Shown here in pieces: positions 1-38,964 of a DNA stretch of 38,964 bases (positions are counted from its first letter, which is position 1; each line of letters begins with the position of its first letter). Made by a program: the position numbers and the translations under genes. This DNA is from Flavobacteriaceae bacterium (GTDB lineage Bacteria; Bacteroidota; Bacteroidia; Flavobacteriales; Flavobacteriaceae): contig JAQWJH010000066.1 of NCBI GenBank assembly GCA_029248455.1, positions 1 through 38,964 of the forward strand, given 5' to 3'. The notes under the pieces are model-generated. The model was not told where the DNA came from. It saw nothing but the letters and a program-made list of their open reading frames with translations, and ran no database searches.

Positions 1-216
1 AAATTAATTAAAAATTACATTTCAGATTCATCTTTTTCTCAAAAATTCTTATACTTAACATCTGTAATTTTAATTCATCACTTTATTCTTTTTTCTTTGG
101 AAGCTTTTAGTTTAAAATATATTTCAACTGTAATATATAAAACTCTTATCACAGCTTTACTTTCTGGGATTTTTTGTACCACATTGATTTATATTATGAT
201 TGAAAATGAAAAATAA
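1..216 (+). CDS. mreD: Rod shape-determining protein MreD, C-terminal part (truncated by window start)
   Basis: Frame 1 is open from base 1 to TAA at 214-216 (KLIKNYISDSSFSQKFLYLTSVILIHHFILFSLEAF...TTLIYIMIENEK), hydrophobic, and overlaps the mrdA start. mreD is expected upstream of mrdA-rodA. Confidence 0.75.
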   Translation, partial: KLIKNYISDSSFSQKFLYLTSVILIHHFILFSLEAFSLKYISTVIYKTLITALLSGIFCTTLIYIMIENEK

Positions 217-2068
217 ACTATTACCAATTTTAATCATTCTTTCTTCTTTTATTTTTGTTTTACGACTATTTTGGGTTCAGTTAATTGATATTAATGATGT
301 AAAACTTTCCAATAAAAACTCTGTAGAAAAAGTATATAATTTCCCCGAAAGAGGATATGTATTTGACAGAAACGATAGATTAGTTGTTGGCAATGAGCTT
401 TTTTATGATTTAATGGTCACCCCCGCAGAACTCAAACCTATTGATACTTTAGAATTTTGTAAAATTTTAAAAATAACTAAAACAACACTTATTGATAAAA
501 TAAATAAAGCAAAAAAATATTCTAGAGTTAAACCCTCTGTTTTTCTATCACAAATTTCTAAAACTGATTATGCTATCATTCAAGAAAAATTGTGGAAATA
601 TAAAGGCTATTCTGTAAGAAAAAAGTCCAATAGAAATTACTTATTAAATTCAGCCTCCAATATTCTAGGTTACATAAGCGAAGTAAATGACTATGAAGTA
701 AAAGACAATAGTTATTATGAGTCCGGAGAACTTATTGGAAGGCAAGGAATTGAAAAATCTTACGAAAAAAAGTTAAGAGGATTGAAAGGTGTTAGCTATT
801 TTGAAAAAGATAATTTTAATAGAACAACTGGTTCATATAAAGAAGGAATCTATGACACACTTTTAAAACCTGCAAAAAATATTAATTTAACTATTGACTC
901 AAACCTTCAAGTTTATGGAGATTCTTTGATGATTAATAAATTCGGGAGTATCATAGCTATTGAGCCTGAAAGTGGTGAAATATTATCACTTATTAATGCT
1001 CCTAGTTTTGATCCAAATCTATTAATTGGAAGAGAAAGATCTACAAACTATTTGAAACTAAAAAATGATACTATTGGAAAGCCACTATTTGACAGAGGAC
1101 TTCAGGGGATGTATCCGCCTGGATCTACATTTAAACTAATAAATGGTTTAATTGCTCTTCAAGAAGATATTATAACTCCAAGTACAAAAATATTATGTAA
1201 TGCTGGTCACTTTTATTCAAATAAAAGATTCATGAAATGTCACTGTAAGCCAGGAACTTACAACGATTTAAATAAGGCTATATATAATTCCTGTAATACG
1301 TATTTCGCAACTATTTATAAAAAAACAATTGATAAGTACTCGAACTCAAAGCAAGGTATTGATAACTGGAAAAATCATGTAAATAGTTTTGGGCTTGGGA
1401 ATTATTTAGGATACGATCATCCATTAGGTCAACCTGGTTTAATACCAGACTCTAAATATTATGACAAATGGTATCCAAATAACAGATGGAGAGCGGCAAC
1501 TACTATCTCTAACGGCATTGGACAAGGAGAAATTTTAACAACTCCTATTCAACTTGGTAATATTGCTGCTTCTATCGCTAACAGAGGATGGTTTATAATC
1601 CCTCACTTTGTTAAAAAAATATCTAATGATAGTATTAAATTGAAATATAGAGAGAAAAAATATTCTTCAATTGATTCTATTCACTTTGAAAAAATAGTTC
1701 AAGGAATGTATGATGTGATTGAAAAAGGAACTGCTCAGAATTCTAAAATTAGAGGAATTGAAATTGTTGGAAAAACTGGAACAGCTGAAAATTTCATTAA
1801 AATTGATGGTGTTAGAAAACAACTAACAGATCATTCCATTTTTATAGGATTTGCACCCAAAGAAAATCCGAAGATTGCAATTGCGGTATTTATTGAAAAT
1901 GGGTACTGGGGAACAAGGTGGGCAGCACCAATTGCTAGTCTAATGATGGAAAAATATTTAAACAAAAAAATTAAACGAAAATATCTTGAAAAATATATTT
2001 TTAATGGGAATCTAATGAATGAATATTTAAAACCCTATACCAAATCTAATTTTTCAATTAATGAGTAA
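200..2068 (+). CDS. mrdA: Penicillin-binding protein 2 (peptidoglycan D,D-transpeptidase)
   Basis: ORF of 622 aa; N-terminal TM, RGYVFDRN motif, transpeptidase motifs STFK (PPGSTFK), SCN (NSCNTYF) and KTGTAE; followed by rodA. Confidence 0.96.
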   Translation: MKMKNKLLPILIILSSFIFVLRLFWVQLIDINDVKLSNKNSVEKVYNFPERGYVFDRNDRLVVGNELFYDLMVTPAELKPIDTLEFCKILKITKTTLIDKINKAKKYSRVKPSVFLSQISKTDYAIIQEKLWKYKGYSVRKKSNRNYLLNSASNILGYISEVNDYEVKDNSYYESGELIGRQGIEKSYEKKLRGLKGVSYFEKDNFNRTTGSYKEGIYDTLLKPAKNINLTIDSNLQVYGDSLMINKFGSIIAIEPESGEILSLINAPSFDPNLLIGRERSTNYLKLKNDTIGKPLFDRGLQGMYPPGSTFKLINGLIALQEDIITPSTKILCNAGHFYSNKRFMKCHCKPGTYNDLNKAIYNSCNTYFATIYKKTIDKYSNSKQGIDNWKNHVNSFGLGNYLGYDHPLGQPGLIPDSKYYDKWYPNNRWRAATTISNGIGQGEILTTPIQLGNIAASIANRGWFIIPHFVKKISNDSIKLKYREKKYSSIDSIHFEKIVQGMYDVIEKGTAQNSKIRGIEIVGKTGTAENFIKIDGVRKQLTDHSIFIGFAPKENPKIAIAVFIENGYWGTRWAAPIASLMMEKYLNKKIKRKYLEKYIFNGNLMNEYLKPYTKSNFSINE

Positions 2069-3302
2069 AATCAACCTAACAAAAATAGATTGGACCAGTG
2101 TTTCAATTTTAAGCCTACTTATTATTTTGGGATTAGGTAATATATATTCTTCATCTCAAGCATACCTATTAGAATCACTATTAAATTATAATACCTTTAC
2201 AAAGCAATTAATTTTTGTTATTCTCTCAATAGTAATTTTTTTATTTATTCAATTTTTACCGTTTAGTTTTTTTATTCGTTATTCCAGTCTGTTATATGTT
2301 TTTTCTATTATTTCTCTAATATGTTTATTTATTTTTGGAAATGAGGTTAACGGGGCTTTAGCTTGGTATAAATTTAATGGATTTAGTTTACAGCCCAGTG
2401 AATTTGCAAAACCAATTACAGCTTTAGCATTAGCAAAATATTTAAGTGATATTAATTCAAATTTAAAAACAATACAAACCCAGTTCTATTCCTTTTTAAT
2501 TGTTTTAATTCCAATAATTCTAATTGGTATTCAACCAGACCCTGGGACTATCATTATTTTTTTGAGCTTTATTTTAGTTTTCTATAAAGTTGGTCTTCCA
2601 TCGATATATATGAATCTATTTGTAGGATTTATATTATTATTTTTTACAACAATTATTTTCACTCCGAAATATGTTTTAGCTTTTTTAATACTGCTAGTGT
2701 TGATTTTTATTTTTTTTAAAAAAAACATGATTAAGAAAACATTAATATACGGAGCTATTTTTTCTGTATTCGTCCTTTCAGTTGATTTTATTTTTAATAA
2801 TGTATTTGAACAACGTCACAGAGATAGGTTTAATGTAGTCATCGGATTGGAACAGGACAACAGAGGAGTTGGATATAACTCAAATCAATCAAGAATTGCA
2901 TTTGCATCTGGGGGGATTTTGGGAGAGGGGTTTTTAAGAGGATCCCAAACCAGAGGAAAGTTTGTTCCAGAACAACATACAGATTATATTTTTTCAACTG
3001 TTGGAGAAGAATGGGGGTTTTTAGGTGCTACTTTTATAATTTTTCTATATACCTATTTAATGCTGCGAATTTCGAAAAGAGCAGATTTGCAAAGAAACCT
3101 TTTTAGTAAAATATACTCATACTCAACAGTAACAATTATTTTTACTCATTATTTTGTAAATATAGGTATGGTTATTGGCTTAGTACCAACAATTGGTATT
3201 CCTCTACCCTTTCTCAGTTATGGTGGGTCAAATTTGATGGCTTTCATTTTACTTTTCGCAATCTATATTAAATTGGATTCTCAAAGAACAAGTAAATGGT
3301 GA
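2061..3302 (+). CDS. rodA: Rod shape-determining protein RodA (SEDS glycosyltransferase)
   Basis: 413 aa polytopic; LQPSEFAKP, PDPGT, FVPEQHTDYIFSTVGEEWGF and LPFLSYGGSN are SEDS signatures; overlaps mrdA by 8 bp. Confidence 0.96.
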   Translation: MSKINLTKIDWTSVSILSLLIILGLGNIYSSSQAYLLESLLNYNTFTKQLIFVILSIVIFLFIQFLPFSFFIRYSSLLYVFSIISLICLFIFGNEVNGALAWYKFNGFSLQPSEFAKPITALALAKYLSDINSNLKTIQTQFYSFLIVLIPIILIGIQPDPGTIIIFLSFILVFYKVGLPSIYMNLFVGFILLFFTTIIFTPKYVLAFLILLVLIFIFFKKNMIKKTLIYGAIFSVFVLSVDFIFNNVFEQRHRDRFNVVIGLEQDNRGVGYNSNQSRIAFASGGILGEGFLRGSQTRGKFVPEQHTDYIFSTVGEEWGFLGATFIIFLYTYLMLRISKRADLQRNLFSKIYSYSTVTIIFTHYFVNIGMVIGLVPTIGIPLPFLSYGGSNLMAFILLFAIYIKLDSQRTSKW

Positions 3303-4376
3303 TTATTTATTTTTGTTAATTAAGTCTGGGAGATTGTTCCCTAGAAACATAAAACTAGTTACCAATACCATTATTGAAATTCCAGGAATAAATGCTAGAT
3401 AACCTTTACCTAATATTATAAATTGATAATTATCTTTTATCATTGAACCCCAACTAGGGACTGGTGGTTGCGTCCCAATTCCTAAAAAACTTAATCCGCT
3501 TTCTATTAAAATAGCTGAGGCAAAATTTGCAGCGCAAATTATTAAAATAGGACCAATAATATTAGGAATAATATGTTTAATGAAAATTCTTAAATCTGAA
3601 AAACCCAAAACTTTTGTAGCAACTATGTAATCTTTATTTTTTTCAGAAATTACTTGTCCTCTTACCACTCTAGCTACTTCAACCCACATTGTTAAACCAA
3701 CCGCTACGTAAACTTGCCAGAATCCTTTTCCCAGTGCAATTGAAATAGCAATAACTAGTAATAGAGTAGGAATAGACCAAAAAATATTAATAATTGACAC
3801 AACTACTTTATCTACAATTCCCCCGTAATAACCTCCAATCATCCCGATTGATAGGCCAATTATTAATGATATTAGAACTGCAATAAAACCAATAGATAAT
3901 GAGACTCTAGTTCCAAGCATTATTCTTCCAAAAACATCTCTTCCAAAACTATCTGTCCCAAAAATAAATTTTCTTTGTGAAATATACTTTCTTTCAATTT
4001 CATCTTTAGAAAGAGATTTATCAGCAAAAGAATATTTAATAATTCTATTTTCATTATTGAAATTTATATATGAAATTCCATTATCATTTAGCTCATAATT
4101 TTTAATTAAAATTTCTTTATTTGGATTTTTATCTCCAAACAACTTCTTGCTTAAAAATGATTGGTTGTCATCGTTAACATTCGGGATTTCTAAAATAATA
4201 GCCTTAAAACCTGGGGGGTTTGAATGGATTGGTAGATGCATCTGATTTGAATGTTGCGAATCATCAGGAATTATAAAATAAGCAAAAATTGAAACTAAAA
4301 AACAAAAGAAGATAAAAGATAAACAGAATGAGACACCAAAATTGTTTTTAATAAATGACTTTGTTGTTGAAAGCAT
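3303..4376 (-). CDS. ABC transporter permease, OppC/DppC family
   Basis: 357 aa; GTDSFGRDVFGRIMLGTRVSLSIG and the EAA loop region (VARVVRGQVISEKNKDYIVATKVLG..IFIKHIIPNI), then ESGLSFLGIGTQPPVPSWGSM. Confidence 0.92.
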   Translation of the reverse strand: MLSTTKSFIKNNFGVSFCLSFIFFCFLVSIFAYFIIPDDSQHSNQMHLPIHSNPPGFKAIILEIPNVNDDNQSFLSKKLFGDKNPNKEILIKNYELNDNGISYINFNNENRIIKYSFADKSLSKDEIERKYISQRKFIFGTDSFGRDVFGRIMLGTRVSLSIGFIAVLISLIIGLSIGMIGGYYGGIVDKVVVSIINIFWSIPTLLLVIAISIALGKGFWQVYVAVGLTMWVEVARVVRGQVISEKNKDYIVATKVLGFSDLRIFIKHIIPNIIGPILIICAANFASAILIESGLSFLGIGTQPPVPSWGSMIKDNYQFIILGKGYLAFIPGISIMVLVTSFMFLGNNLPDLINKNK

Positions 4377-6508
4377 TAATCTTTTTTGGCAATAATAGTA
4401 TTATTACTAGAAGCTTTTGATTTTAGATTATCTAAAACTTTTAAACCCTCGTTTAATTGAAAATCAGATTGTAAAACTTTTCTCCATCGATTTCTACTTT
4501 CTAAAATTTCTTTAGAGTTTTCAATAAGCACTTCGTCATTAGCTATAAATTCAAATTCAAGGTTGTTTTTATATTCTTTTATTTCATCAAATCTTGACAA
4601 ATAATTTTTATCATCATTTTGGGCCTTCTTGTAATCAAGATAATTAAGTGTTAAAGATTTTGGTTTTTGCTTAGAAGCTATCCATTTAGCATTTTCTTTA
4701 ACAAGGATTGCATATTTACTTTTTTCAATATTTTCATTGCCAGATTTGATAACATCATCTAAATTAAAATATCCATCCCATTTTTTATAATTCGCAGAAC
4801 CAATTTGGTCCCACTGCAATGGGTTTTTTTCATCATTTTCACCAATTGGAATAAAAGAAAGCCTATTTGGAACAGTAATATCACTTTTTACACCATCAAC
4901 CTGAACTGATTCACCATTTATTCTGTAAAATATATCAGTAGTAATTTTTAGGGCTCCTAAATCAAATTGACTATTAGATAAAAATCTATTAAGATCAATT
5001 ACATTTTGAACCGTTCCCTTTCCAAAACTCTGGGAGCTACCAACAATTACTGCTCTATCGTAATCCTGTAATGCTGCAGCTAATATTTCCGATGCAGAAG
5101 CTGACATTTGGTTCACTAAAACTACCAAAGGACCATCCCAAAAAATTGAAGGATCTTTATCATACACAACTTGTTTTCTGTCTCCAAAAGATTTTACTTG
5201 AACAACAGGACCTTCCTTTATAAAAAGACCTGTCATGTCTATTACAGTCTGTAAAGAGCCGCCACCATTATTTCTTAAATCTAGAATCAGTCCTTCAATT
5301 CCTTGTTCTTTTAGTTTAATTATTTCTTTTTTCACATCAGAAGCACAATTTCTGTTTTTATAATTATCAAAGTCTACATAAAACTTTGGTAAGCTGATTA
5401 ATCCATAATTTTTATTATTTTTTTTAATTAAAGTTGATTTAGCATAAGTTTCTTCCAATTTTATTTCATCTCTAATTACAGGAATAACCCTTATTTCACC
5501 ATCAATACTTTTTCTAATAGTTAATCTTACTTCGGAATCTTTTGGGCCTTTAATTAATTTTATTGCATCCTCCAGTCTCATGCCAATGACATCAACTGGC
5601 TTGTTGTTTTTTTCACCCACTTTAATAATTTCATCTCCAATCTCTATTTTTTTATCTCGCCACAATGGACCTCCCAATATTATATCAACAATTTTGATAC
5701 CGCCTTCTTCTTTAGATAATCTTGCTCCAATACCATTAAACTTTCCAGAAATTGTCATATCAAATCTTTCCTTGTCTTCAGGTTTAAAATAGTATGTGTG
5801 AGGATCTAACTGAATTACAAATGAATTTAAATACGTTGAAAACCAATCTTTTCTTTGTAAATCACCCATTAAATCAAAAAGATTAATAATGTTTTTTTCT
5901 ACTAGTTCAATAGATTCTTGAATAATTTCTTCATCTGTTTTAGACTCAAAATCATTATTTTTTTTAAGATTAGATTTTTGATCTGAAATTTTTAAATCAT
6001 ATATATCTAATGCAGTGTATTTAAATTGTTTTCTCCATCTATCCTTTCTTTCAATATTATTTTTTGGAAATGATATGTTTTCAAAATCTAAATTAATTGC
6101 TTCTTTTTTTGAAAAATCAAAAGGAATATCTAATAAAGTTGGATAAAACTCTTCCACTTCAGATATTCTTTGCATCAATCTATCATATGATAAGTTAAAA
6201 AAAGATAAATCATAATCTATCAATTGGTTGTCTAATTTTAGCTTATACTTTTTAAATTCTCGAATATCTGAAGACAAAAAGTACTTTTTTTGGGAATCTA
6301 AAAGTTCAATATAAGCATCAAACATTTTTTCAGAAAATTCATCATTTATTTCAATAGAATTATAATGATACTTTTCTAAAACATACTTTATGATTTCAAT
6401 TAGTAATTTATCTTTATTAGAATTGTCAAAAGTTGGATTAATTAATTTCCAACTAGCAAGTGCAAAGGAGATAGTGATAAAGAATATAATTATTTTACGT
6501 TTCATCAA
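4376..6508 (-). CDS. prc: Carboxy-terminal/tail-specific processing protease, S41 family with PDZ domain
   Basis: 710 aa; PDZ region (GIGARLSKEEGGIKIVDIILGGPLW), LRNNGGGSLQTVIDMTGLF, and catalytic-type NQMSASASEILAAALQDYDRAVIVGSSQSFGKGTVQ. Confidence 0.94.
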   Translation of the reverse strand: MMKRKIIIFFITISFALASWKLINPTFDNSNKDKLLIEIIKYVLEKYHYNSIEINDEFSEKMFDAYIELLDSQKKYFLSSDIREFKKYKLKLDNQLIDYDLSFFNLSYDRLMQRISEVEEFYPTLLDIPFDFSKKEAINLDFENISFPKNNIERKDRWRKQFKYTALDIYDLKISDQKSNLKKNNDFESKTDEEIIQESIELVEKNIINLFDLMGDLQRKDWFSTYLNSFVIQLDPHTYYFKPEDKERFDMTISGKFNGIGARLSKEEGGIKIVDIILGGPLWRDKKIEIGDEIIKVGEKNNKPVDVIGMRLEDAIKLIKGPKDSEVRLTIRKSIDGEIRVIPVIRDEIKLEETYAKSTLIKKNNKNYGLISLPKFYVDFDNYKNRNCASDVKKEIIKLKEQGIEGLILDLRNNGGGSLQTVIDMTGLFIKEGPVVQVKSFGDRKQVVYDKDPSIFWDGPLVVLVNQMSASASEILAAALQDYDRAVIVGSSQSFGKGTVQNVIDLNRFLSNSQFDLGALKITTDIFYRINGESVQVDGVKSDITVPNRLSFIPIGENDEKNPLQWDQIGSANYKKWDGYFNLDDVIKSGNENIEKSKYAILVKENAKWIASKQKPKSLTLNYLDYKKAQNDDKNYLSRFDEIKEYKNNLEFEFIANDEVLIENSKEILESRNRWRKVLQSDFQLNEGLKVLDNLKSKASSNNTIIAKKD

Positions 6509-6647
6509 AATTTTAAGTATAAGCTTAGTAAATTTAATAAATTAGGACAAAAATCATGCTAAACAATTCATTTTTAAAAAAAATATCTCTTAATGAGTTA
6601 ATATTTAAAGATATATTCTTTTCTGTATTTTTACTCAAAATTTATAA

Positions 6648-7418
6648 ATGTCAAAAAAACCGTTAATATTAGTAACAAATGATGATGGTATTATAGCTCC
6701 TGGAATAAGGACGTTAATCTCTGTTATGAATGAAATTGGAGACGTGGTTGTGGTTGCTCCTGATAGTCCTCAATCAGCTATGGGGCATGCTATTACAATA
6801 AATTCAACCATACACTCAAATAAGGTAAAGATTGATAATGGTCCACAATTAGAATATTCTTGCTCGGGTACACCTGCAGACTGTGTTAAATTGGGGATTA
6901 ATGAAATTTTAAAAAGAAAACCTGATATATGTGTCTCTGGTATAAATCACGGATCAAATTCCTCAATTAATGTGATTTATTCTGGAACTATGAGTGCAGC
7001 ATTAGAAGCTAGTATTGAAGGAGTTCCAGCAATTGGATTCTCTTTATTAGATTACAGATGGAATGCTGATTTTGAAAGTCTTAGAAATTATGTTAAAAAA
7101 ATAACTTTACGATCTTTAGAAAAGGGAATTCCAAAGGGAAATGCTTTAAATGTTAATTTTCCTAAATTATTAGAAAAAGAAATAAAAGGAATAAAAATTT
7201 GCAGACAAGCTAAAGCTTATTGGATTGAAAAATTTGATAAAAGAAAAAATCCACAAGGAAAAGAATATTACTGGTTAACAGGTGAATTTATCAACGAGGA
7301 TCACAAAAGTGATTCTGACGAATGGGCCTTAGAAAATGGTTTCATTTCTATAGTCCCAGTAAAATTTGATATGACAGATCATAAAAGTATAAACAAAATT
7401 AAAAATTGGAATTTTTAA
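6648..7418 (+). CDS. surE: 5'/3'-nucleotidase SurE
   Basis: 256 aa; ILVTNDDGIIAPGIRTL, APDSPQSAMGHAIT, SGTPADCVKLG, SGINHGSNSSINVIYSGTMSAALEA. Confidence 0.97.
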   Translation: MSKKPLILVTNDDGIIAPGIRTLISVMNEIGDVVVVAPDSPQSAMGHAITINSTIHSNKVKIDNGPQLEYSCSGTPADCVKLGINEILKRKPDICVSGINHGSNSSINVIYSGTMSAALEASIEGVPAIGFSLLDYRWNADFESLRNYVKKITLRSLEKGIPKGNALNVNFPKLLEKEIKGIKICRQAKAYWIEKFDKRKNPQGKEYYWLTGEFINEDHKSDSDEWALENGFISIVPVKFDMTDHKSINKIKNWNF

Positions 7419-7425
7419 TACGACT

Positions 7426-8526
7426 ATGAAGTATTATATAATTGCGGGAGAAGCCTCAGGAGATTTACACGGTTCTAACTTAATAAAGCAGATTATTAAA
7501 TTTGATAACAAGGCCGAAATAAGAGCTTGGGGAGGGGATAAAATGAAAAATGCAGGAGCAAAAATAGTTAAGCATTTTAAAGAATTATCTTTTATGGGAT
7601 TTTATGAAGTAATTCTAAATTTAAAAATAATTTTAAAAAACATAAGATTTTGTAAAGATGATATCTTACAGTTCAATCCAGATAAAATTATATTTATTGA
7701 CTATCCTGGCTTTAATTTAAGAATTGCCAAGTGGGCTAAAAAAAATAAATTTAAAACAATTTATTACATAGCACCTCAAATTTGGGCATGGAGAGAAAGT
7801 AGAATTAAAAAAATAAAAAAATATATTGACTATTTATATGTAATACTACCTTTTGAAAAAGAATTTTTTGAAAAAAAGCATGGTTTTAAAGTGAAATTTC
7901 TTGGACACCCATTACTTGACAGCATCAAGAATTTTAAAGATTCTCAAAATAAAGACTTTTCTGATGAAAATAATAAAGAAATTATATCAATTTTACCTGG
8001 AAGTAGAAAACAAGAAATAAAAAAAATGTTAGGAATCATGTTAGGTGTTGTAAATCACTTTCCAAAATATCAATTTGTAATTGCTGGAGCACCAAATATC
8101 GAGTTAGAGTTTTATAATAATATAATAAAAGATAAAAATATTAAAGTTTTAAAATCAAAGACTTATAGCTTACTTTCAAGATCTAAAGCTGCTTTAGTTA
8201 CCAGCGGAACGGCTACTTTAGAAACAGCCATTCTTAAAATTCCTCAGGTTGTTTGCTATAAAACAAGTTTAATAAGTTACTTATTAGCAAAATTTTTCGT
8301 AAAAATTAAATTTATTTCACTAGTTAATTTAATAATGAACCAGGAACTAATTAAAGAATTAATTCAATATGATTGTTCAGAAAAAAATATTATCAAAGAA
8401 TTAAAAAAAGTTTTAGATTTAAATAACCGAAATCGTTTATTAGATAAGTATGATAGCTTAATTTCTTTATTAGGGGAACCTGGTTCAAGTAAAAGAATTG
8501 CTGAGGATATTGTTTTAAAAATTTAG
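7426..8526 (+). CDS. lpxB: Lipid-A-disaccharide synthase
   Basis: 366 aa; IIAGEASGDLHGSNLI, FIDYPGFNLRIAK, YYIAPQIWAWRESRIKKIKK, LPGSRKQEI, TSGTATLETAI. Confidence 0.97.
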   Translation: MKYYIIAGEASGDLHGSNLIKQIIKFDNKAEIRAWGGDKMKNAGAKIVKHFKELSFMGFYEVILNLKIILKNIRFCKDDILQFNPDKIIFIDYPGFNLRIAKWAKKNKFKTIYYIAPQIWAWRESRIKKIKKYIDYLYVILPFEKEFFEKKHGFKVKFLGHPLLDSIKNFKDSQNKDFSDENNKEIISILPGSRKQEIKKMLGIMLGVVNHFPKYQFVIAGAPNIELEFYNNIIKDKNIKVLKSKTYSLLSRSKAALVTSGTATLETAILKIPQVVCYKTSLISYLLAKFFVKIKFISLVNLIMNQELIKELIQYDCSEKNIIKELKKVLDLNNRNRLLDKYDSLISLLGEPGSSKRIAEDIVLKI

Positions 8527-8528
8527 TT

Positions 8529-8981
8529 GTGAAAATTGACGGTATTGATAAAAAAATTTTAGTAGAATTAACTAATAATTCTAGAACTCCCATATTAGAA
8601 ATTTCCAGAAAAATTGGAATTTCTGGTGCTGCAATTCATCAAAGAATAAAAAAATTAAATGACTCTGGATTGATTTCTGGTCAATATCTAAAACTTAATC
8701 CCAAAGCATTAGGCTTAACTACTTTGGCATTTATTGGAGTTTATTTTGACAAAGCCGAAAGAAATTCAGCTGCAATCAAAGAAATGAAAAAAATGCCCGA
8801 AATTCTAGAATGTCATTACACAACTGGGAATTGGAGTGTTTTAATTAAAGTTTTGTGTAAAAACAATGAAGATTTAATGGCTCTTTTAAATAAAAAAATT
8901 CAAACAATTGAGGGTATCTCAAGAACAGAAACCTTTATATCATTGGAACAACAGATTGATAGACAAATTTCTATAAATTAG
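8529..8981 (+). CDS. Lrp/AsnC family transcriptional regulator
   Basis: 150 aa, GTG start; IDKKILVELTNNSRTPILEISRKIGISGAAIHQRIKKLNDSGLI HTH, followed by an AsnC-type ligand-binding domain. Confidence 0.95.
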   Translation: MKIDGIDKKILVELTNNSRTPILEISRKIGISGAAIHQRIKKLNDSGLISGQYLKLNPKALGLTTLAFIGVYFDKAERNSAAIKEMKKMPEILECHYTTGNWSVLIKVLCKNNEDLMALLNKKIQTIEGISRTETFISLEQQIDRQISIN

Positions 8982-9240
8982 TTTTTTTGTTTTTTATTAT
9001 ATAGACTATTATAATTAAAGCTAAAAAGAAAGTAACCCCATTTCCTAGTACCATTGAAATACTGGACTTAAAAAACCCATATATAAACCATAAAATTACT
9101 CCAATAATAAAGATTATAAAAGTAGTCAAAGAAAGGCCCTTTGAAGAATTAGTAGAAATAACTTTAATAACTTGTGGAATAAAAGCTACAGTTGTCAATA
9201 TCGCAGCTGTCAAACCGATTATTTCAACACTATCAATCAT
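8971..9240 (-). CDS. SemiSWEET-type (MtN3/PQ-loop) sugar transporter
   Basis: 89 aa, 3 TM; GLTAAILTTVAFIPQVIKVISTNSSKGLSLTTF..GVILWFIYG is the SemiSWEET/PQ-loop signature. Confidence 0.88.
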   Translation of the reverse strand: MIDSVEIIGLTAAILTTVAFIPQVIKVISTNSSKGLSLTTFIIFIIGVILWFIYGFFKSSISMVLGNGVTFFLALIIIVYIIKNKKTNL

Positions 9241-9262
9241 TAAAAAATTTTATAAAAAGCAT

Positions 9263-12076
9263 TTAACAAACTATATTGATTATTTTTTTAGGAACAATAA
9301 TTACTTTTTTTATTTCTTTGTCATCAAGATATTTAAGTGTTTTTTCGTGATTTAAGATAATTTTTTTTATTTCATCAATATTCAAAGAAATATCTAAGTT
9401 TAATTTAAACCTTAATTTACCATTAAAAGAAACTGGATATTCGATATTACTTTCTTTAACGAACTCTGGATTAAAAATTGGATAATTCACTTTAGAAATA
9501 GATTGATTGTTTCCTAATTTATTCCACAATTCTTCACAAATGTGAGGGGCAAAAGGAGAAAGAAGAACACAAAGATCTTTTAAGATTAACCTATTATTAC
9601 AATTCAACGAATTCAATTCATTAACACAAATCATAAACGCACTAACGGCCGTATTAAAAGAAAAATTCTCTATGTCTTGACTAACTTTATTTATTGTTTT
9701 ATGAAGTATTTTTAATTCATCTTTTGAGGGTTCTTGGTCATTTATTAAAAAAATATCGTTTTTATAAAATAGATTCCAAAATTTATTTAAAAAAGAAAAT
9801 GTTCCAGTAATTCCTGCGGTATTCCAGGGTTTAGCTTGATCAATTGGACCAAGAAACATCTCATATAATCTTAACGTATCAGCTCCATATTTATCACATA
9901 TATCATCTGGATTGACTACATTATATTTAGATTTTGACATTTTTTCAACCTCTCTTTTTACAAAAAATTTATTGTTTTCCAGTTCGAATTTTGAATTAGA
10001 AAATTGAGGTTGCCAGTTTTTAAGTTCATCAATATTGAGTTCATTATTTGAATTAACAAATTTAATATCCACATGAATTGCTTGAACATTTTTATCTTTT
10101 ACAAGACCACAAGAAAAATATTTATCAGAACCATTTAACCTGTATACATATGCACTATTTCCTAAAATCATACCCTGATTAATTAATTTTTTAGCATAAT
10201 CTGGCACTGGCACTAAATTGTGGTCATATAAAAAATATTGCCAGAACCTTGAATATAACAAATGACCTGTAGCATGTTCACTTCCTCCAACATATAAATC
10301 AACTTCTCTCCAATAATCCAAAGACTGTTTAGAGGCAAAAAAGTCACTATTATTTGGATCCATATATCTGTTAAAATACCATGAGCTTCCAGCCCAACCA
10401 GGCATTGTGTTGAGCTCCATTGGAAAGATATTCTTGTTATCAATTAGCGAATTTTCAACGATCATATTTTTTTTAATATCCCAGGCCCAGCACTTTGAAT
10501 TTCCTAAGGGGGGTTTTCCGTCTTCTGTTGGCAAATATTTATCTACATCAGGTAATATAATTGGTAAATATTTTTCATTAATCATTACGGGGTAGTTATT
10601 TTTATAATACACTGGGAATGGTTCTCCCCAATATCTTTGCCTACTAAAAACTGCATCTCTCAATTTATAGTTTATTTTATGAACGCCTTTATCTATCTTA
10701 ACCAGTTCTTTTATTGCTTTTGAGGTTGCTTCACTAAAGTTCATGCCATCTAAAAATTTAGAATTTATTAGTTCAAACTTTTCTTTAGAATGGTAAGCTT
10801 CTTTGGAGATATCAATATCTTTAAAAATATTTATTATTGGTATTTTAAAAAATTTAGCAAAGTTATAATCTCTTTGATCACCACAAGGAACAGCCATAAC
10901 TGCACCAGTTCCATAACTTGCCAAAACATAATCTGAAATCCAAATAGGAAGTTTTTTTTTGGTTAAAGGATGAATAGCATATCCACCTGTAAAAACACCA
11001 CTTATTGTTTTAACATCAGAAATTCTATCTCTTTCAGTTTTTTTTGAAGATTCTAGTATATAATCATCTACTTTACTTTTATTTTCTTTTGATGTTATTT
11101 TACTGACAAAAGGATGTTCTGGTGCTAAAGTGATAAATGTAACGCCAAAAATTGTATCAGCTCTGGTTGTGAAAGCTTCAATTTCTTTTTCAAAATTCTC
11201 AATATCAAATTTTACTAAAGCTCCTTCAGATTTTCCTATCCAATTTCTTTGCATTTCCTTTAAAGGATCCGGCCAGTCAATATTATTAAGTCCATTTAAT
11301 AACCTTTCTGAAAAAGCAGAAATTCTAATACTCCACTGAGTCATTTTTTTTCTAATAACCTCATGACCTCCTCTTTCTGACAAACCGTCCACAACTTCGT
11401 CATTAGCCAAAACAGTCCCTAATTTGGGACACCAATTCACATCAATTTCAGACAAATAAGCTAATCTGTAACACAGTAAAATATTTTCTTTTTTAGGTTC
11501 AGAAAAAAGATTCCATTCTTCAGAGTTAAAAAATTCTATTGCATCTGAGACACATGCATTAATATTTTTATTTCCTTTTTTTTCAAAAATATTAACTAAT
11601 TCTTCAACTGGTTTAGATTTGTCTGAATCAAAATCATACCATGAATTATAAAGTTTTATAAACATCCATTGAGTCCATTTATAATAATCTTTGTTCGATG
11701 TTCTGATCTCTCTAGACCAATCAAAAGAGAAGCCTAATCGATCTAATTGTTCACGATATCTTTTAATATTTTCATTCGTAGTTTCAACTGGGTGTCTTCC
11801 AGTTTGAATAGCATATTGTTCTGCTGGTAGTCCAAATGAATCATAACCTTGAGGGTGTAATACATTAAATCCTTTATGCCTTTTAAATCTTGAGTAAATA
11901 TCACTTGCTATATAGCCAAGCGGATGGCCTACGTGAAGGCCTGCTCCAGAAGGATAAGGAAACATGTCCATTACATAATATTTGGGCAAGCTCTTGTTAT
12001 TTAAAGCTTTGAAAACTTGATTTTTTGACCAATATTTTTGCCACTTAGATTCAACTTCTTTAAAGTTATAAGACAT
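9263..12076 (-). CDS. leuS: Leucyl-tRNA synthetase
   Basis: 937 aa; PYPSGAGLHVGHPLGY (HIGH), editing domain TTRADTIFGVTF, KMSKSKYNVVNPD (KMSKS). Confidence 0.98.
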   Translation of the reverse strand: MSYNFKEVESKWQKYWSKNQVFKALNNKSLPKYYVMDMFPYPSGAGLHVGHPLGYIASDIYSRFKRHKGFNVLHPQGYDSFGLPAEQYAIQTGRHPVETTNENIKRYREQLDRLGFSFDWSREIRTSNKDYYKWTQWMFIKLYNSWYDFDSDKSKPVEELVNIFEKKGNKNINACVSDAIEFFNSEEWNLFSEPKKENILLCYRLAYLSEIDVNWCPKLGTVLANDEVVDGLSERGGHEVIRKKMTQWSIRISAFSERLLNGLNNIDWPDPLKEMQRNWIGKSEGALVKFDIENFEKEIEAFTTRADTIFGVTFITLAPEHPFVSKITSKENKSKVDDYILESSKKTERDRISDVKTISGVFTGGYAIHPLTKKKLPIWISDYVLASYGTGAVMAVPCGDQRDYNFAKFFKIPIINIFKDIDISKEAYHSKEKFELINSKFLDGMNFSEATSKAIKELVKIDKGVHKINYKLRDAVFSRQRYWGEPFPVYYKNNYPVMINEKYLPIILPDVDKYLPTEDGKPPLGNSKCWAWDIKKNMIVENSLIDNKNIFPMELNTMPGWAGSSWYFNRYMDPNNSDFFASKQSLDYWREVDLYVGGSEHATGHLLYSRFWQYFLYDHNLVPVPDYAKKLINQGMILGNSAYVYRLNGSDKYFSCGLVKDKNVQAIHVDIKFVNSNNELNIDELKNWQPQFSNSKFELENNKFFVKREVEKMSKSKYNVVNPDDICDKYGADTLRLYEMFLGPIDQAKPWNTAGITGTFSFLNKFWNLFYKNDIFLINDQEPSKDELKILHKTINKVSQDIENFSFNTAVSAFMICVNELNSLNCNNRLILKDLCVLLSPFAPHICEELWNKLGNNQSISKVNYPIFNPEFVKESNIEYPVSFNGKLRFKLNLDISLNIDEIKKIILNHEKTLKYLDDKEIKKVIIVPKKIINIVC

Positions 12077-12185
12077 ATTGTTAAATAAAGTAACAAAAAT
12101 ACATTTATTGTAGGAATAGGAAAAGTTTAAATGATCTATGTAAAAATTAAAAAGGGTTTGTTATTTTTACTAAAACAAAAATAAT

Positions 12186-13049
12186 TTGTCAAAAAATAAA
12201 AACAAAAGATTACTGTCATCTTATTTCTTTGTTACCATTAGTATTTCTATTGTACTCTACATAATGGGTGCATTTTTTCTCCTTGCTTTCAATGCAAAAA
12301 AAATATCAAATGATTTTAAAGAAAAAATTCCTATCACAATTTATTTAAAAGATTCAGCAAAAAAAATTGAAATAGCTCAAATTCAAAAAAAAATTAGATT
12401 AAAAGATTATACCAGTTCCATGAATTATATTTCAAAAGAGAAGGGTGCCGAAATATTAATTGAAGAAATTGAAGAAAATTTTTTAGAATTTTTAGGAACT
12501 AATCCAATATTAAACTCAATTGACATTTATTTAAAATCTGACTTTGTTAAATCGGACATACTAAATCAAATTTCAAAAAATTTTAGTGAAATAAAATTTG
12601 TAGATGAAGTTCGTTATGACGCTCCTTTAGTTTCGTTAATTAATGAAAATTTAATGAAAATTAAATTTTGGGTTTTGATATTCGCTTCGTTTTTTTTAGT
12701 TATCTCTATTTTAATTATTAACAGTTCCATAAGACTTTCCATATACTCTAATAGAATGATTATTAAAACAATGCAATTAGTTGGGGCAACAAAAAAATTC
12801 ATTAGAAAACCCTTTATTAATACTCATATTTATCTTGGCATCATAAGTTCATTTATAGCGATTAGTTTTTTAAGTTTTTCGTTATTATACATTGAGAAAA
12901 ATGTTATTGAATTAAACTTAATTTCTGAAATTGAAATAATACTTGGACTATTTACCAGTATATTACTTTTCAGTATAGTTATTACATCAATATGTACTTA
13001 TCTTGCTACTCAAAGATTTTTAAAATTAAAAATTGATCAACTTTATTAA
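12186..13049 (+). CDS. ftsX: Cell division protein FtsX
   Basis: 287 aa, TTG start; N-terminal TM, periplasmic loop (IPITIYLKDSAKK..), MQLVGATKKFIRKPF motif, 4 TM topology. Confidence 0.9.
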   Translation: MSKNKNKRLLSSYFFVTISISIVLYIMGAFFLLAFNAKKISNDFKEKIPITIYLKDSAKKIEIAQIQKKIRLKDYTSSMNYISKEKGAEILIEEIEENFLEFLGTNPILNSIDIYLKSDFVKSDILNQISKNFSEIKFVDEVRYDAPLVSLINENLMKIKFWVLIFASFFLVISILIINSSIRLSIYSNRMIIKTMQLVGATKKFIRKPFINTHIYLGIISSFIAISFLSFSLLYIEKNVIELNLISEIEIILGLFTSILLFSIVITSICTYLATQRFLKLKIDQLY

Positions 13050-13295
13050 ATGAAAAAAAATAAAAAAAATACTGAAGATTTTATTTTTGAAAAGAAAAAC
13101 TTCCAAGTAATGTTAATTGGAATAGTTTTTATAGCGGTTGGCTTTGTACTTATGTCTGGTGGAGGGAGTGAAGATCCAAATGTTTATAACCCTGAAATAT
13201 ATAATTTTAGGAGAATTAGATTAGCACCAACCCTAGTTTTAATCGGATTTGGAATTCAAGTTTACGCTATTTTATTAAAACCAAAAAATAAATAA
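13050..13295 (+). CDS. DUF3098 family small membrane protein
   Basis: 81 aa; two TM segments with FVLMSGGGSEDPNVYNPEIYNFRRIRLAPTLVLIGF; lies between ftsX and uppP, as I recall for other Bacteroidota. Confidence 0.82.
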   Translation: MKKNKKNTEDFIFEKKNFQVMLIGIVFIAVGFVLMSGGGSEDPNVYNPEIYNFRRIRLAPTLVLIGFGIQVYAILLKPKNK

Positions 13296-13326
13296 CATAA
13301 TGGATTATTTAGAATCCATTATGTTA
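13293..13326 (+). promoter_or_regulatory. Perfect inverted repeat (14-bp arms, 6-nt loop) spanning the DUF3098 stop and uppP start
   Basis: TAACATAATGGATT (13293-13306) - ATTTAG - AATCCATTATGTTA (13313-13326); the arms are exact reverse complements. Confidence 0.75.
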
Positions 13327-14088
13327 GGTGTCATACAAGGTTTAACTGAATTTCTGCCAATTTCATCAAGTGGTCATTTAGAGATTTCCAAAGTAATTTT
13401 AGGAAATACACTTTCAAATAAAGAAAGTCTCCTTTTTACAATTGTTCTACACTGTGCAACTGCTTTTAGTACCATCTTTTTTTTCAGAAAAGAACTAATG
13501 GAAATAATTAATGGATTATTTAGCTCCAATTGTAACGACTCTCATAGTTTTTCTGTTCAAATAATAATTTCAATGATTCCAGCAGTTTTCATTGGTCTTT
13601 TTTTTGAGGAAAATATAAACTCTTTATTTGATGGAAATTTAATTCTGGTAGGTTCGATGCTTTTTATAACAGCCTTACTTTTATTTCTTTCCGATTTTCT
13701 CAAAATGAAAAAAAATAAAATTGGTTTTAAAAATAGTTTTTTAATTGGTATTGCTCAAGCCGTGGCAATTTTACCTGGAATTTCAAGAAGTGGAGCAACA
13801 ATAGCCTCAGCTGTTATTTTGGGAATTGATAGAGAAAAAGCTGCTAGATTCTCATTTATAATGGTAATTCCGTTAATTCTTGGAAGCATGGCTAAATCAT
13901 TAATTGAAACTGATATAAACTTCCAAAATTTTGATTTAATTTCACTTTCGCTTGGTTTCTTTTCTGCTTTTTTCACCGGACTCCTAGCGTGTAAATGGAT
14001 GATTTCATTGGTTAAAAAAAGTAAACTTTATTATTTCTCGATATATTGTATCATTCTCGGCTCCATATGTATTATTTATTCAACCTAA
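13300..14088 (+). CDS. uppP: Undecaprenyl-diphosphate phosphatase
   Basis: 262 aa; GVIQGLTEFLPISSSGHLEI and LPGISRSGATI motifs. Confidence 0.97.
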   Translation: MDYLESIMLGVIQGLTEFLPISSSGHLEISKVILGNTLSNKESLLFTIVLHCATAFSTIFFFRKELMEIINGLFSSNCNDSHSFSVQIIISMIPAVFIGLFFEENINSLFDGNLILVGSMLFITALLLFLSDFLKMKKNKIGFKNSFLIGIAQAVAILPGISRSGATIASAVILGIDREKAARFSFIMVIPLILGSMAKSLIETDINFQNFDLISLSLGFFSAFFTGLLACKWMISLVKKSKLYYFSIYCIILGSICIIYST

Positions 14089-14790
14089 ATGAATTTTAGT
14101 AAAGAATCTTTTATTAATGGAAAATTAATTTTAATAAACAAACCGGTTGGTTGGACCTCTTTCCAGGTTGTGAACAAAATAAGATGGTTAATCAAATCTT
14201 CATATGATTTAAAAAAAATTAAAGTCGGTCATGCTGGAACTTTAGATCCATTGGCACAGGGACTTCTTATTATTTGTACTGGAAAACTAACCAAAAAAAT
14301 TACTGAATTTCAAAATGAAAAGAAAGGATATTGTGGAACTTTCTTTCTTGGAGCAACCACTCCTTCGTTTGATTTAGAAACAGAAATTGATTCAAAAAGT
14401 TCAATTGAAAATATTGATTCAAACATACTGGAAGCTACTGCTAAAAAATTTTTAGGCTGTATAAATCAAACTCCACCTATTTATTCAGCTCTTAAGGTCA
14501 ATGGAAAGAAACTTTATGATTATGCTAGAAAAGGTGAGCAGGTTAAACTTAAAAAGCGTGAAATAAATATTTTTAAATTTGAACTTAATTCAGTTAAACT
14601 TCCACTTATTGATTTTGAAATTGAATGTAGTAAAGGAACCTACATAAGGTCTATTGCAAATGATTTCGGAAAAGAGTTAAAAGTTGGTGCTTACTTACAT
14701 AAGTTAATAAGAACCAGCATTGGAGATTTTAAACTTAGCAATGCTTTAAGTATTGATGATTTTCAAAAAAAAATAAAAAAATTAAGCTAA
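14089..14790 (+). CDS. truB: tRNA pseudouridine(55) synthase
   Basis: 233 aa; INKPVGWTSFQVVNKIRW, GHAGTLDPLAQGLLIICTG, QTPPIYSALKVNGKKLYDYAR, CSKGTYIRSIA. Confidence 0.97.
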   Translation: MNFSKESFINGKLILINKPVGWTSFQVVNKIRWLIKSSYDLKKIKVGHAGTLDPLAQGLLIICTGKLTKKITEFQNEKKGYCGTFFLGATTPSFDLETEIDSKSSIENIDSNILEATAKKFLGCINQTPPIYSALKVNGKKLYDYARKGEQVKLKKREINIFKFELNSVKLPLIDFEIECSKGTYIRSIANDFGKELKVGAYLHKLIRTSIGDFKLSNALSIDDFQKKIKKLS

Positions 14791-15414
14791 GTATTTTAAA
14801 AATTCTGATCTAGGAATTATTTCAGCACCTAAACTTTTTAAATGAGCGCTTGGAACCTGGCAATCAATTAATTTATAGTCATTTTTTAATAGCTCCTTTA
14901 CCAAAAAAATAAAAGCTATTTTACTTGCATTATTTGTTTTTGTAAACATACTTTCCCCGCAAAAAACGTTTCCTAAATCAATTCCATAAAGCCCTCCTAC
15001 TAATTCGTAATTTTCCCAAACTTCAACAGAATAGGCATACCCTTTGTCATGTAGTATTTTATAAGCCTTCATTAAACCATCAGTTATCCAAGTACCATTT
15101 TGTCCAAACCTTTTAACTTTTGCACAGGCATTGACAACTTCCATAAAAGACTTGTTGAATGTAATTTGAAATGGGTTATTCTTTAAAATTTTTTTTGTTG
15201 ATTTAGATATTCTTAATTTTTCAGGAAATAGTACCATCCTTGGATCAGGACTCCACCAAAATAATTCATTATCATTTTCAAACCATGGGAAAATTCCCAT
15301 TTTATAAGCGAGTAATATCCTTTGAGGGTCTAAATCTCCACCAACAGCAACTATTCCCTCTTTACTAGCATTAAGTGGAGATGGAAATATATGTTCGCTG
15401 TCAAGCTTATGCAT
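14782..15414 (-). CDS. aat: Leucyl/phenylalanyl-tRNA--protein transferase
   Basis: 210 aa; [29 protein letters not shown]-like N-term, [43 protein letters not shown]. Confidence 0.96.
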   Translation of the reverse strand: [210 protein letters not shown]

Positions 15415-15419
15415 CTTTA

Positions 15420-15797
15420 CTAAAATGGAAGATCGTCTGGCTCTTCTTTATTTATCTCATCTGCAGGCTCAAATGCTTCAGCTGGAGGAACAGGTGGAAT
15501 GGCAGAATCATCATTTTCAGAAAATAATTTTTCTATTCTCCATCCTTGAATAGAGTTGAAATATTTAATTTCTCCCTGTGGACTTTCCCATTCTCGTCCT
15601 CTAAGGTTAATGTCTACCTTTACAGATTGACCAACTTGATATGAATTTAAAAGATCACACTTGTCTTGAATAAATTCAATTAATAAATCTTGCGGGTATT
15701 GTTCTTCAGTTGTAATAACTACTTCTCTTTTTTTAAAACCATTTGATCCATATTCTTTGGTCTCATTTATCAACTTTAACTTGCCTGTAATATCCAT
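15420..15797 (-). CDS. DUF3127 family protein; OB-fold/SSB-like with a C-terminal DDLPF tip
   Basis: 125 aa; MDITGKLKLINETKEYGSNGFKKREVVITTEEQYPQDLLIEFIQDKCDLL..., acidic linker, ends ...EEPDDLPF. Confidence 0.85.
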   Translation of the reverse strand: MDITGKLKLINETKEYGSNGFKKREVVITTEEQYPQDLLIEFIQDKCDLLNSYQVGQSVKVDINLRGREWESPQGEIKYFNSIQGWRIEKLFSENDDSAIPPVPPAEAFEPADEINKEEPDDLPF

Positions 15798-15885
15798 AAT
15801 ATATAAATTAACTCTAAAATTAAATAAATTTTAGTGCACAACTAAAGGAAAAAAAACTTTTATATTAGATTATATTAACAATATT

Positions 15886-17061
15886 TTGATCAAAACTAAC
15901 CCAAGTTTCAATATACTTAGATTAACCCTTGCAATATCACTGGCTATAGGTGTGTTTTTAATACTAATCAACACAAATAAAATAATAGATTATACAAGAA
16001 GTGAGGAGCGTAAAAAAATAGAACTTTGGGCTTCAGCTCAGAAAAACTTTATTGAAAATAAGAATTTAGACGATGATATTGGAGAATTAACGTTAATGAT
16101 ATTAACTGAAAGTTTTGAAAATCCCATAATACAAGTTGATGCCAATGGTAAAATATTATCTCATAAAAATATTTTTGAGAATAATATTATTGAAATAGAT
16201 TCTATTAAATTAAAAAATGTATTAGAGAAAATATCTATTGAAAATGATCCAATACTAATTAAATATAGTAATAGTATTAATCAAAAATTGTATTATGGCA
16301 ATTCACCAATTCTATATAAAATTAAATTTTATCCATTCGGCCTTTTAATTGTTGGATTACTATTTTCAATTACTTTATTTATATATTACAAATCTTCAAT
16401 TACTTCAAATCAAAATAAAATTTGGGCTTCATTTGCTAAGGAAACAGCTCATCAAATAGGCACTCCATTGTCTTCTTTAATGGGTTGGTCTACTATACTA
16501 AAAGATGAAAAAATTGACAGTGATATTATTGCTGAAATTGAAAAAGATATAGAAAGGTTAAATAAAATCACAAAAAGATTTTCTGAAATAGGGTCTGTTC
16601 CCAAGCTTTCTAAAGAAAATGTAAATGAAACATTGAATAATTTCATTACATATTTAAACAAAAGAAATTCTTCACTAATTGAATTAAAATTTAACCCTTG
16701 TAATGAAGTTATCCATTTTAGAATTAATAAAACTTTGTTTGAATGGGTAATTGAAAATTTAATTAAAAATGCTATTGACTCTATGAATGGAAAAGGAATT
16801 ATAGAAATAAATGTATTAAAATCAAATAGTAATGTTCAAGTAGAGATTAAGGATAGCGGAAAAGGAATTTTAAAAGAAAATTATAATAAAATATTTAATC
16901 CTGGCTTTTCATTAAAGAAAAAAGGTTGGGGATTGGGTTTATCCTTGTCAAAACGAATTATAAATTTGTACCATGGCGGTAATATATATGTAAAAGATTC
17001 TAAGATTAATAGTGGGTCAACATTGGTGATAAGCCTACCCTTGATTATAGAAAGTTCTTAA
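15886..17061 (+). CDS. Membrane-anchored sensor histidine kinase (no adjacent response regulator)
   Basis: 391 aa, TTG start; two TM, H-box AKETAHQIGTPLSSLMGW, N-box ENLIKNAIDSM, G-boxes DSGKGI and GWGLGLSLSKRI. Confidence 0.93.
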   Translation: MIKTNPSFNILRLTLAISLAIGVFLILINTNKIIDYTRSEERKKIELWASAQKNFIENKNLDDDIGELTLMILTESFENPIIQVDANGKILSHKNIFENNIIEIDSIKLKNVLEKISIENDPILIKYSNSINQKLYYGNSPILYKIKFYPFGLLIVGLLFSITLFIYYKSSITSNQNKIWASFAKETAHQIGTPLSSLMGWSTILKDEKIDSDIIAEIEKDIERLNKITKRFSEIGSVPKLSKENVNETLNNFITYLNKRNSSLIELKFNPCNEVIHFRINKTLFEWVIENLIKNAIDSMNGKGIIEINVLKSNSNVQVEIKDSGKGILKENYNKIFNPGFSLKKKGWGLGLSLSKRIINLYHGGNIYVKDSKINSGSTLVISLPLIIESS

Positions 17062-17434
17062 TTTTTTCTGCAATTTCCTCAAAATTCTCGTGACTACATT
17101 TTTTTTTGTGTTTAAAATCGACATCTTTCATTGAATTTATTGGAATAAGATGCACATGAGCATGAGGAACTTCTAACCCAATTACTGACATGGCCACTCT
17201 TTCGCATGGTATTGCTTTTTTTATAGCAATAGCTATGACTTTAGAAAAATTTAGTAAATCACTATATAATTTTGATTCTAGGTCGAAAATATAGTCTTCT
17301 TCAACTTTAGGGATACAAAGGGTATGTCCTAATGAATTTGGGTTTACATCCAAAAAAGCAAAACAATTTTCTGTTTCAGCTATTTTATAGCACGGTATTT
17401 CGTTTTTAATAATCTTGCTGAAAATTGATCCCAA
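17045..17434 (-). CDS. HIT family protein
   Basis: 129 aa; IFSKIIKNEIPCYKIAE, FLDVNPNSLGHTLCIPK, PHAHVHLIPI (HxHxH). Confidence 0.95.
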   Translation of the reverse strand: MGSIFSKIIKNEIPCYKIAETENCFAFLDVNPNSLGHTLCIPKVEEDYIFDLESKLYSDLLNFSKVIAIAIKKAIPCERVAMSVIGLEVPHAHVHLIPINSMKDVDFKHKKKCSHENFEEIAEKIKNFL

Positions 17435-17439
17435 ATCAG

Positions 17440-17913
17440 TTATCTGTTAATTGAAATGATTTCAAACTTCAAAGTTCCGTTGGGAACTGTGACCTTTGCA
17501 ACTTCACCTACTTTTTTTCCAAGTAATCCTTTTCCGATTGGTGAATTAACAGATATTTTTCCAGACTTTAAATCGGCTTCGCTTTCTGCAACTAGTGTAT
17601 AATTCATTTCCATTTGATTATTTAGATTTTTAATCTTTACCTTGGATAAAACTAAAACCTTAGATAAATCAAGTTGCGATTCATCAATTAATCTAGCATT
17701 AGCAACAATATCTTCCATTTTAGAAATTTTCATTTCTAACATCCCTTGTGCTTCCTTAGCAGCATCGTATTCAGCGTTTTCACTTAAATCACCTTTATCT
17801 CTTGCTTCAGCTATGGCGTTTGAAGCTTTAGGTCTTTCAATATCTTTAAGATGATTTAACTCGTCTTTTAATTTTTTTAACCCTTCTTTAGTATAATAAG
17901 AAACCTCACTCAT
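17440..17913 (-). CDS. greA: Transcription elongation factor GreA
   Basis: 157 aa; YYTKEGLKKLKDELNHLK, GDLSENAEYDAAKEAQ, SPIGKGLLGKKVGEVAKVTVPNG. Confidence 0.97.
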   Translation of the reverse strand: MSEVSYYTKEGLKKLKDELNHLKDIERPKASNAIAEARDKGDLSENAEYDAAKEAQGMLEMKISKMEDIVANARLIDESQLDLSKVLVLSKVKIKNLNNQMEMNYTLVAESEADLKSGKISVNSPIGKGLLGKKVGEVAKVTVPNGTLKFEIISINR

Positions 17914-17925
17914 CGTTATCTATTT

Positions 17926-17963
17926 AAAAAAAAATCCCTATTTAAATGGGATAACCAAATATA
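17926..17963 (-). promoter_or_regulatory. greA upstream region: -7-like TATATTTG box followed by a short hairpin and U-tract
   Basis: Minus-strand TATATTTG (17963-17956), 5-bp stem ATCCC/GGGAT (17952-17934), then 9 T (17934-17926), before the greA ATG at 17913. Confidence 0.4.
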
Positions 17964-18000
17964 CAAAATTATTAAATGAATTATTTTTTACTTACTTTCA

Positions 18001-18441
18001 ATGATTATGAATTTTAGCAAAAAAAAAAGTCATTTTTTACTGTTTTTTTTAATTATTATTTCTTGTTCTAAAGAAAGAATAAATAATAACCCGTATTTAC
18101 AAAACATTTCATTTGAAAAAACCATAAATCTCAATCTTCCTCAGTATGATAATTTAAGATACAGTGGTGGCTCAATTTATGTGGAAAATGGTGGTATTAA
18201 AGGTTTATTACTTTTTAATATAAATGATCAAATAATGGCCTGGGAAGCAAGCTGCCCAAATCATTACCCTTCGGAATGCTCCAAGATGTCAATTTCTGGG
18301 GTGCAATCCACATGTTCTTGTGAAAACTATAATTACAGTTTAGCAACTGGACAAATACTGTCAGAAATAAATGAAAGCACCTACCCAATGCTATCATATT
18401 TTTCAGAAAAAAATGGCAATTCAATCAGAATATCTAATTGA
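18001..18441 (+). CDS. Putative lipoprotein with a degenerate Rieske-like domain
   Basis: 146 aa; lipobox-like LIIISC; CPNHYPSECSKM...CSCENYNYSLATGQ resembles Rieske cluster motifs but lacks canonical histidines. Confidence 0.7.
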   Translation: MIMNFSKKKSHFLLFFLIIISCSKERINNNPYLQNISFEKTINLNLPQYDNLRYSGGSIYVENGGIKGLLLFNINDQIMAWEASCPNHYPSECSKMSISGVQSTCSCENYNYSLATGQILSEINESTYPMLSYFSEKNGNSIRISN

Positions 18442-18448
18442 ATTGCCA
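18405..18448 (-). terminator. Intrinsic terminator of the minus-strand TBDR gene, embedded in the 3' end of the convergent + strand gene
   Basis: 12-bp perfect arms TGGCAATTCAAT (18414-18425) / ATTGAATTGCCA (18437-18448), 11-nt loop; poly-A on + strand at 18407-18413 gives a U-tract on the minus transcript. Confidence 0.8.
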
Positions 18449-18457
18449 TAAGAGGTT

Positions 18458-20551
18458 TTAGAATTTATAATTTAAGCCAATGGAAATATTTCTTCCCATT
18501 TCATAAATACCAATATTTTTAAGTCTTGATAAATGATCATAATATTCTGTGTCAAATAAATTATTGACTGACCAACTTAGATCGATATTATTATCTAATA
18601 AATTAAGGTTATGAGAACCTGAAACACCCACAACTAGATATGAGTTCGTTTTGGTTTCAAATAAAGCCAAGTTTTTCTTTTCACCTTTAGCTAGGGCTCT
18701 TAATTCAAAATGATTATTGCCAAAATCAAAATTAAATGAATGTTTAAAAGTAATAGGAGGCATTAATGGTAAAAACCCTCCAGACTTTTTCCCGTTCAAT
18801 AATGATAGTGATGTTTTATAAGATAACCAATCAAATGATGTTTCTCTGTCGGCATATAATTCCATTCCCAATAAAGTAGCATCATTTTGTACATAATTAT
18901 AAACTGGCATACCATCGATAGTATTTCCTGTTGGATCTAAATAAATGAAATTACTTAATTTATTAATAAAAACATCCACCCCAAATGTTGAGTTTGAAGT
19001 ATATGTTTCTATAGTGAAATCAGCTTGAAAACTTTTTTCTTCCGCTAAATCTATGTTTCCTATTTCATATTGTGCTGTTCCATGATGAACACCTTCTGCA
19101 AATAATTCAGAAAGATTAGGAGCTCTATATCCGCTAGATAAATTTAGCCTCATTATTCCTTTATCTTCTAACATCACCTTATACCCAAATGAAGCCGTAA
19201 GACTGCTATAGCTTTTATCAAAACCTATTTTTTTAATTTTTCTAAAATCAGTTCTAAGTCCTAACATGAAATCACCACCTTGAGTATGTAGATGTGAAAT
19301 TCCATAAAAACCAATGTCATTTTTCTCGACATCAGGAATTAAAAACTCTTCTCCATTATTTTTATTTTCTTGAGACATAATGCTTGAACCAATAACAAAC
19401 TCTGATTTTTCAGTTTTTGGAAATAAATATTTCAAATCAACTGTTGTGGTGTTTAAATCAAAATCAATGTGTGCCTCTCCTTCATGCTCATCATGGTCTT
19501 CATCCTCATCATGGTCTTCGTCTTCATCATCATGATCCTCACCTTCCTCATGTTCGTCGTGATGACCAAATTCTTTTCTGTTATTGAAACTACGACCCAA
19601 AATTATTTCAAACTCAGACTTATTATCGTAAATAAAAGTATTTTTCCAAGTCAGTATGGAGTTTGTCAAATCTTGATAACTCTCTTCCTCTTCATGGTCT
19701 TCACCTTCGTGATCCTCGTCATCGTGATCCTCATCTTCGTGATCCTCATCGTCGTGATCCTCATCACCATGTTCATCGTGATCTTCATCTCCGTGAGTAA
19801 TTCCAAGTTTTGTTTTTGTAATATTAAATCTTAAATCTGTAATAAATTTTTTGGATTTATAACCTAATCCAAATTTAAAATCTTTATTATCATAATAAGT
19901 GTTTTCTACTTTTCCGTGTGGCGTTTCAAAATCTTTATTATCAACCATACTTCCCTGAATAAGGTAACTAAGGTTATTTAAACTTCCTTTAATTCCTAAA
20001 TTATTGGTAAGCCCACTATAATTTGAATTAAAAAAACTTCCAATTTCAACTTCAAAATCTTCACTTGTATAGGAGTCAGGATTCACATAAATGACACCTC
20101 CAATGGCATCAGAACCATACAAGACAGACGCTGGGCCTTTAATTAACTCAACAGATTCTATTCCAAAACCATTAATATCCATTCCATGTTCTGCTCCCCA
20201 TTGTTGATTTTCTTGTCTCATGTATTGATTAAATACAACAACTCTGTTAGAGCTTAGTCCACGAATGACAGGCTTTGAAATACCAGGACCTGTGGAAATT
20301 ATAGAAATTCCAGGGATTTCTTGGATTGAATTAGAAAAGTTTATTGATTTAGTAATATTTAAGTCTTTAAAGTTTAATTTATTGACTTTTAATACATTAT
20401 TCTTTAATGACTCTTTAAAAGGAGTGGATAGCACTACTTCGTCAAGATTTACAGTTACTATCGTGTCATTCTCTTGCATATTTTGAGATATAACACTGTT
20501 TGTGCTTAGTAGCACTAATGCCACTAGGGCATAATTTAAAATATTTTTCAT
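18458..20551 (-). CDS. TonB-dependent outer membrane receptor with His/Asp/Glu-rich loops (probable zinc/metal receptor)
   Basis: 697 aa; plug PVIRGLSSNRVVVFNQ...MDINGFGIESVELIKGPASVLYGSDAIGGVIYV; HDEHGDEDHDDEDHEDEDHDDEDHEGEDHEEEE and HHDEHEEGEDHDDEDEDHDEDEDHDEHEGEAH segments; C-terminal aromatic (NYKF). Confidence 0.92.
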   Translation of the reverse strand: MKNILNYALVALVLLSTNSVISQNMQENDTIVTVNLDEVVLSTPFKESLKNNVLKVNKLNFKDLNITKSINFSNSIQEIPGISIISTGPGISKPVIRGLSSNRVVVFNQYMRQENQQWGAEHGMDINGFGIESVELIKGPASVLYGSDAIGGVIYVNPDSYTSEDFEVEIGSFFNSNYSGLTNNLGIKGSLNNLSYLIQGSMVDNKDFETPHGKVENTYYDNKDFKFGLGYKSKKFITDLRFNITKTKLGITHGDEDHDEHGDEDHDDEDHEDEDHDDEDHEGEDHEEEESYQDLTNSILTWKNTFIYDNKSEFEIILGRSFNNRKEFGHHDEHEEGEDHDDEDEDHDEDEDHDEHEGEAHIDFDLNTTTVDLKYLFPKTEKSEFVIGSSIMSQENKNNGEEFLIPDVEKNDIGFYGISHLHTQGGDFMLGLRTDFRKIKKIGFDKSYSSLTASFGYKVMLEDKGIMRLNLSSGYRAPNLSELFAEGVHHGTAQYEIGNIDLAEEKSFQADFTIETYTSNSTFGVDVFINKLSNFIYLDPTGNTIDGMPVYNYVQNDATLLGMELYADRETSFDWLSYKTSLSLLNGKKSGGFLPLMPPITFKHSFNFDFGNNHFELRALAKGEKKNLALFETKTNSYLVVGVSGSHNLNLLDNNIDLSWSVNNLFDTEYYDHLSRLKNIGIYEMGRNISIGLNYKF
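19466..19566 (-). repeat. Low-complexity acidic/His coding repeat (second His-rich loop of the TBDR)
   Basis: Repeated tcatggtcttc/atcctcatcatgg units encoding HHDEHEEGEDHDDEDEDHDEDEDHDEHEGEAH. Confidence 0.8.
19682..19800 (-). repeat. Low-complexity acidic/His coding repeat (first His-rich loop of the TBDR)
   Basis: Repeated (t)cgtgatcctcatc units, e.g. 'tcgtgatcctcatcttcgtgatcctcatcgtcgtgatcctcatc', encoding HGDEDHDEHGDEDHDDEDHEDEDHDDEDHEGEDHEEEE. Confidence 0.85.
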
Positions 20552-20594
20552 GATGATTATTTAATTTATTGTTTTAATTGTTTGATTGTAAAAA

Positions 20595-20900
20595 TTAAAC
20601 AATTGTAGGGGGGCCCCTATTATCAAAAAAATTAAATAAACGAGTAAAGTATGTTTCCTTAAAAGGAATTGTATTTTTATTTACATCAATAAATTGATAG
20701 TAAGAGAAATCTATTTGATAATCATTATAATCAAAGCTTACTCTAATAAAATCACAAGTAGAGCAGTTTATATCTAATTCATGAAAATGCACATTTTGCT
20801 CATCGCAAAAATGATGATCTTCAAGAATATAATGATATAGACCAAAAAAAGTTGGAAAACTTAGAACGCCTATTAAAAAAAAACTTAAAATTTTTTTCAT
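20595..20900 (-). CDS. Small secreted/membrane protein with Cys/His-rich segment, upstream of the metal TBDR
   Basis: 101 aa; signal-like N-terminus then YHYILEDHHFCDEQNVHFHELDINCSTCDFIRVSF; same strand and just upstream of the TBDR. Confidence 0.7.
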   Translation of the reverse strand: MKKILSFFLIGVLSFPTFFGLYHYILEDHHFCDEQNVHFHELDINCSTCDFIRVSFDYNDYQIDFSYYQFIDVNKNTIPFKETYFTRLFNFFDNRGPPTIV

Positions 20901-20929
20901 AGCGCAAATTTATGAAAAAAAAAGTTACT

Positions 20930-21292
20930 CTAGTTATGAAATATCTTAATTACTATAAGTTCTGCTCTTGCGTAATAACTATTTGATTTTACTGACCATT
21001 CCATTGCATTCAAACCTTCAGAGCAGACATCAATAAAGGGCTGGGCTCCAAAACGAATAAGTAAATTTACAATATTGGGATTATCGTTAATTACTGCATG
21101 AACCAAGAGTGGTTTACCATCAACAATTTTTCTAGAGGATATCTTACGTTCAAATAGTAATTTTTGAACATTATCAAAATTATTTGATTTTATACTTTTT
21201 AACATTAATTCTTCAACAGATGAATTATAATTTAAATCTAAAGAAGCAAAGGAAAAATTTGTGATTAATAGAAAGAAGATGATTTTATTCAT
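20930..21292 (-). CDS. Small secreted ankyrin-repeat-like protein
   Basis: 120 aa; signal peptide, DGKPLLVHAVINDNPNIVNLLIRFGAQPFIDVCSEGLNAMEWSVKSNSYYARAELIVIK resembles ankyrin repeats. Confidence 0.7.
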   Translation of the reverse strand: MNKIIFFLLITNFSFASLDLNYNSSVEELMLKSIKSNNFDNVQKLLFERKISSRKIVDGKPLLVHAVINDNPNIVNLLIRFGAQPFIDVCSEGLNAMEWSVKSNSYYARAELIVIKIFHN

Positions 21293-21389
21293 AATTATTA
21301 ATTTTATTCAAAAGTAAATCAATAATTAATTAAATAATTTATTTAAATTACCTAATACATATACTATTTTAACATAATTATACTTTATA

Positions 21390-21418
21390 TTGAATTTAAA
21401 ATTAAAATAATATATTTG
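21390..21418 (+). promoter_or_regulatory. Putative Bacteroidota-type promoter for the AraC gene
   Basis: TTG (21390-21392), 18-nt spacer, TATATTTG (21411-21418) matching TAnnTTTG; start codon at 21445. Confidence 0.5.
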
Positions 21419-21444
21419 TTCAATAATTTATAACTAATAATTTA

Positions 21445-22314
21445 ATGAAATTAGAATTAGAACCTATTTCTTTTGAGAATAAATCGTTTAGTTATAATAT
21501 ATATGGTAACAGCAACCACAATCCAGCAGAAAAACATCAAAAATGGCATTATCATCCAGAAATAGAACTCGTTTATGTTAATAATGGGTCTGGAAAAAGA
21601 CAAGTTGGATTAAATTTATCCAATTATAACGACGGACTTTTAATTTTAGTTGGTTCAAATCTTCCACATACTGGATTCACAGATTATTTTGATGACGAAA
21701 GAAAAGAAGTGGTCATTCAATTTAAAGAAAATTTTTTAGGTGATTCTTTAAAAGAAGTATTTGAATTCAAAAACATTTTCAATTTATTAAAAACATCAAA
21801 AAAAGGGATAGTTTTTGAGGGAGATATTAAAAAAAAAATTGGATTAGCAATGTTAGGCTTACAGTACGAAACAAGTTTTCAAAAAGTAATAACATTAATT
21901 ACGATTCTAAATGATTTGTCCAGATCTAAAAATTATGAAATTTTAGATATTAGTAATTATAATATTAATGGAATTAATGAAAATGAAAGAATCAGAAAAG
22001 CTTTTAATTTCATAAAAGATAATTATAAAAAAGAAGTTTCGTTAGAAAAGGTTGCTAAAGAGGTTCATATGACAGTCCCTTCGTTTTGTCGATACTTTAA
22101 AAGTCAAACAAACAAAACTTTTATACAATTTTTGATTGAATACAGAATTAATAATGCTCTAAAATTGTTAACACAATCAGACAAAGACATTAAGAATATT
22201 AGTTACGAATGTGGTTTTAACAATTACTCACATTTCAATAGATCTTTTAAAAAGATTAATTTAATCAGCCCCTCAGATTACCGAAAAAAAATATTGAACT
22301 CGCAATTAGTTTAG
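21445..22314 (+). CDS. AraC family transcriptional regulator with cupin-like N-terminal domain
   Basis: 289 aa; HYHPEIELVYVNNGSGKRQVG..; C-terminal VSLEKVAKEVHMTVPSFCRYFKSQTNKTFIQFLIEYRINNALKLL...IKNISYECGFNNYSHFNRSFKKINLISPSDYRK. Confidence 0.95.
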   Translation: MKLELEPISFENKSFSYNIYGNSNHNPAEKHQKWHYHPEIELVYVNNGSGKRQVGLNLSNYNDGLLILVGSNLPHTGFTDYFDDERKEVVIQFKENFLGDSLKEVFEFKNIFNLLKTSKKGIVFEGDIKKKIGLAMLGLQYETSFQKVITLITILNDLSRSKNYEILDISNYNINGINENERIRKAFNFIKDNYKKEVSLEKVAKEVHMTVPSFCRYFKSQTNKTFIQFLIEYRINNALKLLTQSDKDIKNISYECGFNNYSHFNRSFKKINLISPSDYRKKILNSQLV

Positions 22315-24477
22315 TTAAAACTTCAAAGTCAAGCCCAATAAAAAATTTCGGGTTGCTTGAGGATAATAACCAGCACCATCTAAAGTTTGGATGGAACCAG
22401 GCGATGACCACGTGTCGTCGTAAGTATAATAATATCCGTTAGAAATGTATTCAGTATTTAAAATATTATTTACAAGTCCGGTAACTATTATAGATTTAAA
22501 TATTGAATTAGAATTAATTTCATAAGAGATATTAAAATCATTTAAAAAATAACTGTCTAATTTTGAATTTTCAGCATCCGTATTTCCCATATATTGCATA
22601 CCAACATATTTTGACAACAAGCTTAGTTTGAAATTTTCTAAGGGACTATACACCAATACATTTGAGTTAATAAAATTTGGAGAAAAAGAGATGTTAGTTT
22701 TTCCAAAATCAAAAATAATTCCATTATAAGGAGATAATATCTGTTTATTTTTATTAGAACTAATTGTAAAATTAGATTCGATACTAAAAATTTTAGAAAC
22801 TTGAATTTTAGCATCTGCTTCAATTCCAACTCTGTAACTAGAGCCACTATTAGTTCTTATTGGACTACCTACATCATCAAGAGCTCCCGTTAATACTAAT
22901 TGTTCATTATATAACATGTAGTAAGAATTAAGATTCAATCTAATTCCATTCTTTCTATATCGCCAACCTAGTTCAAAATCATTTAATTGTTCTGGCTTTA
23001 TATTTGAATTACTTTCATAATCTCCTCTACTTGGCTCGCGATTAGCTCTTGCGTAGGAAAAATAAAGCATCGCACTTGGATTTAATGTATAAGAAAATCC
23101 AAACTTTGGGTTAAAAAAGCTGTTGGATTCATTTAATTTCATATTAACCAAATCTGAGGTTAAACCTCTGGTTTTATATATTATATTTCTAAGTTGAATA
23201 TCTCCATAAAGTTCTATCTTTTTGTTTAAAGAATAGGAAGTCTTCATAAAAAAACTCAAATCTGTTTTTTTACCATTTCCCTGGTAATACCTGTCTCGAA
23301 TTTTAGCATTTTGATTAAATTGTCGAGCCCAAATCACCTCTCCAAAGTGATCCCCGCTGTAGTTACTATAAGTGCCACTAAAAGTCATGTTGAATTTACT
23401 GCTCTCATACAATAGCGAGGCGTTTAAGACATAAAAATCATTATCTAACCAGCGTCGTCTTATTAAATCAGTTGTTCCTAATTCTGTCCCATTTTGATCA
23501 ATATCTGAAGACACTATTTCACCATATGTTTCAATCGAATCGTCTTTTCTGAACTGTTCAAAATAACCACGTCCATATGTATAATTCAAACCAAGATTTG
23601 TTGACCAACTTTGATTTAATTGCTCATTCCAGTGGATTTGATAATGATCTTGCTTATAATTATCGATTTCATTTTCATATGTGTAAGGATTTTGTCGTCT
23701 GTTTTCTTTAATTTGTTCTTTTGTGACACCATACCATGACTGGTAAGTTTTTTCATGTCCTCCAAAAGTTAAAACTTTTACTGAAGTTCCTCCCATTTTA
23801 TAAGAGCCTTGCAAAAAATAAGATTTTAAATCTGAGAAAGCCCTATCAATGTATCCATCAGAGTCAATTTTAGAAAATCTTCCTGAAAATTCAAAAGCAT
23901 TATTAATTTCACCTGTGCTAAATTTTATTGTGTGTTTAAATGTGTTGTAACTACCAATAGTATTTGAAATTTCAGCATAAGGTTTTACAGAATTAGCATC
24001 AGTTAATATATTAATACTAGCTCCAAAAGCACCTGAACCGTTTGTTGATGTTCCTACTCCCCTTTGAACTTGTAAACTTTCAATAGATGAAGCAAAATCT
24101 GGTAAATTAACCCAATAAGTTCCTAAAGATTCTGTATCGTTAAAAGGAATACCATTAATGGTTATATTAGTAGATTGAGCACTTACTCCTCTGATTCTAA
24201 TTCCAGTATACCCTATGCCTGCACCTGCATCAGAAGTTGTTACTATTGAGGGTAAAAAGTTTAACAAAACAGGAAGATCCTGCCCCAAGTTTCTTGATTT
24301 TAATTCAGCTTTCGATATGTTAGAATGACTAATTGGGGAAGAGTATTTAACTCTAATAGACTCTACAATAACTTCATCCAAATTTTGTTTTTTACCTTCA
24401 ATGGTATCTAAAACCTTTTCTTGAGAGAATATAACGCATGTTAAGAATAGTAAAATAAGGTTAATAAAACTTTTCAT
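22315..24477 (-). CDS. TonB-dependent outer membrane receptor, probable thiamine(-derivative) receptor
   Basis: TBDR plug (IRIRGVSAQSTNITINGIPFNDTES..VQRGVGTSTNGSGAFGASINI) and barrel; TPP riboswitch directly upstream. The track ORF extends to 24525, but the M at 24477 begins a clean signal peptide (MKSFINLILLFLTCVIFSQ). Confidence 0.93.
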   Translation of the reverse strand: MKSFINLILLFLTCVIFSQEKVLDTIEGKKQNLDEVIVESIRVKYSSPISHSNISKAELKSRNLGQDLPVLLNFLPSIVTTSDAGAGIGYTGIRIRGVSAQSTNITINGIPFNDTESLGTYWVNLPDFASSIESLQVQRGVGTSTNGSGAFGASINILTDANSVKPYAEISNTIGSYNTFKHTIKFSTGEINNAFEFSGRFSKIDSDGYIDRAFSDLKSYFLQGSYKMGGTSVKVLTFGGHEKTYQSWYGVTKEQIKENRRQNPYTYENEIDNYKQDHYQIHWNEQLNQSWSTNLGLNYTYGRGYFEQFRKDDSIETYGEIVSSDIDQNGTELGTTDLIRRRWLDNDFYVLNASLLYESSKFNMTFSGTYSNYSGDHFGEVIWARQFNQNAKIRDRYYQGNGKKTDLSFFMKTSYSLNKKIELYGDIQLRNIIYKTRGLTSDLVNMKLNESNSFFNPKFGFSYTLNPSAMLYFSYARANREPSRGDYESNSNIKPEQLNDFELGWRYRKNGIRLNLNSYYMLYNEQLVLTGALDDVGSPIRTNSGSSYRVGIEADAKIQVSKIFSIESNFTISSNKNKQILSPYNGIIFDFGKTNISFSPNFINSNVLVYSPLENFKLSLLSKYVGMQYMGNTDAENSKLDSYFLNDFNISYEINSNSIFKSIIVTGLVNNILNTEYISNGYYYTYDDTWSSPGSIQTLDGAGYYPQATRNFLLGLTLKF

Positions 24478-24526
24478 ATAAAAATATTTACGAAAAAAAA
24501 CAGGATAAACCTCGCGTGGATTCAAT

Positions 24527-24588
24527 TTCCCTTTCCAAAATTACTTGGCAGGTTCATTGGGTATAATCTCAGCCGTAGCACCCCATTA
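24527..24588 (-). promoter_or_regulatory. TPP riboswitch (THI element)
   Basis: Minus strand: GGGGTGCTACGGCTGAGATTATACCCAATGAACCTGCCAAGTAATTTTGGAAAGGGAA, with the CUGAGA, ACCC..GAACCUG and terminal GGGAA core elements. Confidence 0.93.
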
Positions 24589-24623
24589 ATTTTAATCAAA
24601 TATAACTCAAAAAAGTAAAAAAT

Positions 24624-25190
24624 TTACTGTAAGCCTAATAATTTATTGATTTCACTAATAGCAGTTTTCATTCTATGTTCAATATTACCAGAAACAAAAA
24701 CATAGGGTTTTTTATATTTAATTAAAGCTTGTTTGAAAGCTAGAAACATCTCTTTTCTGTTATTGGGTCTATCCCTAAGATCATCTTTGACCCATGGTAT
24801 ATCGATGTCTGTTAAAATATACAAATCATAGTGATTTTGCAGAGCATATTTTTCTAATTCAAAATCACAATAATTATTGAAATACTGTTCTGAATATACT
24901 TTTGTTTCCAAGAGGTCAGTGTCGCAAAAAAGTAATTTAGAACTTTGTAATGACAATTCATTTTCTAATTTCATTTGACCCCTTGCAATTGGTAATATAT
25001 CTATTAACTCACAAATCTTTTTTTCATTATCCCATTTAGTTTGTAAATATTCCCTAGCAAATTCTTCGACCCATAAAGCATTATAGTGTTTTGAAAGTAA
25101 CTTCGAGAGTGTTGTTTTTCCAGAGGATTCGGGTCCAAAAAGAACTACTTTAAAACAACTTGAGGGGTTTTGTTTAAGATTTTTTTCCAT
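24624..25190 (-). CDS. NadR-like AAA ATPase/kinase, possibly a thiamine kinase by context
   Basis: 188 aa; VVLFGPESSGKTTLSKLLSKHY (Walker A), WVEEFAREYL, CDTDLLETKVYSE, LYILTDIDIPWVKDDLRDRPNNR, as in NadR ribosylnicotinamide kinase domains. Confidence 0.88.
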   Translation of the reverse strand: MEKNLKQNPSSCFKVVLFGPESSGKTTLSKLLSKHYNALWVEEFAREYLQTKWDNEKKICELIDILPIARGQMKLENELSLQSSKLLFCDTDLLETKVYSEQYFNNYCDFELEKYALQNHYDLYILTDIDIPWVKDDLRDRPNNRKEMFLAFKQALIKYKKPYVFVSGNIEHRMKTAISEINKLLGLQ

Positions 25191-25786
25191 GAATAATATC
25201 CTGCAATTGCTATAAAAGTAAAAATAAGATATTGTAAACTTGTAAAGGTTAATCCTTTATAAAAATATAAAGGAACCGAAATTATATCTCCAATAATCCA
25301 AAAAATCCAGTTTTCAATTTTTCGTTTAGCCATTAACCACATTCCAACAAAGAAAATTGCTGTTGTAAAATTATCAATATATGCGGAAATAGAGTTCCAT
25401 TTATCGAAATAATTATAAACTCCGTAGACAAATATTATAGAAAAAATAAAAATTAAGACAGCAATTTTTTTTTCTTTTAAAGATACTCTGGATATTGGTG
25501 TGACTATATTATTTTCTTTTTTGGTCCATACATACCATCCATAAATACTCATGATAAAGTAATAGCCATTAATTAACATATCCCCTAATAAAATCCATTT
25601 ATAAAGAAGATAAATAAAAATCGAGGTAGAAATCATTCCTGTTGGATATACAAGAATATTGTTGTTCTTTGAAAACCAAACGCTAAGTAATCCAAAAACA
25701 ACTCCTGTGATTTCTAATATAATATCTAAATCATCATATTGAGAATATTGTTCAAACAATAGATCAAAAATCTGGTACATAGTCAC
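25145..25786 (-). CDS. PnuC-family transporter, probably thiamine-specific (PnuT-like) by context
   Basis: 213 aa, multi-TM; EITGVVFGLLSVWFSKNNNILVYPTGMIS..YGWYVWTK; overlaps the kinase ORF by 46 bp. Confidence 0.9.
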   Translation of the reverse strand: MTMYQIFDLLFEQYSQYDDLDIILEITGVVFGLLSVWFSKNNNILVYPTGMISTSIFIYLLYKWILLGDMLINGYYFIMSIYGWYVWTKKENNIVTPISRVSLKEKKIAVLIFIFSIIFVYGVYNYFDKWNSISAYIDNFTTAIFFVGMWLMAKRKIENWIFWIIGDIISVPLYFYKGLTFTSLQYLIFTFIAIAGYYSWKKILNKTPQVVLK

Positions 25787-26024
25787 TTCTATTTGATTTA
25801 ATGATTTTTAAATTTAAAATGATGTTGTCAGACTTTAAAAAAGAGTTGTAAATGTTATTTTCTAAACAACTCATAACCTGCTTATAATCCCCATAAACCT
25901 GAGTACTAAGGGGAGTTTCAATAATTTTTAAGTTTGAATTTCGTAATGATATTATGAAATCTTTAATGATTGTTTTAAAATCATCTTTTAGAGGGGTTAA
26001 TGTTAACTCAACTGAAATTTCCAT
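25764..26024 (-). CDS. MTH1187/YkoF-type thiamine-binding domain protein
   Basis: 86 aa; MEISVELTLTPLKDDFKTIIKDFIISLRNSNLKIIETPLSTQVYGDYKQVMSCLE, resembling the Thiamine_BP family; overlaps pnuC-like ORF. Confidence 0.8.
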   Translation of the reverse strand: MEISVELTLTPLKDDFKTIIKDFIISLRNSNLKIIETPLSTQVYGDYKQVMSCLENNIYNSFLKSDNIILNLKIIKSNRSDYVPDF

Positions 26025-26645
26025 TTAAATTCTTTTATTTGCTATTGAGCAAATGTATTGTGAAAAATTTGTTATTTCTACATTATAAAATTCAATTATA
26101 TCATTTTTAAAGATTTTAACTTCAGCATTATTAAATTTTTTATCAATAGATTTAACTATTATGTTGTTTTTAAAATCTATTCCTGAAAAACCAAAAGCTT
26201 TATACACGGATTCTTTAATCGTCCATATTTTAGTTACATCTATGACATTGTCATTTGTAAATAAATCTAACTCATGATCTGAAATAAATTTCTTTGTAAT
26301 ATTTAAAATTTTTGGGCGAAGTTTTTCAATATCTACGCCAATTTTTTTTGAACTAACTACCACACCACAATAATCAAATGAATGTGTAATAGAAATATAC
26401 TTATTGGATAAAATTGGCTTTCCATTTGCATTGTATGCGAGTTCTTTATTTTTAATATTCAAAATTTTTAAAAGGTTTTGAACACCCAAAAACTGTTTTC
26501 TTTGACTACATGATTTGATTTTATCTAATCTCGACTTGACAATTGAGGATAAATTAATAGTTTTTTGTAATTCAGATTCAGATTCGGTAATATTCCAAAT
26601 CAAAAGATTGCTGTTAACAATATTATGAGAATTGAATAAAGGCAT
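26025..26645 (-). CDS. 4'-phosphopantetheinyl transferase superfamily protein
   Basis: 206 aa; ISITHSFDYCGVVVSSKKIGVDIEKLRPKI, TKIWTIKESVYKAFG. Confidence 0.93.
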   Translation of the reverse strand: MPLFNSHNIVNSNLLIWNITESESELQKTINLSSIVKSRLDKIKSCSQRKQFLGVQNLLKILNIKNKELAYNANGKPILSNKYISITHSFDYCGVVVSSKKIGVDIEKLRPKILNITKKFISDHELDLFTNDNVIDVTKIWTIKESVYKAFGFSGIDFKNNIIVKSIDKKFNNAEVKIFKNDIIEFYNVEITNFSQYICSIANKRI

Positions 26646-26695
26646 GGTCCAATATATTAAACTATTGGGATTTTAAATAAAAAAATGATTTTTTA

Positions 26696-26956
26696 TTAAG
26701 CTTCGAATGGAACTATCGAGACGTATGACTTATTATCTTTTTTCTTGGTGAATTTAACCAAACCATCAACTCTAGCATGAAGGGTATGATCTTTACTTAC
26801 GTATACATTTTCACCAGCTTTATGAGCAGTTCCTCTCTGTCTAACAATGATATTTCCAGCAATAGCCGCTTGGCCACCAAATATTTTTACACCTAGTCTT
26901 TTCGATTCTGATTCTCTACCGTTTTTGGAACTACCTACACCTTTTTTGTGAGCCAT
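26696..26956 (-). CDS. rpmA: 50S ribosomal protein L27
   Basis: 86 aa; [43 protein letters not shown]. Confidence 0.99.
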
Positions 26957-26971
26957 AATATGAAAATTTAA

Positions 26972-27457
26972 TTAAGCTTTTTTTGTTGTTTTCTTAGCAG
27001 CTGGCTTCTTAGCAGCTGATTTCTTAGCAGCTGGCTTCTTAGCAGCTGGCTTCTTGGCAGCTGGCTTCTTAGCAGCTAGCTTTTTTTCAACGGCTGGCTT
27101 TGATTCTTTTACTTCTGACTTAGCGTCAGCTACAGGTTTGGCACCTTTTTCAAGAATTTTTTCAACCATAATTTCAGTTAAAAACTGACGATGTCCGTTT
27201 TTAACTTTGTAACCTTTTCTTCTTTTTTTCTTAAAAACAATCACTTTGTCGTCTTTCAAATGCTTAATAATCTTTGCTTCGACAGCAGCTCCTTTAACAG
27301 AGGGAGTGCCTAAAACAACTTTACCAGCATTATCAAGCAATAATATATTATCAAAAGTTACCTTAGAACCTTCTTTTGCATCAAGTCTATTGACAAATAT
27401 TTTTTGATTTTTCTCGACTTTAACTTGCTTTCCTCCAATTTCAACTATTGCATACAT
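26972..27457 (-). CDS. rplU: 50S ribosomal protein L21 with Lys/Ala-rich C-terminal extension
   Basis: MYAIVEIGGKQVKVEKNQKIFVNRLDAKEG...FKKKRRKGYKVKNGHRQFLTEIMVEKI then AAKKPAAKK repeats. Start moved from the track's 27487 to the ATG at 27457. Confidence 0.97.
   Translation of the reverse strand: MYAIVEIGGKQVKVEKNQKIFVNRLDAKEGSKVTFDNILLLDNAGKVVLGTPSVKGAAVEAKIIKHLKDDKVIVFKKKRRKGYKVKNGHRQFLTEIMVEKILEKGAKPVADAKSEVKESKPAVEKKLAAKKPAAKKPAAKKPAAKKSAAKKPAAKKTTKKA
26991..27080 (-). repeat. Six tandem 15-bp units encoding the AAKKP pentapeptide tail of L21
   Basis: ttcttagcagctggc repeated six times (26991-27080) with only a few single-base variants. Confidence 0.92.
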
Positions 27458-27484
27458 AATATTATTTTTAATCAAAAACGTGTG

Positions 27485-27515
27485 CAAATATACAAGTATT
27501 GACCATATATCACAA
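27485..27515 (-). promoter_or_regulatory. Putative Bacteroidota-type promoter for rplU-rpmA
   Basis: Minus strand TTG (27515-27513), 20-nt spacer, TATATTTG (27492-27485). Confidence 0.65.
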
Positions 27516-27654
27516 TAATATTATAAATATCTATGACCATTGAAATTAAAACAACAGAATTTTAAAATTGATAGATAATACTTTTGTTAAAATATTATTA
27601 AAAGAATTAACGTTTATTAAATAATTAATAGCTTTGTGCCTCTAAATTTAAATC

Positions 27655-28971
27655 ATGAAAAAATACATATTCTTTTTTTTAGTTTCAATTTTCATAACTA
27701 ATAATCTTAACTCACAAGCTGTAGAATTTGAACAATACAAGTTAGACAATGGGCTTACCGTCATTTTGCATAAAGACAATTCTGCACCTGTAATCAATAC
27801 CACATTGATGTTCCATGTCGGAGCAAAAAATGAAGAAAATGACAAAACTGGTTTTGCTCATTTTTTTGAACACCTCTTAGGTAAAGAAACCAAGAATATG
27901 AAAAGTGGAGAATGGTATAAAATACTGTCTTCAAACGGAGGAAATGGTAATGCTGCTACAAGTGTCGATTTAACATTTTATTATGCAACTATGCCCTCAA
28001 ATAGTTTACAGCTTGGTCTGTGGAGGTATTCAGAAATTATGTTACATCCGATTATTGATCAAGAAGGAATAGATATCCAAAGAGAAGCTGTTAAAGAAGA
28101 AAAAAGAATTAGAGACAATCAACCTTACAGTCGTTTTTATGAAGCATTAAAATCTAATCTTTTTAATGAGCATACTTACAAAAATCCTTTAATTGGTGTC
28201 CCTGAACATTTAGATAATGCTGTATTACAAGATTTTATTGATTTTAGAAATAATTTTTACATGCCAAGTAATGCAGTTTTTGTAGTTGCTGGAGATATTG
28301 AAATTGAAACAACAAAGAATCTAATTTCAAAATATTTTAGTGCGGTACCTGCTGCTGAAAAAAATGATATAGTAGTAATTAAAGAAGAACCAATAGTTAA
28401 AGAAATTAGAGCTGTTGAGTACGATCCAAACATACAAATTCCTGCTTTGGTTATCGGATACAGAACACCCTCAATGAAATCAAGAGAAGCCAGAGTGTTA
28501 GATTTGGTATCTACCTATCTTAGTGATGGACCAAGTTCAAAGCTTTACAAAAGAATGGTTGATAATAACAAAACAGCCTTACAAGTTTCAGCATCTAACA
28601 TTGGACACGAAGATTACAGTATGTATTACATATTATCTTTACCCTTAGGAGAAACTTCACTTGAACAATTATCTTTAGAAATTGATGAAGAAATTTTAAA
28701 AATTCAACAAAATCTAATTTCCGAGAATGATTATGAAAAGCTTCAAAATAAATTTGAAAATCAGTTTGTTAATTCAAATTCATCTGCTTCGGGAATTGGT
28801 GTTTCTCTAGCTCAATACCATACTTTGTATGGAGATGCTAATTTAATAAATTCTGAAATTGAAATTTACAGGTCTATTTCAAGAGATGAAATTAGAGATG
28901 TTGCAAAAAAATACCTTAACACTAACCAAAGATTATTTTTAGAATATCTTCCAGAAAACGAAAAAAAATAA
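27655..28971 (+). CDS. M16 family zinc peptidase (catalytic subunit type)
   Basis: 438 aa; GFAHFFEHLLGKETKN (HxxEH); QREAVKEEKRIRDNQPY. Confidence 0.95.
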   Translation: MKKYIFFFLVSIFITNNLNSQAVEFEQYKLDNGLTVILHKDNSAPVINTTLMFHVGAKNEENDKTGFAHFFEHLLGKETKNMKSGEWYKILSSNGGNGNAATSVDLTFYYATMPSNSLQLGLWRYSEIMLHPIIDQEGIDIQREAVKEEKRIRDNQPYSRFYEALKSNLFNEHTYKNPLIGVPEHLDNAVLQDFIDFRNNFYMPSNAVFVVAGDIEIETTKNLISKYFSAVPAAEKNDIVVIKEEPIVKEIRAVEYDPNIQIPALVIGYRTPSMKSREARVLDLVSTYLSDGPSSKLYKRMVDNNKTALQVSASNIGHEDYSMYYILSLPLGETSLEQLSLEIDEEILKIQQNLISENDYEKLQNKFENQFVNSNSSASGIGVSLAQYHTLYGDANLINSEIEIYRSISRDEIRDVAKKYLNTNQRLFLEYLPENEKK

Positions 28972-28975
28972 CATC

Positions 28976-31075
28976 ATGAACAAAACATTTATAAATTTAA
29001 TTTTTTTAACCTCTTACTTAATATCTTTTGCTCAAGTAGACAGGTCCATTCCTGAATCTGGTCCAGCGCCAAAAATAAACTTTGAAGAACCTGTTTCTTT
29101 TGAATTAAAAAATGGATTAAAGGTCATGTTTATCGAAAATCGAAAACTTCCAAGAGCGTCTGTTAATTTATTAATTGATAACCCTCCAATAGTTGAAGGG
29201 AATTTAAATGGTGTAGGAATCATAACTGGTGGAATAATGGGGAAAGGAAATACTTTTCAAGATAAAGATAGTTTTAATGAAGAAGTTGATTTCATGGGTG
29301 CTAGAATGAATTTTTCGTCTCAAGGAGGGGCAGCAAGCTCACTATCAAGATATTTTGAAAGAGTTCTAACTATGTTCGCTCAAGGAGCACTTTATCCAAA
29401 CTTTTCCGAAGAAGAATTTGATCAAGAAAAAAATATTCTTTTAGATAATATAAAAAATAATGATAAAAACACTGTTTCTATTGCAAGACGAGTTGAGAAT
29501 GTTTTAGCCTATGGAGCGAATCATCCTTATGGTGAATTTACAACTATAGAATCAATGGAAAATATAAAATTAGATGATGTAACTAAATTTTATGATGATT
29601 ATTTTAAACCAAATAATGCATACTTAGTTGTCATTGGAGATTTTAATGTTAAAGACACTGAAAAGTTGGTAAAAAAACTTTTTGGTAAATGGAAAAATGA
29701 CAAAAGCCTTGAATCTAAATTTGCCAAAGGTTCTGAAAATGAAATCATAGAACCAAAAGAAGATAAAGGGCTGTCGATAAATGTTATTGACATGCCAAAT
29801 TCTGCGAATTCAGAAATAACATTTCAGAACCTTGTTAATCTAAAAAAGACTGATGATGATTATTACAGTGTGCTAATAGCAAATAGAATCTTTGGAGCTG
29901 GCCCTGAGTCTAGATTGTTTAATAATATTCGTGAAGACAAAGGATATGCTTATGGAGCTTATTCAAGTATATCGGATAATAAATACAGTAAGGCTAAGTT
30001 TAGAGCTTCAACTTCAACTAGAGCACAAGTTACAGATAGTGCTTTAGTAGAAATAATTAAAGAAATTGAAAAAATACATAAAATACCTGTTTCAAGTTTA
30101 GAATTAAAAAATGCAAAAGCTAAATATTTGGGTGAATTTGTTTTAGCAATGGAAAGACCATCAACCATTGCTAATTATGCAATTAACATTGAAAGAAATA
30201 ATCTAAACTCAGATTATTACAAAAACTTTCTATCAAATATAAATAGAGTCACAATTGAAGACGTTCGACTTGCAGCTAATAAATATTTTAAATTAAATAA
30301 TGCACAAATTGTTGTTACGGCCAAGGGAAGTGAGGTGATAGATAATATTGAAAAAGTAACTTTTAACGGAAAATCACTTCCAGTACTGTTTTTTGATAAA
30401 AAAGGAAATCAAATTGATAAGCCTATTTTTAAAAAAGAAATTAAAGATGATGTTACCGTTCAATCAATTTTTGATAATTATATAAATGCAATAGGAGGAA
30501 AAAATAAATTGAATGCTATTAAGACAATAACGACAGTTGCAAGTGTGACAATCCCTAATGCTCCATTTTCTCCTATAGCTGAATTTAAACAAAAACATCC
30601 AAACCTTAATGCTATGTCAATGACCGTTGAAGGGATGGGCACTATGATGTCTACAAGATTTGATGGAGAAAATGGCTATCTTGAACAAATGGGTCAAAAA
30701 ATTCCTTTTGAGAAAGAACAAATAGATTCTGAAAAACAAAAGAAAGGACTTTTTGAAGAAATCTATTTAAATATTAGTGAAATGAAACTGGTTAGTTTAT
30801 CAGCAATTGATGGAAAAGACTTATATAAAATAAAAGTAAATGATAAATCCTATAGATATTATGACGCTAAGACTAATTTACTTGTGATGACAGAAGAAAC
30901 AATGACTCAAGGAGGTAATGAGATGACATCAACAACAAAATTTTCAGACTACAAAGATGTAAATGGAATTTTATTTGCTTTTAAAAGAGAAATATCCACT
31001 GGACCTCAAAATATAGTGTTTAATATTTCATCCATTAAACTTAACGAGGAAATTGATGATAGTTTTTTTAATTAG
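28976..31075 (+). CDS. M16 family protein lacking HxxEH, with C-terminal extension
   Basis: 699 aa; M16 fold motifs (NGLKVMFIENRKLPRASVNLLID; NNIREDKGYAYGAYSS), but the HxxEH position reads GIITGGIMGKGNT; about 230-aa extra C-terminal domain. Confidence 0.92.
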   Translation: MNKTFINLIFLTSYLISFAQVDRSIPESGPAPKINFEEPVSFELKNGLKVMFIENRKLPRASVNLLIDNPPIVEGNLNGVGIITGGIMGKGNTFQDKDSFNEEVDFMGARMNFSSQGGAASSLSRYFERVLTMFAQGALYPNFSEEEFDQEKNILLDNIKNNDKNTVSIARRVENVLAYGANHPYGEFTTIESMENIKLDDVTKFYDDYFKPNNAYLVVIGDFNVKDTEKLVKKLFGKWKNDKSLESKFAKGSENEIIEPKEDKGLSINVIDMPNSANSEITFQNLVNLKKTDDDYYSVLIANRIFGAGPESRLFNNIREDKGYAYGAYSSISDNKYSKAKFRASTSTRAQVTDSALVEIIKEIEKIHKIPVSSLELKNAKAKYLGEFVLAMERPSTIANYAINIERNNLNSDYYKNFLSNINRVTIEDVRLAANKYFKLNNAQIVVTAKGSEVIDNIEKVTFNGKSLPVLFFDKKGNQIDKPIFKKEIKDDVTVQSIFDNYINAIGGKNKLNAIKTITTVASVTIPNAPFSPIAEFKQKHPNLNAMSMTVEGMGTMMSTRFDGENGYLEQMGQKIPFEKEQIDSEKQKKGLFEEIYLNISEMKLVSLSAIDGKDLYKIKVNDKSYRYYDAKTNLLVMTEETMTQGGNEMTSTTKFSDYKDVNGILFAFKREISTGPQNIVFNISSIKLNEEIDDSFFN

Positions 31076-31952
31076 ATCTTGATCTACGATTAGCAAAATA
31101 AACTCCAATTAGAATTACAATTGTTGCTAGTATTTGTCTAAAATTAATCGTTTCTCCGTCAAGTAACCCCCACATCACTGCCACAATCGGCAATGTATAA
31201 GTAACAGAGGAAGCAAAAACAGGAGATGCAATCTGAACGAATTTGTTAAATAATATTTTTGCAAATGCGCTCCCAAAAACTGACAAAACAATAATATAAA
31301 ATAATGCATTTTGAACCTTTGGACTCTCAATTACATTAATATTCATAAACCCAGAATAGAATAAAATAATTAAGGCTGGAGGAAGGATACATAAAAAATT
31401 TCCTAAAGCAATCGAAATAGCTGGTACATCTTGTAAATGAGCTTTCAACATATTTACTGAAGTCGCATAGCACACTGAAGCAGTAATAATAAAACCTACA
31501 AACAAGAAATTTTGATCTGGATTAATTGTTGATCCTTCATAAATAAGTAAAAAAGAACCAAAAAGACCTATAATGACACCTAAAATTTGTTTGGAATCAA
31601 TAATAAATTTATAAAATACTACTCCAATGATTAATGTTGCTAGAGGAGTCAAAGAATTTAAAATAGCAGCAACCCCACTATCTATTTCTGTTTGAGCAAA
31701 AGCAAAGAAAAAAGATGGGAAAAAAGATCCTATATACCCTGTTAAAACAATCCACTTCCATTTATCCTTCGGAATTTTTTTTAATGAGGAAAAACCCATT
31801 ATAAACAAAACTATTGTTGTAAAAATAACTCTCAAGCTTCCAAGCTGTAATGGACTTACTCCTATTAGAGTTTTCTTTATTAAAATATAAGAACTTCCCC
31901 ATATAAAGGAAAGTAAAATGAGATAAATCCATTTCTTATTATTATTAGACAT
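31068..31952 (-). CDS. EamA/DMT family transporter
   Basis: 294 aa, about 10 TM; FIWGSSYILIKKTLIGVSPLQLGSLRV; VAAILNSLTPLATLIIGV. Confidence 0.93.
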   Translation of the reverse strand: MSNNNKKWIYLILLSFIWGSSYILIKKTLIGVSPLQLGSLRVIFTTIVLFIMGFSSLKKIPKDKWKWIVLTGYIGSFFPSFFFAFAQTEIDSGVAAILNSLTPLATLIIGVVFYKFIIDSKQILGVIIGLFGSFLLIYEGSTINPDQNFLFVGFIITASVCYATSVNMLKAHLQDVPAISIALGNFLCILPPALIILFYSGFMNINVIESPKVQNALFYIIVLSVFGSAFAKILFNKFVQIASPVFASSVTYTLPIVAVMWGLLDGETINFRQILATIVILIGVYFANRRSRSN

Positions 31953-31964
31953 AAATAAATTTAT

Positions 31965-32504
31965 TTATTTCCATTTAAAAGTCTCGATCATCTTTTTAAT
32001 ATCATTTTTAACATAGCTGATTGAGGGTAACAACGAGTCATAGTTAGGCTTAGATTTAAAATACAAAGAACCCATAATAAAGTTTGTTAATGAATCCGTC
32101 ACATAAAATTGAATGTTGGAGGGCGCGTCGCCCACAAAGGAGTAATACTGAGCATAAACATGATTTTCTGGATTATTAAACTCACTTGAGACTATTTTAG
32201 AAACATTTGAAGAATTATCTAAAATTTTTTGATCAAAATCATATTTTATTAGATCAATATTATCCATTGAAATATTTGAAATGAAGATTTGTGCGCTCAA
32301 ATTTTTATAATTAATAACGGCATTGCAATTGTTATCTAAATCTAATTTAGCTGCTGTATTGATTTTAAACATGTAGGAACAATTTTCATTGTGCGTTGCA
32401 TAAGATGGAATGTTGAACTGATGAGCGAAATATGCTTTTTTCTTTGGCAGTTCAAAGTCATCACAACCAACTAATAAAATCAAAATAAAAACAAATCTTT
32501 TCAT
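31965..32504 (-). CDS. gldD: Gliding motility lipoprotein GldD
   Basis: 179 aa; lipobox LLVGC; QFYVTDSLTNFIMGSLYFKSKPNYDSLLPSISYVKNDIKKMIETFKWK typical of GldD; overlaps gldE. Confidence 0.88.
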   Translation of the reverse strand: MKRFVFILILLVGCDDFELPKKKAYFAHQFNIPSYATHNENCSYMFKINTAAKLDLDNNCNAVINYKNLSAQIFISNISMDNIDLIKYDFDQKILDNSSNVSKIVSSEFNNPENHVYAQYYSFVGDAPSNIQFYVTDSLTNFIMGSLYFKSKPNYDSLLPSISYVKNDIKKMIETFKWK

Positions 32505-33808
32505 GACTTTTTTAAAATAATTTTAATTTTTTTAATTCTTTTTCTATCAATTTCTTCAACAATAAATTTTAGATTTTTAAAAATTAATGCAGAGCCCTTT
32601 TTTGGAAAATATCCTTTTTGTTCCAAAATAAATCCAGCAAGCGTCTCAGAGTCTCCTCTTTTATTTTCAAATGCAGCTTCATCAGAGATTTTAAGAATCT
32701 TATAAAAATCTTTTAAATTAGTTTTACCATCAAAAATAAAGCTATTATCATCGATTTTAGTGTATGATAAATCTTCTTGAAAAAAATCAACATTTAACTC
32801 TCCAACAATTTCTTTTATTACATCCTCCATTGTTATTATACCAGAATTACCACCATATTCATCTACTACAATAGCTAAATGAATTTTCAATTGCTGGAAT
32901 TCTTTTAATAAATCGTCAAGTTTTTTATTTTCAGGGATAAAATAAGGCTCTCTAATTAATTTTTTCCAATCAAATTTCTTTTTATTTAAGTGAGGAAATA
33001 AATCTTTCAAATATACGATCCCAATTATTTTATCAATTTGTTTTTGGTAAACAGGTATTCTTGAAAAACCTTTTTTACGAATCTGATCTAAAAGCTGATC
33101 AAAACTTAATTCAACAGAAACTGAAAAAACATCAACTCTAGGTCTCATGATTTGTTTTGTTTCAACACTTCCAAAAGAAACAATACTTTGTAATATTTTT
33201 TGTTCATTTTTTGATGAATCGCTTTTATCTGTCAACTCTAGGGCGTCAGAAAGCTTATCAACCGATAAATTGGTAGATTTAAAAACCAATCGCCTTTGAA
33301 TGAACTCAGTCATTTTACTCATGGGAATTGTTAAAAAAAAGAAAATATATTTGTCTAAAAACTGAACTGGTAAGGCCATTTTTTTTGAAAATGATATTGG
33401 ATTTCTATTGGCATAAACTTTTGGCAATATTTCGCCAAAAAGTAAAATAAATAAAGTTATCACGCCAACCTCAATTATAAAATTTATCCAAAATGGAAAT
33501 GATTTTAAATAAAAAGCATTTCCAAAAGAGGAAAAAAGAAGAACTATTGCAATATTTATAAAATTATTTGAAACTAATAGAGCAGCTAACAATCTTCTTG
33601 GATTATTTCTCAAGCTATAAGTGATTTGTAAGTTTTTATTTTTTGAATTATTCGCTTTTTTAAGATCGGTTGAGGTTAAAGAAAAAAAAGCCACCTCAGA
33701 ACCGGAAATTAGTGCCGAACAAACTAATAATATTAGAATTAAAACAATTTTAAAAACAAATGTGTAAGAATCTAAAAAAGGTAGCAGGTAAAGTAAATTA
33801 ATAACCAA
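32501..33808 (-). CDS. gldE: Gliding motility-associated protein GldE (CNNM/CorC-HlyC family)
   Basis: 435 aa; DUF21 TM domain (LVCSALISGSEVAFFSLTSTDLKKA), CBS pair (MRPRVDVFSVSV; VDEYGGNSGIITMEDVIKEIVGE), CorC_HlyC domain; next to gldD. Confidence 0.92.
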   Translation of the reverse strand: MVINLLYLLPFLDSYTFVFKIVLILILLVCSALISGSEVAFFSLTSTDLKKANNSKNKNLQITYSLRNNPRRLLAALLVSNNFINIAIVLLFSSFGNAFYLKSFPFWINFIIEVGVITLFILLFGEILPKVYANRNPISFSKKMALPVQFLDKYIFFFLTIPMSKMTEFIQRRLVFKSTNLSVDKLSDALELTDKSDSSKNEQKILQSIVSFGSVETKQIMRPRVDVFSVSVELSFDQLLDQIRKKGFSRIPVYQKQIDKIIGIVYLKDLFPHLNKKKFDWKKLIREPYFIPENKKLDDLLKEFQQLKIHLAIVVDEYGGNSGIITMEDVIKEIVGELNVDFFQEDLSYTKIDDNSFIFDGKTNLKDFYKILKISDEAAFENKRGDSETLAGFILEQKGYFPKKGSALIFKNLKFIVEEIDRKRIKKIKIILKKS

Positions 33809-33829
33809 TATTATATTAAAAAAATTAAT

Positions 33830-34255
33830 TTAAAATGGTAAATCATCTGAATCACTGTTTTGATTTTCAGGGAGGATTTCTTTGACATCTGTCGGTGGAG
33901 AATTAGTTGTTATATCATTTTTTGTTGAAAGAAAGTTAAACTCAGAAATATGAATTTCAGTCGAATATCTTTGAATGCCATCATCAGATTGCCATTTTCT
34001 TGTTTTTATTTTTCCTTCAACATATATTTTATCTCCTTTATTTAGATATTTTTCACAAACTTCTGCGGCTTTATTTCTTACAACTACGTTGTGCCACTCG
34101 GTGTTTGAAACTTTTTCGCCTGTTGTTTTATTTGTATAACTCTCATTAGTGGCAATTGGAAATCTTCCAATACAACCACCACCATCGAAATGATGCATTT
34201 TTACTTCATCACCTAAATTACCGATTAACATTACTTTATTTAAAGATCCACTCAT
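33830..34255 (-). CDS. ssb: Single-stranded DNA-binding protein
   Basis: 141 aa; LNKVMLIGNLGDEVKMH..EWHNVVVRNKAAEVCEKYLNKGDKIYVEGKIKTRKWQSDDG; C-terminal SDDLPF. Confidence 0.97.
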   Translation of the reverse strand: MSGSLNKVMLIGNLGDEVKMHHFDGGGCIGRFPIATNESYTNKTTGEKVSNTEWHNVVVRNKAAEVCEKYLNKGDKIYVEGKIKTRKWQSDDGIQRYSTEIHISEFNFLSTKNDITTNSPPTDVKEILPENQNSDSDDLPF

Positions 34256-34293
34256 ATTATTGTTTGTTAATCAAATATAACAAAAAGCAAAGA

Positions 34294-35364
34294 TTACCAC
34301 TTATAGTTAATAAGAAAATTAGAAATTGGTTTTGGAAATGGATAAGTGCTTAAATCAGTAATATTTACATAGTTTTTGTTAATTTTTTTTACATGAACTA
34401 TCCAAAAAGAACAATGAATATGCTGATGTGAAAGTTTATTTATAAAAGTTTTATTTAGAAATAAATTCAATTTACTAACATTCAAATCGAAATTTTTATT
34501 TTTATTTAATTTATGTAAAATATCATTTTTATTTGAGGGACCATCAGTCTCAAACAAAGGAAATTGATATAGGTTTTTCCATATATCATTTCCTGTTCTT
34601 TTTACTATAATAGTTTGATTGGTTGAAGATTTTATAACTAAAAAGTTAAAATTTCTAATTTTAGCTATATTGTTTTTTTTCTTTATTGGAAATGAGTAAA
34701 CTTCATTATTTAAAAAAGAATAACAATTTTTTTTAAAAACACAATTTTCACAATTTGGCGAAGATGGTTTACAAACTAAAGCACCATATTCCATAATAGC
34801 CTGATTAAAATCTGAGGGATTATTTTTTGAAATTAATTGATGAGTGATTTTTTTAAATTCCTTTAAAGATTTGTGTGTATTAATCGGGGTTTTAATTGCA
34901 AGTAATCTAGAGATAAACCTGTAGACATTTCCGTCTACAACTGGGTTAACTTCATTGATAGAAAAGGAACTAACAGCACTTGCAGTATAATCTCCAATTC
35001 CAGGAAGATTAATCAAATCAATATATTTTGTTGGAAAAATTCCATTGTAATCACTGACAATTAATATTGCTGTTTTATGTAGATTTCTGGCCCTACTATA
35101 ATAACCTAGCCCCTCCCACAATTTTAAGACCTCATTTTCTGACGACTGAGCTAGCTTAAATATGTCAGGGAATTTTTTTATAAATTTTTTATAATATGGC
35201 AGTCCTTGTTTAATTTGTGTCTGTTGCAAAATGATTTCAGATAACCATATTTTATAGGGATCATTCGTTCTTCTCCAAGGAAGATTTCTTTTATTAACAT
35301 GATACCAAGCTATTAAATCTTTTGAAAAACTATCTGGTAAACTTTTTAACAACTTTGAATCCAA
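34294..35364 (-). CDS. mutY: A/G-specific adenine glycosylase MutY
   Basis: 356 aa; RNLPWRRTNDPYKIWLSEIILQQTQIKQGLPYY, LPGIGDYTASAV, VVDGNVYRFISRL, C-x6-C-x2-C-x5-C Fe-S loop (CKPSSPNCENCVFKKNC). Confidence 0.97.
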   Translation of the reverse strand: MDSKLLKSLPDSFSKDLIAWYHVNKRNLPWRRTNDPYKIWLSEIILQQTQIKQGLPYYKKFIKKFPDIFKLAQSSENEVLKLWEGLGYYSRARNLHKTAILIVSDYNGIFPTKYIDLINLPGIGDYTASAVSSFSINEVNPVVDGNVYRFISRLLAIKTPINTHKSLKEFKKITHQLISKNNPSDFNQAIMEYGALVCKPSSPNCENCVFKKNCYSFLNNEVYSFPIKKKNNIAKIRNFNFLVIKSSTNQTIIVKRTGNDIWKNLYQFPLFETDGPSNKNDILHKLNKNKNFDLNVSKLNLFLNKTFINKLSHQHIHCSFWIVHVKKINKNYVNITDLSTYPFPKPISNFLINYKW

Positions 35365-35415
35365 AATAAGTGTGATTTAAGAATAAGAAAAAAATGAATT
35401 GTGAATTTAAATTTA

Positions 35416-35423
35416 TATATTTG
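35416..35423 (+). promoter_or_regulatory. Putative -7 promoter element of the HU gene
   Basis: TATATTTG matches TAnnTTTG, 36 nt upstream of the ATG at 35460; a TTG at 35399-35401 is closer than usual (14-nt spacer). Confidence 0.4.
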
Positions 35424-35459
35424 GCAACCTAAAAAGTAAACATAAATAAATTTAATAAT

Positions 35460-35741
35460 ATGACCAAAGCGGAAATTGTAACAAAAATTTCAAACAATTT
35501 AGGTTTAGAGAAAAATGAAGTTTTAGCAACAGTTGAAAATTTAATGGAAGAAATAAAAAGTTCCTTAAATAAAGGAGAAAACGTTTACTTAAGAGGATTT
35601 GGAAGTTTTATTGTAAAGAAAAGAGCCGAAAAAACTGGCCGAAATATCTCTAAAAACACAACAATTAGAATCCCCGCTCATCATATTCCAGCTTTCAAAC
35701 CTGCTAAAGTGTTTGTTGACGGTGTAAAGCAAAACAATTAA
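35460..35741 (+). CDS. HU family DNA-binding protein
   Basis: 93 aa; MTKAEIVTKISNNLGLEKNEVLATVENLMEEIKSSLNKGENVYLRGFGSFIVKKRAEKTGRNISKNTTIRIPAHHIPAFKPAK. Confidence 0.97.
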   Translation: MTKAEIVTKISNNLGLEKNEVLATVENLMEEIKSSLNKGENVYLRGFGSFIVKKRAEKTGRNISKNTTIRIPAHHIPAFKPAKVFVDGVKQNN

Positions 35742-35755
35742 TTAAAAAATAAATT

Positions 35756-35848
35756 ATGCCAAGTGGTAAAAAAAGAAAAAGGCACAAGGTAGCTACGCAC
35801 AAGCGTAAAAAAAGAAGTCGTGCTAATCGACACAAAAAAAATAAATAA
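35756..35848 (+). CDS. 30-aa highly basic small protein
   Basis: Not in the ORF track. ATG at 35756 reads MPSGKKRKRHKVATHKRKKRSRANRHKKNK, TAA at 35846-35848; between HU and rng on the same strand. Confidence 0.8.
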   Translation: MPSGKKRKRHKVATHKRKKRSRANRHKKNK

Positions 35849-35960
35849 ATTATTTTTTTAACGAACATTTTCTGTTCTTTGAAATGAAGATTGTTTATAG
35901 TAAAAGTTCATTACTGATAATTTTCCATGTAAATTAAATCCTGTGTATAATAGTATAACC

Positions 35961-35984
35961 TATTCATATAATATTATATGAATA
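35961..35984. repeat. 24-bp perfect palindrome immediately upstream of rng
   Basis: TATTCATATAAT|ATTATATGAATA, 12-bp arms, exact reverse complements. Confidence 0.9.
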
Positions 35985-35998
35985 TTAAATCATAAATT

Positions 35999-37549
35999 GT
36001 GAGTAAAGAAATCATTATTCGATCAAATTCTACTGCAGTTGATTTTGCACTACTTAAAAACGGAAAATTAATTGAACTTCACAAACAAAATGATAGTAAT
36101 AAATTCAATGTCGGAGACATTTTTTTAGCCAGAACAAAAAAAACAATTTCTGGTTTAAATGCAGCATTTGTTAATGTTGGATATACAAAAGATGCTTTTT
36201 TACATTATCACGACTTAGGTCCAAAAATCTTATCATTAATTAAGTTCATTAAAGGTGTAAGCGCAGGTAAAATAAAGAATTTTTCCCTTGATAAATTTCA
36301 TTTTGAATCTGAAATTGACAAGGAAGGGAGTATCTCGGATGTCATAAGCCCTAACCAATCAGTACTAGTCCAAATAATAAAAGAACCTATTTCAACAAAA
36401 GGTCCTAGAATCAGTTCAGAACTATCTTTTGCTGGACGTTTTCTAGTTCTTGTACCTTTTTCTAACAGAATTTCTATTTCACAAAAAATTGAAAGTAAAG
36501 AAGAAAAAAGTAGGTTGAAAAGACTAGTTCAGAGTATCAAACCAAAAGGTTTTGGAGTAATTGTAAGAACCGTTGCCAAAGACAAAAAAGTGTCTGAACT
36601 AGACAATGATCTACAGAACTTATATGGTCACTGGATACAGCTTTGTAAAAAAATAAAAGGATCAGAAATCCCTTTAAAGGTACAAAGTGAGATGAATAGG
36701 TCCTCATCCATTTTAAGAGATATTTTTAACGACTCATTCACTGGAATATATGTAAATCAAAAATCCATGTATTCAGAGATTAAGGAATATTTGAAACAAA
36801 TTGCTCCAAAAAAGCAATCCATTGTTAAACTTCATCAATCTGACACTCCAATTTTCGAACAGTACGGAGTAGAACGTCAAATTAAAACTGCTTTTGGAAG
36901 AACAGTTACCATGAGTAAAGGTGCTTATTTGATAATAGAGCACACTGAAGCTCTTCATGTAATTGATGTAAACAGTGGAAACAGATCAACAAAAGCAAAA
37001 AATCAAGAAGAAACTGCCCTAGAAGTTAATTTAGTTGCTGCTTCAGAAATAGCACGCCAATTAAGACTTAGAGATATGGGTGGAATTATAGTTGTTGATT
37101 TTATTGACATGTTAAGCCCTGAAAACAGAAAAAAATTATTTGATCACTTTAAAAGTGAGATGGATTCTGACAGAGCAAAACATAAAATTCTTCCCCCAAG
37201 TAAGATTGGTTTAATTCAAATGACTAGACAAAGAGTTAGGTCAGAAATGGATATAAAAACTAAAGAATTAAATCCAAATATTAATGGGACTGTTGAAGCT
37301 CCAATTGTTTTAATTGATAAAATTTCAAATAAATTAGAAAAAATCTTAAAAAACAAAAAGTACGATAATAAAAAGCTTGTTTTACATTTGCATCCTTTTG
37401 TTGCAGCTTATGTAAAAAGTGGTTATCCTTCTGTCAGATTAAAATGGTATTTAGATCATAACAGATGGGTTAAAATTATCCCAAGAGACGCATACACCTA
37501 TTTACATTTTCGATTTTTCGATAAAGAAGGTAAAATCATAAATGCATAA
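35999..37549 (+). CDS. rng: Ribonuclease E/G family endoribonuclease
   Basis: 516 aa, GTG start; SGLNAAFVNVGYTKDAFLHYHDLG, GPRISSELSFAGRFLVL, IDVNSGNRS, GGIIVVDFIDM. Confidence 0.96.
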   Translation: MSKEIIIRSNSTAVDFALLKNGKLIELHKQNDSNKFNVGDIFLARTKKTISGLNAAFVNVGYTKDAFLHYHDLGPKILSLIKFIKGVSAGKIKNFSLDKFHFESEIDKEGSISDVISPNQSVLVQIIKEPISTKGPRISSELSFAGRFLVLVPFSNRISISQKIESKEEKSRLKRLVQSIKPKGFGVIVRTVAKDKKVSELDNDLQNLYGHWIQLCKKIKGSEIPLKVQSEMNRSSSILRDIFNDSFTGIYVNQKSMYSEIKEYLKQIAPKKQSIVKLHQSDTPIFEQYGVERQIKTAFGRTVTMSKGAYLIIEHTEALHVIDVNSGNRSTKAKNQEETALEVNLVAASEIARQLRLRDMGGIIVVDFIDMLSPENRKKLFDHFKSEMDSDRAKHKILPPSKIGLIQMTRQRVRSEMDIKTKELNPNINGTVEAPIVLIDKISNKLEKILKNKKYDNKKLVLHLHPFVAAYVKSGYPSVRLKWYLDHNRWVKIIPRDAYTYLHFRFFDKEGKIINA

Positions 37550-37550
37550 C

Positions 37551-37584
37551 AAAAAGCGACCCATTATAGGGTCGCTTTTTTTTT
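37551..37584 (+). terminator. Rho-independent terminator of rng
   Basis: AAAAAGCGACCC - ATTATA - GGGTCGCTTTTT with a T-run to 37584; perfect 12-bp arms. Confidence 0.95.
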
Positions 37585-37611
37585 GCTCTAAATTATACTA
37601 ATTTTCAAAAA

Positions 37612-38076
37612 ATGAATAATAGGGATTTAACAACAAAAGAAATAGAGAGAAAACTACAATATTATTGTTCATATCAGGACAGGTGTCATAAAGAAGTTGT
37701 ATCCAAATTAAAAACCTTCAATATTAATATTCAAAATTCTAATCAAATAATTTCAAACTTAATTAGAGACGGTTATTTAAATGAATCTAGATTTTCTAAA
37801 AGTTTTGTTCGGGGAAAATTTAATTTTAAAAATTGGGGAAAAATTAGAATTACAAATGAACTAAAACGTAGAAATATTTCACCTTACAATATAAATTACG
37901 GATTAAAAGAAATTGACGAAACAGAATACGAGCAAAAACTAGAAGAACTATTTACTAAAAAATTATCATCTTTGAGTAAATTAACTTCGGTTGAAAAAAA
38001 GAAAAAAATAATTTCCTATTTATTATACAGAGGATGGGAAAGTAACTTAATCTATTCAAAAATAAATGAAATATAA
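37612..38076 (+). CDS. recX: Regulatory protein RecX
   Basis: 154 aa; YCSYQDRCHKEVVSKLKTF..LIRDGYLNESRFSKSFVRGKFNFKNWGKIRITNELKRRNIS; YLLYRGWESNLIY. Confidence 0.93.
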   Translation: MNNRDLTTKEIERKLQYYCSYQDRCHKEVVSKLKTFNINIQNSNQIISNLIRDGYLNESRFSKSFVRGKFNFKNWGKIRITNELKRRNISPYNINYGLKEIDETEYEQKLEELFTKKLSSLSKLTSVEKKKKIISYLLYRGWESNLIYSKINEI

Positions 38077-38964
38077 TTTCAAAATCATTTTTTTATTCTT
38101 CATTTTAAATTCAATTTTTGGTTGTAAAAACAGTGTTGATTTGGTCCTTCATAATGGCAATATTTACACTGTGGATGATGAGTTTAGTATTATTGAGGCC
38201 ATCGCTGTAAAAGATGGTTTAATTTATGATACAGGAACAAATAATATTTTAAAGAAATACAATTACAAGAAGTCAATAGATTTAAAAGGAGCAACAGTAT
38301 TGCCTGGCCTTATTGACGCTCATTGTCACTTTTATGGACTAGGTTTAAATCAACAAGAGATTGATTTAGTTGGCACCAAGTCATTTGACCAAATTATATC
38401 CAAATTAAAAAATCAATCTAAAAATTATAAAACTGTTATAAAAGCCAGAGGATGGGATCAAAATGATTGGAACATTAAAGAGTTTCCAAATAAAAATCAG
38501 TTGGATGTACTTTTCCCAAAAACTCCAGTTGTTTTAGAAAGAATAGATGGTCATGCTTATATAGTAAATCAAAAAGCCTTAGATATGGCTAAAATAAATA
38601 ACGATACCAAAAGCAGTAATGGAACTATTTTGAAAAAAAATGGGGAACTCACTGGAGTACTCATTGACGGTCCAATGAGCTTAATTGATGCTGTCATTCC
38701 AGAATTATCAAAATCTGAAAAAAAGCAAGCACTTTTAGATGCACAAGAGATATGTTTTAAACATGGACTAACCACTATAGATGATGCTGGATTATCAAAA
38801 GAAATTATTTTTCTTATTGACAATTTACAAAAAAAGAAAGATTTAAAAATTAGAGTGTATGCCATGATAAGTAATTCAAAAAAAGATGTTGATTATTTTT
38901 TAAAAAACGGGCCAATTAAAACAAATTTATTAAATGTAAGGTCAGTAAAGGTTTATGGTGACGG
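38066..38964 (+). CDS. Amidohydrolase family lipoprotein (YtcJ-like), truncated by window end
   Basis: ATG at 38066, open to the end; MKYNFKIIFLFFILNSIFGCKNSVDLVLHNGNIYTVDDEFSIIEAIAVKDG...LKGATVLPGLIDAHCHFYGLG...RGWDQNDW. Absent from the track because it has no in-window stop. Confidence 0.92.
   Translation, partial: MKYNFKIIFLFFILNSIFGCKNSVDLVLHNGNIYTVDDEFSIIEAIAVKDGLIYDTGTNNILKKYNYKKSIDLKGATVLPGLIDAHCHFYGLGLNQQEIDLVGTKSFDQIISKLKNQSKNYKTVIKARGWDQNDWNIKEFPNKNQLDVLFPKTPVVLERIDGHAYIVNQKALDMAKINNDTKSSNGTILKKNGELTGVLIDGPMSLIDAVIPELSKSEKKQALLDAQEICFKHGLTTIDDAGLSKEIIFLIDNLQKKKDLKIRVYAMISNSKKDVDYFLKNGPIKTNLLNVRSVKVYGD

Follow-up and report, generated by a model that had tools for sequence, protein, structure and literature searches.

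The minus strand of the window (the whole stretch of 38,964 nt that was analysed) carries, at 15420-15797, the ORF of 125 aa for which the initial annotation had claimed a C-terminal EEPDDLPF and a tip shared with the single-stranded DNA-binding protein (SSB) encoded at 33830-34255. Both translations bear out the common DDLPF ending, the protein of the DUF3127 family terminating in ...NKEEPDDLPF and the canonical SSB in ...SDSDDLPF. The relevant features of the window are as follows.

15420..15797, minus strand: DUF3127 gene, 125 aa, proposed minimal SSB (ORF; PF11325, E 9.6e-31; phrog_4932, E 7.3e-46)
15528..15797, minus strand: predicted OB-fold core, residues 1-90, built of five strands, the third and fourth being separated by a helix (AlphaFold2, Foldseek)
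15423..15527, minus strand: acidic linker and tail, predicted to be disordered, residues 91-125 (pLDDT ~60, almost no regular structure)
15420..15437, minus strand: SSB-type tip DDLPF and stop codon of the DUF3127 gene (pattern search; P-F invariance)
33830..34255, minus strand: canonical ssb gene, 141 aa, used for comparison (PF00436, E 1.3e-29; TIGR00621, E 3.4e-35)
33830..33847, minus strand: DDLPF tip and stop codon of the canonical ssb gene (pattern search)
14782..15414, minus strand: aat-like gene, leucyl/phenylalanyl-tRNA-protein transferase, 5 nt downstream of the DUF3127 gene (named from sequence)

The protein scored 106.3 bits against PF11325, the Pfam gathering cut-off being 27, and thus belongs to exactly this family, which is listed as a domain of unknown function. 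Of the 80 fetched Flavobacteriaceae DUF3127 loci, 74 have a homologue of the aat-like gene downstream of DUF3127 and on its strand, but none was found near 29 DUF3127 loci from a family of tiny-genome symbionts considered below. A functional link between the two genes was dropped, as this neighbour order, though kept in close relatives, was not seen at the symbiont loci. Elsewhere on the minus strand of the window, a ribosomal protein L21-like ORF (26972-27487) carries long C-terminal AAKKPAAKK repeats resembling the tail of histone H1, and a TonB-receptor-like protein (18458-20551) contains two long His/Asp/Glu-rich inserts (HDEDHDEHGDEDHDD...), which are probably metal binding; the repeat in the latter gene opens an antisense ORF at 19469-19834, which is probably spurious.

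The conservation of the C-terminus, proposed by the initial annotation as a check, was upheld in a survey of 168 fetched cellular homologues spanning several classes of the phylum: P-F is the end of every one, and 154 have DDLPF. Members from outside the class are included, and variants such as HDVPF, GDMPF and DDCPF occur. The tail varies in length from 19 to 71 residues and is net acidic in each of the 167 cellular homologues measured. The disordered acidic linker with a D-D-[LI]-P-F end, one of the marks of a canonical SSB, is found in DUF3127 as well. A degenerate DNA pattern for DD[LIVMF]PF followed by a stop codon occurs at exactly two sites in the 1.55-Mb assembly containing the window, the DUF3127 gene and ssb, and the common tip is therefore not a product of chance. 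Across twelve genomes the same pattern gave 20 sites, comprising 12 DUF3127 genes (present in every genome), seven canonical SSB genes and one DnaB helicase gene, and a backwards control pattern gave two.

Relationship of the DUF3127 core to that of SSB, initially suggested from an alignment by eye, proved to be real. Pairwise BLASTP between the DUF3127 protein and the SSB of the window showed 29% identity over 70 aa, partly in the tail. When the tail was left out and residues 1-90 of a 126-sequence DUF3127 alignment were compared with the core of 37 SSBs, the profile-profile match had an E-value of 3.5e-6 and a score of 36.1, with the controls reaching at most 16.8 (59 column-shuffled profiles) and 11.9 (reversed profile); with E. 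coli SSB heading the SSB profile, the tail-free E-value was 4.4e-6. The profile alignment places Tyr34 of DUF3127 opposite Trp40 of E. coli SSB and Trp70 opposite Trp88, and both of these tryptophans stack on ssDNA. All 126 DUF3127 sequences have Y or F at position 34 and W, Y or F at position 70, so that aromatic residues occupy two of the three main ssDNA-stacking Trp positions of the canonical protein. In contrast to canonical SSB, DUF3127 lacks in this alignment the eleven-residue stretch with Trp54 (loop L23), has no N-terminal NKVxLIGNLG strand, as seen in both sequence and alignment, and possesses a core of about 90 residues instead of about 110. Neither PF00436 nor TIGR00621 matched the protein even at E ≤ 10. 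Judging from its sequence, the protein is an SSB-like variant filed as DUF3127, one that escapes the canonical score test and is devoid of two sequence landmarks.

A search of PHROGs matched residues 1-125 to positions 1-117 of the 117 of phrog_4932, 'single strand DNA binding protein', at full length (E 7.3e-46), and the second match was the main SSB family (E 6.7e-5). PHROG 4932 is thus the same family as DUF3127; it differs in being annotated by remote similarity and in phages only, whereas the cellular members are still named DUF3127. PDB sequence searches with the protein and the profiles returned nothing significant. A cold-shock identity (CspD, CspE; NCBIfam) was also considered and dropped, the matches (E 0.03-0.12) being far under the cut-offs.

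The divergent OB fold claimed by the initial annotation was likewise recovered in structure prediction. In the AlphaFold2 model, a monomer built from the 126-sequence alignment, residues 1-90 (pLDDT ~94) form five main strands, the third and fourth of which flank a helix, the order being that of an OB barrel, and residues 91-125 are of low confidence (pLDDT ~60). Foldseek against PDB gave 131 matches at E ≤ 0.001, and among the matches listed 50/50 were bacterial SSBs; the best was that of Coxiella (3tqy, E 5.5e-7), and the highest TM-score given, 0.74 by target length, belonged to that of Salinibacter (5odn). Among predicted viral structures, the top matches included DUF3127 proteins and phage SSBs. 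On the basis of this model, DUF3127 is predicted to share the SSB-type OB fold of canonical SSBs.

DUF3127 also occurs in phages; two scans of IMG/VR yielded more than 500 encoding stretches each. A gene for YqaJ exonuclease, ERF, RecT, PD-(D/E)XK nuclease or NinG was located within 3 kb in 78 of 159 phage DUF3127 loci, and YqaJ directly adjoined DUF3127 in 18 of the 25 loci having it. The gene order in Nonlabens phage P12024L is ERF annealing protein, YqaJ exonuclease, DUF3127, a small hypothetical gene, DUF3310 and primase, DUF3127 occupying the kind of slot in which other phages carry a canonical SSB beside ERF/exonuclease genes. No separate SSB ORF was found at any of the 159 loci (1.31 Mb of flanking stretches), nor any separate DUF3127 ORF in the flanks of 23 phage SSB loci, three of whose SSB ORFs were themselves weakly scored by the DUF3127 profile. 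The P-F end was present in 71/80 and 59/79 phage proteins in two samples. The RefSeq name for the phage copies is single strand DNA binding protein, and gp25 of phage AAS23 has been reported as an SSB also matching the DUF3127 domain (PMC8004638); as an annotation, the function of the phage copies is already known. A separate subgroup of phage proteins (loci L322, L326, L327, L330, L332-L335, L342-L345, L347, L349 and L363) stops right behind the OB core (...SVKAWKI), the acidic tail and the tip both being absent; in the vicinity of at least one member there is a gene encoding a DnaA C-terminal-like domain. An additional DUF3127 copy, shorter or more divergent and perhaps derived from a prophage, was noticed in each of the genomes G028 (C9:134507-134746), G035 (C27:49456-49710) and G141 (C12:13337-13594).

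The distribution of both genes was analyzed in 198 genomes of the phylum, 50 of them related to the source of the window at the class level or closer and 148 more distant. All of the former encode both DUF3127 and SSB; DUF3127 is present in 64 of the latter, and SSB in 197 genomes of the whole sample. In the tiny-genome symbiont family, DUF3127 was detected in 57/61 genomes and canonical SSB in a single one, the 1.3-Mb member. Most genomes of this family are about 200, 300 or 600 kb, presumably the sizes of those of Sulcia and Blattabacterium (these genus names are our assumption and not an assignment), and all the ~600-kb ones keep DUF3127. Three complete symbiont genomes (345, 196 and 630 kb) were searched with the SSB profile across all six-frame ORFs (HMMER --max): each time the top match was the DUF3127 ORF, which was also the sole ORF with an SSB-like tip. 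Matches to PF00436 at E ≤ 10 were absent from seven genomes keeping DUF3127, including an unrelated single-contig genome of 1.9 Mb, the sole member of its family in the comparison, whose DUF3127 ends in DDDDLPF. Both genes are missing in 4/61 genomes of the symbiont family; for two of these four, G058 and G064 (L427-L446; 183-189 kb, ~10% GC), this was confirmed by a separate search, and E. coli DnaE had no tblastn match in G058. Regarding the 'paralogous SSB-like factor' of the initial annotation, the SSB-like character and the occurrence beside SSB hold for the class, but the wording is too modest for the symbiont family and one other lineage, in which DUF3127 is the only SSB-like protein.

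The same genomes restrict the possible partners of the tip. By family searches, PriA and RecO were both found in the genome of the window, in one free-living relative and in the 1.9-Mb genome without ssb, and neither was found in any of the 12 symbiont-family genomes searched, the ~600-kb G047 and G051 among them. PriA and RecO, to which the initial annotation had linked the tip, cannot be its only partners, because the tip is kept where both are undetected, and so this part of the claim does not explain the tip everywhere. Searches by tblastn with E. coli queries in five symbiont genomes detected the primase DnaG in all of them, RecG and a RecQ-like match only in the 630-kb genome, and RecJ only in the 345-kb one.

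Considering these data, we estimate at roughly 80% the probability that DUF3127 is a minimal, divergent SSB-type protein, which would bind ssDNA and dock partners, and which is the sole SSB candidate where ssb has been lost. Residues 1-90 would form the predicted OB barrel binding single-stranded DNA, with the bases probably stacking on Tyr34 and Trp70, and residues 91-125 would serve as a disordered acidic tether presenting an SSB-type docking tip. Since the L23 loop, the Trp54 equivalent and the NKVxLIGNLG strand are missing, the footprint and oligomer of DUF3127 are probably unlike those of SSB, which in Flavobacterium psychrophilum is an ssDNA-binding tetramer (PMC3991886). Free-living Bacteroidia would use DUF3127 alongside canonical SSB; recombination or repair is a possible setting, given that ERF/RecT annealing proteins and YqaJ exonucleases are encoded near the phage copies. 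In the tiny symbiont genomes and in the one other lineage without ssb, it would be the only SSB candidate and probably coats ssDNA during replication; in those symbionts the tip would need a docking partner different from PriA and RecO, DnaG being a candidate. Counting against the SSB-type identity are the missing PF00436 score, the lack of significant matches in the PDB sequence searches and the tail-less phage copies.

Beyond this, it is an even bet, in our judgement, that canonical SSB has given way to DUF3127 as the replicative ssDNA-binding protein throughout the insect-symbiont-type family of Bacteroidota and, separately, in the 1.9-Mb lineage, a phylum-specific second SSB having taken over with its tip kept for replisome contacts alone. 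Loss of ssb alone does not prove replacement, because tiny genomes elsewhere can be without ssb and have no evident replacement for it. No ssb is annotated in Tremblaya princeps, Hodgkinia, Carsonella and Portiera, nor in the Bacteroidota endosymbiont of Llaveia axin axin (PMC5016991). These cases, together with the four symbiont-family genomes devoid of both genes, lend some credit to the view that DUF3127 binds ssDNA but owes its retention in symbionts to some side task, their genomes replicating without a general SSB. Such a view concerns the replacement step only, being compatible with the SSB-type identity, and we consider it conceivable but rather doubtful, as DUF3127 is retained in every ~600-kb genome of the family, though PriA and RecO are undetectable in G047 and G051, and as the tip persists behind a hypervariable linker.

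The SSB-type identity itself has two competitors. The co-occurrence of both genes in 50/50 class-level genomes, usually with the same tip, would suit an accessory subunit or regulator that acts only together with canonical SSB, by forming mixed oligomers with it or competing with it for partners, and does not serve as a general ssDNA coat itself; such a role is improbable, since DUF3127 and its tip persist in the symbiont genomes and the 1.9-Mb genome lacking canonical SSB. Even less credence is given by us to an RNA-binding, cold-shock-like or PriB-like primosome protein having only the fold in common with SSB. OB folds are widespread, and the sub-threshold CspD/CspE matches and the missing L23 loop and Trp54 would suit such a protein, but the listed structural matches in PDB, the tail-free profile homology, the retained tip and the DNA recombination modules of the phages all point to SSB, and, to our knowledge, PriB and cold-shock proteins carry no SSB-type tail. 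PriB and accessory SSBs such as SsbB are nevertheless among the known parallels to DUF3127, being SSB-derived OB-fold proteins that occur beside the main SSB; PriB has no acidic tip, and we know of no lineage in which either is the sole SSB.

In our literature searches, the AAS23 study was the only one found to name DUF3127; publications dealing with the cellular protein, with its being kept where ssb is lost, or with SSB replacement in Sulcia or Blattabacterium did not turn up. The class-wide cellular second SSB and the replacement pattern appear to be new. If the replacement is true, one of the most conserved jobs in bacterial replication was taken over by a phylum-specific second SSB, and, acting as an SSB, DUF3127 would account for genome replication in the many symbionts that lack ssb. 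A gene of every sampled genome of the class, listed under 'unknown function', would gain a role in recombination or at the replication fork that experiments can test, and the SSB interactome of Bacteroidota could be probed with a second bait. The genomes having the tip without PriA and RecO offer a natural test of the minimal need for an SSB tip.

Two further forms of the tip were noted. In G029 (L483, C2:316153-316170), the DnaB replicative helicase (TIGR00665, E 6.7e-159) itself has an SSB-like C-terminus, NDFDDDDDFPF; DnaB of the five symbiont genomes checked carries no such tip. In the 196-kb, 17% GC genome G054 (L060, C1:135282-135806), the DUF3127 protein has a long Asp/Glu run followed by the basic stretch HKNKKKNKKN and then NLPF, so that the tip is retained after a remodelled linker.
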